Source: Paracoccus alcaliphilus (GTDB lineage Bacteria > Pseudomonadota > Alphaproteobacteria > Rhodobacterales > Rhodobacteraceae). Taken from it: 64,000 nt of DNA. The notes under the pieces are model-generated. The model made no database searches and was not told the DNA's origin. It saw nothing but the letters and a program-made list of their open reading frames with translations. Shown piece by piece: positions 1 through 64,000 of this stretch. The stretch's first letter is position 1, and the number at the start of each line of letters is the position of its first letter. The stretch spans positions 1,560,001-1,624,000 of the forward strand of contig NZ_CP067124.1 of assembly GCF_028553725.1 (NCBI RefSeq), read 5' to 3'. The position numbers were made by a program, and so were the translations under genes.

Positions 1-1
1 C

Positions 2-2221
2 TATGACGGCAAACCGGCCATCGGGCTGTCGATCGGCATGCGCGCGGGCGGCAATATCCTTGAATTCGGCCGCGAACTGGACGGGCTGATGGCCGCGGTC
101 TCGGCCGATCTGCCGGTCGGCATCGAGATGGCGAAATTCGCCGACCAGCCGCAGGTCGTGAAACATGCGGTCGGCCATTTCATTCAGGCGCTGGCCGAGG
201 CGGTGGGCATCGTGCTGATCGTCAGCTTCATCAGCCTTGGCTTTCGCGCGGGTTTCGTGGTGACGCTGACCATCCCGCTGGTTCTGGCGATCACCTTCGT
301 CATCATGGAGCTTTACGGCATCACCCTGCAACGCGTCTCGCTGGGGGCGCTCATCATCGCGCTGGGGCTTCTGGTCGATGATGCCATGATCGCCATCGAG
401 ACGATGATCTCGCGGCTGGAGGTCGGCGAATCGCTGGAACGCGCCGCCAGTTACGCATGGACCTCGATCGCCTTTCCGATGCTGACCGGCACGCTGGTCA
501 CGGTGGCAGGCTTCGTGCCCATCGGGCTGAACAGCTCTGCCGCGGGAGAGTTCACCTTTTCGCTCTTCGTGGTAATCGCGGTGTCGCTGGTCATCTCATG
601 GATCGTCGCGGTGCTGTTCGCGCCGCTTCTGGGGGTCACCTTCCTCAAGGCGAACATGGGCCATCACGACCCCCGGCCCGGCTGGCTGCGGCGGCGGTTC
701 CACGGGCTTTTGCGCCTTGCGATGCGCTTCAAATGGGCCACCATTGGCATCACCGTCGCGATCTTCCTGCTGTCGGTCTGGGGCCTGCGCTTTGTCGAGC
801 AGCAGTTCTTTCCGACCTCGGACCGGACCGAGCTGGTGATCGACATCTCGGAACGCCAGAACGCGTCGATCGCCAAGACCCGCGCCGATATGGACCGGCT
901 GGAGGCCACGCTGGCCGAGGATGACGACGTGCTGTTCTGGACCTCATATGTTGGGCAGGGGGCGCCGCGCTTCATTCTGTCGATGGATGTGCCGACGGCG
1001 GGGCCGCATATGGGCCAGATCGTGATCCAGACACCCGATCTGGCTGCCCGAGACCGGGTCAAGGAGCGGCTGAACCAGCTGGCCCACAGCGATTTCCCCG
1101 GCGTCGATATCTATGTGAAATATCTGGAAATCGGTCCTCCGGTGGGCAAGCCTGTGCAATACCGGGTCAGCGCCCATGATATCGACGCGGCCCGCGACGC
1201 CGCGCGCGGCCTTGCCACCGTCCTGTCGTCCGAGCCGCGCCTGCGCGACATCGCGCTGGATTGGGGCGAACCCGCCCGCGTCGTCCGGCTGGAGGTCGAT
1301 CAGGAACAGGCCCGCCGCCTCGGCCTGACCAACGAGGATATTGCAGGCGCCCTTGCCGCGATCTATTCCGGCCAGCAGGTGACGCAGCTGCGCGACGACA
1401 TCTTCCTGATCGACGTGATCGCGCGGGGCGACCCCGCCGACCGCCAGTCGCTGGATGCGCTGCGCAACCTGCAACTGGTGCTGCCCTCCTCGGGCCGCAG
1501 CGTGCCGGTCTCGGCGCTGGTCAGTCTGGAATACGACACCGAACAGCCGCTGATCATGCAGCGCGACGGCCGCCCCACGGTGACGGTCAAGGCCGCCATC
1601 GCCGGGGCCGATCAACCGGCGACACTGGTGGACAGCCTGTCGTCCCGGGTCGAGGACTATCGCGCGACGCTGCCCCCCTCGATCACCATCGCTATCGGCG
1701 GCAGCGCCGAAACCTCTGCCGAAAGCCAGGAGCCCATTGCGGCGGTGGTGCCGGTCATGCTGCTGATCATGGGCTTTCTGGTCATGGCGCAAATGCAAAG
1801 TTTCCGGCTGTCGCTGATCGTCTTTGCCGCTGCGCCGCTGGGGCTGATCGGCGTCGTCGCGGTGCTGGTGCCCTTCGGCGTGCCGATGGGCTTCGTCGCC
1901 ATCCTTGGCGTGCTGGCGCTGATCGGCATCCTGATCCGCAATTCGGTCATTCTGGTGCATGAAATTCAGGAATTGCTGCACCGGGGCCGATCCCAATGGG
2001 ACGCGGTGTTCGAGGCCTCCGACAGCCGCGCGCGCCCGATCCTGTTGACCGCCGCCGCTGCAAGCCTTGCGCTGATCCCGATTTCGCGTCAGGTCTTCTG
2101 GGGGCCGATGGCCTATTCGATGATGGGCGGGATCATCGCCGGAACGCTGGTCACCCTCGTCTTCGTCCCGGCCCTCTATTGCGCCGTTTTCGCCGTCAAA
2201 CCCCCATCAGACAAATCCTGA
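2..2221 (+). CDS. RND-family efflux transporter, inner-membrane permease (5' end outside window)
   Basis: The reading frame is already open at base 2, so the start lies upstream; 739 residues are visible, roughly the C-terminal 70 percent of a usual ~1030-residue RND pump. The first visible residues lie in a periplasmic pore domain. They are followed by a block of membrane helices with the proton-relay motif LVDDAMI (about visible residue 125), a second periplasmic domain, and a second helix block ending in VFVPALY. This family exports drugs, metals or other compounds by proton antiport with a periplasmic adaptor and an outer-membrane channel. Neither partner is in the window, so the substrate cannot be assigned. 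The gene converges on msrA across a GC-rich hairpin. Confidence 0.93.
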   Translation, partial: YDGKPAIGLSIGMRAGGNILEFGRELDGLMAAVSADLPVGIEMAKFADQPQVVKHAVGHFIQALAEAVGIVLIVSFISLGFRAGFVVTLTIPLVLAITFVIMELYGITLQRVSLGALIIALGLLVDDAMIAIETMISRLEVGESLERAASYAWTSIAFPMLTGTLVTVAGFVPIGLNSSAAGEFTFSLFVVIAVSLVISWIVAVLFAPLLGVTFLKANMGHHDPRPGWLRRRFHGLLRLAMRFKWATIGITVAIFLLSVWGLRFVEQQFFPTSDRTELVIDISERQNASIAKTRADMDRLEATLAEDDDVLFWTSYVGQGAPRFILSMDVPTAGPHMGQIVIQTPDLAARDRVKERLNQLAHSDFPGVDIYVKYLEIGPPVGKPVQYRVSAHDIDAARDAARGLATVLSSEPRLRDIALDWGEPARVVRLEVDQEQARRLGLTNEDIAGALAAIYSGQQVTQLRDDIFLIDVIARGDPADRQSLDALRNLQLVLPSSGRSVPVSALVSLEYDTEQPLIMQRDGRPTVTVKAAIAGADQPATLVDSLSSRVEDYRATLPPSITIAIGGSAETSAESQEPIAAVVPVMLLIMGFLVMAQMQSFRLSLIVFAAAPLGLIGVVAVLVPFGVPMGFVAILGVLALIGILIRNSVILVHEIQELLHRGRSQWDAVFEASDSRARPILLTAAAASLALIPISRQVFWGPMAYSMMGGIIAGTLVTLVFVPALYCAVFAVKPPSDKS

Positions 2222-2260
2222 CCCGATCCCATCTCTGGTGCGAAAATATCCTCGGGGGGT

Positions 2261-2284
2261 CCGGGGGGCAGACAGCCCCCCCGG
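2261..2284. terminator. GC-rich hairpin between convergent RND and msrA genes
   Basis: CCGGGGGGC and GCCCCCCCGG flank a five-base AGACA loop, giving a strong stem. It lies in the 88-base gap between two convergent genes, where it could end transcription from both sides. There is no clear T-run, and the preceding run of G suggests a dispersed palindrome of the kind seen in Rhodobacteraceae. Confidence 0.5.
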
Positions 2285-2309
2285 CCATCGCGGGACGCAA
2301 AGCTCTGGT

Positions 2310-2813
2310 TCAGCCGACCTTCTGGCGCGGCAGAACCCAGTCCGGGCGTGGGAAATGGCAGGTATAGCCGTTCGGGAAGCGCTCCAGATAATCCTGATGC
2401 TCCGGCTCGGCCTCCCAGAATTCGCCCGCAGGCGCGACCTCGGTCACGACCGGTCCGGGCCAGATGCCCGAGGCGTTCACATCGGCGATGGTCTCCTCGA
2501 TGACCTCTTTCTGCCGGTCGCTCAGGTAATAGAGGGCCGAGCGATAGCTGGGTCCGATATCGTTGCCCTGACGGTTCGGGGTGGTCGGGTCGTGGATCTG
2601 GAAAAAGAACTCCAGCAGCCGTCGATAGGTCAGCATCGAGGGATCGAACACCACCTCGATCGCCTCGGCATGATTGCCGTGGTCGCGATAGGTCGCGTTG
2701 GCGACGTCACCGCCGGTATAGCCGACCCGGGACGAGATCACGCCCGGCAGCCGCCCGATCAGATCCTGCATTCCCCAGAAACAGCCGCCGGCCAATATGG
2801 CTTTCTCGGTCAT
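2310..2813 (-). CDS. msrA: Peptide-methionine (S)-S-oxide reductase MsrA
   Basis: The protein has 167 residues and the MsrA signature GCFWG, with catalytic Cys11 near the N-terminus, followed by conserved GYTGG and HAEAIEV segments. The family reduces the S-epimer of methionine sulfoxide, free or in protein, using thioredoxin. A second cysteine near the C-terminus (YTCHFP) could be the resolving residue. No signal peptide is seen, so it is likely cytoplasmic. Its ATG directly abuts the stop codon of msrB, so the two enzymes, which repair opposite sulfoxide epimers, are probably co-transcribed. Confidence 0.95.
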
Positions 2814-3284
2814 TCAACTCTCCTCCACCTGATCGAGCAAGGCGCCGTAGCCCTCGGCCTCCATCTCCTCGCGCGGCACGAAACGCAGCGCGGCCGAGTT
2901 GATGCAGTAACGCAGCCCGCCAGCCTCGGGCGGGCCGTCGGGAAAGACATGGCCCAGATGGCTGTCGGCATGGGCGGAACGCACCTCGGTGCGGACCATG
3001 CCGAAGGCGGTGTCACGATGCTCGGTAATGTTGTCAGCAATGGGTTTCGTGAAGGCGGGCCAGCCGCAGCCGGAATTGTATTTGGCGGAACTTGCGAAAA
3101 GCGGTTCTCCGGAAACGACATCGACATAGATGCCCGGCTGGAAATGATGATCGTATTCGCCGGTAAAGGCGCGCTCGGTGCCGCTTTCCTGCGTGACGCG
3201 ATACTGTTCCGGGGTCAGCCGGTCGATCGCCTCCTGCGTTTTCTGATAGGCCAATTCGTCCTCCGCCGATGGTGGGCTTTGCAA
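2814..3284 (-). CDS. msrB: Peptide-methionine (R)-S-oxide reductase MsrB
   Basis: The protein has 156 residues and the MsrB fold signatures SGCGWPAF (Cys73, probable resolving residue), GHVFPDGP and RYCINSAAL (Cys127, catalytic). It reduces the R-epimer of methionine sulfoxide, complementing MsrA. The two CXXC pairs that bind structural zinc in many MsrB proteins are absent, so this is the zinc-free type. It is first in an msrB-msrA pair; the msrA start codon follows its stop with no gap. Confidence 0.94.
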
Positions 3285-3318
3285 CCCAATATGGGGGCGC
3301 TGGCCGCGATGGCAATGT

Positions 3319-4281
3319 TCACAGGCGCGTCATATCGGTTTTTGCCTGCCGGTATTCCGTCACAAGCCGCTCGACACGTTCGGCGGCGGGAATGATGTCG
3401 CGCACGGCGCCGATCCCCTGACCGGATCCCCAGATCTGGCTCCATGCCTTGGTCTTGGCGCCCCCGAAATCCATCGCTTCGGCATCCGCCGCGCCAAGCT
3501 GCGCCGGATCCATCCCCGCCGCCCGGATCGAGGGGGCCAGATAATTGCCCGAAACGCCCGTAAACAGCGACGAGGTGACGATATCCATCGCCCCGCCATC
3601 GACGATCATCTGCTTGTAGTCGGGCTGGGCATTCGCCTCGGTGGTGGCGATGAAGGGGCTGCCGATATAGGCCAGATCGGCCCCCATCACCTGCGCCGCC
3701 AGCACGGCGCGACCCGTCGCGATGGCGCCTGACAGCAGCAGCGGCCCGTCGAACCATTCGCGAATTTCCTGCACCAGCGCAAAGGGCGATTGCGGCCCGG
3801 CATGGCCGCCCGCGCCCGCGGCCACAGCGATCAGCCCGTCCGCGCCCTTCTCGATGGCCTTTTTCGCAAAGACATTGTTGATAACGTCATGCAGCGCGAT
3901 GCCGCCGCAATCATGGGCGGCGGCGTTCACTTCGGGGCGCGCGCCAAGGCTGGTGATCCAGATCGGCACCTTGTGGCGATGGCAGATCTCGATATCGCGC
4001 TCCAGCCGCGCATTGCTGCGATGCACGATCTGGTTGACCGCAAAGGGTGCCGCAGGCTGGTCGGGATTGGCCTGATTGTGGCGATCCAGCTCCTCGGAGA
4101 TCCGGGTCAGCCAGGCGTCCAGCAGGGGCGGTTCGCCGTCACCCTCGCGGGCGTTCAGCGCCGGAAAGCTGCCGACGACCCCGGCCTTGCATTGCGCGAT
4201 GACCAGTTCCGGTCCCGAGACGATGAACATGGGCGAGGCCACGACCGGAATGCGCAGGTTCTGAAGGATTGGCGGCAGCAT
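3319..4281 (-). CDS. Nitronate monooxygenase (2-nitropropane dioxygenase family)
   Basis: The start was placed at the ATG giving MLPPILQNL because a purine-rich AAGGGGGG site lies just upstream; an in-frame extension of 33 residues looks non-coding. The 320-residue protein is an FMN-dependent TIM barrel. It has an N-terminal PVVASPMF segment, a GAGGHAG motif that carries the catalytic histidine of the family, and a [11 protein letters not shown] phosphate-binding region near residue 210. The family oxidises alkyl nitronates, though some members act as enoyl reductases. The gene stands alone between msrB and clpB, so the substrate is not known. Confidence 0.86.
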
Positions 4282-4383
4282 GGGACCCCCCTTTTGCAAT
4301 TTCGGCAAGGATGGCGTCCCGATGGCGGGCGGGCAAGCCGTGACGCGGCGACAGTTGCCCGCACGCCGCGCATGGCACAAAGT

Positions 4384-4412
4384 CGAAGGCCCCGGAGCGA
4401 CCGGGGCCTTCG
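4384..4412 (-). terminator. Terminator-like hairpin downstream of clpB
   Basis: A perfect 12-base stem (CGAAGGCCCCGG with its complement) closes a five-base loop just past the clpB stop codon on the minus strand. Only a weak T-rich tail follows, so termination may be partial. Confidence 0.65.
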
Positions 4413-4419
4413 GGCGATG

Positions 4420-7059
<2,640 letters not shown>

Positions 7060-7139
7060 CGGCTATTCTCCTTGTCACTAGCCCCCGTGTCGCAAGCGCC
7101 CTGATGCGGCACGCCCCCGGTCCGGGTCTTCGGAAATAG

Positions 7140-7167
7140 AAATGGGGTGTTTCGGGGCGCTTTCAAG
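7140..7167 (-). promoter_or_regulatory. Sigma-32 (RpoH) heat-shock promoter of clpB
   Basis: Read on the minus strand, the -35 element CTTGAAA and the -10 element CCCATTT are separated by 14 bases, a full match to the RpoH consensus. It lies 81-108 bases upstream of the clpB start and points at it. This fits the known heat-shock control of clpB in proteobacteria. Confidence 0.88.
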
Positions 7168-7219
7168 CCGTCTTGTCCTATGTCATAACGCCGCGATTTT
7201 GCGGGCAATGGGGGCAAGC

Positions 7220-7906
7220 ATGGATGACAGGCTGATCGTGGCGCTGGATGTGCCGAACGCACTGGCAGGGCTGGATCTGGTGGAAAAGCTGGGCGATGCC
7301 GTGGGCTTTTACAAGATCGGGCTGGGGATGCTGACCGGAGGCGGGATGGCGCTGGCCAATGAACTGAAGGCCGAGCATGGCAAGCGCGTCTTTCTGGACA
7401 TGAAACTGTTCGATATCGGCGCGACGGTCGAGGCCGCCGTGCGCGGCATCGCGCAATATGATCTGGATTTTCTGACCGTGCATGGCGATCCGCATGTGAT
7501 CCGTGCGGCCAGGGAAGGCGCGGCGGGCAGCAATCTGAAGATCCTCGGCGTGACCATCCTGACCTCGCTGGAGCGCGCCGATCTGGATGCGGGCATGATC
7601 CAGCCCGGCGATCTGCACGAGATCACCGTGGAACGCGCCGCCCGCGCTTTTGATGCCGGGGCCGACGGCATCATCTGTTCCCCGCGAGAGGCGGCCGCGA
7701 TCCGCGCCCTGCCGGGATCGCGTCTGATCGTGACGCCGGGCGTCCGTCCGTCGGGGTCCGATCTGGGCGATCAGAAGCGGGTCGAGACTCCGGCCAGCGC
7801 CATTGCCGCCGGGGTCGATCACATCGTCGTCGGCCGCCCGATCTGGAAGGCCGCCGATCCCCGCGCCGCCGCGCAGGACATCATCGCCCAGATGGGGGCC
7901 GCCTGA
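7220..7906 (+). CDS. pyrF: Orotidine 5'-phosphate decarboxylase
   Basis: The 228-residue protein starts at the ATG giving MDDRLIVALDV, the usual PyrF start; an earlier in-frame ATG at 7208 and a 26-residue upstream extension are less likely. The catalytic DxKxxD motif is present in DMKLFDIG near residue 60, and the phosphate-binding VTPGVRP and VVGRPI segments are near the C-terminus. It decarboxylates OMP to UMP, the last step of pyrimidine synthesis. It is divergent from clpB and convergent with rpsO. Confidence 0.96.
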   Translation: MDDRLIVALDVPNALAGLDLVEKLGDAVGFYKIGLGMLTGGGMALANELKAEHGKRVFLDMKLFDIGATVEAAVRGIAQYDLDFLTVHGDPHVIRAAREGAAGSNLKILGVTILTSLERADLDAGMIQPGDLHEITVERAARAFDAGADGIICSPREAAAIRALPGSRLIVTPGVRPSGSDLGDQKRVETPASAIAAGVDHIVVGRPIWKAADPRAAAQDIIAQMGAA

Positions 7907-7931
7907 CGCTGATTGGCCGGACAGGTGCAAA

Positions 7932-7962
7932 GAAAAACGCCCGCGACTTTCGTCACGGGCGC
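7932..7962 (-). terminator. Rho-independent terminator of rpsO
   Basis: On the minus strand a CGCCCG...CGGGCG stem with a GAAA-type loop is followed by TTTTTC just past the rpsO stop codon. Confidence 0.85.
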
Positions 7963-7987
7963 ATCTTCGAGATCGTGGCCGACAGGA

Positions 7988-8257
7988 TCAGCGGCGCAGG
8001 CCCAGCTTGGCGATCAGGGCGGTATAGCGGGCTTCTTCCTTGCCTTTCAGATAGTCCAGCAGCTTGCGGCGCTGCGCAACCATCATCAGCAGACCACGAC
8101 GCGAGTGGTTGTCTTTCTTGTGGGTCTTGAAATGCTCGGTCAGCGTGGCGATGCGCGACGACAGAATCGCCACCTGCACCTCGGGCGAGCCAGTGTCGCC
8201 TTCCTTGGTGCCGAATTCCTTGATGACGCGGTTCTTTTCCTCAACAGTGATCGACAT
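7988..8257 (-). CDS. rpsO: 30S ribosomal protein S15
   Basis: The 89-residue protein is the usual length for S15 and shows the conserved [24 protein letters not shown] and RRKLLDYL segments. It binds the central domain of 16S rRNA and helps nucleate the small-subunit platform. A GGAGA ribosome site precedes the ATG. In many bacteria rpsO is directly upstream of pnp; here pnp is about 4.4 kb away on the other strand. Confidence 0.98.
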
Positions 8258-8404
8258 CGGGGTCTCCTTTTCAGATCAAAGGGTTATGGCGCAGGCCGGG
8301 ATGTCGTCCAGCACAGGCCCGTGGAGTGTCCGCCAAGGCTGCGCCCCGACGGATGAGCGCCTATAGATGATCGGTGCGGCAAAGGCAACAATCGTGACGT
8401 GCGG

Positions 8405-9298
8405 TCAGGTGTTTTGCGGCACGATCAGGATATCCCCGACCCTCAGCCCGCCATCCTGCAACAGCCGTGCCACCGCGTGACCGTCCACGCGCAGCAGCAG
8501 CGTGCCATCGGTGTCGCGATGCAGATCGACCACGGCGGTCTCGGCCATGTCGTCGGGCAGGTGCAGTTCGATCCGGTCCTCGGCGGCGTCGAAATCGGCA
8601 ATGATCGGCGCTTCGGTCATGCCATCGCGCAGCACGAACAGATCGGCGCCCGCCTGACCCTCGGCGAAATCGCCCGAGCCGGGATGCAGCGTGTCGTCGC
8701 CCTCGCCTCCGTGCAGCCAGTTCATCCGCGGGCCGTCATGGCCGATCAGCACATCGTTGCCGCGCCCGCCATCCAGATCGTTCATGCCATTGGGACCGGC
8801 GATCAGCACATCATCGCCGTCATGGCCCGACAGCCAGTCATTGCCGCGACCGCCGATCAGGGTGTCATTGCCCTCTCCGCCCAGCAGGGTGTCGTCGCCG
8901 GACCCGCCGTGCAGAAAGTCGTCGCCGCCCTGACCGGCCAGCGAATCATTTCCCGCGCCGCCCCAGATGACATCGTCGCCGCCCGGACCATAGACGCCAT
9001 CGCCCTGCACCCAGTCGTCGCCATCCCCGGCCCGGATGGTATCATTGCCCAGGCCGCCGCGAATGTCGTCATGCCCCGCGCCACCCCGGATCAGGTCGTC
9101 GCCATCGCCACCATGCAGCAGATCATCGCCGCCGGTGCCCAGAAGGGTCAGGCCCCCGGTGTCGGGATCGGGCATGATCGGAGGCAGCAAGGGCAGGTCA
9201 TCCGGCGGCGGCTCATCGCTGTCCTGATCGGATCCACCGGACAGATCCGCCGTCAGGCCTGCCATCAGCAGGGTCAGCAAACTGGAAAAGAGCAACAT
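8405..9298 (-). CDS. RTX-repeat calcium-binding protein
   Basis: The protein has about 297 residues from ATG 9298; an in-frame start at 9328 adds ten. A short hydrophobic N-terminus ([13 protein letters not shown]) and an acidic, proline-rich linker precede about a dozen GGxGxDxL-type nonapeptide repeats (about residues 55-210), which fold into a calcium-binding beta roll. A C-terminal segment ([20 protein letters not shown]) resembles the end module of secreted RTX proteins. Proteins of this type usually leave by a type I system, but none is encoded here. No catalytic domain is seen, so it may be a structural or adhesive surface protein. Confidence 0.85.
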
Positions 9299-9440
9299 GC
9301 CACACGATCCCGAACAAGCGGCGCCCACGGGGCCCGCAACGCAGGATATCGCAGCCGCGCCGCGTTAACGAAACACTTTGTTAATAAAAGGTTAATGATA
9401 TCGGCGGGGCAGGGCGCCCGGTCCGGAGCAGGGACGTATG

Positions 9441-9464
9441 AAAAAACCCGCCGTTTCGGGCGGG
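9441..9464 (-). terminator. Rho-independent terminator of rpmJ
   Basis: On the minus strand CCCGCC and GGCGGG close a short CGAAAC loop, followed by six T residues. It lies 42 bases past the rpmJ stop codon. Confidence 0.9.
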
Positions 9465-9505
9465 TCGCTTCGTTCTCAATGTCGATCTGTCAGGATCGCG
9501 CCGGT

Positions 9506-9631
9506 TCAGCCCTGACGGGCCTTGAAGCGGCGGTTCGTCTTGTTGATGACATAGATGCGGCCCTTGCGGCGCACGACCTGACAATCACGGTGCCGGCTCT
9601 TGAGCGAGCGGAGCGAATTGCGAACCTTCAT
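9506..9631 (-). CDS. rpmJ: 50S ribosomal protein L36
   Basis: This small gene encodes 41 residues starting [17 protein letters not shown] and ending RRFKARQG. Both the length and the sequence match the alphaproteobacterial L36, which lacks most of the zinc-binding cysteines of the short 37-38-residue form. It packs against 23S rRNA in the large subunit. A ribosome-binding purine stretch (GGAGAAG) precedes the ATG and a strong terminator follows. Confidence 0.93.
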
Positions 9632-9676
9632 CGGTCTTCTCCATCGTCGCGGCTCGCAGCCGCAGGAAAACGAAAT

Positions 9677-9700
9677 GCCCCCGACAATCCGGCCGGGGGC
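9677..9700 (-). terminator. Terminator-like hairpin after tRNA-Val
   Basis: GCCCCCG and CGGGGGC form a seven-base stem just downstream of the tRNA on the minus strand, followed by the T-rich stretch ATTTCGTTTT. Confidence 0.65.
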
Positions 9701-9710
9701 GGCGAATAAA

Positions 9711-9785
9711 TGGTGGGCGGTACTGGGATCGAACCAGTGGCCACTACGATGTCAACGTAGTGCTCTACCGCTGAGCTAACCGCCC
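9711..9785 (-). tRNA. tRNA-Val (anticodon GAC)
   Basis: The minus strand folds as a 75-base tRNA with encoded CCA. The acceptor stem is GGGCGGT paired with its complement; the anticodon arm CTACG/CGTAG encloses the loop TTGACAT, giving anticodon GAC. The T-arm loop reads TTCGATC. It decodes valine GUC and GUU. Confidence 0.97.
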
Positions 9786-9942
9786 GTCCTTGTGATTCTG
9801 TCAGCGTTTCCTGTGGTTGCGCCGGGTCAGAACCCCTTGGTCCGCGTGTCTATATAGTCCTGTTCCGACGGTTTCAAGGCCTATTGGAGATGTCTTTTTT
9901 TAAGCTATATAGAATATCATCTCCGGCTGACGGGACGAGACA

Positions 9943-10809
9943 TTGACTGCCCCAGACCTGCCCGTAATTCTGACGCGCCCGAAGCATTGGGCCAGCGGCG
10001 TGATCTTCGGCTCGCCCCATTCCGGCAACTGTTATCCCGACTGGTTCATGGCGGAAACCAGCCTTCCGGTGCAGCTGTTGCGCAGTTCCGAGGACGCTTT
10101 CGTCGATCGCCTGATCGCCTCGGCGCCAGAGTTTGGCGCGGCGACGATCTGTGCGCAGGTGCCGCGCTGCATCGTCGATCTGAACCGCAGCCCGGACGAG
10201 ATCGACCCGCAGGTGGTGCGCGGCACGCCGCGCCATCCGCAGAATCAGCGCACTCTGGCCGGGCTGGGGGTGATTCCGCGCGTGGTTTCCCATGGGCGGC
10301 AGATCCTGAACCGCCCCATCGACCGGGCCGAGGCCGAGCGGCGGCTGAACGCCTATTGGCACCCCTATCATCAGACGCTGTCATCGCTGATCGCCGAGGC
10401 GAAGGCGCGTTTCGGCCATGCGGTCCTGATCGACATGCATTCGATGCCGCGCGAGGCGCTGTCGCATCTGCATGGCCAGCGCCCCGAGATGGTGCTGGGC
10501 AACCGCCACGGCCTGTCCGCCGCCGCCCGCGTCACCGATTCCGTCATCGAGGCGGTCGAGGCCGGGGGCTGGATCCTGCGCCGCAACTCTCCGTTTTCGG
10601 GGGCCTATATCACGCAGGCCTATGGGCGGCCCTGCCAGAACGTCCATGTCCTGCAACTGGAAATCGACCGCTCTCTCTATATGGACGAGGCGACGATCCG
10701 GCTGCGCCCGGATTTCCCGAATTTTGCGCAAAAAATGCAACAACTTGTCCGAAAGTTATCGGTGCTGGACGCCAGCGGCAGCGGGGGAAGGCGCATCGCT
10801 GCCGAATAG
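9943..10809 (+). CDS. N-formylglutamate amidohydrolase family protein
   Basis: The 288-residue protein matches the N-formylglutamate deformylase fold. It has an early FGSPHSG motif with a metal-binding histidine, the RCIVDLNRSP segment, a central LIDMHSMP with a second histidine, and the C-terminal LQLEIDRSLYM motif. The likely start is TTG; the next in-frame ATG would delete the SPHSG motif. The family releases formate from N-formylglutamate in histidine breakdown (HutG type). No other hut gene is nearby, so a role on another N-formyl amino acid is possible. Confidence 0.85.
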   Translation: MTAPDLPVILTRPKHWASGVIFGSPHSGNCYPDWFMAETSLPVQLLRSSEDAFVDRLIASAPEFGAATICAQVPRCIVDLNRSPDEIDPQVVRGTPRHPQNQRTLAGLGVIPRVVSHGRQILNRPIDRAEAERRLNAYWHPYHQTLSSLIAEAKARFGHAVLIDMHSMPREALSHLHGQRPEMVLGNRHGLSAAARVTDSVIEAVEAGGWILRRNSPFSGAYITQAYGRPCQNVHVLQLEIDRSLYMDEATIRLRPDFPNFAQKMQQLVRKLSVLDASGSGGRRIAAE

Positions 10810-10886
10810 CTGGGCCATTTTCGTATTTTCATTATCCGAAATTTAACGGCTATGCGGCACACATGCCCGCAAGAAGGAGTTGAGCG

Positions 10887-11783
10887 ATGGATGACCTGAC
10901 TTATGCGGTGACCGATCTTCTGGGCAGGAACCTTGCGCTGATCGTTCTGGCGGTGGTGATCTTTTTCGCGGTCAGTTCCGCCGTCCGCATCGTGCCTCAG
11001 TCAGAGAAATTCGTGGTCGAACGGTTCGGCCGCCTGCGCGCCGTCCTTGGGCCGGGGATCAATTTCATCGTCCCGTTCCTTGACCGCGTGGCGCATCGGA
11101 TCTCGGTTCTGGAACGGCAATTGCCCACCAACAGCCAGGATGCCATCACCGCCGACAACGTGCTGGTCGAGGTCGAAACCAGTGTTTTTTATCGTATCAT
11201 CGAGCCGGAAAAGACCGTCTATCGCATTCGCGATGTCGATGCCGCCATCGCCACCACCGTCGCCGGGATCGTGCGCTCGGAAATCGGCACGATGGAGCTG
11301 GATCAGGTTCAGTCGAACCGCGCCCCGCTGATCGGCCGGATCCGCGAATCGCTGGCCAATGTGGTCGATGACTGGGGGATCGAGGTGACGCGGGCCGAGA
11401 TTCTGGACGTGAATCTGGATGACGCCACCCGCGCCGCGATGCTGCAACAGCTGAATGCCGAGCGCGCCCGCCGCGCGCAGGTGACCGAGGCCGAGGGCAA
11501 GCGCCGCGCCGTCGAACTGGCCGCCGATGGTGATCTCTATGCCGCCGAGCAACAGGCCAAGGCCCGGCGGGTTCTGGCCGAGGCCGAGGCTTTCGCGACC
11601 ACCACAATCGCCGAGGCCATCGCCAAGAACGGGCTGGAGGCCGCGCAATATCAGGTGGCGCTGAAACAGGTCGAGGCGCTGTCGCAGGTGGCACAAGGCG
11701 ACGGCAAGCAGACGGTGATCCTGCCGGCTGCGGCGCTGGACGCCTTCACCGACGCCTTCGGGCTGATGAAAGGGCGGGGCTGA
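10887..11783 (+). CDS. SPFH/band 7 (stomatin-like) membrane protein
   Basis: The 298-residue protein has one N-terminal membrane helix (about 10-32) and an SPFH domain starting IVPQSEKFVVERFG. An alanine/glutamate-rich coiled coil (about 170-235, with repeated AEAR and AEAEA) and a short C-terminal tail follow. It is the QmcA/stomatin type, thought to form membrane-microdomain scaffolds and cages with NfeD proteins. Its stop overlaps the start of the NfeD-like gene by one base (TGATG), as usual for this pair. A strong GAAGGAG site precedes the ATG. Confidence 0.92.
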   Translation: MDDLTYAVTDLLGRNLALIVLAVVIFFAVSSAVRIVPQSEKFVVERFGRLRAVLGPGINFIVPFLDRVAHRISVLERQLPTNSQDAITADNVLVEVETSVFYRIIEPEKTVYRIRDVDAAIATTVAGIVRSEIGTMELDQVQSNRAPLIGRIRESLANVVDDWGIEVTRAEILDVNLDDATRAAMLQQLNAERARRAQVTEAEGKRRAVELAADGDLYAAEQQAKARRVLAEAEAFATTTIAEAIAKNGLEAAQYQVALKQVEALSQVAQGDGKQTVILPAAALDAFTDAFGLMKGRG

Positions 11784-12049
11784 TGCTGAACGGCTGGTAT
11801 TGGCTGATCGCCTCGCTGATTCTGGCGGCGCTGGAACTGGCGGCACCGGGCTGGATCTTTCTGGGCATCGCCGGGGCCGTCGCGGTGATGGGGCTGGCGT
11901 TGTTGTCGGGTCTGTGGACCGCGGGGCTGCCGTTGACGCTGGTCGTTGCCGCGATCCTGTCGGGCGTGATCTGGCTGCTGCTGCGCCGCCTGATCGGTGT
12001 GCGCGAGGGGCAGGTCCGCATCTGGGACCGCGACATCAACGACAACTGA
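11783..12049 (+). CDS. NfeD-like membrane protein, short form
   Basis: The 88-residue protein consists of three hydrophobic helices (about 4-25, 28-48 and 50-70) and a short cytoplasmic end (VREGQVRIWDRD). It sits directly after the SPFH gene with a one-base overlap, the classic SPFH-NfeD pair. It lacks most of the C-terminal OB-fold domain of longer NfeD proteins. The Nudix gene start overlaps its stop in turn, so the three genes form one tightly coupled operon. Confidence 0.85.
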   Translation: MLNGWYWLIASLILAALELAAPGWIFLGIAGAVAVMGLALLSGLWTAGLPLTLVVAAILSGVIWLLLRRLIGVREGQVRIWDRDINDN

Positions 12050-12456
12050 TGCCCCAGCGGCCATTTCACGGCGCGAAGCTGCTGCTGATGAATCACGGGC
12101 GGATGCTGACGCTGTTGCGGGACGATCTGGCACATATCCCCTTTCCCGCCCATTGGGACCTGCCCGGTGGCGGGCGCGAGGGGGATGAGCTGCCCGTGAC
12201 CTGCGCCCTGCGCGAACTGTCCGAGGAACTGGGCCTGCATTTTCCATCGACGCGCGTGCAGGGCAGGGCGTTCCCCTCGCATCAAGACCCCGGCATGGTC
12301 TCATGGCTGTTCACCGGCATGATTTCAAAGGCCGAAATCGCGCGGATCAGGCTGGGCGACGAAGGGCAGGAATGGCGGATGATGGCGGTTGCGGACTATC
12401 TGTGCCACCCGCGCGCCATCCCGCATTTTCAGGGATGGATCCGGGCGCTCCTGTGA
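12049..12456 (+). CDS. Nudix hydrolase
   Basis: The 135-residue protein starts at the ATG overlapping the NfeD stop codon. It contains a complete Nudix box: a glycine, five residues, a glutamate, seven residues, then RELSEELGL (about residues 43-64). These enzymes split nucleoside diphosphates linked to another group; the substrate cannot be read from the sequence. It is translationally coupled to the SPFH-NfeD pair, an association worth noting because Nudix enzymes are not regular partners of NfeD. Confidence 0.9.
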   Translation: MPQRPFHGAKLLLMNHGRMLTLLRDDLAHIPFPAHWDLPGGGREGDELPVTCALRELSEELGLHFPSTRVQGRAFPSHQDPGMVSWLFTGMISKAEIARIRLGDEGQEWRMMAVADYLCHPRAIPHFQGWIRALL

Positions 12457-12643
12457 TGGCTGCGGTGGGTGACGCCGCGCATCGGTTTTCCTTTTCAAAC
12501 AGCCATATTTGCTGTAAAGCCGCCCAATCTGTGACGTGAGGCCCGGCCCCGGGGCACATGCAAAGGATAAGGGGGCGGCGGCAATGGGGCCGCCATATGA
12601 CATGGGACGGCCGGAGGGCCGGCGCGTCCTCAGAGGAAATCAG

Positions 12644-14788
12644 ATGTTTGATGAAGTGAAGAAATCCATCCAGTGGGGTCAGGAAACCCTGACGCTGGAA
12701 ACGGGCAAGGTTGCCCGTCAGGCCGACGGCTCGGTTGTTGCCACTTTGGGCGAAACCAGCGTCATGGCCAACGTGACCTTCGCCAAGGAACCCAAGCCCG
12801 GTCAGGACTTTTTCCCGCTGACCGTGCATTATCAGGAAAAATACTATGCTGCGGGCAAGGTGCCCGGCGGCTTTTTCAAGCGCGAGGCGCGCCCGACCGA
12901 AAAAGAGACGCTGACCGCGCGTCTGATCGACCGTCCCTGCCGCCCGCTGTTCGCCCCCGGCTTCAAGCATGAAGTGCTGGTGATGTGCACCGTTCTGAGC
13001 CACGATCTGGTCAACGATCCCGATATCGTCGCCATGATCGCCGCTTCGGCTGCGCTGACCATTTCGGGCGTGCCCTTCATGGGCCCGATCGGCGCCGCGC
13101 GGGTCGGTTTCGCGCATGGCCAATATGTGCTGAACCCCGAAATCGCGGATATGGATCAGCTGCGGGGCAACCCCGAGCAGCGTCTGGATCTGGTCGTCGC
13201 CGGCACCAAGGACGCCGTGATGATGGTCGAATCGGAAGCCTATGAGCTGACCGAGGAAGAGATGCTGGGCGCGGTGAAATTCGGCCACGAGCAGATGCAG
13301 CCGGTCATCGACCTGATCATCGACCTGGCCGAAGCCGCCGCGAAAGAGCCGTTCAACTTCCAGTCGCCCGATTACAGCGCGCTTTATGCCCGCGTGAAAT
13401 CGCTGGGTGAGGCCGATATGCGCGCCGCCTATGCCATCCGCGACAAGGGTGAGCGTCGCGATGCCATCGACGTCGCCAAGGCGAAGGTCATCGAAGGTCT
13501 GACCGAAGAGGAACTGGCCGACGCGAATCTGGGCTCGGCGCTGAAAAAGCTGGAATCGGGCATCCTGCGCGGTGACATCATCAATGGCGGTGCCCGCATC
13601 GACGGTCGCGACAACAAGACCGTCCGCGCCATCGACAGCGAAGTCGGCATCCTGCCGCGCACCCACGGCTCGTCGCTGTTCACCCGTGGCGAGACTCAGG
13701 CGCTGGTCGTGACCACGCTGGGCACCGGCGATGACGAACAGATCATCGACGCGCTGCACGGCAATTTCCGGTCGAACTTCCTGCTGCACTACAACTTCCC
13801 CCCCTATTCGGTGGGCGAGGTCGGTCGTGTCGGCAGCCCCGGCCGTCGCGAAATCGGCCATGGCAAGCTGGCATGGCGTGCGTTGCAGGCGGTGCTGCCC
13901 GCCGCGACAGATTTCCCCTATACCATCCGCGTCGTGTCCGAGATCACCGAATCGAACGGCTCAAGCTCGATGGCCTCGGTCTGCGGCGGTTCGCTGTCGA
14001 TGATGGATGCGGGCGTGCCGCTGAAGGCGCCGGTTGCCGGTGTCGCGATGGGTCTGATCCTGGAAGACGACGGCCGCTATGCGGTGCTGACCGACATTCT
14101 GGGTGACGAGGATCACCTGGGCGACATGGACTTCAAGGTGGCCGGAACCGCCGAGGGGATCACCTCGCTGCAGATGGACATCAAGGTCGCGGGCATCACG
14201 CCCGAGATCATGGAGCAGGCGCTGGCGCAGGCCAAGGACGGCCGGATGCATATCCTGTCCGAGATGTCGCATGCCCTGACCGAAGGCCGCCGCGAGTTTT
14301 CCGCCCATGCCCCGCGCATCGAAACGATGCAGATCCCGACCGACAAGATCCGCGAAGTGATCGGCTCGGGCGGCAAGGTGATCCGCGAGATCGTGGAGAC
14401 CTCGGGCGCGAAGGTCGATATCAGCGACGACGGCACCATCAAGATCGCCTCGGCCAATGCCGATTCGATCAACAAGGCCTATGACATGATATATTCGATC
14501 GTGGCCGAGCCGGAAGAGGGCAAGGTCTATACCGGCAAGGTCGTCAAGCTGGTCGATTTCGGCGCCTTCGTGAACTTCTTCGGCAAGCGCGACGGGCTGG
14601 TCCATGTGTCCCAGATCGCCAACAAGCGTCTGGGCCATCCGAACGAGCTGCTGAAGGAAGGCCAGGAGGTGAAGGTCAAGCTGCTGGGCTTCGACGACCG
14701 TGGCAAGGTGCGCCTTGGCATGAAGATGGTCGATCAGGAGACCGGCGAGGAAATCACCGAGAAGAAAGAGGAATCGGCCGAAGGCTGA
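12644..14788 (+). CDS. pnp: Polyribonucleotide nucleotidyltransferase (PNPase)
   Basis: The 714-residue protein starts at [12 protein letters not shown] behind an AGAGGAA site; an upstream in-frame extension of 36 residues is not conserved-looking. Two RNase PH-like domains (about 1-210 and 310-540) flank an all-helical linker. A KH domain ([14 protein letters not shown], about 555-620) and an S1 domain ([13 protein letters not shown] to the end) follow. It degrades RNA from the 3' end by phosphorolysis and is part of the degradosome. A GC-rich inverted repeat at about 12604-12626 lies in its leader; in other bacteria a leader hairpin is used in autoregulation. Confidence 0.98.
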
Positions 14789-14810
14789 TTGCTATTGCCA
14801 AATCGCAGAA

Positions 14811-14838
14811 AATGCCCCCAATCCTTGGGGGCATTTTT
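14811..14838 (+). terminator. Rho-independent terminator of pnp
   Basis: AATGCCCCCAA and its complement close a short loop, and the stem runs into TTTTT 22 bases past the pnp stop codon. Confidence 0.92.
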
Positions 14839-14852
14839 CATGGAGGCCATGC

Positions 14853-15632
14853 GTGGCTGAACTTGCGTCGTTCTGGGTTGGTGATCGGCTTGGGCCGATC
14901 GAAATCGCCAGCCTGCGGTCGTTTCTGCGTCAGGGCGATCATGTCACGGTTTACTCACCCGCACCGATGGAAGGGCTGCCCGAGGGCGTCCTTTGGCGCG
15001 ATGCCTCGGAAATCATGCCCTGCGACCGGATCATCCGGCATCGCAGGACACAAAGCCCGGCGCTGCATTCCGACCTGTTCCGCTATCAACTGTTGGCGAA
15101 AACAGACCAGATCTGGGTCGATCTGGACATGATCGCCCTGCGTCCCTTCGAGTTCGGAAGCGAATGGGTGTTCGGCCATGAAACCCCGCAAGAGGTGAAC
15201 GGCGCGGTGCTGCATCTGCCCCGACAGTCGGAAACACTGCGCAAGCTGCTGCTTCTGACACCCGAAACGCGTGGCCTGCCGCCATTCCTGACCGGGATGC
15301 GCCGTGCGAAATACTGGCTGCGCAGCTTCGGACGGGGGTTGCCGCTTGATCGTTGGCCTTGGGGCGGGATCGGGCCGCGCGCTTTGACCTATTACCTGAA
15401 GCAGACCGGAGAAATGTCCCATGCGCTTCCGGTTTCGGCCTTCTATTTCGTTCCCATGCAGGAGGCTGCGCGTTTTGTTGAGCCGGGCGGTATAAGGCGT
15501 GCCGATCTGCCGCAGGACGCATGGGCGGTCCATCTATGGGGCAAGCAGTTGCGGCAGGCGATGGCCGCATATCATTCGGGCCAGGTTCCGCGCGGCAGCT
15601 TTCTGGACCTTGCCCTGCGTGAGGAGCTTTGA
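14853..15632 (+). CDS. Glycosyltransferase with DxD motif (capsule/LPS type)
   Basis: The 259-residue protein starts at GTG, seven bases after a GGAGG site. It has the segment DLFRYQLLAKTDQIWVDLDMI (read as DLFRYxLL then WVDLDM), whose DxD binds the metal of a nucleotide sugar. The N-terminus SFWVGDRLGPIE resembles enzymes that begin by reading a low-wealth sugar acceptor in GT32-like families. No membrane helix is seen. It overlaps the GT25 gene by one base (TGATG), so both likely modify the same lipooligosaccharide or capsule. Acceptor and sugar are unknown. Confidence 0.75.
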   Translation: MAELASFWVGDRLGPIEIASLRSFLRQGDHVTVYSPAPMEGLPEGVLWRDASEIMPCDRIIRHRRTQSPALHSDLFRYQLLAKTDQIWVDLDMIALRPFEFGSEWVFGHETPQEVNGAVLHLPRQSETLRKLLLLTPETRGLPPFLTGMRRAKYWLRSFGRGLPLDRWPWGGIGPRALTYYLKQTGEMSHALPVSAFYFVPMQEAARFVEPGGIRRADLPQDAWAVHLWGKQLRQAMAAYHSGQVPRGSFLDLALREEL

Positions 15633-16408
15633 TGAAACTTCCCGTCTATCTGATCAACCTCGACGGTTCGGACGAGCGGTTGCAGGAAGCCAGCGCCCAG
15701 CTTGAGGCGGCGGGCATCGGGTTTCAGCGCGTTCCCGCCTTCGACGGGCGCAAGCTGCGGATCGAGGAGTTTCCCGATTACGACGCCAAGGGCGCGCGGT
15801 CCTATATGGGGCGTCCGCTGCGGGGTGGTGAAATCGGTTGCTATCTCAGCCATCTGGAGTGCGCATGCCGGTTTCTGGAAAGCGACGCGCCGGTCTGCCT
15901 CGTTCTGGAAGACGACATGAAGCTGCAGGAAGGTTTCGCCGGGGGGGTCGAGACCGTGATCGACTGGTTCGCCCGCAGCGGCGAGGATTGGGATATCGTC
16001 AATATCGGCGCGAACCGCCACAAGATCTATTCGCCGATGTTCGGCTTCGACGCCGGGGGGCGGCATTACGAACTGACCCACGCCCATTACTTCCCCATGA
16101 CCACGACCGGGCTGATCTGGTCGCGGACGGGGGCAGACGCGTTTCTGCGCGAACACCACCGCATTTTCGCGCCCGTGGACAATTATATGCGCCATTGGCA
16201 GACGCGGCGAAACCGGGGCTGGGCGGTCTGGCCCGCGCTGGTCACGACCACCGGGGTGGACAGCGTGATTACCCCGGCCACGGGGCCGAGGCGGCAGGTC
16301 GGCGACAGGCATCCGCTCTATGGGTTGATAAAGCAGCGCCGCCTGATGCTGGACAAGCTGATTGCGTGGTATCACAAGCGCCGCCGGGCAGCGCGAAAGC
16401 CGTCATGA
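15632..16408 (+). CDS. Glycosyltransferase family 25 protein (LOS biosynthesis type)
   Basis: The 258-residue protein begins MKLPVYLINLDGSDERL, the characteristic start of GT25 enzymes. It contains the conserved GGEIGCYLSHL segment (about 65-77) and a LEDDM motif (about 90) for metal and nucleotide-sugar binding. The C-terminal 25 residues are strongly basic and could attach to the membrane surface. GT25 members add galactose or glucose to lipooligosaccharide. The start codon overlaps the stop of the preceding glycosyltransferase. Confidence 0.87.
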   Translation: MKLPVYLINLDGSDERLQEASAQLEAAGIGFQRVPAFDGRKLRIEEFPDYDAKGARSYMGRPLRGGEIGCYLSHLECACRFLESDAPVCLVLEDDMKLQEGFAGGVETVIDWFARSGEDWDIVNIGANRHKIYSPMFGFDAGGRHYELTHAHYFPMTTTGLIWSRTGADAFLREHHRIFAPVDNYMRHWQTRRNRGWAVWPALVTTTGVDSVITPATGPRRQVGDRHPLYGLIKQRRLMLDKLIAWYHKRRRAARKPS

Positions 16409-16590
16409 CAAAGGCTACGTTTCCCGCTTCGCCTTCTCGCACAGGAACCTTGGCACGGCGCGTATAGGGCACGTCTGTTCAGCTTGCCGCGCTCTTCTGC
16501 GCGACATCACGCCTAACCCGGAAACGCGGCCTTGCCGATGGGCGGGTGAAGGCAAAGGCTTGGGGCAGTTCAACGATTGTTCCGGGTTTC

Positions 16591-17580
16591 ATGTTTCAGA
16601 ATATCCAGATCCTGCGGGCCGTGGCGGCGGTGATGGTGGTGATCTTTCATGTCGTGCTGTGGTTGCCGCGCGATGCCGCGTCAGAGTCGATGCTGTTCAG
16701 GCTTTTTTCCGAATGGGGAAAAAGCGGCGTGGATCTGTTCTTCGTGATATCGGGCTTTGTCATCATGCTGTCGCAGGCGCGCCAGCCGCGTCCCTTCGGC
16801 GCCTTCATGCGCAATCGGGTGCTGCGGATCGTGCCGCTCTATTGGCTGGTGACGGCGCTGTTTCTGCTGCTGGCGGCACTGCGCCAGATTGTCCATGCCG
16901 AGGCGATGCCGCAGCCGGGTCATGCGGCGCTGTCCTTGGCGATGATCAGCTGGCTGGCCGCGGCCGAGATGCCGGTGGTTTTCGTCGGCTGGACGCTGGA
17001 ATACGAGATGCTGTTCTATCTGCTGTTCGCGGGGGTCTGCCTGCGGGTGCCGCTGCGGCATGTGGTCTGGGTGCTGGGTGGCCTGCTGGCGATGGCCGTC
17101 TGGCTGGGGCTGGTCGAGCAGATGGTGCTGGAATTCGTGCTGGGTATGCTGATCGCGCAGGCGCGGCTGCTGTTTTACCGTATTCCTGCGCCCTGGCTGC
17201 TGTTCGCGGCGGGCTGCGCGCTGTTCATGCTGCCCGCCTTTCAGTCCGTCACAGGGCCGCGTCTGCTGCATCTGGGTCTGCCCGCTGCGATGATCGTGGC
17301 CGGGCTGGCCTTCATGTCGCAATGGCGCAGCCGTGTCGGGTCATATCTGGGTGCGGCGTCCTATTCGATTTATCTGGGGCAGGCGCTGGCGATTCCGATC
17401 ATGCAGCGGGTGGTGCTGGTGGTCCTGCCCGATGCGCCGTTCGATCTGCAGGCGGGGCTGATCACGTTGCTGGCGGTGCTGGCGGGATGCGCGCTGTATT
17501 CGCTGATCGAGCGGCCATTGAGCGTCTGGCTGAAAGGTCCTGCCCGGCAAGCGGCCACGGTCGGACGCGTGCAGCGATGA
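16591..17580 (+). CDS. Acyltransferase 3 family membrane protein (OafA/YrhL type)
   Basis: The 329-residue protein starts at the ATG giving MFQNIQILRAVAAVMVV; a GTG at 16546 would add 15 atypical residues. It shows about ten membrane helices, the early IFHVV histidine motif, and GVDLFFVISGFVIM, both typical of the family. These enzymes O-acylate sugars of LPS, capsule or exopolysaccharide. Its position 182 bases after two glycosyltransferases supports a role in decorating the same surface polysaccharide. The acyl group and target are unknown. Confidence 0.88.
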   Translation: MFQNIQILRAVAAVMVVIFHVVLWLPRDAASESMLFRLFSEWGKSGVDLFFVISGFVIMLSQARQPRPFGAFMRNRVLRIVPLYWLVTALFLLLAALRQIVHAEAMPQPGHAALSLAMISWLAAAEMPVVFVGWTLEYEMLFYLLFAGVCLRVPLRHVVWVLGGLLAMAVWLGLVEQMVLEFVLGMLIAQARLLFYRIPAPWLLFAAGCALFMLPAFQSVTGPRLLHLGLPAAMIVAGLAFMSQWRSRVGSYLGAASYSIYLGQALAIPIMQRVVLVVLPDAPFDLQAGLITLLAVLAGCALYSLIERPLSVWLKGPARQAATVGRVQR

Positions 17581-17611
17581 AAAAGGCCGCGCCGGATGGG
17601 GCGCGGCCTTA
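17581..17611 (-). terminator. Terminator for the peroxiredoxin gene, possibly bidirectional
   Basis: AAGGCCGCGCC and GGCGCGGCCTT form an 11-base stem. On the minus strand it runs into TTTTT just after the peroxiredoxin stop codon. It also lies at the end of the convergent acyltransferase gene. Confidence 0.85.
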
Positions 17612-17616
17612 TGGGA

Positions 17617-18273
17617 TCAGGCCGGATCCTTGGCGTAACGCAGATAGGGCAGCTTGATGTTCAGGGGGCCGTATTTTTCCTCGGCCGCCTTGTCATCCAG
17701 TGCCAATGCGACGATCACATCCTCTCCGGGCGTCCAGTTCACCGGCGTCGCCAGCGGCACGCCATCGGTTTTCTGCACCGCGTCGAGGGCGCGCAGGATT
17801 TCCGCAAAGTTGCGACCGACCGACATCGGATAGGTCATCGTCAGGCGCACCTTTTTGTCCGGCCCGATGATGAAGACGCTGCGCACCGTGGCCGTATGGG
17901 CGGGCGTGCGGCCCTCGGTCGGCAGATAATAGTCGGCGGGCAGCATGTCATAGGCCTTGGCCACGATCAGGTCGCTGTCGTCGATCATGGCGAAATTCGC
18001 GGGCGTGCCGGCGACGGCTTCGATGTCGCGCTTCCATTTCTGGTGATCGTCCACCGAATCGACCGACACGCCAACAACCTTGGTGCCGCGCTTTTCGAAC
18101 TCCGGGACCAGCTGCGCGACGGCGCCGAATTCCGTGGTGCAGACCGGGGTGAAATCGCGGGGATGGCTGAAGATCACGGCATAGCTGTCGCCCAGCCACT
18201 CGTGAAAGCGGATCTCTCCCTCGGTGGAATTGGCGGTGAAATCCGGGGCGTTGTCATTGATACGCAGGGACAT
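17617..18273 (-). CDS. Peroxiredoxin, 1-Cys Prx6 type
   Basis: The 218-residue protein starts at MSLRINDNAPDF behind an AAAGGAC purine stretch. The peroxidatic cysteine is Cys45 in HPRDFTPVCTTE, and the YPMSVGRNF segment near residue 150 is typical of the 1-Cys Prx6 subfamily, as is the long C-terminal domain. It reduces hydrogen and organic peroxides in the cytoplasm. It is divergent from the aldehyde dehydrogenase gene across a 177-base gap. Confidence 0.92.
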   Translation of the reverse strand: MSLRINDNAPDFTANSTEGEIRFHEWLGDSYAVIFSHPRDFTPVCTTEFGAVAQLVPEFEKRGTKVVGVSVDSVDDHQKWKRDIEAVAGTPANFAMIDDSDLIVAKAYDMLPADYYLPTEGRTPAHTATVRSVFIIGPDKKVRLTMTYPMSVGRNFAEILRALDAVQKTDGVPLATPVNWTPGEDVIVALALDDKAAEEKYGPLNIKLPYLRYAKDPA

Positions 18274-18450
18274 GGCGCGCGTCCTTTCGGTTGGTTGATC
18301 TTGGGTCTCAACATAGGTCGCCGCCGCGGAATTGCCAGACAATCCCTGCACACGTCCGGAGAAGTTTCTGCCAAATTTCGCGCCCGGGCAGTGCTTGCAG
18401 TCCCGGCCGTCCGGTGCCACCTTCGGTCAAACCTGAAATCGGAGGACAAG

Positions 18451-19902
18451 ATGGCGGGACTGCTGGACAAGCGCAAATTCTATATCGACGGTGCATGGGT
18501 GGACCCGATCAAGCCCCATGACCTGGAGGTGATCGACCCCTCGACCGAGGAACCGGTGGCCGTGATCAGTCTGGGCGATCAGGCCGATACCGATGCCGCC
18601 GTCGCGGCGGCCAAGGCGGCATTTCCGGCATGGTCGGCAACCCCGGCTGCCGAGCGGCTGGCCTATGCTGAGAAGATCCTGGAAATCTACAAGCGCCGGG
18701 CGCCGGACATGGGGGCGGCAATCAGCGCCGAGATGGGGGCGCCACAGGATCTTGCGCTTGGCGATCAGACCGGTGCCGGCGTCTATCACATCAGCAATTT
18801 CATCACGGCCTTCCGCGATTTCGAATTCATCCGCCCGCTTGGCGATCATGCGCCCTCGACCATGATCGCGTGGGAACCCGTGGGTGTCGTCGGCCTGATC
18901 ACGCCGTGGAACTGGCCGATGAATCAGGTGACGCTGAAGGTCATTCCGGCGATCCTTGCGGGCAATACCTGTGTGTTGAAGCCGTCCGAGATCGCGCCAC
19001 TGTCGTCGATCGTGTGGACCGAGATCATGGATGAGGCCGGGCTGCCCAAGGGCGTCTATAACATGGTCAATGGCGACGGTGCGGGCGTCGGCACGCAGCT
19101 GTCGGTCCATCCCGACGTGGACATGATCAGTTTTACTGGCTCGACCCGAGCTGGCACGGCGATTACCAAGGCAGCCGCCGATACGCAGAAGAAGGTCGTG
19201 CTGGAACTGGGCGGCAAGGGGGCCAATCTGGTCTTTGCCGATGCCGACGATCAGGCGGTGATCCGGGGTGCGCGGCATTGCTTCAACAACAGCGGCCAGT
19301 CCTGCAACGCGCCCACCCGGATGCTGGTCGAGCGTTCGGTCTATGACCGCGCGGTCGAGACGGCGGCGAAGGTCGCGGATGAAACGGCTGTCGCCACCGC
19401 GCATCAGCCGGGCAGGCATATCGGGCCGGTCGTGTCGAAACAGCAATGGGACAAGATCCAGGACCTGATCCAGCAGGGTATCGACGAGGGCGCGCGTCTG
19501 GTCGCCGGAGGCACCGGCCTGCCCGAGGGCGTCAATCGCGGCTATTTCGTGCGCCCGACGGTCTTTGCCGATGTGAACAACGACATGACCATCGCCCGGC
19601 AAGAGATCTTCGGCCCGGTCCTGTCGATCATCCCCTTCGACACCGAGGAAGAGGCGGTCGAAATCGCCAATGACACGGTTTACGGCCTGACCAACTATGT
19701 CCAGTCTCAGGATGGCGCGCGCCGCAACCGTCTGGCGCGGCAATTGCGCGCCGGGATGATCGAGATGAATGGCGAATCCCGCGGGGCAGGGTCGGCCTTT
19801 GGCGGCGTCAAGGCCTCGGGTCGGGCGCGTGAAGGCGGGCTGTGGGGGATCGAGGAATTCATGGATTCCAAGTTCATCTCGGGCTGGGACCGCAACGCCT
19901 GA
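18451..19902 (+). CDS. NAD(P)-dependent aldehyde dehydrogenase
   Basis: The 483-residue protein starts at MAGLLDKRKF behind GGAGGAC; the frame is open far upstream but that part overlaps the peroxiredoxin gene in antisense. It has the ALDH hallmarks TPWNWPMNQV (oxyanion-hole Asn), FTGSTRAG for cofactor, LELGGKG with Glu252 and NNSGQSCNAPTRM with Cys285. Such enzymes oxidise an aldehyde to the acid. The substrate cannot be told, as no pathway gene is adjacent; sequence style is closest to broad-range betaine-aldehyde-like enzymes. Confidence 0.9.
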   Translation: MAGLLDKRKFYIDGAWVDPIKPHDLEVIDPSTEEPVAVISLGDQADTDAAVAAAKAAFPAWSATPAAERLAYAEKILEIYKRRAPDMGAAISAEMGAPQDLALGDQTGAGVYHISNFITAFRDFEFIRPLGDHAPSTMIAWEPVGVVGLITPWNWPMNQVTLKVIPAILAGNTCVLKPSEIAPLSSIVWTEIMDEAGLPKGVYNMVNGDGAGVGTQLSVHPDVDMISFTGSTRAGTAITKAAADTQKKVVLELGGKGANLVFADADDQAVIRGARHCFNNSGQSCNAPTRMLVERSVYDRAVETAAKVADETAVATAHQPGRHIGPVVSKQQWDKIQDLIQQGIDEGARLVAGGTGLPEGVNRGYFVRPTVFADVNNDMTIARQEIFGPVLSIIPFDTEEEAVEIANDTVYGLTNYVQSQDGARRNRLARQLRAGMIEMNGESRGAGSAFGGVKASGRAREGGLWGIEEFMDSKFISGWDRNA

Positions 19903-19910
19903 AGGCTGTA

Positions 19911-19941
19911 CAAGGGCGCGGGGAACAACCTCGCGCCCTTG
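19911..19941 (+). terminator. Hairpin downstream of the aldehyde dehydrogenase
   Basis: CAAGGGCGCG pairs with CGCGCCCTTG around a short loop, starting nine bases after the stop codon. There is no T-run after it, so it may stabilise the message or terminate weakly. Confidence 0.55.
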
Positions 19942-20032
19942 ATGCGATATAGGTCGCATTTGATCCATTAACTTGTTTTTGCAGGCATTCGGCCTGACAT
20001 TCGCTTCGGTTTTATCAAATCGGAGTGGTGTC

Positions 20033-20797
20033 ATGGCCGCTGGAAAGGGCTCTTCCGGGGCCACGATCATCATCAAGCGTGGCGGGCTGGCTCCCGAGGC
20101 GGCCCATCACGGCGGTGCATGGAAGGTCGCCTATGCGGATTTCGTGACCGCGATGATGGCGTTCTTCCTGCTGATGTGGCTGCTGAACGCGACCACGGAA
20201 GCGCAGCGGCAGGGGCTGGCGGAATATTTCAATCCGACCATCGTTCACCGCCCCGGCGCCTCGGGCGAGGGGGTCGAGCAGGGGGCGCGGCAGGCGGTTC
20301 AGCAACTGACCCCCGACAGCTTCAAGCAGGCCGATTTCGAACGTCTGGCCCAACAGGTTCAGGATCATCTGACCGGCACCGGCGCGGAATCGATGCAGAT
20401 GGCCAATCTGCTGCGTCATGTGGTGACCCGCATGACGGACGAGGGGCTGGTGATCGAACTGACCGATCTGGCCGAACAGCCATTGTTTGTCGAGGATACG
20501 TCGCAACCGCAACCCGCGCTGAGAGAACTTTCCGCCATCCTGACCCGCGCGCTGGGGCATGTCCGCAACGACATCGCGCTGTCCGGCTATGTGCGCGGCT
20601 ATCCTGAAATGCTGGTCGCCTCGCCGGTCTGGGCGCTGTCGGATGCCCGCGCGCATGAGGTGCGCAAGTTGCTGGAACGGTCGGGTCTGGACCCGCAACG
20701 GGTGCAGCGCGTCAGCGGCCACGCCGACCGCAGGCTTCGCAGCACGAACCCGATGGATCCCGCCAACAACCGGATCGAGTTGATCCTTCTGCGATAG
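20033..20797 (+). CDS. motB: Flagellar motor stator protein MotB
   Basis: The 254-residue protein has a cytoplasmic N-terminus, one membrane helix containing YADFVTAMMAFF with the proton-carrying Asp36, a linker, and an OmpA-like peptidoglycan-binding domain (about 140-254, SGYVRGYP and ARAHEVRKLL). It anchors the stator and conducts protons with MotA, which is not in the window. The gene is followed after 84 bases by flgE and flgK on the same strand, so it belongs to the flagellar cluster. Confidence 0.93.
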   Translation: MAAGKGSSGATIIIKRGGLAPEAAHHGGAWKVAYADFVTAMMAFFLLMWLLNATTEAQRQGLAEYFNPTIVHRPGASGEGVEQGARQAVQQLTPDSFKQADFERLAQQVQDHLTGTGAESMQMANLLRHVVTRMTDEGLVIELTDLAEQPLFVEDTSQPQPALRELSAILTRALGHVRNDIALSGYVRGYPEMLVASPVWALSDARAHEVRKLLERSGLDPQRVQRVSGHADRRLRSTNPMDPANNRIELILLR

Positions 20798-20881
20798 GGC
20801 AAAGAAATTTCGGCGATTAGGCGAATCTTAAACTGTCATCCGGATACTGGGCTGAAGCTCAGCCAATGAAAGGCCCCAAAG

Positions 20882-22198
20882 ATGTCCATGTCCTCTGCCA
20901 TGAATGCCGGTGTTGCCGGGCTAGCGGCACATTCGACCAAGCTGGCCACGATCTCGGACAATATCGCGAATTCGGGCACCAACGGCTACAAGCGGATGGA
21001 GACCGAGTTCGACTCGATCGTTCTCAACCAGCATCGTGCCAGCGGCCATTACGCGGCAGGCGGTGTCCGCACCACCACCAAACGTATCGTGACCGAGGAT
21101 GGGGCGCTGATCACGACCACCAATCCTCTGGATCTTTCCATTGACGGGCGCGGCATGCTGCCGGTGACCTCGGCCGTCGATCTGGATAACAATTTCGAAA
21201 CCCTGCCGATGATGATGACCCGCACCGGATCGTTCCGGCCCGACGATTCGGGTATCCTGCGGACAGCTTCGGGGCTGGTGCTTCTGGGCTGGCCTGCGCA
21301 ATCGGATGGTACGGTGCCGATCATGCCGCGCGATACGATGGGTACGCTGGAACCGATCCAGCTCTCGCCCAGTCAGACGGTGGGTGATCCGACCACGCGC
21401 ATCTCGATGGGGATCACCTTGCCCGCCGCACATACCCGCCCGGATGCGACGGGCGATTCCCTGCCATTGAAGATCGAATATTTCGGCAATCTCGGCACCT
21501 CTGAATCGCTGAGCATGACCTTCATTCCAGAGACGGGCAATCCGATCGGCATGTCGAATACCTGGGTGATGGAAGTCAGGGATTCGGCTTCGGATCCGGC
21601 CAATAACCTGATCGGCTCCTACCGGATCCAGTTTGATGACAGCCAGGCGAATGGCGGCAGCATCGCCGACGTGGAGGTTCTTTCCGGTGGGGCTTATGAC
21701 GCTGCTTCGGGGACGTTGAACCTGCAGGTCGCGGGCGGCCCGCTCAGCCTTGTGATCGGATCACCGGGTGCGACTACGGGAATGCGGCAATTGTCGGCAA
21801 GCTTCTCGCCCGCGCCGATCTCGAAGAACGGCTCGCCTGTGGGCAATCTCGTCACTGTCGAGGTCGATGAGGATGGCTTCCTCCGGGCGACTTATGACAC
21901 GGGTTTCGTCAAGACGCTGTATCAGATCCCGTTGGTCGATGTGCCGAACCCCGATGGATTGCTGGCATTGGACGCGCAGACTTTCAAGATTTCGCCGGAA
22001 TCCGGCAGCCTGTTCATGTGGGATGCGGGCGATGGTCCGACCGGTGCGGTGATGGGCTATGCGCTTGAAGCATCGACAACCGATATCGCCTATGAGCTGA
22101 CGCAGATGATCACCACTCAAAGGGCCTATTCATCGAATGCCAAGGTGATCCAGACCGTCGATGAAATGCTGCAGGAAACGACGAATATCAAACGGTAA
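20882..22198 (+). CDS. flgE: Flagellar hook protein FlgE
   Basis: The 438-residue protein opens with the flagellar rod/hook N-terminal motif SAMNAGVAGLAAHSTKLATI and ISDNIANSGTNGYK. It ends with the matching C-terminal heptad region (LTQMITTQRAYSSNAKVIQ), both needed for axial packing. The middle is variable, as expected for a hook. It follows motB and precedes flgK by 30 bases, so it is likely in one transcript with flgK. Confidence 0.95.
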   Translation: MSMSSAMNAGVAGLAAHSTKLATISDNIANSGTNGYKRMETEFDSIVLNQHRASGHYAAGGVRTTTKRIVTEDGALITTTNPLDLSIDGRGMLPVTSAVDLDNNFETLPMMMTRTGSFRPDDSGILRTASGLVLLGWPAQSDGTVPIMPRDTMGTLEPIQLSPSQTVGDPTTRISMGITLPAAHTRPDATGDSLPLKIEYFGNLGTSESLSMTFIPETGNPIGMSNTWVMEVRDSASDPANNLIGSYRIQFDDSQANGGSIADVEVLSGGAYDAASGTLNLQVAGGPLSLVIGSPGATTGMRQLSASFSPAPISKNGSPVGNLVTVEVDEDGFLRATYDTGFVKTLYQIPLVDVPNPDGLLALDAQTFKISPESGSLFMWDAGDGPTGAVMGYALEASTTDIAYELTQMITTQRAYSSNAKVIQTVDEMLQETTNIKR

Positions 22199-22228
22199 CG
22201 AGTTTTAACGGCCTAAGAGGATGCATGG

Positions 22229-23674
22229 ATGAGTATCGCAAGAGCCCTTTCAAACGCAGTGTCCGGTCTGGCCGCTGTTTCGCGAGGGACCGAAACGGTT
22301 GCCGCCAACCTCGCCAATCTTGCCACTCCCGGCTATGCAAGGCGTGATGTCGCCCTGTCCCCTCTGGGGTTCGGGGCAAATAGCGGCGGCGTTCGGGTCA
22401 ACGGCATCATGCGCATCGTCGATGCCGGGATACTGGGCGAAACCCGCCTGACCGAAGCCGCCCGATCCAATGCGGCGATCCATTCGGGCTTTGCTGCTGA
22501 AATGGAAGCGGTTGTGGGTGTGCCGGGGAATGCCGACAGCCTCGCCAGCAAGCTGACCGACCTGCAATCTGCGCTGGTTTCCGCCAGTACCCGCCCAGAA
22601 GACGAGGTGCGTTTGCAAATCGCTGTTTCGGCAGCGGAGAAACTGGCGGACAAGTTGAATGAGATCAGTAACACGATACAGGCGGCCCGAACCGCAGCTG
22701 ACAATGCCATAGCTGCCGATGTTGAGGTCCTGAATGGCAGCCTTGACCGGGTTGCGGACTTGAACCGGCGCATTGCGACGATTTCCGCCAAAGGCGCTGA
22801 TCCATCTTCGCTGATGGATCAGCGCCAGCAGGTCATTGATCAGATCGCGCGGATCGTCCCGGTTCAGGAGGTTGTCAGGGACAATGGTCACGTTGCCTTG
22901 TTTACGACCGAAGGCGCGGTTCTTCTTGACGGCAGCCAGCCCAATCATCTGACATTTCAGCCCTCCGGCTCCCTGACTCCGGAGATGAGCGTCGGGACGC
23001 CGCCCGTCGGCATCCTTCAGCAGGACGGAAGAGAACTGACCGCTGGTGGTATGGGCCTGTTCGTCGGCGGCTCTCTCGCGGCCAGTTTTGCTGTACGAGA
23101 CGAGTTTGCCCCGCAGATGCAGGTCGAGATCGACACTATTGCGCTTGAGCTGCACGATCGATTTGCGTTGAGCACCACCGATCCGACGCTAGATCCAGGT
23201 GAGCCGGGATTGTTTACCGATGCAGGCGGTTCCGCGTCATTGGCCACGTTGACCGGGCTGTCGGGGCGCATCACCATAAACGAGACCGTGCAGGATGCGC
23301 TGTGGCGACTCCGTGCGGGGATAGGTGCCGACAACCCCGGTCCTATCGCGGACAGTGCTCAACTGCTCCGTCTCAGCAACTCTCTCACGGCCGTGCTCGC
23401 ACCTCCAAACAGCGGGGCTTTCAACGGAAATACGACCCTTGCTGCGCGCTTTTCCCAGTTAGAAGCAATGACGGTATCACGCCGAGTCGCGTCCGAGGCA
23501 GATACTGCAATTCAGAATGCGCGCCACGAACGGATAACATCAACCTTCCTGTCTCAGGGGGTTGATAGCGATTTCGAGATGCAGCGCCTGTTGCAGTACG
23601 AGCAAGCCTATGCCGCCAATGCACGTGTAATCCAAGCCATTGATGAAATGATGCAAAGCATCCTGAGGTTGTAA
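22229..23674 (+). CDS. flgK: Flagellar hook-associated protein 1 FlgK
   Basis: The 481-residue protein has the conserved start MSIARALSNAVSGLAAVSRGTE (read as SIARALSNAVSGL) and ANLATPGYARRDV. It ends with the heptad segment RLLQYEQAYAANARVIQAIDEM. It forms the first part of the hook-filament junction. flgL starts two bases after its stop codon but is broken by an insertion sequence. Confidence 0.95.
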   Translation: MSIARALSNAVSGLAAVSRGTETVAANLANLATPGYARRDVALSPLGFGANSGGVRVNGIMRIVDAGILGETRLTEAARSNAAIHSGFAAEMEAVVGVPGNADSLASKLTDLQSALVSASTRPEDEVRLQIAVSAAEKLADKLNEISNTIQAARTAADNAIAADVEVLNGSLDRVADLNRRIATISAKGADPSSLMDQRQQVIDQIARIVPVQEVVRDNGHVALFTTEGAVLLDGSQPNHLTFQPSGSLTPEMSVGTPPVGILQQDGRELTAGGMGLFVGGSLAASFAVRDEFAPQMQVEIDTIALELHDRFALSTTDPTLDPGEPGLFTDAGGSASLATLTGLSGRITINETVQDALWRLRAGIGADNPGPIADSAQLLRLSNSLTAVLAPPNSGAFNGNTTLAARFSQLEAMTVSRRVASEADTAIQNARHERITSTFLSQGVDSDFEMQRLLQYEQAYAANARVIQAIDEMMQSILRL

Positions 23675-23676
23675 CA

Positions 23677-23763
23677 ATGTCTGTTTTTTCTATAGGTGAT
23701 CAGGCACGGTCATACGCATTGCAATCATCGGTGCGCAGTATGAAGAAAACGCTCGATGTTCTG
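23677..23763 (+). pseudogene. flgL: flgL (hook-filament junction protein), 5' remnant cut by an IS
   Basis: An ATG two bases after flgK opens a frame reading MSVFSIGDQARSYALQ, then SMKKTLDVL. This is the expected start of FlgL in Rhodobacteraceae and the expected position for it. After about 29 codons the frame meets the left end of an IS5-family element. On the other side of the element only a possible TSRPQDMS stretch (24818 on) could continue it; the remaining ~300 residues are missing, so the insertion was accompanied or followed by a deletion. Confidence 0.75.
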
Positions 23764-24817
23764 GGCGTTGTTGCAGAAGTCAGTGTGTGAGCGCAGTTTT
23801 CCCTTTCCGCGTTGAGTTCATGCCACGCGTTTGATCTCGGCGGATCCGAGGGCATTGAAGCGGTTCATGAGGGCGATGCGGATATGGATTTCGGCGGTCT
23901 GGCGGTCCGGGTCTCGTGATGAGATGCGTTCACCGAAGGCCTTGAGGCAGCGCATCCTTGCCTCGATCCTGCTTCGGACGTGATAACCTGACCAGCGCTT
24001 CCATATGGCCCTGCCCAAGCGCTGGGTTGCCCGGAGGATCTCGTTGCGCGCCCTGGCTGCGGGGCAATCCTCCTTCCAGAGACGGCCATTCCTCCGGATC
24101 GGGATGATAGCGGTGCCGCCTCGATCCAGGATCGCGGTGTGGCAGCGTCGGGTGTCAAAGGCACCGTCGCCGGTGACGGTGCCGATCTGTTCATCCTCTG
24201 GGATCTGGTTGAGCAGGTCGGGCAGAACAGGGCTGTCGCCTTCACGGCTTGAGGTGAATTCGACGGCGCGGATGTCACCTGTAGCCGTGTCCATCGCCAG
24301 ATGAACCTTACGATATTGGCGTCGGCGATGCGGGCCATGCTTGCGGGCAAGCCATTCCCCATCACCAAGAAACTTGATCCCGGTGCTGTCCACCAGCAGG
24401 TTCAGCGGCCCCGGCGCACGGCGGCTCGTGATCTGAACCGTGATGCGCTTCTGCCTGCGGCTCAGGGTCGAGAAATCGGGCACCCGCCAGTCGAGCCCGG
24501 CCATCGAAAGGATGCTCGCCACCATCCCTGTCGTTTGCCGGAGAGGCAGGCCGAACAGAACCTTCACCATCAAGCAGAACTGGATCGCGGCATCAGAGAA
24601 GACCGGCGGCCGACCATTGCATCCGGATTTGGGTGCGCGCCAAACCATGTCCTTGTCCAGCCAGATCAGAAGGGACCCGCGCCGCTTCAAGGCATCGTTG
24701 TAGGACTTCCAGTTCATCGTGCGGTAGCGGGTGGGCTCAGGCTTGCTCATACTCGCCCCTTAGCCCACTGGATTCGCAGTGTGAATCCCTCAGAAAACGG
24801 AGTTCTGCAACAACGCC
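23764..24817. mobile_element. IS5-family insertion sequence, 1054 bp, intact
   Basis: The ends are inverted repeats that share their first 15 bases (GGCGTTGTTGCAGAA at 23764 and its complement ending at 24817). One intact transposase gene lies between them on the minus strand. The length is typical of IS5-family elements. A target duplication is not evident at the ends, which fits a deletion on the right side. Confidence 0.85.
23818..24750 (-). CDS. IS5-family transposase
   Basis: The 310-residue protein has an N-terminal DUF4096-like region (GRPPVFSDAAIQFC) and a DDE catalytic core. The acidic residues are visible as VDSTGIK (first Asp), GDGAFDT (second Asp) and RSRIEARM (Glu). No stop or frameshift interrupts it, so it may still be active. 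An alternative start is the ATG at 24717. Confidence 0.93.
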   Translation of the reverse strand: MSKPEPTRYRTMNWKSYNDALKRRGSLLIWLDKDMVWRAPKSGCNGRPPVFSDAAIQFCLMVKVLFGLPLRQTTGMVASILSMAGLDWRVPDFSTLSRRQKRITVQITSRRAPGPLNLLVDSTGIKFLGDGEWLARKHGPHRRRQYRKVHLAMDTATGDIRAVEFTSSREGDSPVLPDLLNQIPEDEQIGTVTGDGAFDTRRCHTAILDRGGTAIIPIRRNGRLWKEDCPAARARNEILRATQRLGRAIWKRWSGYHVRSRIEARMRCLKAFGERISSRDPDRQTAEIHIRIALMNRFNALGSAEIKRVA

Positions 24818-24901
24818 ACTTCAAGGCCGCAGGATATGTCGCAGGTTAAAACAGAAATGATTTAGGTGCAGGCATGTCCGTGATGGTTCCTCGATTCATG
24901 A

Positions 24902-25012
24902 TCAAATGCCGATGCCTTGCGCGACATCGTGCGCGACTATGCGCTGGAGATCACCCATTCGGATTCCGGGTTCATGCGCGACACCCGCTTGTCGGTGCGG
25001 GGAACCTTGACG
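24902..25012 (+). other. Unassigned coding-like fragment beside the IS
   Basis: A plus-strand frame with good codon style reads DALRDIVRDYALEITHSD, then SGFMRDTRLSVRGT, with no start codon and no continuation beyond the transketolase fragment that overlaps it from the other strand. It looks like the inside of a real gene trapped between two deletion points. I do not recognise the family. Confidence 0.3.
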
Positions 25013-25389
25013 GAGGTGATCGCGACGCCAAGACCGACCGAGCCGGTGGAGAAGTCCACATCGTCCACGTCCTTGGTCCGCGACGGGTAGGATTGCACCC
25101 CGCCATAACCGCGAAAATTCTCCATCCGCTCCCGGTCAAGATTGCCCATCAGATACTGGATGGCATGGAACACCGGCGAGGTGTGCGGCTTGACCGCCAC
25201 CCGGTCCTCGGGCCGCAGCGCCGAGAAGTAGAGCGCGGTCAGGATCGAGACCATCGAGGCCGAAAACGCCTGGTGCCCGCCGATCTTGATGCCGTCCAAT
25301 TTGGGTCGGACATGATTGGCGTTGTGGATCATCCAGTGCGAGAGCCACAGCAGGCGCTGCTCGATGGTCTTCAGGTGGGCGTCGGTCAC
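24937..25389 (-). pseudogene. Transketolase / pyruvate dehydrogenase E1-like gene, 5' fragment
   Basis: A GTG start behind GAGGAGAGG opens MTDAHLKTIEQRLLWLSHW, followed by GGHQAFSASMVSI, VKPHTSPVFHAIQYL and DFSTGSVGLGVAITS. These are conserved N-terminal segments of thiamine-diphosphate transketolase-like enzymes of roughly 790 residues. Similarity stops at about 25010, after only ~125 residues. The last 24 codons are unrelated and the cofactor-binding and pyrimidine domains are missing. It is a 3'-deleted remnant, in line with the PaiB-like and PLP genes upstream of it. Confidence 0.75.
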
Positions 25390-25421
25390 GGCAGTTCCTC
25401 TCCTCTTTCGGTCTTTCCGGC

Positions 25422-26072
25422 TCAGCAGTCTTCCGCGCCGGTCTTGGCGCGGCCCGCCGCAAGCATGGCCTCGCCGATGGTTCTGCTCCCCAGGTCGTTC
25501 AGGGCATGACCGGCGCCCTCGATGTCCCGGACCTCCTTGTTCTGGCTGAGCTTGGCCTTGCCCACGAGGCGGATGATCCCGATCTCGATCCCGACGATGG
25601 CTTTCAGCATCATTTCGGTATAGTCGCGCGGCGCATCGCCCATCTTCCACGGGACCGGCTGCGATGCCTCATGAGTCCTGGTCAGCAGGGCGACGTTGCG
25701 GCGCACGAAAGGCTCGTCATCCCGGATCGTCACCCGGCCATAGGCATGGGCGACAAGGTAGTTCCAGCTCGGCACCTGCTTATGGAACTGGTGCTTGCTG
25801 GGATACCACTGTGGGGAGATATAGGCGTCCGCGGCGCGGAAGACGACGAGCACCTCGTCTCCGTCGCTCAAATCCTGCCAGAGCGGATTGTTGCGGGCGA
25901 CGTGGCAGGCCAGCGTGCCGTGTTCGCCCTGACCGCGGGCCAGGTGGAAAGGAATGTGGTTCGCGTCGAGGCCGCTTTTCCCGTTCGAGAACAGGATGCC
26001 GAGTGGGTTTTTCTCGATCAGATTGAACAGAACCTCGGGGCGGGATTCATCGAAATGGGGAGGAACATACAT
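25422..26072 (-). CDS. FMN-binding PaiB-like protein
   Basis: The 216-residue protein starts at MYVPPHFDESRPEVL behind AGGTGAG; a 64-residue upstream extension is not family-like. It matches the PaiB / FMN-binding negative transcriptional regulator family, with HIPFHLA, the split-barrel flavin region LVVFRAADAYISPQWYPSK (read as AYISPQWYPSK) and VPSWNYLVAHAYG. PaiB of Bacillus is linked to control of sporulation and protease genes, but biochemical roles elsewhere are unclear. It lies between the PLP enzyme and the broken transketolase on the same strand. Confidence 0.87.
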   Translation of the reverse strand: MYVPPHFDESRPEVLFNLIEKNPLGILFSNGKSGLDANHIPFHLARGQGEHGTLACHVARNNPLWQDLSDGDEVLVVFRAADAYISPQWYPSKHQFHKQVPSWNYLVAHAYGRVTIRDDEPFVRRNVALLTRTHEASQPVPWKMGDAPRDYTEMMLKAIVGIEIGIIRLVGKAKLSQNKEVRDIEGAGHALNDLGSRTIGEAMLAAGRAKTGAEDC

Positions 26073-26268
26073 GATCTCACCTGGCGGATAGGCGTGGTAG
26101 GGACAGGCCGCCCCCGGGGATTGCCTGCGGCGGCCGCTCGTTCTGCCGAAAGATTGCCCGAATACTGGCGTGGCAGAAAGAACCAGTTGCGCGGAAAACA
26201 CCCATTCCAGTTGGCTGCACTTTCCAGCTCCCGTCGACTGGTGAAGCGGTCGGGGGCCGGACATGGTT

Positions 26269-27399
26269 TTACGCCAGTCCGTCCAGAGCCTGGGTCAGGT
26301 CGTCGATGATGTCCTGAGGATGCTCCAGTCCGACCGATACGCGCAGCAGCCCCGCCGGCGCCATCGACTTCGGCCCCTCCACCGAGGCGCGATGCTCGAT
26401 CAGGGAATGCGCCCCGCCGAGGCTGGTGGCCCGGACGATCAGGCGCAGCCGGCCGGCGACGGCCATCGCCGCCTCGGCCCCGCCCGCGACGATGAAGGAG
26501 AGCATGGCACCGTAACCGCTCATCTGGCGGGTGGCAAGCGCATGACCGGGATCATCCGGCAGGCCGGGGAACAGCACCTGTTTCACATGCCGATGCGCGT
26601 TCAGGGCATCAGCCACCTTGCGCGCGCCCTCGCAATGGGCCTCCATCCGCAGCGGCAGGGTTTGCAGCCCGCGCAACGCCAACCAGCAGTCGAACGGGGC
26701 CGCCACGCTGCCCTTGTGCCGCTGGATCATCCGCAGCGGCCGCTCCAGCGGCGAGCCTTCGGGAGTGACGACGACACCCGCCATCAGGTCGGAATGGCCG
26801 CCGATGTATTTCGTGGCCGAGTGCATGACCGCATCCGCGCCGAATTCCAGCGGGCGCTGGAGCACCGGCGTCGCCCAGGTATTGTCGACCACGGCCAGCG
26901 CCCCGGCCTCATTGGCGATCTGGCAGGCGGCGGCAATATCGACAACCCGGATCAACGGGTTGGAGGGGGTTTCGATCCAGACCAGGCCCGTATCCGCCCC
27001 GGTCACCGCGGTGTGCAGCGCATCCAGATCGCGCATGTCGACCGGCACGAAGTCGAAGCGGCGCCCAATGTCGGTCTCGTCCATCAGCGAGCGGATACCG
27101 AAATACATGTCATCCGGCACGACGATACGGCCCCTTGAGGGATGCCCCTCGATCACCGCCGAGATCGCCGCCATGCCGGAGGAAAAAGCGATGGCCTGAT
27201 GCCCGCCTTCAAGGGCAGCCATCGCGGCCTCGAAGGCGTTGCGCGTCGGGTTGGCGTCGCGGGTGTACTCGAACCCCGACGGGAAGGCGCCGTCGGCCCC
27301 ACGCTCGAAGGTCGTGCTGGTGTGAAGGGGGATCGAGACGGCTCCGGTCGAAGGATCGACGCCGCGCCCGATATGGATCGCTTTGGTCTGAAGACGCAT
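26269..27399 (-). CDS. Trans-sulfuration PLP enzyme (cystathionine gamma-synthase/lyase family)
   Basis: The 376-residue protein (start MRLQTKAIHIG) is a Cys/Met-metabolism PLP enzyme. It has SIPLHTSTTF, YTRDANPTRNAFE, the AFSSGMAAI turn, WIETPSNPL and the pyridoxal-binding SATKYIGGHSD lysine. These enzymes make or split cystathionine or related thioethers; the exact reaction is not readable. In-frame ATGs at 27459 and 27471 exist but lie in the operator, so the shorter form is preferred. The gene is divergent from an XRE-cupin regulator and is probably controlled by it. Confidence 0.88.
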   Translation of the reverse strand: MRLQTKAIHIGRGVDPSTGAVSIPLHTSTTFERGADGAFPSGFEYTRDANPTRNAFEAAMAALEGGHQAIAFSSGMAAISAVIEGHPSRGRIVVPDDMYFGIRSLMDETDIGRRFDFVPVDMRDLDALHTAVTGADTGLVWIETPSNPLIRVVDIAAACQIANEAGALAVVDNTWATPVLQRPLEFGADAVMHSATKYIGGHSDLMAGVVVTPEGSPLERPLRMIQRHKGSVAAPFDCWLALRGLQTLPLRMEAHCEGARKVADALNAHRHVKQVLFPGLPDDPGHALATRQMSGYGAMLSFIVAGGAEAAMAVAGRLRLIVRATSLGGAHSLIEHRASVEGPKSMAPAGLLRVSVGLEHPQDIIDDLTQALDGLA

Positions 27400-27454
27400 T
27401 GGTAAGCTCGATGCCGTGGGGGTTGGCGCCGAAGGATTGCAGCCTGTTGCGCCG

Positions 27455-27503
27455 GTCATTATAGTGACCATATCCGGACCAGCGATAAAGTCAATATAAT
27501 GAC
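27455..27503. promoter_or_regulatory. Paired operators of the XRE-cupin regulator
   Basis: GTCATTATAGTGAC (27455-27468) and GTCAATATAATGAC (27490-27503) are inverted copies of one another with a single mismatch; flanking bases extend the match to CGGTCATTATA(G/T)TGAC. Each is also nearly palindromic by itself. They sit in the divergent promoter between the PLP enzyme and the regulator, 35 bases apart, and the second covers the annotated ATG of the regulator. Confidence 0.75.
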
Positions 27504-28101
27504 CGACACGACACTCCTTGCCGATGCCGAGCGGGAACTGGGCCTGACGCTGGCCTCGCATATCCGGGACATCCGGCAGAGGCAGAAGCTGAGCCTAGAC
27601 GGCCTGGCCCGGCGCAGCGGGTTGTCGAAGGGCACCGTGGTCGCCCTCGAACAGGGCAAGGCCAACCCGAGCATCGGCATCCTGTGCCGGCTGGCTGCGG
27701 CCTTCTCGCTCTCGGTCACCGACCTGCTGGGTGATCCGCCCACTGGCGTCTCGGACAGCCCGATCGAGCGGACGGCTTCCAAGACCCTTTGGGAGAGCGC
27801 CGGCGGCAGCTTTGCGCGGCTGCACGCCTCTACCTCGGGCCGCACCATGTTCGAGTTGTGGTCGTGGAGGCTGATGCCGGGCGACGTGTTTCATTCGGAT
27901 GCGCACAGCCCGGATACGCGCGAGCTGATTACTGTCGTGGAAGGCCGCCTTCAGATCACCGTCGGCAGCGAGACGCTGGTCCTCGCCGCGGGAGAAAGCG
28001 CGCGGCTCGTCACGGATCAGGCCCATTCCTACGCCGCCGCGGCGGACCAGCCTGCCGTCTTTAACATGTCCGTCTTGGAGCGTGGGGCAGCTTTGGGCTG
28101 A
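27499..28101 (+). CDS. XRE-cupin transcriptional regulator
   Basis: The 200-residue protein has an N-terminal XRE helix-turn-helix (LDGLARRSGLSKGTVVALEQGKANPS region, about 33-60) and a C-terminal small cupin barrel (HSDAHSPDTRELITVVEG to the end), the plan of MppR/SutR-type ligand-sensing repressors. It probably binds the paired operators in its own promoter and controls the divergent PLP enzyme, with the cupin sensing an amino-acid-like ligand. The ATG lies inside one operator, so the true start may be downstream or the message nearly leaderless. Confidence 0.87.
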   Translation: MTDTTLLADAERELGLTLASHIRDIRQRQKLSLDGLARRSGLSKGTVVALEQGKANPSIGILCRLAAAFSLSVTDLLGDPPTGVSDSPIERTASKTLWESAGGSFARLHASTSGRTMFELWSWRLMPGDVFHSDAHSPDTRELITVVEGRLQITVGSETLVLAAGESARLVTDQAHSYAAAADQPAVFNMSVLERGAALG

Positions 28102-28134
28102 AACCGCCCTCGACCGCATAGTTGTTGAATCGGG

Positions 28135-28747
28135 TCAGATCACGCCGGAAATGATGAGAATTGCCGCTGCGAACAGGACGCCGACCACCACCATGGCGAA
28201 GGGCAGCATCACGCGATACATCTCGCGCTCGCGTCCGGGTGTTCCGGCCAGTCCGCAGACGATCGACATGCGGACCGGCCCGACCATGTTCAGCGAGAGC
28301 GCCGCAGCATGTTGCAGGGCGATGACCGCGGGGACGCTGAACCCCGCCTCGACCGCCAGGCTGACCTGGGAGGCCATGAACAAGCCGTTCGCCGCGTTTC
28401 CGCTGTTCGCCAGCGCGCCGAATACGGCCGAGAGCTGCGGTGTCAGAAGGATGGCCCAGTCCCCCATGGCTGCGAAGATCCCGACAGCCAGGCCATTCGC
28501 GATGCCCGAGCCGGACAGGAGTTCGGCCATCATCGAGAAGATGATGATGGACAAGACGGCGAGCTTTCCGGGTTTTCCAGGCGGTGCGGATCTCGGGTCC
28601 CAATGCCCGGGTGTGGGGTACCGTGCGCAGAGCCACGATCAGCGCCAGTCCGAGGCCGATGATCGAGGCTGCCAGTGTTCCCGCCTTGCCGGTGGCGATG
28701 ACTCCGATGACGGCAAGCGCAGGCAGGGTCCAGATCAGGTATTGCAA
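28135..28747 (-). pseudogene. L-lactate permease, internally deleted and frameshifted
   Basis: A frame from about 28747 (TTG after GGAAAG) reads LQYLIWTLPALAVIGVIATGKAG, shown here as LQYLIW...VIATGKAG, the N-terminus of LctP-type permeases. Near 28560-28620 it changes frame and jumps to the C-terminal part, MAELLSGSGIANG, GALANSGNAANG and VRMSIVCGLAGTPGRERE. About 200 of the usual ~540 residues remain, so around 350 central residues and several membrane helices are lost. The protein cannot be functional. Confidence 0.75.
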
Positions 28748-28866
28748 GGTCTTTCCATTCTTGCCGTCGATTATCGAAAGGGGACCGGCGAGATGGAAAA
28801 GCCCTGTCCTGACATCCGCTTCATGGCGCTGACCGATCCGGGCGCGGGACCGGTCGGAAGCCTGGC

Positions 28867-29775
28867 TTACTTCGCCATGCCGGCCGGGAGACCGCGCAGC
28901 ACGGCCGCTATGTCCTGTTTCCCCGCTTCGCAGACAGGCAGGATGGGGCGCGGCGGTTCCGCGTCGGAAAGCCCGAGCTGCCGGATGATCTCGTAGACCG
29001 TGCGCTGGCTGGTATATTTGCGGAACAGGCCCCAGACCGGCGCAAGCGCGGTATCGAGCCTCTGCGCCTCCACGAGGTCTTCCGCTTGGGCGGCTCGGGT
29101 GATGGCCAGACAGACCTTCGGGAGGGTTCCACCCAGCACACCATACCAGCAGTCGGCGCCGACCATCAGGGCCGTGGGGCAACACCAGTCGTCGCTGTAG
29201 CCGATGGAAAAGCCATCCGCCGTTCCCGACCGCTGATCCCGCAAATGCCGGACCATCTCGCCCTCGGGCGGCGGATTCTTGATGCCGACGATCCCCGGTA
29301 CGCGCGACAGGCGAGACACCAGCTCGGGCATGAACGTGAAATGCGTGGTGCCGGGATTGTCATAGATGCAGATCGGCAGCCCGCTTTCCCGCGCCACCGC
29401 CGAGAAATGCTCGAACACCTCGTCCTGGCTCAGAGGCGCATAGGACACCGGAGAGAGCAGGCCGACCGCGGCTCCCATGGCCTTGGCATCCTGCGCGAGG
29501 CGGGCCGCATCACCGGTGCGCAGGGCGCCGACGCCGACCACCAACGGGGTCTTGCCGCATTGTTCCTGGGCGGCCTCCATTGCCCGACGCCGCTCCTCGC
29601 GGGTCAGATACATGTAGATGCCGGTGCTGCCCAGAAGGCCGATGGAGTCGACCCCCGCCGCCGTGAGCCGGTCGATCAGCCGGCGCTGCGCCACGGTATC
29701 GACGCGGCCCGCGGCATCGGCTGGAGTGATCGGAAAGGCGGAAAGCCCTTTGAGCGGGGACATGATCTGGCTCAT
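28867..29775 (-). CDS. DapA/N-acetylneuraminate lyase family protein
   Basis: The 302-residue TIM barrel starts at MSQIMSPLKGLSAFPITP (read as MSQIMSPLKG). The Schiff-base lysine is in GIVGIKNP and the catalytic tyrosine in CIYDNPGTT, with the GSTG substrate-carboxylate motif near residue 47. The family includes dihydrodipicolinate synthase and pyruvate aldolases for sugar acids. The organism needs a separate biosynthetic DapA, and this copy lies among catabolic remnants, so a catabolic aldolase or dehydratase is more likely. An upstream pyridoxal-kinase fragment ends one base before its start. Confidence 0.85.
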   Translation of the reverse strand: MSQIMSPLKGLSAFPITPADAAGRVDTVAQRRLIDRLTAAGVDSIGLLGSTGIYMYLTREERRRAMEAAQEQCGKTPLVVGVGALRTGDAARLAQDAKAMGAAVGLLSPVSYAPLSQDEVFEHFSAVARESGLPICIYDNPGTTHFTFMPELVSRLSRVPGIVGIKNPPPEGEMVRHLRDQRSGTADGFSIGYSDDWCCPTALMVGADCWYGVLGGTLPKVCLAITRAAQAEDLVEAQRLDTALAPVWGLFRKYTSQRTVYEIIRQLGLSDAEPPRPILPVCEAGKQDIAAVLRGLPAGMAK

Positions 29776-29776
29776 G

Positions 29777-30178
29777 TCAGGGGGGCGAGGTGAAGGGGAA
29801 GCCGGCAAGCCGCATTTCCTCGGTACCAGCGGCTTCGGTGCGTGTGAGAACGGCATGGATTTCTGCGGTGGCCCGGGCTGCGGCCTTTGCCAGCGGAACA
29901 CCCGCCGCCAGACGGGCCGCCAGCAGGCCGGTGAACAGATCGCCGGTGCCGCAGGGTCGAATGGGCAGGCGTTCGACCGTCGTGCGGGTGATTTCTCCGG
30001 CAGCGCAGGCGATGGTTTCCCCATGGCCGAGGGCGGTGTCCTCCAGCAAGCAGCCCGTCACTGCTGCGTCGATCTCCGGGCCGATGCCGCGGATCGCCGC
30101 GACATGCTCTTCGGGATTGCCGTCGGCCATCTCGATCGCGACGCGACTGTGACGACGGGCATAGGTACCTAGGTTCAT
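29777..30178 (-). pseudogene. Pyridoxal kinase (PdxY/PdxK), 3' fragment
   Basis: The 133-residue frame carries only the C-terminal half of a ribokinase-fold pyridoxal kinase. The anion-hole and catalytic motif is seen as RPCGTGDLFTGLLAARLAAG, shown here as CGTGDLF. The N-terminal substrate lid and about 150 residues are missing, and similarity fades at about 30150. The fragment ends one base before the DapA-like start, an arrangement that may keep that gene translated. Confidence 0.65.
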
Positions 30179-30225
30179 TGCGCTTCCGAGAATTGCTGCA
30201 TCCCGAGTTCGAGTGCTCGCGGTTG

Positions 30226-30697
30226 CTATCTGGTTTTGCCGATCCGGATCGTTTCAATCTTTTGGCTATGGGTTCGTCGGCTTCTCGCACATCTTTCCTC
30301 TGTGCCGGGTGACGATGCCCGCACCACCCTCCATCTCTGCTCGCCAAGCCCGGCCCCGCCCAAACTGACCTTATTGCCTTCGTGCAAATAGCAAGGGGGG
30401 CTCTGCGCGACACCGATCCCGGCGGGGGTTCCGGTCTGGATCACATCTCCCGGTTCCAGTGCCATATAGTCCGAGATATGCGCGATCAGTTCCGCGACCG
30501 GCCAGAGCATGTCGGAGGTCGATGCCTGCTGGATGCGTATGCCGTCGATCTCAAGCCACAGACCGATGTCTTGCGGATCAGGGATTTCGTCGGCGGTCAC
30601 TATCCACGGACCCAACCGCGCAAAACCATCATGTCCCCGGCCCTTGACGCTTTCGCCGCCGTGGTGACGTTGGTGGTCACGTTCCTCGTTTCATGTA
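30226..30697 (-). pseudogene. Fumarylacetoacetate hydrolase family gene, 3' fragment
   Basis: The open frame from 30615 reads GPWIVTADEIPDPQD, LWLEIDGIRIQQ, MALEPGDVIQTGTPAGIG and GLGEQRWRVV, the conserved C-terminal half of FAH-family hydrolases/isomerases. The same frame can be followed without a start codon further upstream (HHGGESVKGRGHDGFARL) to about 30697, where similarity ends. The first half of the family fold, including part of the metal site, is missing. The original role may have been in aromatic or sugar-acid breakdown. Confidence 0.65.
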
Positions 30698-30736
30698 ACA
30701 ACATATGTTACGATTCGGCGGAGATGTCAAGACCGA

Positions 30737-31696
30737 TCATCTTTCCGGTGGGTCCGGGTCTTGTTGCCCGCCAATGGGGGCGCGGAGGTTGTTGGCCTCG
30801 AGCCAAGCCGGGTTTTCGGCATACATGTCGCGGATCAGTTGCTTGACCAGAGCAAGATAGCGCGAAGCGTCGCCTGCGCGGTGATTGAGGATGACCGGCG
30901 AGATCGCCCGCGGGCTGTCGATCACTCGATATCTGACGTCTGAACGCATCTGCCGGGCCGATGAAGGGATGATGCAGATGCCCGAATCCGCCGCGACCAG
31001 CCCCAGCGCCGTCTGGATTTCGCGCACATCCAGCACATCAGAGGGGCGCACGTTTTCGTCTTGCAGCAGGCTCAGGACATGGTCGGCATAGCTGGGGCGA
31101 GGCTCCTTGGGATAGACGATCAGCTTCTGTCCGGCCAGCGCCGCCAGCGGCAGCGGTGCGGAATCACGCGCCAGAGGCGTGTCCAGAGGCAGGGCGGCCA
31201 CAAGCCGTTCCTCGCGCAGGACGGTGCTGACGACATTCGGATCGCTGTGCCTGAGGCGGCCAAAGCCGACGTCGATCCGCCCCTCCTTCAGCGCGGGGAT
31301 CTGCTGGATCGACAGCATTTCAAGCAGCTGGATGTCCAGGTCGGGCACATTCTGGCGCAGCTTCCGGACCAGCACCGGCAGGCCACCGTAAAGGGTCGAT
31401 GCCACGAAACCGATGGACAGCACCGGGTTCCGGTTCAACCCGACCCGGCGCGTCGCCTCCTTCATCTGATCGACGCGCCCCAGCACCTGAAGCGCCTGTT
31501 CATAGAACAACCGCCCCGCATCGGTTAGCCTGATGGGGCGGGTCTTGCGCAGGATCAGGGTGACGCCCAGTTCTTCCTCCAGCAGCTGTATCTGGCGGCT
31601 GAGGGGTGGCTGGGCGATGTTCAGGGTCTCGGCCGCGCGGGTAAAGTTCCGCTCGCGCGCGACGGCGGTAAAATAGCGCAACTGTCGCAAATCCAT
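30737..31696 (-). CDS. catR: LysR-type regulator of benzoate/catechol degradation (CatR/BenM type)
   Basis: The 319-residue protein has the LysR helix-turn-helix (LRQLRYFTAVARERNFTRAAE region, then IAQPPLSRQIQ) and a periplasmic-binding-protein-like effector domain with GFGRLRHSDPN, as in CatM, CatR and BenM. It is divergent from catB. By analogy it responds to cis,cis-muconate, and perhaps benzoate, and activates the divergent cluster. The operator between the two genes matches the CatM/BenM consensus. Whether it is the benzoate-responsive or only the muconate-responsive type cannot be told. Confidence 0.87.
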   Translation of the reverse strand: MDLRQLRYFTAVARERNFTRAAETLNIAQPPLSRQIQLLEEELGVTLILRKTRPIRLTDAGRLFYEQALQVLGRVDQMKEATRRVGLNRNPVLSIGFVASTLYGGLPVLVRKLRQNVPDLDIQLLEMLSIQQIPALKEGRIDVGFGRLRHSDPNVVSTVLREERLVAALPLDTPLARDSAPLPLAALAGQKLIVYPKEPRPSYADHVLSLLQDENVRPSDVLDVREIQTALGLVAADSGICIIPSSARQMRSDVRYRVIDSPRAISPVILNHRAGDASRYLALVKQLIRDMYAENPAWLEANNLRAPIGGQQDPDPPER

Positions 31697-31783
31697 CCTG
31701 ATCCCCGGCTTGCAAGACCAAAATCAACGTTTGTTCTGGGTATTCTGCGGCGTAACAAGTGGCTGATGCGTCGGTTTTTCTCA

Positions 31784-31804
31784 GGTATAATACCCTCAGG
31801 GTAT
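31784..31804. promoter_or_regulatory. LysR operator ATAC-N7-GTAT in the catR-catB promoter
   Basis: ATACCCTCAGGGTAT (31790-31804) is a perfect dyad and fits the ATAC-N7-GTAT consensus of CatM/BenM sites. An overlapping palindrome GGTATAATACC (31784-31794) shares its right arm. The pair lies 58-78 bases upstream of catB and 88 bases upstream of the regulator gene, as expected for a shared divergent control region. Confidence 0.85.
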
Positions 31805-31861
31805 TCTTGTAAACCGAAACGGTGTTGGACAGACAAGGGTGCCCCGACGCAGATTTATGAC

Positions 31862-33052
31862 ATGAACCAGTCATTCGCCCCTCTCGCCCCGGTCACCGAT
31901 ATCCGCCCTGTCGTCTCGAAGGTGGAAACCGTGATCGTCGATCTTCCGACCATCCGGCCGCACAAACTGTCGGTCGCAACGATGAACGGGCAGGTGCTGA
32001 TGCTTGTCCGCGTCCATTGCAGCGACGGGATCGTGGGCATCGGCGAGGGCACGACCATCGGCGGCCTCGCCTATGGCGGCGAAAGCCCGGAAAGCATGAA
32101 GACCAATATCGACAGCTGGTTTGCGCCGGTAATGGTCGGTCAGGATGCAACGCGGGTGCAGGCGCTGATGGCGCGCATCGGCAAGATGGTGCGCGAGAAC
32201 CGCTTTGCCAAATCGGCGGTGGAAACGGCGCTGCTGGACGCGCAGGGCAAGCGGGTCGGTCTGCCGGTCAGCGAGCTTCTGGGCGGGCGTCGGCGCGACC
32301 GGCTGCCGGTGGCCTGGACGCTGGCCTCGGGCGACACCGCACGCGACATCGCCGAGGCCGAACAGATGCTGGATCTGCGCCGCCACCGCGTCTTCAAGCT
32401 GAAGATCGGCGCGCGCGGGATCCGTGACGACATCGCCCATGTGGCCGCGATCAAGGCCGCGCTTGGCGACCGCGCCGCGGTGCGGGTGGACGTGAACATG
32501 GCCTGGTCCGAGGGCGAGGCCGCATGGGGCATGGCGGCGCTGGCGGATGCGGGCTGCGAACTGGTGGAACAGCCTGTGGCGCAGGTCGCGGCCCTGATGC
32601 GGCTGGTGCGGCGTTTCCCTGTGGCGCTGATGGCAGATGAATCGCTGACCGGCCCCGAAAGCGCGTTCGAGATTGCCCGCGTGCAGGGTGCAGATGTCTT
32701 TGCCGTCAAGCTGGAGCAAAGCGGCGGCGCCTTCAACGCGCTGCGCGTCGCGGCCATCGCTGATGCCGCCGGGATCGGGCTTTACGGCGGCACCATGCTG
32801 GAAGGCGCTGTGGGGACCGCGATTTCGGCCCATGCGTTTTCCACCTTCGCCAATCTGCAATGGGGAACCGAGCTGTTCGGCCCATTGCTGCTGACCGAGG
32901 AAATCCAGACCGAGCCGCTGGATTACAGCGAATTCGAACTGACCGTCCCCAATGGCCCCGGCCTTGGCGTGACGCTAGACGAGGATCGCGTGGCCTTCTT
33001 CGCCCGCGACGGGATCCGCAAGACAATCAGCCTGCCCGGCGGAAAGGTGTGA
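31862..33052 (+). CDS. catB: Muconate cycloisomerase
   Basis: The 396-residue protein starts at MNQSFAPLAPV. It is an enolase-superfamily muconate lactonising enzyme, with capping domain GEGTTIGGLAYGGESPES (seen as GLAYGGESPE) and barrel motifs FKLKIGARG (catalytic KxK), VDVNMAW, ELVEQP and MADESL (metal ligands) and VKLEQSGG (opposite lysine). It turns cis,cis-muconate into muconolactone. It is first in the catBCA-benABCD transcript and lies directly downstream of the LysR operator. Confidence 0.94.
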   Translation: MNQSFAPLAPVTDIRPVVSKVETVIVDLPTIRPHKLSVATMNGQVLMLVRVHCSDGIVGIGEGTTIGGLAYGGESPESMKTNIDSWFAPVMVGQDATRVQALMARIGKMVRENRFAKSAVETALLDAQGKRVGLPVSELLGGRRRDRLPVAWTLASGDTARDIAEAEQMLDLRRHRVFKLKIGARGIRDDIAHVAAIKAALGDRAAVRVDVNMAWSEGEAAWGMAALADAGCELVEQPVAQVAALMRLVRRFPVALMADESLTGPESAFEIARVQGADVFAVKLEQSGGAFNALRVAAIADAAGIGLYGGTMLEGAVGTAISAHAFSTFANLQWGTELFGPLLLTEEIQTEPLDYSEFELTVPNGPGLGVTLDEDRVAFFARDGIRKTISLPGGKV

Positions 33053-33054
33053 CA

Positions 33055-33345
33055 ATGCTTTATCATGTGTTCATGGATGTGAAGATCCCGCGCGATCTGC
33101 CAGCCGAGGAAGCGGCAGAGATCATCGCCCGCGAAAAGGCCTATTCGCAGGATCTTCAGCGCAGCGGCAAGTGGCGCCATATCTGGCGGGTCGCGGGGCA
33201 ATACGCAAATATCAGCATCTTCGATGTGCGCGACAATGCCGAGCTGCACGAGATCCTGTCGGGCCTGCCCTTGTTCCCGTTCATGGACATCAAGGTCACG
33301 CCGCTTTTGCGCCATCCGTCGGCTGTCAGGGAAGACGACAGCTGA
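33055..33345 (+). CDS. catC: Muconolactone delta-isomerase
   Basis: The 96-residue protein has the full length of CatC and its signatures MLYHVFMDVKIPRDLP, ERSGKWRHIWRV-like WRHIWRVAGQYAN and LPLFPFMDIKVTPL. It isomerises muconolactone to 3-oxoadipate enol-lactone. The start is two bases after the catB stop codon, so the two genes are coupled. Confidence 0.95.
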   Translation: MLYHVFMDVKIPRDLPAEEAAEIIAREKAYSQDLQRSGKWRHIWRVAGQYANISIFDVRDNAELHEILSGLPLFPFMDIKVTPLLRHPSAVREDDS

Positions 33346-33414
33346 CCCAACACCCACGGGCAGGCGGAGGGGCCGGCCCAACCCAGTTTCCAAGTGAATC
33401 CAGGAGGAGAGACA

Positions 33415-34353
33415 ATGACCGTCAAGATTTTCGACCGACCCGATACGCAGGCGTTCCTGAAAGAGCTGAGCGGGCTGAACAGCGACAGCGGCAGCCCCCG
33501 CGTCAAGGCGCTGATTCACCGGATCGTCTCGGACCTGTTCCGCACCATCGACGAGATGAACGTGACGCCGGACGAATACTGGACCGCCGTCGCATGGCTG
33601 AATGACATCGGCGCGGCAGGGCAGGCCGGGCTGATCTCGCCGGGTCTGGGCTTCGATCACTTCATCGACGAGCGGCTGGATGCCATCGACGATGCGCTGG
33701 GGATCGACAACCCGACGCCGCGCACCATCGAAGGCCCGCTCTATGTGGCAGGGGCCCCGGAATCGGTGAGCTTCGCGCGGCTGGATGATGGCACCGATGC
33801 GGACGGCCATACGCTGATCATGCACGGCACGGTTCACGGATCGGACGGCAAGCCGCTGCCCGGTGCCAAGGTCGAGGTGTGGCATTGCGACACCCGCGGC
33901 TTCTATTCGCATTTCGATCCGACCGGCAAGCAGGCGCCGTTCAACATGCGCCGCAGCATCATCGCGGACGAGAATGGCCGCTATAAATTCCAGAGCATCC
34001 TGCCCAGTGGCTATGGCGTGCCCCCCGGCAGCCCGACCGAGGCGCTGTTGTCGGCGCTTGGCCGCCATGGCCAGCGTCCGGCGCATATCCATTTCTTCGT
34101 CAGCGCCGACGACCACCGCAAGCTGACCACGCAGATCAACATCGAAGGCGATCCGCTGATCAACGACGACTTCGCCTATGCGACCCGCGAAGGGCTGGTG
34201 CCTTCGGTTATCGAGTGCACCGACGAGGCAAGCATCCACGGCAACAATCTCAACGGTCCCTTCGCCGAGATCGCCTTTGACATCCATCTGACCCCGCTGG
34301 TCGATGGCATCGACAATCAGGTCAACGAACAGCGCCGCCGCGCCGTCGCCTGA
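33415..34353 (+). CDS. catA: Catechol 1,2-dioxygenase (intradiol)
   Basis: The 312-residue protein starts at MTVKIFDRPDTQ behind AGGAGGAG. It has the N-terminal helical dimerisation domain (about 1-105) and a beta-sandwich core. The iron ligands are visible in EGPLYVAGAPE (Tyr), PSGYGVP (Tyr) and HIHFFVS (two His). It opens catechol between its two hydroxyls to cis,cis-muconate. The gene lies between catBC and benABCD, so catechol made by BenABCD is used at once. Confidence 0.96.
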   Translation: MTVKIFDRPDTQAFLKELSGLNSDSGSPRVKALIHRIVSDLFRTIDEMNVTPDEYWTAVAWLNDIGAAGQAGLISPGLGFDHFIDERLDAIDDALGIDNPTPRTIEGPLYVAGAPESVSFARLDDGTDADGHTLIMHGTVHGSDGKPLPGAKVEVWHCDTRGFYSHFDPTGKQAPFNMRRSIIADENGRYKFQSILPSGYGVPPGSPTEALLSALGRHGQRPAHIHFFVSADDHRKLTTQINIEGDPLINDDFAYATREGLVPSVIECTDEASIHGNNLNGPFAEIAFDIHLTPLVDGIDNQVNEQRRRAVA

Positions 34354-34464
34354 TCTGCATCTCCGGGCGGCCCCGAGAAAGCCGCCGCCCGGCCCCAACC
34401 TTTCATCACCGACATCTGGCAGGGGGCTTGCCCGCGAAAGGCGCATCCCCCGGGGAGGAGACTT

Positions 34465-35817
34465 ATGTCCGCGATTATCGAAAAGGCCCGTGATCTGGAT
34501 CATCTGCTGGCAATCGCCGTGCAGGACGACAAGGAGGCCGAACTGTTCCGCTGCCGCCGCGACATCTTCACCAACGAGGATCTGTTCGCGCTGGAAATGA
34601 AACACATCTTCGAAAGCAACTGGGTCTATCTGGCGCATGAAAGCCAGATCCCGGAAAACAACGACTATTACACGACCTTCATCGGCCGCCAGCCGATCGT
34701 CATCACCCGCGACAAGACCGGCACGCTGAACGCCGTCATCAACGCCTGCGCCCACAAGGGCGCCATGCTGTGCCGCCGCAAGCAGGGCAACAAGGGCAGC
34801 TTCACCTGTCCGTTTCACGGCTGGACCTTCTCGAACACCGGCAAGCTGCTGAAGGTCAAGGATGCCAAAACCACGCAATATCCCGACCAGTTCGGCAAGG
34901 ACGGATCGCACGACCTGACCCGCGTGGCGCGGTTCGAGTCCTATCGCGGCTTCCTGTTCGGCAGCCTGAACGCCGATGTGGCGCCGCTGGAGGAGTTTCT
35001 GGGTGAGACCAAGGTCATCATCGACCAGATCGTCGATCAGGCCCCCGAGGGGCTGGAGGTGCTGCGCGGCAACTCCTCCTACATCTATGACGGCAACTGG
35101 AAGTTGCAGATGGAGAACGGCTGCGACGGCTATCACGTCAGTTCGGTCCACTGGAACTATGCCACGACCATGGAGCGGCGCAGCGAGACCGGCACCAAGG
35201 CGGTGGACGCCAACAGCTGGAGCAAGTCGGTCGCCGGCGTCTATGGCTTCGAGAACGGCCATATCCTGCTGTGGACCAACACGAAAAACCCCGAGGTGCG
35301 TCCGGTCTGGAACCGACGCGAGGAAATCGCCGCCCGCGTGGGCGAGGAAAAGGCGGGTTTCATCGTCAACCAGACGCGCAATCTGGGCATCTATCCGAAC
35401 GTGTTCCTGATGGACCAGTTCAGCACCCAGATCCGCGTCATCCGCCCGCTGGACGTGGGCAGGACCGAGGTCACCATTTTCTGCTTTGCCCCCAAGGGTG
35501 AAAGCGCCGAGGACCGCGCGCATCGCATCCGCCAATACGAGGATTTCTTCAACGTATCCGGCATGGGCACCTCGGACGATCTGGAAGAGTTCCGCGCCTG
35601 CCAGACCGCTTATTCCGCGCCCCTGTGGAACGACATGTCGCGCGGCGCACCCTTGTGGATCGAAGGGCCGGACGACAACGCCCGCCGCATGGGGCTGAAC
35701 CCGCTTCTGTCGGGGGAACGCAGCGAGGATGAGGGTCTGTTCGTCTGCCAGCACGAATTCTGGGCCAAGTCGGTGCGCGATGCGCTTGCCGCCGAAAAGA
35801 AGGGAGAAGCAGCATGA
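34465..35817 (+). CDS. benA: Benzoate 1,2-dioxygenase large subunit
   Basis: The 450-residue protein has a Rieske domain with Cys95-x-His97 and Cys115-x2-His118 (CAHKGAMLC...CPFHGW). A catalytic domain follows, with the mononuclear-iron site in [13 protein letters not shown]. Length and motifs fit BenA/XylX. With BenB it adds O2 to benzoate to make the cis-diol, using electrons from BenC. The start follows a GGGGAGGAG site and the stop overlaps benB by four bases (ATGA). Confidence 0.95.
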
Positions 35818-36323
35818 GCCTTGATCATAACACCACTGGTCTGGATTACGCCGCCATCTGTGCCTTTCTCTATCGCGAGGCACGCCTGCTGGATGACCGG
35901 CAATGGGACGAATGGCTGACCTGCTATGCCCCGGATGTCACCTATTGGATGCCCGCCTGGGACGACAACGACCAGATCACCGAGGACCCGCAGTCGGAAA
36001 TCTCGCTGATCTACTATCCCAGCCGCGAGGGGCTGGAAGACCGGGTATTCCGCATCAAGACCGAACGTTCGGGCGCATCCACGCCCGAGCCGCGGACCAG
36101 CCACACCGTCAGCAATGTCGAGGTGGTCGAGGATCGCGGGACCGAGGTGGATATCCGTTACAACTTCCACACGCTGAACCACCGCTACAAGGTCACCGAC
36201 CAGTTTTTTGGAACCATGTTCGTGACCCTGCGCCGGACGGATGACGCTCTGCTGATCGCCAGCAAGAAGATCGTCCTGAAGAACGATTACATCCGGCAGG
36301 TCATCGACGTCTATCACGTCTGA
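35814..36323 (+). CDS. benB: Benzoate 1,2-dioxygenase small subunit
   Basis: The 169-residue protein is a cystatin-fold beta subunit of ring-hydroxylating dioxygenases. It has [24 protein letters not shown] start (seen as [15 protein letters not shown]), [15 protein letters not shown] and [11 protein letters not shown]. It supports BenA in the alpha3-beta3 complex. It overlaps benA by four bases and benC starts 40 bases later. Confidence 0.94.
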
Positions 36324-36362
36324 GGCCGCCGGACCCAGCACAACCGCAAGGAGGAAGCGACC

Positions 36363-37391
36363 ATGTGCTACAGGATCGCACTGAATTTCGAGGACGGGGT
36401 GACCCGCTTCGTCGATTGCAAGGCGGGCGAAAAGGTTCTCGATGCCGCGTTCCGCGGCAAGATCAACCTGCCGATGGATTGCTCGGACGGGGTCTGCGGC
36501 ACCTGCAAGTGCCGTGCGGAAAGCGGCGCCTATGACATGGGCGACGATTACATCGAGGACGCCCTGACCGAGGATGAGGCCGCCGGGGGCCTCGTCCTGA
36601 CCTGCCAGATGGTGCCGTCATCCGACTGCGTGCTGTCGGTGCCGGTCACGGCGGCGTCCTGCAAGACCGGCCAGCAGACATTCGCCGCCACCGTGACCCG
36701 GATCGAGCCGCACCATGATGCGGCCGTGGTTCTGGAACTGGCGGTGGATGATGGCGACGCCGCGCCCGCCTTCCTGCCCGGCCAATATGTCAATATCGAC
36801 GTGCCGGGCAGCGGCGATCACCGGTCCTATTCCTTCAGCACCGCGCCGGGGGAACGGCAACTGGGCTTTCTGATCAAGAAGATCCCCGACGGGCTGATGG
36901 GCGGTTGGCTGGCGGGCGCGAAACCGGGCGACCGGCTGGAACTGACCGGGCCGATGGGCAGCTTCTATCTGCGCGACGGCGAAGGCCCGCTGCTGTTTCT
37001 GGCGGGCGGCACCGCTCTGGCACCATTCCTGTCAATGCTGGAGGTTCTGGCCCGCGCCGATTCGCAACGCCAGATCCATCTGATCTATGGCGTGACGCGC
37101 GATCTGGATCTGGTGCTGGTCGACGAGATCGCTGCCTATGCCGCCCGCCTGCCGAACTTTACTTTTGCGACTGTCGTGGCGGATCAGGCCTCGGACCATC
37201 CGCGCAAGGGCTGGGTCACGCAGCACATGCCCGAGGACATGCTGTCGGCGGGCGGGTTTGATGTCTACCTGTGCGGCCCGCCGCCGATGGTCGATGCCGT
37301 GCGCCATTATCTGGACGATCAGGGCATTCAGGCCGCCAGCTTCCATTACGAGAAGTTCACGCCGAACGTGCCGTTGAAGGCCATCGCATGA
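36363..37391 (+). CDS. benC: Benzoate 1,2-dioxygenase reductase
   Basis: The 342-residue protein has an N-terminal plant-type 2Fe-2S ferredoxin (Cys40, Cys45, Cys48 and Cys81), an FAD domain with RSYSFSTAPGE and an NAD domain with FLAGGTALAPF and CGPPPMVDAVR. It moves electrons from NADH to the Rieske centre of BenA. The stop overlaps the benD start (ATGA). Confidence 0.95.
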   Translation: MCYRIALNFEDGVTRFVDCKAGEKVLDAAFRGKINLPMDCSDGVCGTCKCRAESGAYDMGDDYIEDALTEDEAAGGLVLTCQMVPSSDCVLSVPVTAASCKTGQQTFAATVTRIEPHHDAAVVLELAVDDGDAAPAFLPGQYVNIDVPGSGDHRSYSFSTAPGERQLGFLIKKIPDGLMGGWLAGAKPGDRLELTGPMGSFYLRDGEGPLLFLAGGTALAPFLSMLEVLARADSQRQIHLIYGVTRDLDLVLVDEIAAYAARLPNFTFATVVADQASDHPRKGWVTQHMPEDMLSAGGFDVYLCGPPPMVDAVRHYLDDQGIQAASFHYEKFTPNVPLKAIA

Positions 37392-38173
37392 CCGGGGCGG
37401 TTTTCGCGGGTCGCTTTTCCGGCAAGGTGCTGGTGGTGACCGGGGCGGCGCAGGGCATCGGCCGCGCCGTGGCCCTGCGCGCGGCGGCCGAGGGCGGCAA
37501 GGTGCTGTTCGTAGACCGGGCCGATTTCGTGACCGAGGTGGCGGCTGAGGCCGAAGGCGATACCGCCGCCTTTACCGCCGATCTGGAAAGCTGGGACGGC
37601 GCAGACGCCGCGATGCGCCATGCCGTGCAGACCTTTGGCGGCATCGACATCCTGATCAACAATGTCGGCGGCGCCATCCGCATGCGGCCCTTTGCCGAGT
37701 TCGAACCGACCCAGATCGACGCCGAGATCCGGCGGTCGCTGATGCCGACGCTCTATTGCTGCCGCGCCGTTCTGCCACATCTGACGACGCGCGGCGGCGG
37801 CACCATCGTCAACGTGTCCTCGAACGCGACGCGCGGCATCCACCGCGTGCCCTATTCGGCGGCCAAGGGGGGCGTCAACGCGCTGACCCAATCACTGGCG
37901 ATGGAACTGGCCGCGCAGAACATCCGCGTGGTCGCCACCGCGCCCGGCGGAACCGAAGCGCCACCGCGCCGTATTCCGCGCAATACCGAAGGCGACAGCG
38001 CCACCGAGAAAGCCTGGATGGCCGAGGTCGTGGATCAGGTGACGCAATCGGCCTTCATGAAACGCTACGGCACCATCGGGGAACAGGCCGCGCCGATCCT
38101 GTTTCTGGCCTCGGACGAGGCCTCCTACATCACCGGCACCGTCCTGCCCGTCGCGGGAGGCGACACGGGCTGA
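37388..38173 (+). CDS. benD: 1,6-dihydroxycyclohexa-2,4-diene-1-carboxylate dehydrogenase
   Basis: The 261-residue protein is a short-chain dehydrogenase with TGAAQGIGRAV for NAD, the INNVGGA segment, a catalytic serine region (VNVSSNATRG) and the active-site pair in YSAAKGG. It oxidises and decarboxylates the benzoate cis-diol to catechol. It overlaps benC by four bases. Confidence 0.94.
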   Translation: MTGAVFAGRFSGKVLVVTGAAQGIGRAVALRAAAEGGKVLFVDRADFVTEVAAEAEGDTAAFTADLESWDGADAAMRHAVQTFGGIDILINNVGGAIRMRPFAEFEPTQIDAEIRRSLMPTLYCCRAVLPHLTTRGGGTIVNVSSNATRGIHRVPYSAAKGGVNALTQSLAMELAAQNIRVVATAPGGTEAPPRRIPRNTEGDSATEKAWMAEVVDQVTQSAFMKRYGTIGEQAAPILFLASDEASYITGTVLPVAGGDTG

Positions 38174-38209
38174 CCGGGCCTTCAGGCAAAAAACAAGGGA
38201 GGAACGACA

Positions 38210-39541
38210 ATGCGAAACATAGACGTAAGCGAGGCGATAGATCAGGGCCCCTTCGGCAGCTTTCAATGGATGGTGGTCGCGCTGTGCGGTACGCTGCTGG
38301 TCGTTGACGGTTACGACGTATTCGTGGCGGGGACGGTTCTGCCGACGCTGATCACGGAATGGGGATTGACCAAGCCGCAGGCCGGCGCGCTTCAGGCCTG
38401 GGCACTGTTCGGGATGATGTTCGGGGCGCTGGTCTTGGGCCCGCTGGCCGACAAGATCGGCCGCAAGAAGGGCGTCGCCATCAGCTTCGTGCTGTTCACC
38501 TCGGCGACCGTTCTGACCGGCTTTGCCAATTCACCCGAGCAGTTCAAGACCTTCCGCTTTATCGCCGGTCTGGGCTGTGGCGGGCTGATGCCGAATGCGG
38601 TGGCGCTGATGAACGAATATGCGCCCAAACGGCTGCGCGGCACCATGGTCGCGCTGATGTTCTCGGGCTATTCGATCGGCGGCATGGTCGCAGCGGGGCT
38701 GGGGGTCGGGCTTATCCCCAGCTTTGGCTGGAAGCCGATGTTCTTCCTTGCTGCTGTGCCGTTGCTACTGCTGCCGCTGGTGCTGTGGAAGCTGCCGGAA
38801 TCTCTGGGTTTTCTGATCCGTCAGGACAGGCAGGACGAGGCAAGGCGCATCTTTGCCAGAATCAGCCCCTCGACGCCGCTGGCCGCCGATGACCGGCTGG
38901 TCTTCAGCGAAACCAAGGGCGCCTCGGCCTCGGTCGCGGAACTGTTTCGCCACAATCGCACCCTGCGCACGCTGATGCTGTGGGTGTCGTTCTTTTGCTG
39001 CCTGCTGCTGGTCTATCTGCTGTCCTCCTGGCTGCCCAAGGTGCTGCAAGAGGCCGGTTATGCCGAACGCGCCAGCCTTCTTTCGCTGTTCTCGCTGAAC
39101 TTCGGCGGCATGGCGGGGGCCATCGCCGGAGGGTGGATGGGCGACCGGTTCGGGCTGCCGAAGGTGGTGGTCGCCTTCTTCGCGGCGGCGGCGGCATCCA
39201 TTGCGCTGATCGGCTTCAACCCGGCGCCCGGCCTGCTATTCCTGCTGGTCTTTGTCGCCGGCGCCACGACCATCGGCACGCAGATCCTGCTTTATGCAAG
39301 CGTGGCGCAGCTTTACAATCTGTCGGTCCGCTCGACCGGACTTGGCTGGGCTTCGGGCGTAGGACGGATCGGCGCGATCGTCGGGCCGACATTTGGCGGG
39401 GTGCTGCTGGCGCGGGAACTGCCGCTGGAGCAGAACTTCCTGATCTTCGCAATCCCGGCGGTGATTTCGGCCCTGGCGATGCTGGTCTTTGCGCTCAGCA
39501 ACGCCGACAGGCGCGACACGGCGCGGCTTGCCGCCGCCTGA
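38210..39541 (+). CDS. benK: Aromatic acid:H+ symporter, probable benzoate transporter
   Basis: The 443-residue protein shows 12 membrane helices of the major facilitator type and the aromatic-acid/H+ symporter hallmarks: the first-helix motif DGYDVFVAGTVLP and the loop GPLADKIGRKKG. It follows benD by 36 bases behind GGGAGGA. Location in the cluster points to uptake of benzoate. Related carriers for muconate or 4-hydroxybenzoate are an alternative. Confidence 0.87.
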   Translation: MRNIDVSEAIDQGPFGSFQWMVVALCGTLLVVDGYDVFVAGTVLPTLITEWGLTKPQAGALQAWALFGMMFGALVLGPLADKIGRKKGVAISFVLFTSATVLTGFANSPEQFKTFRFIAGLGCGGLMPNAVALMNEYAPKRLRGTMVALMFSGYSIGGMVAAGLGVGLIPSFGWKPMFFLAAVPLLLLPLVLWKLPESLGFLIRQDRQDEARRIFARISPSTPLAADDRLVFSETKGASASVAELFRHNRTLRTLMLWVSFFCCLLLVYLLSSWLPKVLQEAGYAERASLLSLFSLNFGGMAGAIAGGWMGDRFGLPKVVVAFFAAAAASIALIGFNPAPGLLFLLVFVAGATTIGTQILLYASVAQLYNLSVRSTGLGWASGVGRIGAIVGPTFGGVLLARELPLEQNFLIFAIPAVISALAMLVFALSNADRRDTARLAAA

Positions 39542-39602
39542 GAACCACAGCAACAAGGCGCGCGGCCGCAGTCGCGCGTCCCATCGTCATGAAAGGCCTG
39601 CC

Positions 39603-40400
39603 ATGCCCTGTCTGGACCTGCCCACCCACCGCCTTCACTATCGCATCGACGGCGATTCCGAGGAAAAGCCGTGGCTGACCTTCTGCAATTCCCTGGGCAC
39701 CGACATGCATATGTGGGACGCGCAGATCGCTGGTCTTTCAGACGACTTCCGGATCCTGCGCTATGATCGCCGCGGGCATGGCACGTCCGGAACCCCGACG
39801 CCGCCTTACAGCATGGCCGATCTGGGCGGCGACGTGATCGCGCTGTGGGATGCGCTGAGGATCGAGCGCACCCATTTCTGCGGGTTGTCCATTGGCGGGC
39901 TGACCGGGCAATGGCTGGCCATCCATGCCGGGGCACGTCTGGACCGTATCGCGCTCTGCGCCACTGCCGCCCGGATTGGCACCCCCGAAAGCTGGAGCGT
40001 CCGCATCGGCGAGGTCAGGGCAAACGGTCTGAACAGTCTGGTGCCCGCGACTGCGGAACGCTGGTTCACGCCCGCGTTTCGCACAGCCCGGCCGGATGTC
40101 GCGGGCGCGATCCTGACCAGCTTCGCCGCGACCTCGGTCGATGGCTATGCGGGGTGCTGCGCCGCGCTTGCCGGGACGGACCTGCGGGACCGGCTGCATC
40201 AGATCGCCATCCCGCTGCTGGCGATTTCCGGCGATGACGATCCGGTCTGCCCGCCCGACCAACTGAAAGCCATCGCGGATGGTGTACAATACGGACGTCA
40301 CATATGCCTGCCGGGGCGGCATATCGTGAATCTGGAATCCGCCCCGCAGTTCAATACTGTTCTCAGGGACTTCCTGACCGATGCGTCTCCTTGCGCCTGA
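39603..40400 (+). CDS. catD: 3-oxoadipate enol-lactonase
   Basis: The 265-residue alpha/beta hydrolase has NSLGTDMHMWD (oxyanion region), RYDRRGHG, the nucleophile elbow CGLSIGG and the catalytic aspartate/histidine near GDDDPVCPP and GRHIVNLE. It hydrolyses 3-oxoadipate enol-lactone to 3-oxoadipate. It completes the catechol branch in this cluster. The thiolase and CoA-transferase that finish the pathway (PcaF, PcaIJ) are not in the window. The insertion-sequence region starts about 80 bases after it. Confidence 0.92.
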   Translation: MPCLDLPTHRLHYRIDGDSEEKPWLTFCNSLGTDMHMWDAQIAGLSDDFRILRYDRRGHGTSGTPTPPYSMADLGGDVIALWDALRIERTHFCGLSIGGLTGQWLAIHAGARLDRIALCATAARIGTPESWSVRIGEVRANGLNSLVPATAERWFTPAFRTARPDVAGAILTSFAATSVDGYAGCCAALAGTDLRDRLHQIAIPLLAISGDDDPVCPPDQLKAIADGVQYGRHICLPGRHIVNLESAPQFNTVLRDFLTDASPCA

Positions 40401-40481
40401 GGGGTTGTCCGGTAGCGCGTCGCGCCTCGCGTGACGCCCAGAAGAACAAGGCCAACCCTGCGGTCGATGCGGGCCAGGACA

Positions 40482-41138
40482 TCAGGTATTTTCGGGCTTG
40501 AAGCGCAGCAGGCGCAGCGCGTTCAGGGTCTGGACCATTTGCCGGTCGCCGGTCGGCACCTTGCCCAGCTTGCGCTGAACGCGCCTGATCGCTGGCGGCA
40601 GTTCCCATTCCTTGAAGGGAGCTCCGTTCCGGAGTGCGTCGGGCTTGCGGGCCAGGACCGGAATGTAGTGCAGCGGATCGTAGATGGCCTTGTCGCGACC
40701 GAAGGCGCGTTCGTGCTGCCCGACGATCTTGCCGTCCTGCCAGAACTCGACGCGCTCGGCATAGGCGCGGATCTCAACCGGGCGGCCGACGGCACGCCCG
40801 TCGACCGAGTAGCGGTTCTTATCGAAGCGCACGAGACAGGTCTTGGAGACCGAGGCCGGCACGGCATGGAAGCCGTCGAAGGGACCGACATAGGGCACCA
40901 GACTCGGCCGCTCGTCCTGGAATACCTCCCAGATGGTGCGCTCGCGCAGCTCGGGATGCCGATGGGACTTCGCCCATGCGACACAGCGGTCCTCGAGCCA
41001 GACGTTGAGCTCCTCGTAGCTCTTGAACCGCGGACGTGGGACGAAGAACCGCCGCCGGACAACACCAACCTGGTTCTCGACTTGTCCCTTCTCCCACGGC
41101 CTGCACACGGCCATCTGCCATGCGATGCCGGTGGCCAT
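40482..41138 (-). pseudogene. IS21-family transposase IstA, C-terminal fragment
   Basis: The frame reads WEKGQVENQVGVVRRRFF, PRPRFKSYEELNVWLEDRC and RYSVDGRAVGRPVEIRAYAERVE (seen in parts), the C-terminal half of IstA including the tail that contacts DNA. The DDE core upstream is absent. The fragment joins IS701-type sequence at about 41105-41138, and no istB follows, so the element is dead. Confidence 0.82.
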
Positions 41139-41502
41139 CAGCGATGCGGACGCGGGTTGCGGCGAACTGGCAAGTCAGCCTGCCTTTGGTCCCGCGCCGC
41201 CAACTGACCTTCCGCCATTTTTCGTCCCCCAGCATCTGCTCGGCGGAAACGGCAACGCGATCGGGGAGGTGATATTTGCGGCGCCGACCGCGCCCGGCCT
41301 GGGGAAAGACCAGCCCGACATCTGCCGGATAGACGTTCTGGCGCCGCGACAGGCCGGCAGCCCAGGCGAGGCCCCGCGCGCTCAGAGCCTGGCGGAAAGG
41401 CCCGCTCGATTCGTAACCCGCATCGGCCAGCACACAGCTGAAGCGAAGCGCCACCTGCGGCGCCAAGGCCATGTCGTCGGGCGCAAGCGGGTGTGGGTTC
41501 AC
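41134..41502 (-). pseudogene. IS701-family transposase fragment
   Basis: The 123-residue stretch reads VLADAGYESSGPFRQAL, GLSRRQNVYPADV, GRGRRRKYHLPD and EKWRKVSWRRGTKGRL, an internal block of IS701-type DDE transposases with one catalytic Asp (LADAGY). Both ends of the ~430-residue protein are missing. It is fused head-on to the IstA fragment. Confidence 0.75.
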
Positions 41503-41646
41503 ATCGGTTCAGAGAGCTGCATGCGCTCGAGCCCCGGGACTGAATCTTCCTGCCTTGAACTTCGAAGTCCGTGTCGCCTACTCCTCGTCGATCGCTCACC
41601 CCGGCCTTTCGGCCATGCCGTGCCGTCGCCCCTTTCCGGGCTCGGG

Positions 41647-42660
41647 TCACGCCATTCTGTAATCCTGTTCTTTTGTCGTCAGCGCCCAGATCATCCGGGC
41701 CATCTTGTTCGCCAGCGCAACGGCCGCGACCATCTTCGGCTTGCGCATCACCAGCGCGGCCAGCCAACGGTTCGCGCTGCCCCCCTTGCGGACGACCCAG
41801 CGGATCACACTCATGGCGCCGACGATCAGCAGGCGGCGGATATCGGTCTGCCCCATTTTGCTGACCGAACCCAGTCTGGTTTTTCCACCCGTCGACCTCT
41901 GTCTCGGCACCAGGCCGAGCCAAGCGGCGAAGTTGCGCCCACTGTCGAACGTGGCAAGATCCGGTGCGAATGCCGCAACAGCTCCGGCGGTGACCGGGCC
42001 GATCCCGGGGATGGTGCACAGCCGACGAAGTTGCGTATCTGTCCTTGATGCGGCCTCGAGCTCCTCCGCCAGTCGTCCGATCACCTCTGTCAGCCTCGCG
42101 ATCTGCTCGACGTAGATCGCGCCCATCTCCCGGACAGGACTTGGCACATCGCTGGCCGGATCTGCCAGTGCATTCTCCAGAACCTTCAGGCTCGCGGGCC
42201 CCTTCGGCGCCACCAGCCCGAACTCGGCCAGATGTCCGCGGAGGGCGTTGATGAGCTGCGTGCGCTGCCTGACCAAGCATTGATGCGTCCGAAACGCCAC
42301 TGCGCGGCCCTGCGTCTCGGCACTCTTCACGGCCACGAACCGCATGGTCGGGCGCGACGCGGCCTCGGCGATGGCTTCGGCATCCGCCTTGTCGTTTTTC
42401 TGTCGTTTCACGAACGGTTTCACATACACCGCTGGCACCAGACGCACCTCGTGACCGTGGGACTGCGCCACCCGGCCCCAGTAATGCGACGTGGCGCAGG
42501 CCTCCATCGCCACCACGCAGGCCGACTGTTCGGCAAGGAGATTCGTCAGACGGGTCCGCGACAGCACACGGTTATATAGAACCGCCCCATCCAGCCCGAT
42601 CGCGCAGACCTGGAAACTGCCCTTCGCCAAGTCGATCGCCAACATGCTGATCGTTGTCAT
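41647..42660 (-). CDS. IS110-family transposase (IS1111-like), intact
   Basis: The protein has about 337 residues. The N-terminal DEDD domain reads MLAIDLAKGSFQVCAI (first Asp), VVAMEACATSHYWG (Glu) and KNDKADAEAIAEA (Asp pair). The C-terminal transposase-20 domain has LCTIPGIGPVTAGAV with a catalytic serine region further on (STGGKTRLGSVSKMG). Two tandem ATGs (42663 and 42660) can start it. IS110 transposases work with a guide RNA encoded in the element ends, so the flanks at 41503-41646 and 42664-42860 may hold it. Confidence 0.88.
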   Translation of the reverse strand: MTTISMLAIDLAKGSFQVCAIGLDGAVLYNRVLSRTRLTNLLAEQSACVVAMEACATSHYWGRVAQSHGHEVRLVPAVYVKPFVKRQKNDKADAEAIAEAASRPTMRFVAVKSAETQGRAVAFRTHQCLVRQRTQLINALRGHLAEFGLVAPKGPASLKVLENALADPASDVPSPVREMGAIYVEQIARLTEVIGRLAEELEAASRTDTQLRRLCTIPGIGPVTAGAVAAFAPDLATFDSGRNFAAWLGLVPRQRSTGGKTRLGSVSKMGQTDIRRLLIVGAMSVIRWVVRKGGSANRWLAALVMRKPKMVAAVALANKMARMIWALTTKEQDYRMA

Positions 42661-42860
42661 CATTGATGTGCCCTCCGTTCGGTTTCGATGCAACCATCAT
42701 GGCATAAGAGATGCCGATGGGTGGGGACATCCACATGGAGTAATCGCGGGAGCGATTCGCCCTTGATCAAGTTGTGTTTTGGGGGTGGCTGCTCCCCGAT
42801 AGGATGGAAATACGGGCTCACGACTGGACGCCGGGCCCACACATCGAATGGAGAACAGCC

Positions 42861-43888
42861 ATGGAAGAATATATCGGTCTGGACGTGTCCATGAAAGAGA
42901 CGGCGGTGTCGATCCGCCGTGATGGCAAGCGCGTCTGGCGTGGGAAATGCGCCTCTGACCCAAAAGTCATTGCCAACGTGATCCGCAAGCGAGCGCCGGT
43001 CGCAAAGCGCGTGGTGTTCGAGACCGGCCCCATGTCGATTTGGTTCTATCATGCGCTTTGTGCCGAAGGGTTGCCCGCGATCTGCATTGATGCCCGGCAT
43101 GCCAAAGCGGCACTCGACATGGCACCGAACAAGACGGATGCGAATGACGCCGATGGTCTGGCCCATCTCGCTGAGGCGGGATTTTATCGTGAAGTGCGTG
43201 TAAAGGAGTTCGACAGCATGCTGACGCGCTCGCTCGTCGCCGCGCGCAGTCGGCTGGTTCGTATCATTACCGAGCTTTCCAACCATATCCGCGGGGTGAT
43301 GAAAACATTCGGCCTGCTCGTTCCCGCTGGAAAAGGAAGCACATTCGAGAACAATGTACGAAACCTGCTTGACGATCATGCGCCCCTTGCCGGCATTATC
43401 TTGCCGCTTCTGGACAGCTGGCTGATCATTCGCAGACGTATGGCGGAACTGGGGCGTCGGTTGGTCCTGCATGCGCAGCAAAACCAGGCTTGCCGTATCC
43501 TCATGTCAATTCCCGGCATCGGCGCAATCACGGCCACCTCTTTCGCCGCAGCGATCGAAGATCCGGGCAACTTCAGAAAATCACGGTCTGTGGGTGCTTG
43601 GATAGGGCTGACGACGCGCCGCTACCAATCTGGAGAAGTGGATTATGACGGCCATATATCTCGACGCGGCGACAATCATCTGCGGGGACTGCTCTATGAA
43701 GCAGCGGCGGTCATTCTGACACGTAGCGCAACCGACAGCAGCTTGCGCAGATGGGGTCTCGGGCTGCGAGAGAGAGAGTTGGCTTCAAACGAGCTGCAGT
43801 GGCGGTGGCACGCAAACTGGCGGTGATCATGCATACGATGCTCAAGACCGGCGAACTCTTCGATCCGAAGGCGGGACAGGCATTGTGA
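42861..43888 (+). pseudogene. IS110-family transposase with GA-repeat frameshift
   Basis: From MEEYIGLDVSMKE the frame carries a complete DEDD domain (FETGPMSIW, NKTDANDADGLAHL) and the IPGIGAITATSFAA domain. At the run of GA dinucleotides (43768-43778) the annotated frame turns into a short unrelated end stopping at 43826. Removing one GA unit restores RERVGFKRAAVAVARKL and a normal tail, KTGELFDPKAGQAL, to the stop at 43888. It is a different IS110 type from its neighbour, which points the other way. Confidence 0.82.
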
Positions 43889-44119
43889 CATCTACGGGAT
43901 AGCGTTCAGTGTCTGAGCGCTAGAGGCGTCCCGACCGGGACGTGGGCAGAGCCATTCCGTTGATGCGGTTGCACCGTCGATCCGGCGAAGTGCGTCATCC
44001 ACATTGAAGGCTCGGTCGCGAAGCTCCATCATGCGGCGACCGATGTCGACCGCGAAGACAACCATGCAGCCGGTCGTGTCGTTTTAAAAGAGCCGCCGCT
44101 TGACGCAACGCTTGCGATT

Positions 44120-44275
44120 AGACAACCGCATCAGTACACCCTGCTCTGCGCCTGCGGTCACAACATCCGAAAGATCCTCGCCCATATCAGGGCTCTTTGG
44201 GCCGTCGTCATCCGCTTCATCCGCGCCATCGTTGAGCGAACAGACGGATCCCTCCGGGGACTCACCGCAGCATAA
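44120..44275 (+). pseudogene. Probable transposase C-terminal remnant
   Basis: A frame without a start reads TLLCACGHNIRKILAHIRAL and ends at TAA 44273-44275. The NIRKILAHxRAL pattern resembles the C-terminal tail of IS5/IS1182-type transposases. The rest of the 43.9-44.4 kb gap shows no gene. Confidence 0.35.
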
Positions 44276-44391
44276 CCGCCTTGTTCAGCGGCGACTCTAT
44301 GAGGCGGCGGCCTTCCAATCCTTCGCGCAACGTCGCAAGGTATGCCCCGGGCCAAGATGCCTGCCCTGGTTTCCGCTTCCCGAGAACGATC

Positions 44392-45279
44392 ATGACCAAT
44401 ACGCCGGATTTGCTACGACTGATCGCGACAGTCTTCATCGCGGTGACCTGCGTGGTCATCGGAGATACGGCGGGAAAACTGCTGACCGGCGGCGGGGTGG
44501 ATCCCTTTATCGTGGCATGGTCGCGATTTTTCCTGGCCGCGCTGATGCTGCTTCCGTTCAGCGGATTGACCCGGCAGGAATTGCCCGCCTTGCTGGACTG
44601 GCGCGTCCTGCTGCGGGCGGGGCTTATCGCCAGCGGCATATGCTGCATCCTGACGGCCCTAAAGACGGAACCCATCGCCAATGTCTTCGGCGCCTTCTTC
44701 GTCGGCCCGGTCGTGTCCTATGTTCTGGCGATCCTGTTTCTGGGCGAGAGGCCATCGTTACAAAGAAGTCTCTTGCTGGGACTTGGCTTCGCGGGCGTGA
44801 TGCTGGTGGTCAAACCCGGTTTCGGCAGTTCCGCCGGCATGGGCTTCGCCCTGGCGGCGGGAACGTTCTACGGCGCCTATCTGGTCATGACCCGTACCCT
44901 GGCGGGAACATTCCGGCCGCGATTCCTGCTGATCTCGCAACTGCTGATCGGGGCCGTGGTCTTGACGCCCCTCGGGTTGCAAGCCTATTTTCCCCTGCCG
45001 GACATGTCCTTGCTGGTGCTGCTTCTGGTCAGCGCCGTCGGTTCGGCCTTGGGCAACTTCCTGCTGGTCATGGCCAGCAGGAAGGCCGAGGCCAGCCTGA
45101 TCGCGCCTCTGGTCTACAGCCAGCTGATTTCGGCCACGGCGCTGGGGATCGTCGTCTTCGGCGAATGGCCCGATCTGGTTTCGCTGGCCGGTCTGGCGCT
45201 GATCGCGGTATCGGGACTGGGCTCGCTGCTGGTTCACCAGCGTGCGGGCAAGGCGCGGCTGTCCGGGACGGGCGCCTAG
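44392..45279 (+). CDS. EamA-family (DMT) transporter
   Basis: The 295-residue protein has ten predicted membrane helices in two EamA halves. The first half carries GGVDPFIVAWSRFFLAALML (seen as VAWSRFFLAALM) and the second GFALAAGTFYGAYLVMTRTLAG (seen as FYGAYLVMTR). It is a drug/metabolite exporter-type carrier with unknown substrate. A start at MTNTPDLLRL is preferred over an in-frame ATG at 44281. It is the first intact gene after the insertion-sequence region and converges on the ArsR gene. Confidence 0.85.
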   Translation: MTNTPDLLRLIATVFIAVTCVVIGDTAGKLLTGGGVDPFIVAWSRFFLAALMLLPFSGLTRQELPALLDWRVLLRAGLIASGICCILTALKTEPIANVFGAFFVGPVVSYVLAILFLGERPSLQRSLLLGLGFAGVMLVVKPGFGSSAGMGFALAAGTFYGAYLVMTRTLAGTFRPRFLLISQLLIGAVVLTPLGLQAYFPLPDMSLLVLLLVSAVGSALGNFLLVMASRKAEASLIAPLVYSQLISATALGIVVFGEWPDLVSLAGLALIAVSGLGSLLVHQRAGKARLSGTGA

Positions 45280-45287
45280 ATCCGCGC

Positions 45288-45626
45288 TCAGCTTTCGTGA
45301 TCCTCTTCGGCGATATGGGTGGCCATGTCCCGCAGGACATGGCTGACATGGTGGTCGGCGATCTCGTAGAAGATCTGCCTGGATTGCCGTAGCCCCTTTA
45401 CCAGCCGCGCGCCGCGCAGCAGGCGCAGATGGTGGCTGACCAGCGAGACCGACAGGTCAAGCCGTTCGCCGATATCGCTGACTGGGATCGGCCCGTCCAG
45501 GCAGCACAGCACGATCCGCAGCCGCGACGGATCGCCCAGCAGGCGAAAGGTCTCGGCCAGGATCGTCACCTCGTTCCGGGACAGTGAGACGGGCCGGTTG
45601 CAGTCAGGCCCTGTGGCGGCGTCCAT
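45288..45626 (-). CDS. ArsR/SmtB-family metal-sensing repressor (alpha-5 site type)
   Basis: The 112-residue winged-helix protein has the recognition region SVSLVSHHLRLLRGARLV. In its last helix it has D-x-H-x10-H-x2-E (ADHHVSHVLRDMATHIAEE), the alpha-5 metal site of SmtB/CzrA/NmtR-type sensors for zinc, cobalt or nickel. There is no alpha-3 CVC motif, so arsenic sensing is unlikely. It may repress the convergent transporter region or its own promoter. An inverted repeat lies 74 bases upstream. Confidence 0.85.
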   Translation of the reverse strand: MDAATGPDCNRPVSLSRNEVTILAETFRLLGDPSRLRIVLCCLDGPIPVSDIGERLDLSVSLVSHHLRLLRGARLVKGLRQSRQIFYEIADHHVSHVLRDMATHIAEEDHES

Positions 45627-45699
45627 GTTTCACATGCTTTTGATCGCGTGGGTAAAGGAAATCTAGCGATGGTGAAGGCAAAGCGCAATGAAGTCGAAC

Positions 45700-45734
45700 T
45701 TCCATTGCGGTTATGCATATGATTTCCAATGGAA
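45700..45734. promoter_or_regulatory. Inverted repeat upstream of the ArsR gene
   Basis: TTCCATTG (45700-45707) and CAATGGAA (45727-45734) are perfect eight-base arms 19 bases apart, in an AT-rich stretch. It lies upstream of both the ArsR gene and the copper cluster and could be an operator. The spacing is longer than usual for a single ArsR site. Confidence 0.4.
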
Positions 45735-45811
45735 TCTGTCCTTGCACCAGAGCGAGCGGCTTCGGCCATACCTGTCTTTCCCGGCGCCTCGCGTTTCCGG
45801 CCGCTGACCCC

Positions 45812-45842
45812 TTGGCCTTCCAACGGTGGGAAGCCCTACATC
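45812..45842 (+). promoter_or_regulatory. CueR/HmrR-type copper promoter
   Basis: TTGGCC (-35) and TACATC (-10) are separated by 19 bases, the over-long spacer typical of MerR-family promoters. The spacer holds the dyad CTTCC-N7-GGAAG, matching the centre of CueR/HmrR operators. It points at the metal-chaperone gene start at 45876. The matching regulator gene lies at 47231. Confidence 0.65.
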
Positions 45843-45875
45843 AGGAACCTGAAACGCAAATCAGGAGGGTTTTTC

Positions 45876-45992
45876 ATGAAATTCCACGTTTCCGACATGG
45901 CCTGCGGCGGCTGCGCGCGCTCGGTCGCCGCGGCCATCGCCGTGCTGGACGCGCAGGCGAAGGTCAAGGCGGATACCGCATTGCGGACCATC
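45876..45992 (+). pseudogene. Heavy-metal-associated (CopZ-like) chaperone, 5' fragment
   Basis: An AGGAGGG site precedes MKFHVSDMACGGCARSVAAA, with the copper-binding CxxC (GGC reads as CGGC). Similarity to the ~65-residue HMA fold ends after about 39 residues (KADTALRTI). Beyond that the frame is unrelated, because the end of a DUF305 gene has been joined to it. The second half of the fold is missing. Confidence 0.75.
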
Positions 45993-46056
45993 TGGTCGAC
46001 ACCACACCGGCACCAGCGGGGCCGACAGCCCCTCGACCGTTACCTATGTCGAGGGG

Positions 46057-46281
46057 ATGGAGAAGATGCACCAGGAAATGATGATCGACTATACCGGCGA
46101 TGCCGATGTCGATTTCATGCGTGGCATGATCCCGCATCATCAGGGCGCCATCGACATGGCGCGAATCGGATTGGAGCATGGCACGGACCCGCAGGTGCGC
46201 CAACTGGCCGAGGAGGTGATCGAGGCACGGGAGGCCGAAATCGCCATGATGCGCAAATGGCTGGCGGATCGCGGACAATAG
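46057..46281 (+). pseudogene. DUF305 protein, N-terminally truncated
   Basis: The 74-residue frame reads MEKMHQEMMIDYTGDADVDF, MIPHHQGAIDMARI and EIAMMRKWL, the core of DUF305 with its His-rich motif, which binds copper in CopM. The same frame without a start runs back to about 46024. The signal peptide of intact family members is missing, so even if it is translated from 46057 it would stay in the cytoplasm. It was fused to the HMA fragment by a deletion. Confidence 0.7.
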
Positions 46282-46442
46282 GCGCGAACCAGACGGGGCC
46301 GGCTTGCAGGGCCGACCATTCCTGCCCGCGGGTGAGCATCTGGGAAACCGCTTCCCGCCGGACCGATTGTCTTTGGACGAGGGGCCGCTCACCCGAACAT
46401 GATCGCCAGCCTGCCGCGCGGCGATCCTGAAAGGAGAAGATC

Positions 46443-47215
46443 ATGGCAGAGACCCCGAAACGCGCCGAACTTTACCGGATGGTGACCGCGGAACATACCT
46501 GCCCCTTCGGGCTGAAATCGCTCGACCTGCTGAAGCGCGAGGGCTACGAGGTTGAGGATCACTACCTGACCGACCGGGCTGCGAGGGACGCCTTCAAGGC
46601 GCAACATGGTGTCGAGACCACGCCCCAGAGTTTCATCGACGGAAAACGCATCGGCGGCTATGACGACCTTCTGGCCTTCTTCGGCAAGCAGGTGCAGGAC
46701 AAGGGCGCCCCGACCTACCGGCCGGTGATCGCGCTTCTCGCGATGGCCGCGGTGATGGCGTTGGCGACAAGCTGGGCCGCTCTCGGCAGCCTGGTGACGG
46801 TGCAGGCGGCGGAATGGTTCGTCGCCATCGCCATGTGCCTGCTGGCGCTGCAGAAGCTGAAGGATGTCGAGGGCTTCTCGACCATGTTCTTGAACTACCA
46901 CCTGCTGGCGCAGCGATGGGTGCGCTATGGCTATGTCTATCCCTTCGCCGAGGCGCTGGCGGGCATCCTGATGGTCGCGGGCGCGATGATGTGGCTGTCT
47001 GGCTGTCGATCCCGGTCGCGCTGTTCATCGGCACGGTGGGTGCGGTATCGGTTTTCAAGGCGGTCTATATCGACAAGCGCGAGTTGAAATGCGCCTGTGT
47101 CGGTGGCGACAGCAACGTGCCTTTGGGCTTCGTGTCGCTGACCGAGAACCTGATGATGGTCGCCATGGCGCTGTGGATGCTGCTCAAGCCGATGGGCGTC
47201 GGACTGGGTCATTAG
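46443..47215 (+). pseudogene. Glutaredoxin-MauE fusion protein, frameshifted by an 8-bp duplication
   Basis: The first part has a glutaredoxin domain (HTCPFGLKSLDLL, with CPFG; TTPQSFIDGKRIGG) and then MauE-type membrane helices (about 90-185). At 46992-47007 the eight bases TGGCTGTC occur twice in a row. This shifts the frame to a premature stop at 47087. Removing one copy restores MMWLSIPVALFIGTVGA, KCACVGGDSNVPLGF and a normal end at 47215. The intact form, about 254 residues, would be a membrane redox protein of the kind often found beside copper genes. Confidence 0.85.
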
Positions 47216-47230
47216 GGAAGAAATGGCAGG

Positions 47231-47665
47231 ATGAATATCAGTCAGGCGGCGAAAGCCTCGGGCGTATCGGCCAAGATGATCCGCTATTACGAGCAGACCG
47301 GTCTGATCCCCCCGGCGGATCGCACCGTCTCGGGCTATCGCGACTATTCCGGCAAGGACGTGCATATGCTGCGCTTCATCCGCCGGGCGCGCGACCTCGG
47401 TTTTTCCGTGGCAGAGATCGACGGATTGCTGGGCCTCTGGTGCGACAAGTCACGCCAAAACAGCGAGGTCAAGAGCATCGCCCGCGACCATATCGCCGCG
47501 CGGGTGAGCAATATCCGCAACCTCCAGGAGATGACGGGAACGCTGAAGGACCTCGTCCGCTCCTGCCGGGGCGATCACCGCCCGGACTGCCCGATCCTCG
47601 AACGACTGGAGACGGATCAGCCGGATGAAGACCTGACCATCCGCCCACGAAGCGGCGCCGTCTGA
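47231..47665 (+). CDS. hmrR: HmrR/CueR-family copper-responsive regulator
   Basis: The 144-residue MerR-type protein has the helix-turn-helix ISQAAKASGVSAKMIRYYE (seen as MIRYYEQTGLI), the dimerisation helix and the copper loop with Cys112 and Cys120 in CRGDHRPDCPIL, the spacing that marks Cu(I)/Ag(I) sensors. It probably activates the 19-base-spacer promoter at 45812. It lies 15 bases after the glutaredoxin-MauE gene and appears intact, while most of its likely targets here are broken. Confidence 0.9.
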   Translation: MNISQAAKASGVSAKMIRYYEQTGLIPPADRTVSGYRDYSGKDVHMLRFIRRARDLGFSVAEIDGLLGLWCDKSRQNSEVKSIARDHIAARVSNIRNLQEMTGTLKDLVRSCRGDHRPDCPILERLETDQPDEDLTIRPRSGAV

Positions 47666-47813
47666 ACGACTGCGGTGTCGGGGTTGCCTGAACCTTCTTC
47701 CGGTCGCGCCACGGGGCAGGGCAGGCGAACCGGTTGGCCCGGATGCTGGTCACGCTGACCCACCGGCAAGGCGGACAGGCGCAATAAGTTGAAAGGCGGA
47801 TGATGCGGTTCCT

Positions 47814-48277
47814 CTAGCCATTTGTGTCGGGTGCCGGATTCTTCAGGAATTCGATCATCGGCCCGATATCTTCGTCGGCCAGCCCCTCGAACCTCATGCG
47901 CGAGCCGGGCACAACCCCGTATGGATCGGCCAGGAAGTCGCGAAGCGTCGCTTCGTCCCAGGTCAACCCGCTGTCCCGCATCGCCTGGGAATAGGGGTAA
48001 TCCGTGCTTGCCACGGGCTTGCCGACGATCCCGGTCAGCTGTGGTCCAGAGGTGGCGCGCGCGCCCTCGCCGACCTGATGGCAATGGGCGCAAGGCTCGA
48101 ATATCCGGGCGAAGGTTTCCGGCGGGGGCAACCCCGGTGCCGCCGTCGCCTGCGCGGTTTCCGGCCGGGTTTCGGCGGCGCTGTTATGCGCGGCCGAAAC
48201 CCGGTGACGATCAGCGCGATCCCCGCGCCGAGAATGGCCACAGCGGCGATCCCAAGCAGCAATTTTCGCAAAGCCAC
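47814..48277 (-). pseudogene. Membrane-anchored cytochrome c, frameshifted in a G-run
   Basis: The gene starts MALRKLLLGIAAVAILGAG, a signal anchor, at 48277. The c-type cytochrome part lies in another frame: SAAHNSAAETRPE, then CAHCH (haem motif), GPQLTGIVGKP and a PGSRMRF methionine ligand. Adding one G to the three-base run at 48200-48202 on the minus strand joins both parts into one ~155-residue protein. The intact form would be a small periplasmic electron carrier. Confidence 0.75.
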
Positions 48278-48371
48278 GTCTTCCGTGTTCCTGTCATTCT
48301 TGCCGAGGCACTTCTTCTAACGGATGACATGCAGCCGGCCAACCGCCGCAAGCGACAAAAACCCTGTTGAT

Positions 48372-48388
48372 ATCGACAGCTTGTCGAT
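48372..48388. promoter_or_regulatory. Perfect dyad upstream of the MFS pseudogene
   Basis: ATCGACA and TGTCGAT are perfect seven-base arms around GCT, 132 bases upstream of the MFS start. It has the form of an operator for a TetR-, MarR- or GntR-type repressor, but no such gene is adjacent. Confidence 0.35.
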
Positions 48389-48519
48389 GGGGATCAAACC
48401 CACGGCCAAACCGGAAACCACCGCCAGTCCGGGCTTGACCTTCCAATCGTATTACACCCGCCGGGATTTGGCGCGATTCGCCCCCTTGGCCATCGCGAGA
48501 CAGCAAAAGGAATCCGTTC

Positions 48520-49445
48520 ATGTCCACGGAGACACAGCCCAAAACCGAAGGGCTCGGCCTGCCGCTGGCCGTCATCGCGACGGCCCAGCTTATGGTCGCG
48601 CTTGACGATACGATCGCTAATATCGTCCTGCCCACGATCCAGAACGACCTTGATATTTCGGCGGCGAACCTGCCCTGGGTCAGCAACGCATATATCTTGG
48701 CCTTAGCGATCTCTATGGCCGGCGGCGCATCCTGCAGGCCGGCATGGCGATCTTCACCATCGGCTCGCTTCTGGTCGGATTGGCGCAGGACGCGGTCAGC
48801 GTGATCGGCGCGCGCGGGTTGCAAGGGGTGGGCGCGGCCCTGACCTCGCCCAATGCGCTGGCCCTGATCGCCACGACATTCCGCGAGGGCAAGGCGCGCA
48901 ACGGCGCCATGGCCGTCTATGGCGCGATGTCTGGCCTGGGGATCGTCGCGGGGCTGATCCTGGGCGGATTGCCGACCGGATTGCTGGGCTGGCGCTGGGC
49001 CTTCTATATCAACATTCCCATCGGCCTTGCGGTGCTGGCGGGGTCCAGGACGCTGGTCGAAGCCGAACTGCACACGGGCCGCATCGACCTTCCCGGCGCC
49101 GTCACCAGCATCGGCGGCATAGCCGCGCTGGTCTATGTGATCACCAGCGGCGGCGAACATGGCTGGACCGACGGCATTACTCTGGCTGCCTTCTTCGTCG
49201 CCGCCATCCTGCTGCCGTCGTTCCTGATCATTCAGTCCCGCAGTCAGGATCCGCTTTTGCCCCTGTATCTGTTCGGCGACCGCAATCGGGCCGGATCCTA
49301 CCTGTCCATATTGCTTCTGGGCTTTGGTCCGATGGGGATGCTGTATCTGCTGACGCTCTATCTGCAGCATGTTTTGGGCTATGATCCGATCACGACCGCG
49401 CTGGTGAATGCCCGCAGGGGCCAGGTGCCGGCACCGGCGCACTGA
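48520..49445 (+). pseudogene. MFS transporter (DHA2 drug:H+ antiporter type), deleted and truncated
   Basis: The start MSTETQPKTEGLGLPLAV and first helix with ALDDTIANIVLPTIQ mark a 14-helix DHA2 exporter. After NAYILAL the frame loses about 15 residues and shifts: DLYGRRRILQAGMAIF continues in another frame from about 48707. The second frame runs to 49445 and ends inside the ninth or tenth helix (YDPITTALVNARR). About 130 C-terminal residues are missing. Confidence 0.82.
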
Positions 49446-49556
49446 TGGAATGCGCAGGGCTCGGGTGCCGGTCGGTGCCACGCGGTTGGGCCTGCGCGCC
49501 ATGCCCAACCGCGCGCTAATCATTATGCTGATGGCGATGTCGAACCTTGCGATGAG

Positions 49557-50201
49557 CTACGAACGGCTTCGGCGCACCGCTGCGATCATCGAGCGAAGCT
49601 CGTCCAGCGATTGCTTGCCGAATGCGCCGAAGTCCCCGGCGATGAAGGTGGGCGTGCCGGCCAGCCCCATTTTCTCGGCCAGAATCCAGGAATGTTCGAT
49701 CTGCCGGGCGATCACGATGCCCTCCATATCCGCGCGCAGGCGGTTCCTGTCCAGCCCGACGACTTCGGCGACAGCAAGGGCGCTCTTGTCATCCGCCTGG
49801 CCCTCGATGCCCATCAGCCCCGCATGGAACTGCCAGAACTTCTGCTGCCGCAACGACGCCAGCGAGGCGCGGGCGCAGTAAAGCGATGCTGCGCCCAAGA
49901 CCGGCCATTCCCGTAACACGACCCGCAGGCGCGGATCTTCCCAGATCAGCTGGCGGATATCGGGGACCGAGGCGCGGCAATAGGGGCAGTTGTAATCGAA
50001 GAACTCGGTCAGCGTGACGTCGCCCGAGGGGTTGCCCAGGACCGCGCCAAGCTGTTCCTGCTCCAGGGCCTGCCGCAGGTCCGGGGGCATCGGATTGTCC
50101 TGCGCACGCGCGGATATCCCGCCGGCTGCCAGGATGCTTGCGGCGATGCCGGTCCGCAGGAAACGCCGGCGGGCGGGATCGGGTCTGTTGCTCTGTGCCA
50201 T
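49557..50201 (-). CDS. DsbA-family periplasmic thiol protein (module A)
   Basis: The 214-residue protein starts at MAQSNRPDPARRRFLRTG; the twin arginines and hydrophobic stretch to SARAQ suggest a Tat signal. The thioredoxin active site is FFDYNCPYCRAS (Cys72, Cys75), with the cis-Pro loop GLAGTPTFIAGD. It is of the DsbA/ScsC-like type that can accept electrons from a DsbD-like membrane protein. It is divergent from an L,D-transpeptidase, and two CTTAAG-type boxes lie between them. A second, similar protein is encoded at 56726. Confidence 0.9.
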   Translation of the reverse strand: MAQSNRPDPARRRFLRTGIAASILAAGGISARAQDNPMPPDLRQALEQEQLGAVLGNPSGDVTLTEFFDYNCPYCRASVPDIRQLIWEDPRLRVVLREWPVLGAASLYCARASLASLRQQKFWQFHAGLMGIEGQADDKSALAVAEVVGLDRNRLRADMEGIVIARQIEHSWILAEKMGLAGTPTFIAGDFGAFGKQSLDELRSMIAAVRRSRS

Positions 50202-50247
50202 GGACCTGTCCTTTTTCGGATCTGCCGCGCGTCGATAGGCGCCAGAG

Positions 50248-50264
50248 CTTAACCCAACCTTAAG
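50248..50264. promoter_or_regulatory. Response-regulator box, CTTAAC-N5-CTTAAG
   Basis: Two half-sites 11 bases centre to centre match the YTTAAK-N5-YTTAAK form of PmrA/QseB-type boxes. It is the box nearer the minus-strand DsbA-like gene, 47 bases upstream of its start. Confidence 0.7.
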
Positions 50265-50291
50265 AGACTGTCCTGTCTGCGCCCGCACGCC

Positions 50292-50308
50292 CTTAAGCTG
50301 CGCTTAAG
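50292..50308. promoter_or_regulatory. Response-regulator box, CTTAAG-N5-CTTAAG
   Basis: Perfect half-sites flank CTGCG. It lies 58 bases upstream of the L,D-transpeptidase start and is nearly identical to the box at 53362 in the promoter of the two-component system. Confidence 0.78.
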
Positions 50309-50365
50309 CTTGGCCGGCCATCCGGGATGCGGGGTAATGCCCCTGAACGACTGGAGCATGAAACT

Positions 50366-51067
50366 ATGGACCAATCTTGTCATCCACGCCTGTCCGGGCC
50401 GCGCAAACAGGCTGACGCTTCCGGCGGCGGAACGGGCAGGCGCGCTTTTCTGGGCGGATTGCTGGCCGGCGGACTGGCGCTGCCGCGCATCGCATCGGCG
50501 CAGGCGGTCGACCCTACCATCGGGCACGCCCTCTACGGCGCATCGGCTGCGGGGCAGGCTCCCGATATGAGCGTCGATCAGATCAATCCGGCGCAAGACG
50601 CACGGCGAAACATATCGTCCTTCAGGGGCCTCGACTGGCGGGATTTCTATCCGACGCCGGGCAAGGGCGTTATCCTGGCGGATGTGACGTCGCGCACGCT
50701 GCATTTCTGGTCGGGCGACGAAAACACCTATCTGGTTTTCCCGTCCTCGATCCCGGTTTCGGAGGAACTGACCAAGCGCGGCAAGACCGAGGTCGTGCGC
50801 AAGGCGGAGCGTCCATCCTGGACCCCGACCCCCAGCATGCGGGAACGCGACCCGACCTTGCCGCAACGGGTCGAAGGCGGGGCCGCGGACAACCCCCTGG
50901 GCGTCTACGCGCTTTACCTTTCGTGGCCCGCCTACCTGATCCACGGCACCCATAACACGCGCAAGATAGGGCGCAAGTCGTCCAGCGGCTGCTACGGGCT
51001 TTACAACGAACATATCGCCCGTCTTTACCCGCTGGTTGAGGTGGGAACGCAGGTGACCATCTTCTGA
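50366..51067 (+). CDS. L,D-transpeptidase (YkuD), Tat-exported (module A)
   Basis: The 233-residue protein has a twin-arginine signal (GRRAFLGGLLAGG, Arg25-Arg26, with cleavage after ASA near 45) and a YkuD domain. The catalytic motif is IHGTHNTRKIG followed by SSSGCYGLYN with Cys209. These enzymes form 3-3 cross-links in peptidoglycan or attach proteins to it. Their active cysteine must be kept reduced, which fits the redox genes around it. It is divergent from the DsbA-like gene and carries its own CTTAAG box. Confidence 0.9.
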   Translation: MDQSCHPRLSGPRKQADASGGGTGRRAFLGGLLAGGLALPRIASAQAVDPTIGHALYGASAAGQAPDMSVDQINPAQDARRNISSFRGLDWRDFYPTPGKGVILADVTSRTLHFWSGDENTYLVFPSSIPVSEELTKRGKTEVVRKAERPSWTPTPSMRERDPTLPQRVEGGAADNPLGVYALYLSWPAYLIHGTHNTRKIGRKSSSGCYGLYNEHIARLYPLVEVGTQVTIF

Positions 51068-51102
51068 GGGGCGTGGGGCGTGGGGCGTGGGGCGTGGGGC
51101 GG
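51068..51102. repeat. Five-copy 7-bp tandem repeat (GGGGCGT)
   Basis: GGGGCGT is repeated four times exactly, with a fifth copy changed in its last base (GGGGCGG). It begins at the first base after the L,D-transpeptidase stop codon. About 170 bases of non-coding sequence follow before the end of the kinase gene. Confidence 0.9.
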
Positions 51103-51274
51103 CTGGCGGACCGGCGCCCTGCTGTCTTGTGCTCTGCGCTGGACCGAGCCGCGATTGAAGCGCGTGATGGGGGTGGTCTGCCTCGCTAATGCCGGTGCCT
51201 GGGGCGGTTCTGCGTCTGACAGAACGGCCGGCCGCCGGGTGGCAGCATATCCCAGCCTGAACAGCCCCCGCCTC

Positions 51275-52648
51275 TCACGAAGGTGAGGCCTGCGCCTCGC
51301 CCGGCAGGATGATTTCGGCCCGTTCGCCGCCGCCTTCACGGGGGGTGAGGGACAGTTCCCCGCCCATCGCCTTGACGGCTGCGGCGGTGATCGACAGGCC
51401 CAGTCCGCTGCCGCCGCCCGAGGGGCTGGCCGCGCCGCGATAGAAGCGCTCGGTGACATGGGGGCGGTCGGTCTCGCTGATGCCGGGGCCGCGGTCCAGC
51501 ACGCTGAAGCGGATCCTGCCTTCGTCGCGCGCCAGCCGCGCCTCGACGGTGGTGCCCATGGGCGAGGCGAGGATGGCGTTTTCCAGCAGGTTGCGCAGGG
51601 CCGGGGCCAGCAGCGCCGCCTGCGTGCTGCGCCATTCGGTCTCGCCGGTTTCCAGCCGCAGGGTGACGCCGCGCGACCCGGCCAGCCCGCCAAGCGCCCC
51701 GGCCACATCGGCGAGGATCTTCGCGCCATCCTCGGGCGGGGCGGCGCTGTCGATGGGGTTCTCGGTCGCGGTCATGTCCAGAAGCTGGCGCACCATGCGG
51801 TCGGTGCGGTCCACGCCCTGCGCGATCTGCGCCAGCGCCCGGTCGCGGGTCGCGGCATCGGGGGAGAGCGTCGCGATCTGCGCCTGCGTTTTCAGCCCGG
51901 CCAGCGGAGTCTTCAGCTCATGCGCGGCAAAGGCGGTGAAGCTGCGCTCGCGCTCGCGCAACCCCTCGACGCGGTGAAACAGCCCGTTCAGCGCCTCGAT
52001 CATCGGGCGCAGTTCCGCGGGCGCACGGGTTTCTCCCAGCGGGCTGAGGTCGGTCGCCGGGCGGCGCGACAGCGCCTGGGCCAGCCGGTCCAGCGGCGCC
52101 AGCCCGCCGCGCACCGCCAGCCAGATCAACGCGGCCAGCAGCGGCAGGACCAGCATGGCCGGGGCCAGAAGCCCCATCGCCACCCCATGCACCAGCCGCT
52201 CGCGCATGAAACGCGCATCGCCGACCATGACGCGGATGCCCAACTCCGTGTCGACATGGGTATAGACGCGCCAGACCTCACCATCGACCTCGCGCTCACT
52301 GAAGCCTTCCTGGTCGGCGAGTTGCCCGGACGGTGCGCCGTCGGATTCGCTTTTCAACTGGCCGTCGAAGCCCCAGACTTGGCAGATCAGCTGGCGGGCG
52401 ACGTCGTGGCGGCCGGTATTGGGCGAGGCGGGGGCGTCACCCACCAGCGATGCCGCGTCCGGCCCGGCGATGCCGCCGTTGCGCCGGATCAGCGAGGCGA
52501 CCATCTGCGCCGATTCCTGCAAGCGCCGGTCCAGCACATGGCCGACCTCGGTGCGGGTCGAATGCTGGATCCAGATCACGGCGAAGAGCCAGATCGCCCC
52601 GGTTCCGGCCAGCAGGATGATGAGCAGCCGCCTGCGGATCGAACTCAT
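51275..52648 (-). CDS. Sensor histidine kinase, QseC/PmrB type
   Basis: The 457-residue protein has two membrane helices (about 8-27 and 155-180) around a periplasmic sensor of about 125 residues. A HAMP-like segment, a HisKA domain with His243 in FAAHELKTPLAG and an ATPase domain (GGSGLGLSI G2 box) follow. It overlaps its regulator gene by four bases (ATGA). The periplasmic domain contains one cysteine (QLICQVWGF), which could take part in thiol sensing; this is an inference. Confidence 0.92.
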   Translation of the reverse strand: MSSIRRRLLIILLAGTGAIWLFAVIWIQHSTRTEVGHVLDRRLQESAQMVASLIRRNGGIAGPDAASLVGDAPASPNTGRHDVARQLICQVWGFDGQLKSESDGAPSGQLADQEGFSEREVDGEVWRVYTHVDTELGIRVMVGDARFMRERLVHGVAMGLLAPAMLVLPLLAALIWLAVRGGLAPLDRLAQALSRRPATDLSPLGETRAPAELRPMIEALNGLFHRVEGLRERERSFTAFAAHELKTPLAGLKTQAQIATLSPDAATRDRALAQIAQGVDRTDRMVRQLLDMTATENPIDSAAPPEDGAKILADVAGALGGLAGSRGVTLRLETGETEWRSTQAALLAPALRNLLENAILASPMGTTVEARLARDEGRIRFSVLDRGPGISETDRPHVTERFYRGAASPSGGGSGLGLSITAAAVKAMGGELSLTPREGGGERAEIILPGEAQASPS

Positions 52649-53316
52649 GCCTCGCGCCCCCTGTCCTCCAGCCGGTATCCCGCCCCGCGCAGGGTCTGGA
52701 TGAAGTCCCGGCCCAGCTTGGCGCGCAGGTGGTGGATATGAACCTCGACGGTATTGCTTTCGACGTCCTCCTGCCAGCCGTAAAGCCGTTCCTCAAGTTG
52801 CGTCTTGGACAGGATGCGGCCCGGATGTTCGGCCAGCGCATGCAGGACGGCGAATTCGCGGCGCGAAAAGCGCAACTCGCGGTCCTCGATGCGCCCGGAC
52901 TGCGTTGCTGGGTCCAGCCGCAGCCCGTTCCATTCGATCACCGCCGCGGCGCGGCCTTCCTGCCGGCGCAGTATGGCGCGGATACGGGCGGCGAGTTCCT
53001 CCAGATCGAAGGGCTTGCCCAGGTAGTCGTCCGCCCCCGCGTTCAGCCCCGACACTCGGTCGCGCACCCGGTCGCGGGCGGTCAGCAGCAGCACCGGCAG
53101 CTGCGATCCCGTCCCGCGCAAATCGGCCAGCAGGTCAAGGCCCGAGCCATCGGGCAGCATGATGTCCAGCACCATGCCCGCAAAGCCGCCGCCCTCCAGC
53201 GCCGCGCGGGCATCGGCCAGCGTGCCCACCGCATCGGCGGTGAAGCCCGACAGGCCCAGCCCGACGGCGATCCCATCGGACAGGACCGGGTCGTCCTCGA
53301 CAATCAGCAGGCGCAT
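52645..53316 (-). CDS. OmpR-family response regulator, QseB/PmrA type
   Basis: The 223-residue protein has a receiver domain with VEDDP, phosphoacceptor Asp51 (LDIMLPDGSG) and Lys101 (LGKPFD). A winged-helix DNA-binding domain ends NTVEVHIHHLRAKLG and TLRGAGYRLE. PmrA and QseB proteins bind YTTAAK-N5-YTTAAK. Boxes of exactly this form are found in the only two divergent promoters of this gene group, one of them upstream of this gene itself. Confidence 0.93.
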   Translation of the reverse strand: MRLLIVEDDPVLSDGIAVGLGLSGFTADAVGTLADARAALEGGGFAGMVLDIMLPDGSGLDLLADLRGTGSQLPVLLLTARDRVRDRVSGLNAGADDYLGKPFDLEELAARIRAILRRQEGRAAAVIEWNGLRLDPATQSGRIEDRELRFSRREFAVLHALAEHPGRILSKTQLEERLYGWQEDVESNTVEVHIHHLRAKLGRDFIQTLRGAGYRLEDRGREA

Positions 53317-53361
53317 GGCGTGTTCCTTTCGGCCTTGTCGATCACGCTTTCGTCGATGAAG

Positions 53362-53378
53362 CTTAAGCTGGGCTTAAG
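53362..53378. promoter_or_regulatory. Response-regulator box, CTTAAG-N5-CTTAAG
   Basis: Perfect half-sites flank CTGGG. The box lies between the response regulator (46 bases away) and dsbD (24 bases away), so it can serve autoregulation and activation of the dsbD operon. Confidence 0.78.
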
Positions 53379-53401
53379 GTGGCGTCTCTAGCAAGCCCGG
53401 C

Positions 53402-55186
53402 ATGATGACGAGAATGTTTGCCGCCCTGATCTTTGCCCTGCTGCTGCTTGCCGGTTTCCTGACGGCAGCGCAGGCGCAGCCCCTGCAACCCGAGGACGCT
53501 TTCGCCCTGACTGTCAGCCAAGGCGAGGGTGATGCGCTGGTCCTGAACTGGCGCATCGCCGATGGCTATTACCTCTATCGCAGCAGCTTCGCGGCAGAGG
53601 TGGACGGCCAGAGCCTGCCGCTGTCCCTGCCCGAGGGCGAGGTCTACGAGGATCCCTATTTCGGCGAGGGGCAGATCTATCGCGGTGCGGTCACGGCAAG
53701 GCTTGAGAACCTGGGCAAGCCGGTCATCCTGCATTGGCAGGGCTGCCAGCAGGACGGCATCTGCTATGCCCCGCAAAGCGTCCGGCTGGACGGCGACGGC
53801 GCGGTGCTGGCGGATGACACCGCCGCCAGCGGGTGGAGCCCGCAGCCGCAGGACGCGTCCGGTCCAGCCGATGCGGCGCAGACCGGATTGACGCTGGCGC
53901 AGGATCAGGGGGTGGTGCAGGGGCTGGCCGCGCGTGGCGGCGGGGCGCTGGTGATCGCGGGATTCCTCGGCTTCGGGCTGCTGCTGGCCTTTACGCCTTG
54001 CGTCTTTCCGATGTTCCCCATCGTCGCCGGAATGCTGGCCTGGCAGGGGCAGTCCCTGACCGCCAGGCGCGGCCTGGCCCTGACGGGCGCCTATGTGCTG
54101 GCGATGGCCGCCGCCTTCGGCCTGCTGGGTATCGCCGCGGCATGGTCGGGGGCGAATTTGCAGATGGCATTGCAATCGCCCATCGCCATCGGCCTGATCG
54201 CGGTGATTTTCGTCGCGCTGGCCCTGTCTATGTTCGGCTTCTACGAATTGCAGATGCCGATGGCCCTGCAGGCCCGGCTTGGGCGTATCGGCGGCAGGCG
54301 CGGATCGGTCGGCGGTTCGATGGTGCTGGGCTTTACCTCGGCGCTGATCGTCGGGCCCTGCGTGACCGCGCCGCTGGCCGGGGCGCTGCTCTATATCGCG
54401 CAGACCGGCGACGTGATGCTGGGGGCGGCGGCGCTGTTCGCGCTGGGGCAGGGGCAGGGGGTGCCGCTGCTGGCCATCGGGGTCTTCGGCCCGCGCATCT
54501 TGCCCCCCAGCGGCGGCTGGATGGAGGTCGCGAAGCGCGCCTTCGGCGTGATCTTCCTCGGTTTCGCGATCTGGCTGGCGGGGCGGGTGCTGCCGGGGCC
54601 GGTCACGCTGACGCTGTGGGCCGCGCTGCTGGTGGGGACGGCGGTGTTCCTGGGCGCGCTGGACCGGCTGGAGCGCGATGCGACCCGCAACCGCCGCCTT
54701 GGCGCGGCGCTTGGCGTGCTGCTGCTGTTCGCCGGGCTGTTGCAGGGCTTCGGCGCGGCGCTTGGCGCGCATGATCCGCTGCGGCCGCTGGCGCCGCTGG
54801 CAAGCGGCGCGGGACCCGCGCAGCCGCAGGCGCAATTCGCCGAGGTGACCACGCGCGAGGGACTGGACCGGGCGCTGGCCTCGGCTGAGGGCAGGTCGGC
54901 GCTGCTCTATCTGACCGCTGACTGGTGCGTGACCTGCCGTGCCATCGAGCGCGGTCCGCTGACCGACCCGGCGGTCCATGCCGCGCTGGCCGATATGGCT
55001 GCGATCAAACTGGATGTGAGCGATTTCAACGCCGAGGCGCAGGCGCTGATGCAGGATCTGGCCGCCGCCGGTCCGCCGACGATGATCTTCCTCGACGCGG
55101 CCCGCGCCGAGGCAGCCGGCAGCCGGCTGATCGGCGACCTGGACAGCGCGGCGCTCCTGGCCTCGATCGGCAAGGTCAGCCCATGA
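53402..55186 (+). CDS. dsbD: Thiol:disulfide interchange protein DsbD
   Basis: The 594-residue protein has a signal peptide (ends AQAQ), a periplasmic N-domain with the C-x5-C pair in GCQQDGICYAP, and eight membrane helices. These contain the two redox cysteines in AFTPCVFPMFP and VGPCVTAPLAG. A C-terminal thioredoxin domain has DWCVTC. It brings electrons from cytoplasmic thioredoxin to periplasmic thiol proteins. Since only 24 bases separate the box and first ATG, one of the later ATGs (53405 or 53414) may be used. It is first in a four-gene operon with overlapping ends. Confidence 0.94.
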   Translation: MMTRMFAALIFALLLLAGFLTAAQAQPLQPEDAFALTVSQGEGDALVLNWRIADGYYLYRSSFAAEVDGQSLPLSLPEGEVYEDPYFGEGQIYRGAVTARLENLGKPVILHWQGCQQDGICYAPQSVRLDGDGAVLADDTAASGWSPQPQDASGPADAAQTGLTLAQDQGVVQGLAARGGGALVIAGFLGFGLLLAFTPCVFPMFPIVAGMLAWQGQSLTARRGLALTGAYVLAMAAAFGLLGIAAAWSGANLQMALQSPIAIGLIAVIFVALALSMFGFYELQMPMALQARLGRIGGRRGSVGGSMVLGFTSALIVGPCVTAPLAGALLYIAQTGDVMLGAAALFALGQGQGVPLLAIGVFGPRILPPSGGWMEVAKRAFGVIFLGFAIWLAGRVLPGPVTLTLWAALLVGTAVFLGALDRLERDATRNRRLGAALGVLLLFAGLLQGFGAALGAHDPLRPLAPLASGAGPAQPQAQFAEVTTREGLDRALASAEGRSALLYLTADWCVTCRAIERGPLTDPAVHAALADMAAIKLDVSDFNAEAQALMQDLAAAGPPTMIFLDAARAEAAGSRLIGDLDSAALLASIGKVSP

Positions 55187-55983
55187 ACGCGGTCTCGATC
55201 GGCCCGCTGGTATTCGACGGCACGCGCTTCGCCGCCGTCGTTGGCCTGCTCTCGTTCTTCGCCGTGGCCGAGATCATGGCGCGGCTGCAAAAGAGCGATG
55301 CGGCGCGATGGGCGGGATTCGCCGTGCTGGCCTGGATCGCCGCCGCGCGCGTGGGTTTCGTGGCCGCGAACTGGCCCGCCTTCGCCGCCCATCCGCTGGA
55401 CGCGTTGAAGCTGTGGCAAAGCGGTTTCCTACCCGCCGCGGGCTGGGCGGGCGGCATTGCCGTCCTGCTGGCGGCACTGCTGCGCAGGGCACGGGCCGCG
55501 GTTCTGCCGCTGGCGCTTGGCGGCGTGGCGGCGCTGGCCGCGCATCAGGCCGTCACTGCCGCGCTGACGCGCCCGGCGGTCACGATTCCCGACATGCAGC
55601 TGATCGCGCTGGACGGCAGCGCGGTGCAACTGGCCGGGCGCGACTGGCCGGTGGTGCTGAACCTCTGGGCGACATGGTGCCCGCCCTGCCGGCGCGAGAT
55701 GCCGATGATGACCGAACTGGCCGCCAATACGCCCGGCGTGGATTTCGTCTTCGCCAATCAGGGCGAGGATGCCGGACAGGTCCTGGCCTTTCTGGAGGCC
55801 GAGGGCCTGCCCGCCGAGGGCATGATCCGCGATCCGCGCAACCGGCTGATGGCGGAACTGGACGCCATCGGCCTGCCCGCGACGCTGGTTTTTGATGCGA
55901 AGGGCCGGATGGTCGCGGCGCATACGGGCGAGATCTCGCGCGCCGCCCTGACCCGGATGATCGCGCAAGCGACAGGAGAATGA
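55183..55983 (+). CDS. TlpA-like membrane thioredoxin with N-terminal helices
   Basis: The 266-residue protein has about four N-terminal hydrophobic helices (residues 8-125) and a C-terminal TlpA/ResA thioredoxin fold with NLWATWCPPCRREMP and the GLPATLVF cis-Pro loop. The active site would face the periplasm. It overlaps dsbD and the next gene by four bases each (ATGA). The order DsbD, TlpA-like, DsbA-like recalls the copper-tolerance scsBCD set of enterobacteria; here an L,D-transpeptidase gene is added to it. Confidence 0.88.
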   Translation: MNAVSIGPLVFDGTRFAAVVGLLSFFAVAEIMARLQKSDAARWAGFAVLAWIAAARVGFVAANWPAFAAHPLDALKLWQSGFLPAAGWAGGIAVLLAALLRRARAAVLPLALGGVAALAAHQAVTAALTRPAVTIPDMQLIALDGSAVQLAGRDWPVVLNLWATWCPPCRREMPMMTELAANTPGVDFVFANQGEDAGQVLAFLEAEGLPAEGMIRDPRNRLMAELDAIGLPATLVFDAKGRMVAAHTGEISRAALTRMIAQATGE

Positions 55984-56711
55984 CGATGAACCCGATACGA
56001 ACCACATTGGCGGGTGCGGCGCTGCTGACGCTGGCGGCCTGCGCCTCGACCGAACCGGCGGCCCCCGCCGATCCGCCCCCGCCTGCCGCCAGCCCAGAGG
56101 TCGCCGCGATGTATGGCGCGATGGACGATAACGGCCACCATATCCCCGCTGTCGATCCCAACCTTCTGACCGGGGACAAGGCGCGGCGGGTGGTGGATTA
56201 CTGGACGGATGAGAGGCCGGGCACGATCATCGTCGATCCCCATGCGCGCTACCTTTATCAGGTGCAGCGTGGCAACAAGGCGATGCGCTATACCGTGGCG
56301 GTGGGTGCGGCAGGCTACGGCTTCACCGGCGAGGCGCATATCCCCTATCAGCGCGACTGGCCAAGCTGGAAGCCTACCGACAACATGGTCGCGACCCAGC
56401 CCGAGCTTTACGGCCCGGTCGAGGCCGGGCTGGAAGGCGGTCCCGACAACCCAATGGGCGCCCGCGCGCTTTATCTGCATAACAGCGGGGGCGATACCTT
56501 CTATCGCATCCACGGCACGATGGACCCGGCCTCGATCGGGCGCTCGGACACGGCGGGCTGCATTCGCCTCTTCAATCAGGACATCATCCACTTGGCCGAA
56601 CAGACCGGCAGCATGACCAAGGTGATCGTGCTGAGCGAGGCGGAATCGGGCAAGGGCACCGTGCCGCCCCGCCAGCCGCTGCCACAACCAGCCATGATGG
56701 CCGCCAGCTAG
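55980..56711 (+). CDS. L,D-transpeptidase (YkuD) lipoprotein (module B)
   Basis: The 243-residue protein has a lipoprotein signal (LLTLAAC, Cys21) and a YkuD domain with RIHGTMDPASIG and SDTAGCIRLFNQD carrying the catalytic cysteine. It is translationally coupled to the TlpA-like gene. In contrast with the first L,D-transpeptidase of this region it is lipid-anchored instead of Tat-exported. The substrate role is peptidoglycan 3-3 linking or anchoring. Confidence 0.91.
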   Translation: MTMNPIRTTLAGAALLTLAACASTEPAAPADPPPPAASPEVAAMYGAMDDNGHHIPAVDPNLLTGDKARRVVDYWTDERPGTIIVDPHARYLYQVQRGNKAMRYTVAVGAAGYGFTGEAHIPYQRDWPSWKPTDNMVATQPELYGPVEAGLEGGPDNPMGARALYLHNSGGDTFYRIHGTMDPASIGRSDTAGCIRLFNQDIIHLAEQTGSMTKVIVLSEAESGKGTVPPRQPLPQPAMMAAS

Positions 56712-56725
56712 ACAGGAGGAATGAT

Positions 56726-57364
56726 ATGAGCATCACCCGACGCGAGATTCTTGCCCTTACCGCCGGGGCCGGGCTTGCGGGAATCGCAGGTGGGGCTGTC
56801 CTGTGGACCAGGGGCCGCGGAACCGAGACGGCCGGCCTGACCATCGAGGACGTGCTGCACGACCCCGACAACCCGGTCCTGGGCAACCCCGAGGGCGCGC
56901 TGACCATCGTCGAATATTTCGACTACCAATGCCCTTACTGCAAGATGGGCCATTCGATGTTGACCGGGGCGGTGGCCGAGGATGGCGATATCCGGCTGGT
57001 GATGAAGGACTGGCCGATCTTCGGCGAGCCCTCCGTTCGTGCCAGCCAGTTAGTTTTCGGGGCGGCATCATTGGGGGCTTACGAACAGGCCCATGAGGCG
57101 CTGATGGCGACCCGGGCGCGGCTGACCGAGGATGAGGTCCGGCAGGTCTTGGGGGACGGCGGCATCGACACCGATGCGGCGCTGGCCGCCTATCGCGCCG
57201 AACGCGGCAAATGGGACGGGCTTCTGGGCCGCAATTCGGCGCAGGCCGCCGAACTGGGCTTGCAGGGCACGCCCGCCTTCATCATCGGCGCCCGCATCCA
57301 TCCCGGCGCGCTGGACGAAACCCGCTTGCGTGCGGCTATCGCCGAGGTCCGGCAAGCGTCGTGA
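56726..57364 (+). CDS. DsbA-family periplasmic thiol protein (module B)
   Basis: The 212-residue protein starts MSITRREILALTAGAG, with twin arginines that fit a Tat or an uncleaved anchor signal. The active site is YFDYQCPYCKMG (Cys69, Cys72) and the cis-Pro loop GLQGTPAFIIGA. It resembles the module A protein over its whole length. It is last in the dsbD operon, 14 bases after the transpeptidase gene, behind AGGAGGA. Its stop codon lies at the junction with a fragment of an unrelated gene. Confidence 0.91.
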   Translation: MSITRREILALTAGAGLAGIAGGAVLWTRGRGTETAGLTIEDVLHDPDNPVLGNPEGALTIVEYFDYQCPYCKMGHSMLTGAVAEDGDIRLVMKDWPIFGEPSVRASQLVFGAASLGAYEQAHEALMATRARLTEDEVRQVLGDGGIDTDAALAAYRAERGKWDGLLGRNSAQAAELGLQGTPAFIIGARIHPGALDETRLRAAIAEVRQAS

Positions 57365-57476
57365 GCCCTTTTCCAGCAGCACCACGGAAAGCTCGGGGTT
57401 CACCTGCTTGAGCCGGATCGCCCCCTACGATCACCACGTCGTAATCCATCGACTCGCCTTCTGGCTGGTCGAGCAT
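57365..57476 (-). pseudogene. ETF-ubiquinone oxidoreductase, 5' fragment with deletion
   Basis: From ATG 57476 the minus strand reads MLDQPEGESMDYDVVIVGG, the FAD-binding start of ETF-QO. After a deletion and frame change it continues AIRLKQVNPELSVVLLEKGS and stops exactly at the end of the DsbA-like gene. The rest of the ~550-residue protein is absent. It marks a breakpoint between the redox island and the older chromosome. Confidence 0.7.
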
Positions 57477-57801
57477 GGTCCAGCCTCCGTCAGATCCCGA
57501 GATCACGATAGGCGTTTGCCACCTCTTCGATCACCAGCACATAGCCGGCACGGCGAAGCGATCCCCTGACCGGCTGCATTATCCTGCGGGGCCGGATGCC
57601 GTCGCACTGGCCCGGCCCGGATGACCTGTCGGCTGGCGACAGGCGGTCAATCACCTGCGCGATGTCAGCCGGGTTGCCTGACGAACGGGCTGAGATCGTT
57701 GCATCTGTCGAGCACTGAGTCAGATGCATCGCTTTTCGCTCCAGCCTCGGCTTGGAAGCGAAAATCCAATGGGGTGCGCCGCCGCACGCGAACAACTGAA
57801 A
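57477..57801. other. Non-coding gap after the ETF-QO fragment
   Basis: No gene is recognised. A minus-strand frame (57490-57795) ends in MQPVRGSLRRAGYVLVIE, which has coding-like codons only in its last 30 residues. It could be another remnant or the old upstream region of the ETF-QO gene. Confidence 0.4.
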
Positions 57802-59763
57802 TCAGTGGACTTCTGCCTGTTTCCGGTTTTGTGCCCAGGTCGTGATAAGATGATCGACCATCAGACCCATTGCGGCGACCGCGCCTCCCAGCACGAAGCC
57901 TTTGCCGACATCAGCCACGGACAGGGCGCGTTGCATTTCCTGACCCAGATCCTGCGTTCCGATAAATGCCGCGATGATCACCATGAACAGCGAGAACATG
58001 ACTGACTGGTTCACGCCAACCATGATTGTGGGCAGGGCTGTCGGGATCGCTACGTGGCGCAGAATCTGCCGCTGTGTCGCACCGCTCATTTGTGCGGCTT
58101 CGATAAGCTCGGGGCTGACGTTGCGCAGGCCTTCTATCGTATAGCGCACCAGCGGCACCGCGGCAAAAACGACGACGGCAGAGATCACGGCGACATCGTT
58201 GACGCCGAAAAGCATGATGACCGGGATGAGATAGATGAAACTTGGGAAGGTTTGCAGCGAATCGCAGATCAACAGGGCTTTTTGCGACCGCGCCCCGGTC
58301 CCGGCACCCCAGATGCCAAGGGGAAAACCGACAAGGCAGGCGACAAAGACCGAGAAACCGACCATATAGACGGTGATCATCGCGCGATCCCACCAGCCGG
58401 ACAGGGCGATAAACCCGAAATAGCCCAGACAGATGAGGGCCGAGCGGCGCCCGCCGATGGCCCAGCCGAGTGCGGCAAGGCCAAGCAGCACCGTCGCATA
58501 AGGCAGTGAAAGCGTGAAGTCCCGCAGCGGGATCAGCACCCAGGAGATCAGGAACCATCGCAGGAACTGCGTCACCGGCGACAGCACCGTAATGAGTCCG
58601 TCCATCAGGTGGTCCAGAGGGCCCGCGATGCTCAGGGCCTGACTGCGCGGGACGATGTGAAGGTAAGGAAAATATGCCGCAAGTGCTGCCGCAACCGCGA
58701 CCGATGCCACCCAGATCAGCAGCAGGCGATGGCGCTTGCCCCATGTCATGCCAAGGTCGTCATGCGTGGGCAGCCTGGTGGCCCAGGCCTTGGAGAGCCG
58801 GTCCATCATCACCGCCAGCAGGACGATGGTGATGCCGATCTCGATCGACAGGCCAATTCGCAGCGATTGCAGAAGTTGCAGCAGTTTCTGGCCCAACCCC
58901 GGCATGCCGATGAAACTGGCCAGAACCACCATCGCAAGGCATTGCATGATGACCTGGTTGACGCCGATCAGAATCTCGGTCCGGGCGGTGGGCAGGCGGA
59001 CACGGGTCAGAAGCTGCCAGCGGTCGGCACCGCTCATCCTGCCGCTTTCGATGACCTCGGGCGGGACCTTCTTCAGACCCAGCAGCGTCATGCGGACCAT
59101 CGGGGGGACCGAGAATATGATGGTCACGATGGCGCCCGCTTTTGGTCCGACGCCGATGAACACCACGACGGGGATCATATAGGTGAAATGCGGCAGCGAC
59201 TGGGCGATGTTTAGCATTGGGTTCAGAACGCGCTCGAACCGTTCCCAGCGCCAGGCCAGAATGCCGGTGACGAGACCAAGCAGCACCGAAACCGGGGCCG
59301 CGACGATGATGACCGACAGGGTCTCCATGGCCCATTGCCATTGTCCCATCAAGGCGATCCACGCGAATGTGCCGCCCCCGAGCAATGCCAGCCGCAACCC
59401 GCCAAGCGCATAGCCCGCCATGGCGGCGCTGACGGCGATCACGCTCCAGGGGATGGGGCCGAGCCGTGGCCAGCGCACCTTGCCGTAAAGCAGGTTGGCG
59501 GTCACATCGAGACACCACTGGACCATATCGGCAAACGCACGGGTCAGGGCCATCAGGCCAAGATCGTCGCGAACAAAGGCGAAAGCGGAATTGATCCAGC
59601 CGGCAAAGGGAAGGACCGCCCAATCCGGAGGACGTATCAGGCCAGCGGGCAAAAGCCCTTTGCCAAGGGCCAGTGCGGCGGCGACCGCCAGCAAAAGCCA
59701 TGCGGTCTGCCGGGCGGTGATGGCGGTCCGGGATGTCATAACGGGGCGGGCGGCATCGGTCAC
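57802..59763 (-). CDS. Betaine/proline-type ABC transporter permease, tandem double-domain (ProW-like)
   Basis: The 653-residue protein is about twice the usual ProW length because it holds two complete permease domains (about 140-330 and 440-640). Each has its own ATPase-contact loop: ESGRMSGADRWQLLTRV in the first and EAAQMSGATQRQILRHV in the second. Each is followed by the same ILIGVNQ / IMVGVNQ pattern. It would form both halves of the membrane channel from one chain. It overlaps proV by four bases (ATGA). Confidence 0.92.
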   Translation of the reverse strand: MTDAARPVMTSRTAITARQTAWLLLAVAAALALGKGLLPAGLIRPPDWAVLPFAGWINSAFAFVRDDLGLMALTRAFADMVQWCLDVTANLLYGKVRWPRLGPIPWSVIAVSAAMAGYALGGLRLALLGGGTFAWIALMGQWQWAMETLSVIIVAAPVSVLLGLVTGILAWRWERFERVLNPMLNIAQSLPHFTYMIPVVVFIGVGPKAGAIVTIIFSVPPMVRMTLLGLKKVPPEVIESGRMSGADRWQLLTRVRLPTARTEILIGVNQVIMQCLAMVVLASFIGMPGLGQKLLQLLQSLRIGLSIEIGITIVLLAVMMDRLSKAWATRLPTHDDLGMTWGKRHRLLLIWVASVAVAAALAAYFPYLHIVPRSQALSIAGPLDHLMDGLITVLSPVTQFLRWFLISWVLIPLRDFTLSLPYATVLLGLAALGWAIGGRRSALICLGYFGFIALSGWWDRAMITVYMVGFSVFVACLVGFPLGIWGAGTGARSQKALLICDSLQTFPSFIYLIPVIMLFGVNDVAVISAVVVFAAVPLVRYTIEGLRNVSPELIEAAQMSGATQRQILRHVAIPTALPTIMVGVNQSVMFSLFMVIIAAFIGTQDLGQEMQRALSVADVGKGFVLGGAVAAMGLMVDHLITTWAQNRKQAEVH

Positions 59764-60818
59764 GTCGCCCCTCCCAGCAATATGTCCAGGGCCTTTTCGC
59801 GATCCATGACACCCAGCAACCGGCCGTCGCTTCCGGCGACGGGGATTTCGGCGCGGGTGTCGGTCACGATCTGCCGTCCCAGATCGCGGACGGTTTTCGT
59901 TCCGGCGACGGCCTCACCGTCCGGCAGGGCGCCGCTTGGCGGCCGGGCAATGCCGGCAGCACGCACTACACGGGCGCGATCTATATCGGCGGTGAACCTG
60001 GCCACATATTCGGTCGCCGGATGCAGCACGATGCGGTCGGGGGTATCGCATTGCTCGATCGCGCCGTTTTTCATGATCGCGATGCGGTCTGCCAGCCGCA
60101 AGGCCTCGTCGAAATCATGTGTGATGAAGACGATGGTCTTGTTCAGCAGGCCCTTGAGCCGCAGAAATTCGTCCTGCATTTCGCGGCGGATCAGCGGGTC
60201 CAGCGCAGAGAAGGGTTCGTCCAGAAACCAGATGTCGGGTTCGATCACCAGAGAACGGGCAATACCGACGCGTTGCTGCTGTCCGCCTGACAATTCGCGC
60301 GGGAAATAACCCTCGCGGCCCTTGAGCCCGACCAGTTCCAGCATTTCGCCCGCGCGGGCATAGCGAGCCCTGCGATCCTGCCCCCGCATCTCCAGCGGGA
60401 AGGCCACATTGTCCAGAATGGTGCGATGCGGCAGAAGTCCGAAGCTTTGAAAGACCATGCCCATCTTGCGGCGGCGCAGTTCGATCAGGCCGGTCTCGTC
60501 CAGCGTGCCGATGTCGCGACCCTCGACGCTGACCGTACCGCCGGTTATCCGGATCAGCCGCGACAGGCAACGCACCAGTGTCGATTTGCCTGAACCCGAA
60601 AGCCCCATGATGACCAGCATCTCGCCCGGTGCGATGTCCAGCGTCACATCGCGCACTGCGGTGACGTGCTGGTCGCGTTGCGCGGGGTCGGGCAGGGCAC
60701 CGTTCTTTTGGTCGGCCATATGTTGCGCGGGGTTGGGGCCAAAGATCTTCCAGACGTTCCGGCATGAAATAACAGGACTTGATATGGTCACGGGACAGTC
60801 CTCATCAGAGAATTTCAT
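59760..60818 (-). CDS. proV: Betaine/proline ABC transporter ATP-binding protein (ProV-like)
   Basis: The 352-residue protein has Walker A GLSGSGKST, the signature LSGGQQQRVGIARS, Walker B DIWFLDEPFSALD and the switch histidine in VFITHD. A partial CBS region (VTDTRAEIPVAGSDGRLLGV, seen as GSDGRLLGVMDREKAL) ends it. It is the QAT-type ATPase for quaternary amines. CBS domains in this family respond to ionic strength. A hairpin lies between proX and this gene. Confidence 0.93.
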   Translation of the reverse strand: MKFSDEDCPVTISSPVISCRNVWKIFGPNPAQHMADQKNGALPDPAQRDQHVTAVRDVTLDIAPGEMLVIMGLSGSGKSTLVRCLSRLIRITGGTVSVEGRDIGTLDETGLIELRRRKMGMVFQSFGLLPHRTILDNVAFPLEMRGQDRRARYARAGEMLELVGLKGREGYFPRELSGGQQQRVGIARSLVIEPDIWFLDEPFSALDPLIRREMQDEFLRLKGLLNKTIVFITHDFDEALRLADRIAIMKNGAIEQCDTPDRIVLHPATEYVARFTADIDRARVVRAAGIARPPSGALPDGEAVAGTKTVRDLGRQIVTDTRAEIPVAGSDGRLLGVMDREKALDILLGGAT

Positions 60819-60828
60819 ATCTGCGATT

Positions 60829-60854
60829 CCCCATCCGGACAGGGCCGGATGGGG
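60829..60854 (-). terminator. Hairpin between proX and proV
   Basis: CCCCATCCGG and CCGGATGGGG form a perfect ten-base stem around ACAGGG in the 60-base gap between the two genes. There is no T-run. It fits an mRNA-stabilising or partial-stop hairpin that keeps the binding protein more abundant than the rest of the operon. Confidence 0.6.
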
Positions 60855-60878
60855 ACGGGAAACAAGACAGGGCCGCGA

Positions 60879-62718
<1,840 letters not shown>

Positions 62719-62738
<20 letters not shown>

Positions 62739-64000
62739 CCTCGCTTTCCTCGATCACCGCCAGCGCGGCGGCCAGATCTTCGCGCGCGACAGCCGCAATC
62801 TTCTCCAGTCGCGAGATGTCCCGACAGCACGCCGCCCGGTCCTGCCGGTCAGCCGCAACCTCAAGGCTGCGCAGGCAAGAGACCAGCGAAGCCAGATCAA
62901 GGTTCCCGGCGGCGCCTTTCATCCGGTGGGCGGCCCGATGCGTGGCTTGAAAATCATGCGAGGCATGGGCCTGGGTGATCTCTGCCAGATCGGTCTGCAT
63001 CTGCTGCATGAAGATGCGCCCGATGGCGAGGCCGCGCTCGGCGCCGATATCGGCCAGCATGGATCGCAGCGGATTGCGTGCTTCAGGCCGGGCGGGCAGC
63101 GTTGACAATGCGGAACTCAGGCGTTCGGGGGTCAGGGGCTTGGCCAGCACCACGGACATGCCCGCATTCAGGTTTTCAGCGACATGCGTTTCCTGCACAT
63201 GGGCGGAAATGCCGATAATCGGCACCGATGCCTGTTGCCTGTCGGGCAGGTTGCGAATCTGGCGGGTGGCCTCTGTTCCCGACAATCCGGGCAGGTTCAC
63301 ATCCATCAGGACGACATCGAAATTCCCTGCCGCCACCTTCGCCACTGCGGCTTCTCCCGTTTCTGCGATCTGCCAGTTGTGACCCGCATGTTCCAGATAG
63401 GATTCAACCACCATACGGTTGATCGCGTGATCCTCGACGATCAGAACCGAAAGAGGGCGGACCGGCCCAAGGTCATCGACCCCTGACCCCGGCAGATCTT
63501 CGACCCGACCGGGTCTGAAACTGATGGCCAGCGTGAATACCGAACCGATTCCGGGCCTGCTTTCAACGCTGAGGTCGGCGCCCAGCACCGCCGCGAAACC
63601 ACGGCAGATCGCCAGTCCCAACCCGGTGCCGCCATATTGGCGGGCGGTGGCGGGGCTTTCCTGTTCGAAAACCTCGAAGATGCGTTCGCGTGCCTGTTCG
63701 GAAATTCCCCTGCCTGTATCCTGAACGCTGATGTTGAAAGGATACCCGCCATCTTGCATCGATCCGGCCTCGACGCGCAAAACCACCTCGCCTATGGCGG
63801 TGAATTTCAGCGCATTCCCCACAAGGTTGAACAGGATCTGACGCAGCTTGGCCATATCGCCCTGAACAGCCGGGGGTAGATCGTCGGGAAGGTCGAGACG
63901 AAAGGCCAGACCCTTTTCGTGGGCGATGGGCGACATGAGAAAGCCGATATCCTGTATCAGCCCGGCCAGAGAAAACGTGGTGACGGTATTCACGATCCGC
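62719..64000 (-). CDS. torS: TorS-type hybrid sensor kinase (N-terminal part outside window)
   Basis: The frame is open to the window edge; about 426 C-terminal residues are visible. They hold an ATPase domain (LVGNALKFT N box, YGGTGLGLAICRG G box), a receiver domain with LMDVNLPGLSG and a histidine-phosphotransfer domain with AHRMKGAAGNL. This order is that of TorS, ArcB and EvgS phosphorelay kinases. The HisKA and sensor parts lie beyond 64000. It is convergent with the TorR-like gene. Confidence 0.9.

Follow-up and report, generated by a model that had tools for sequence, protein, structure and literature searches.

DsbD and DsbG of Escherichia coli are said to protect single cysteines, with L,D-transpeptidases (LDTs) as their clients, a report ascribed to Depuydt et al. 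2009. The E. coli genes for DsbD, DsbG and the LDTs are not known to form one operon or one regulon. The two-component system DsbRS reportedly has the binding site TTA-N8-TTAA and a conserved sensor cysteine, Cys82 in P. aeruginosa, both attributed to Yu et al. 2022 in Sci. Bull.; binding of copper reportedly turns off its phosphatase. The Cpx system of E. coli has another box and is not known to have an LDT within a dsbD operon, and YTTAAK-N5-YTTAAK is the form of PmrA-like sites. DsbRS is described as coupled to dsbDEG in Pseudomonas and as copper-responsive in two papers (PMC10141476, PMC13101516). In two others (PMC4985592, PMC12729407), LdtD is a member of the Cpx regulon, and Cpx raises DsbA in E. 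coli along with two LDTs, YcbB and YcfS (YcfS at q 0.06). PMC3463561 doubts the one in-vitro case it cites in which an LDT is reduced by a DsbG-like protein. The coupling of envelope signalling to thiol redox and LDTs, which the sequence-only reading had taken to be undescribed, is therefore preceded by DsbRS-dsbDEG and by Cpx.

The window (the whole 64-kb stretch of DNA analysed) contains three boxes of a common 6-5-6 layout, all read on the forward strand. The box at 50248-50264 is imperfect (CTTAAC-CCAAC-CTTAAG, one mismatch) and reads CTTAAG-N5-GTTAAG towards dsbA2; the exact box CTTAAG-CTGCG-CTTAAG (50292-50308) lies in the dsbA2/ldt2 gap and most likely serves ldt2; the exact box CTTAAG-CTGGG-CTTAAG (53362-53378) lies in the regulator/dsbD gap and starts 40 bp ahead of the dsbD ATG. 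The sequence-only reading had given the same three positions and sequences, and its restriction of the boxes to the dsbA/L,D-transpeptidase and regulator/dsbD promoters is true in the window. All five CTTAAG hexamers of the window fall within the boxes, and three boxes with at most one mismatch were observed against a mean of 0.02 over 100 dinucleotide shuffles, none of which reached three. The exact pattern YTTAAK-N5-YTTAAK occurs at four places in the whole 4.77-Mb genome, where 0.007-0.03 would be expected from the composition of the window. Two of these are in the window and two (G000:C1:529125 and 533153) belong to L016, a paralogous second copy of the cluster, so the boxes are not spread at random and the restriction extends to the genome once this copy is included. 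The degenerate pattern with one mismatch gave ten more sites beyond the box at 50248, which look like background, since a reversed-pattern control yielded more (41 forward and 29 reverse, the true pattern totalling 11 and 11).

The gene dsbD (53402..55186, + strand) encodes a protein-disulfide reductase with DsbD_N, DsbD_TM and thioredoxin domains (NF001419, 477.5 bits, cut-off 330). It is followed by a TlpA-like thiol:disulfide protein (55183..55983, +; Redoxin 3.3e-15, scanned from 55174), which has a long N-terminal part ahead of the thioredoxin-like domain and scores under the cut-offs for TlpA and DsbE; its start was set at the ATG at 55183, where the homologue in the second copy also starts. 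The genes ldt1 (55980..56711, +) and dsbA1 (56726..57364, +; DsbA-like, CPYC, DSBA 2.1e-21) come next. The second DsbA-like gene, dsbA2 (49557..50201, -; CPYC, DSBA 4.4e-19 in a scan that reached upstream to 50288), was assigned a start at 50201 and has a twin-arginine-type signal by eye. The domain scan of DsbA1 and DsbA2 gave DSBA and Thioredoxin_4 only, with no DsbC/DsbG dimerisation domain, a point against the electron flow assumed below, as a CPYC DsbA could work as an oxidant. The regulator-kinase operon is divergent from the dsbD operon in the window, in most dsbD loci of the genus, in several other loci and in seven of 80 further loci (L170, L171, L175, L180, L206, L213 and L217, where L170 and L171 duplicate L085 and L107). 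At L161, L162, L213 and L217 dsbD is accompanied by a tlpA-like or dsbA-like gene but an LDT was neither annotated nor found, which speaks against the account given below.

The survey of conservation covered 125 genomes from the genus and another 294 from the family. Of the 86 exact boxes in this sample, 75 are located at cluster genes or their partners; 11 adjoin no known regulon member, which is a point against the regulon. These isolated boxes comprise seven in the genus, whose neighbours were viewed for those listed (L090 not among them), and four in other genera (L119, L124, L125 and L128). L079, L084 and L090 look like one shared site. When the test was anchored on genes, a box with at most one mismatch was found at dsbD in 34 of 36 distinct loci (35/37 rows, one locus having been fetched twice), with 18 rows at -40 and 5 at -39, at the regulator in 35/38, within 250 bp upstream of ldt2 in 22 of 34 homologues and at dsbA2 in 21/32. 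In most loci 23 bases separate the box from the dsbD ATG, a spacing that predicts a dsbD mRNA with little or no leader. The genes that are mostly inside operons gave 0/39 (kinase), 1/35 (tlpA), 2/29 (ldt1) and 1/34 (dsbA1), and Markov controls gave 0.0000. The counts refer to matches above threshold; those below it were 2 dsbD fragments, 8 regulators (two low-bit ones, L082 and L149, adjoin cluster genes), 3 kinases, 2 tlpA, 6 ldt1 and 2 dsbA2. Boxes were assigned to ldt2 by ORF starts at L072, L120, L121 and L132. Seven of the 12 box-less ldt2 genes sit 32-47 bp behind dsbA1 within the dsbD operon, and ldt2 has a box even without dsbD nearby in L121, L122, L131, L132 and L135. The box co-occurs with dsbD in the genus (24/24 against 8/101, Fisher 3e-19) and in the family (8/10 against 9/284, Fisher 8e-10), both values being uncorrected for relatedness. 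Of seven relatives that share the divergent dsbA2/ldt2 arrangement, six (L076, L086, L094, L098, L099 and L104) have a one-mismatch box beside dsbA2; the seventh, L089, has a single exact box there. The regulator-dsbD gap holds an exact box in Agrobacterium, Bradyrhizobium, Rhizobium, Acuticoccus and Roseinatronobacter, and two DsbRS-like loci outside the Alphaproteobacteria have GTTAAT-N5-CTTAAT together with the sensor cysteine, their two gaps being alike around the site. A class-wide DsbD search (337 genomes, E 1e-70, no more than three candidates scored in each) gave a match in the own genome only; it is treated as uninformative, because plasmid and named-genome searches located the locus in Hyphomicrobiales. 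The box stays with the cluster genes through rearrangement and across genera, and the earlier proposal of one regulon for the kinase-regulator pair, DsbD, the TlpA-like protein, both DsbA-like proteins and both YkuD LDTs is a well supported prediction.

The sequences show that the boxes, the gene order and the cysteines of active site and sensor are conserved and that the DNA-reading residues are mostly PmrA-like. From here we infer binding, activation, the signal, the direction of electron flow and the LDTs as clients. The boxes would be operators of the linked DsbR-like activator of the OmpR family, whose dimer would sit on two direct CTTAAG half-sites spaced one helical turn and drive its own operon, dsbD-tlpA-ldt1-dsbA1, ldt2 and dsbA2. 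The DsbS-like kinase would sense copper or thiol stress through C89, and induction would supply a thiol-reducing relay (DsbD, TlpA-like, DsbA-like) plus two LDTs acting by a periplasmic cysteine. The relay would hold or restore this catalytic cysteine as a thiol under such stress, and the additional LDTs would rebuild wall cross-links or outer-membrane tethers. This account, with twin boxes that drive thiol-repair proteins together with LDTs, sensing by C89 and a relay guarding the LDT cysteine, is considered probable.

Both LDTs are predicted as such, since they score above the PF03734 cut-off and have the catalytic His and Cys in the HGT and GC motifs. Ldt1 (YkuD 1e-14, motif HGT...AGCIRL) is likely a lipoprotein, as judged by eye. 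Ldt2 (50366..51067, +; YkuD 7.3e-19) has a twin-arginine-type signal by eye, a possible alternative upstream start at 50327 and a poor predicted structure (mean pLDDT 63.7). Its motif is S-x-G-C-x-G-L, with no Arg after the Cys, unlike SxGCxR; R25, R26, H193, C209 and G211 were invariant in all 14 sequences aligned from the 34 homologues found. This SxGCxG type is apparently a distinct and seemingly uncharacterised class of LDT. A respectable though less probable alternative keeps the regulon and denies that the LDTs are redox clients: they would be co-induced to strengthen the wall or to replace copper-poisoned LDTs. The place of LdtD in the Cpx regulon and the joint rise of DsbA, YcbB and YcfS agree with it, and copper inhibition of LDTs is the title of a published paper. 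The presence of more than one cysteine past residue 45 in 22 of 34 ldt2 homologues is likewise a point against the client role, as is the doubt raised in PMC3463561. Against this alternative, ldt1 lies inside the dsbD-tlpA-ldt1-dsbA1 operon in most loci of the genus and in Agrobacterium, and 28 of 29 Ldt1 homologues (at least 150 bits) have one cysteine past the first 45 residues; its operon place and kept cysteine favour a direct link between relay and LDT, short of proof.

The kinase (51275..52648, -) has a 2CSK_N sensor domain with a single cysteine, C89, which is kept in 38/38 aligned homologues (above 300 bits, a 39th of 250-300 bits standing outside the alignment) and in 10/10 of a further alignment, in which L158 repeats L075. 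C89 is likely the detector of copper or thiol stress. A gene 2.6 kb away from the first box (47231-47665) encodes a CueR above its own cut-off, and ldt2-type genes lie inside plasmid copper islands in all five records opened of the 133 with a match, among varying sets of multicopper oxidase, PCu(A)C, SCO, metal ATPase and CueR genes. No box with at most one mismatch occurs in these five stretches (L153-L156 and L159); L154, L155, L156 and L159 have none with up to two mismatches and L153 has only one, with two mismatches. The islands therefore support a copper link for the enzyme and not for the box. The signal may not be copper, because several relatives adjoin sulfur genes: Agrobacterium has bigR-blh and YeeE/YedE as neighbours, Bradyrhizobium YeeE/YedE with ArsR-family genes, and Limimaricola DsrE with an MBL-fold hydrolase. 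It is conceivable, if rather unlikely, that the same regulon answers to reactive sulfur (sulfide, persulfide, sulfite) or oxidised thiols, with copper incidental; the box at a SoxB-like gene in two relatives agrees with this, whereas the copper precedent of DsbRS and the island ldt2-type genes, albeit without a box, speak for copper.

The regulator (52645..53316, -) belongs to the OmpR/PhoB class, with Response_reg and Trans_reg_C matches, and aligns without gaps to Klebsiella PmrA (4S04, 8JO2) over residues 1-218. The PmrA residues that contact bases are N188, N196 and R210 with T187, V192 and H195, according to PMC4660055. In 38 of 38 homologues (at least 200 bits) D51, N188, V192, H195 and R210 are invariant and position 187 is Ser; at residue 196, 17 have H, 16 have K, four have N and one has R. 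The sequence-only reading had inferred a QseBC/PmrAB-like system from the box, which was sound because the DNA-reading residues are largely PmrA-like; the label itself was rejected, as the regulator (205.6 bits, QseB cut-off 345; 223, PmrA cut-off 330) and the kinase (211.9, QseC cut-off 475; 148.3, PmrB cut-off 314) score under the NCBIfam cut-offs. The CpxR model gave the regulator 116.2 bits against a cut-off of 341, so it does not qualify as a CpxR orthologue. That another OmpR-family regulator, a true PmrA or QseB, owns the box and the linked pair is incidental is very improbable: the likeness to the PmrA site suits it, but besides these scores the only close paralogue of the regulator in the genome (91 percent; the next 41 percent) accompanies the other two exact boxes, and regulator and box co-occur across genera. 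A chance origin of the boxes is practically out of the question and was rejected, for although CTTAAG is palindromic and the half-sites are short, the shuffles, composition expectation, hexamer placement, genome scan, genus and family surveys and gene-anchored test contradict it, as does the -40/-39 placement, with variable spacers, in 23 of 35 box-bearing dsbD rows.

If the activator-and-relay account is true, periplasmic thiol repair and L,D-cross-linking would be joined in one inducible unit; the survival of single-cysteine wall enzymes under copper or oxidants could therefore be tested in one operon. The precise box offers a means to find the regulon elsewhere, the SxGCxG enzyme would be marked as a stress enzyme, and LDT genes located in copper islands of Rhodobacterales would gain a possible function. 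A bolder proposal, which we hold with somewhat less than even confidence, is that Alphaproteobacteria turned the DsbRS copper/thiol-stress switch into a wall-repair module, in which one regulator commands a DsbD-driven relay and its own client LDTs, including the SxGCxG Ldt2, whose gene keeps the box in the absence of dsbD. On this proposal, damage to periplasmic thiols would directly order the remodelling of peptidoglycan when copper, sulfide or oxidants stress the cell. No report that places LDTs in the core of a DsbRS-type regulon was found in the open-licence literature searched, and as far as searched this membership is the new part.

The best reading of the system is an alphaproteobacterial variant of DsbRS, with which the layout and box agree, as the sensor cysteine may too. 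As in DsbRS-dsbDEG, the two-component pair is transcribed away from the dsbD operon, a TlpA/DsbE-like partner is present and a predicted binding site lies in the shared gap; the reported TTA-N8-TTAA fits the window box C-TTA-AGN5C-TTAA-G letter for letter, and C89 is a candidate counterpart of the reported Cys82. It differs in that the operon includes ldt1, separate boxes serve ldt2 and dsbA2, DsbG is replaced by DsbA-like proteins, and ccoN-like and SoxB-like genes with boxes occur in relatives; because no DsbG is recognised in the operon, the system is named a DsbRS-type variant and not DsbRS-dsbDEG itself. Klebsiella PmrA differs from the regulator in residues 187 (S here) and 196 (mostly H or K here), gene neighbourhood and family score. 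As in Cpx, a single envelope two-component system would raise DsbA and LDTs, here with a different regulator. As with DsbD-DsbG of E. coli, a DsbD-fed reductant would be paired functionally with single-cysteine LDTs, but here the genes form one operon or share boxes.

The three CTTAAG-N5-CTTAAG boxes that the sequence-only reading had placed at 50248-50264 (one mismatch), 50292-50308 and 53362-53378 are confirmed in the window sequence, and all five CTTAAG hexamers of the 64-kb window lie within them. Three matches with at most one mismatch were observed, against 0.02 expected from 100 shuffles. The 4.77-Mb genome holds four exact sites of the degenerate form YTTAAK-N5-YTTAAK, two in the window and the others at C1:529125 and C1:533153; from base composition, 0.007-0.03 exact boxes per genome would be expected. 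The latter two sites, separated by 4 kb, belong to a paralogous version of the entire cluster. The outcome of this genome-wide scan, which the earlier reading had proposed, favours its prediction that the boxes mark one regulon of the linked kinase-regulator pair, the remaining exact boxes being those of the paralogous copy. A regulon formed by the boxes, the linked pair and the cluster genes (dsbD, tlpA-like, ldt1, dsbA1, ldt2 and dsbA2; ldt, YkuD L,D-transpeptidase, LDT) is regarded as almost certain.

The second copy occupies 7808-15247 of L016 (G000:C1:520001-540000 of the same genome; L-numbers denote stretches of the loci studied) and carries ldt2 and dsbA2 of a different type. Identity to the window is 91% for the regulator, 88% for the kinase, 85% for DsbD, 93% for the TlpA-like protein, 88% for Ldt1 and 81% for DsbA1, and 49% and 51% for Ldt2 and DsbA2. 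In L016 ldt2 and dsbA2 are co-directional and a single box precedes ldt2; the same two genes diverge in the window and have two boxes there. The two regulators are each other's sole close relatives in the genome (next best 41%). Transposase-like ORFs were seen by eye near the L016 copy. In the window, a small array of tandem GGGGCGTG-like units (51067-51105) immediately follows the ldt2 stop codon.

Starting from genes instead of boxes, 250 bp upstream of each homologue were scanned, matches under set bit scores being excluded. A box with at most one mismatch precedes dsbD in 34 of 36 distinct cases (35 of 37 rows, one locus being doubled), the regulator in 35/38, ldt2 in 22/34 and dsbA2 in 21/32; the inner operon genes, serving as controls, have one in 0/39 (kinase), 1/35 (tlpA), 2/29 (ldt1) and 1/34 (dsbA1). 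In both dsbD cases without such a box, a two-mismatch version is present at -39. The three regulators that lack it are those of L101, L120 and L148, the first of which follows a dsbA2 with an exact box in front. Seven of the 12 box-less ldt2 genes are preceded, at a distance of 32-47 bp, by a co-directional dsbA1; this gap measures 63-86 bp where a box intervenes. Three others (L082, L131, L135) have an exact box further out, about 290-450 bp upstream, L123 has a two-mismatch box, and no box was found upstream of the second copy in L105. The dsbD box starts at -40 in 18 and at -39 in 5 of 35 rows, with varying spacers; dsbD starts were chosen by script, and the more distant rows often have an ATG at that short distance too. 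The gap from box to dsbD ATG is about 23 bases in most rows, with an intervening TAGC block in the closer Paracoccus rows, an arrangement suggestive of a leaderless dsbD transcript.

Among 125 genomes of the genus Paracoccus, 32 carry the exact box, at 67 sites altogether; 19 sites (summed from the listing) match the reversed control pattern. DsbD homologues are present in 24 of the 125 genomes (26 loci), and the box was found in 24/24 genomes with DsbD versus 8/101 without. That the genus is Paracoccus follows from stretches of G035, G118, G072 and G011 whose DNA is identical to records of P. indicus, P. versutus, Paracoccus sp. TOH and P. aminophilus, respectively. Gene order varies widely in the region maps, which place boxes before regulator/dsbD, dsbA2 and ldt2 as well as between divergent genes. 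The family set of 294 further genomes, 293 of them from other genera, yielded 19 boxes in 17 genomes, DsbD in 10 and both in 8. Five stretches (L121, L122, L131, L132, L135) carry ldt2 with a box and without dsbD; at the set threshold no DsbD was found in four of the five genomes, and that of L131 has one, located elsewhere. Because box-bearing ldt2 occurs without dsbD nearby, ldt2 is taken as a core member of the regulon and not as a passenger of dsbD.

Beyond these sets, an exact box stands in the regulator-dsbD gap on named plasmids of Agrobacterium tumefaciens K224, Bradyrhizobium sp. SK17, Roseinatronobacter sp. S2 and Limimaricola variabilis. Plasmids of Ensifer sp. PDNC004 and Palleronia sp. 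LCG004 have a one-mismatch box before dsbD, and that of Roseovarius indicus a two-mismatch box. In K224 a second ldt comes after the operon dsbD-tlpA-ldt-dsbA. Neither box nor linked pair is present at the plasmid dsbD loci examined in Burkholderia and Marinomonas. A survey of named genomes for DsbD covered the best 80 of 578 loci; 64 of these 80 showed no regulator, LDT or box. Pair, exact box, dsbD and LDT occur together in Rhizobium sp. TH135, a Hyphomicrobiales MAG and Acuticoccus kalidii; two further such loci, from P. indicus and P. versutus, are duplicates of L085 and L107, and the Frigidibacter row is L147 again. In Palleronia aestuarii, dsbD-tlpA-ldt-dsbA is accompanied by a one-mismatch box, and ldt2 is preceded by an exact one; a linked regulator-kinase pair was not found at this locus. 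Outside the Alphaproteobacteria, L213 and L217 combine the pair with dsbD and tlpA but carry no LDT; their gaps, which resemble each other in the stretch surrounding the site, contain GTTAAT-N5-CTTAAT. In the remaining rows there is at most a weaker regulator match (25-39%), accompanied in three cases by a kinase gene downstream of dsbD, or a one-mismatch box on its own.

Of the 86 exact boxes of genus and family (67 + 19), 70 are placed by script within 450 bp of a member start, and four more precede ldt2 when the ORF start is used. One (L076:5676) lies inside a cluster just behind ldt2, and 11 are isolated (L074, L077, L079, L084, L090, L097, L106, L119, L124, L125, L128). Those at L079:9029, L084:8018 and L090:6433 are apparently one common site in three Paracoccus genomes, lying in L079 and L084 between a very large ORF and one that by eye resembles a uroporphyrin-III methyltransferase gene. 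Two further genes are counted among the members. The first encodes a ccoN-like cytochrome oxidase subunit: of the 9 copies found, 8 have an exact box 84-128 bp upstream (L073, L076, L085, L093, L102, L104, L130, L133; two outside Paracoccus), and the ninth has a one-mismatch box nearby (L096). Its match to TIGR00780 is far under the cut-off, and the sole ccoN in the genome of the window is a distant one (32%) with no adjoining box. The second, a SoxB-like metallophosphatase (L080:17702-18568, L085:12698-14128), has a box 62-65 bp upstream, shared in L085 with the divergent ccoN-like gene; copies in L073 and L093 and a second, distant copy in L080 have none.

Neither regulator nor kinase reached a cut-off among the 25 best NCBIfam models of named systems listed. 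An ungapped alignment is obtained between the regulator and PmrA (4S04, 8JO2), and of the base-contact residues listed in PMC4660055, N188, V192, H195 and R210 are retained in 38/38 regulators. Position 187 is Ser and position 196 mostly His or Lys in the 38 aligned. The single cysteine of the window kinase, C89, lies in its 2CSK_N sensor domain and is retained in 38/38 homologues, and in 10/10 of a second alignment in which L158 repeats L075. The copper cysteine of P. aeruginosa DsbS is reportedly Cys82. The DsbR consensus of the DsbRS study is reportedly TTA-N8-TTAA, against which the box parses as C-TTA-AGN5C-TTAA-G.

LDT catalysis depends on one cysteine, and the clients of E. coli DsbG are reportedly LDTs. 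A single cysteine after the first 45 residues is found in 28/29 Ldt1 and 12/34 Ldt2 homologues, the window's Ldt2 included. On this view the operon would combine a reductant relay with its LDT clients; this client model, taken alone, is given slightly less than an even chance. In PMC3463561, DsbD is reported to keep DsbC and DsbG reduced, DsbG to control periplasmic sulfenylation, and E. coli lacking dsbC to be copper-sensitive. The same paper cites an H. pylori LDT reduced by HP0231 in vitro, a result described as needing clarification since HP0231 acts as an oxidase in H. pylori.

Copper, or copper-linked thiol damage, is the favoured inducing signal. In P. aeruginosa, the phosphatase activity of DsbS is inhibited when the sensor binds copper, and DsbR becomes activated (PMC10141476). 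A serious rival is a sulfur signal, other relatives having sulfur genes next to the cluster. The window has a CueR above cut-off at 47231-47665, and ldt2-type YkuD genes occur in Rhodobacterales copper islands on plasmids, namely in Phaeobacter, Sulfitobacter, Dinoroseobacter, Tabrizicola and P. yeei. Five of 133 records with a match were examined (L153, L154, L155, L156, L159; two nearly alike), and no box with at most one mismatch was found in these stretches. The partners there, in varying sets, are DUF411, SCO, PCu(A)C, multicopper oxidase, metal ATPase, DsbA/DsbB and CueR. The neighbouring window segment 45288-48131, which is rich in metal-related genes, also holds an ArsR-type regulator, a glutaredoxin-MauE-like protein, a cytochrome c and an ORF without Pfam match whose CGGC stretch resembles, by eye, a metal-binding domain.

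No paper placing LDTs in a DsbRS-type regulon was found among the matches listed from the open-licence literature. Joint control of DsbA and LDTs by an envelope two-component system is already known from Cpx (PMC4985592, PMC12729407). Control of dsb genes by DsbRS is likewise already known; in P. fluorescens dsbR diverges from dsbD-dsbE-dsbG, and the gap holds a predicted DsbR site (PMC13101516).
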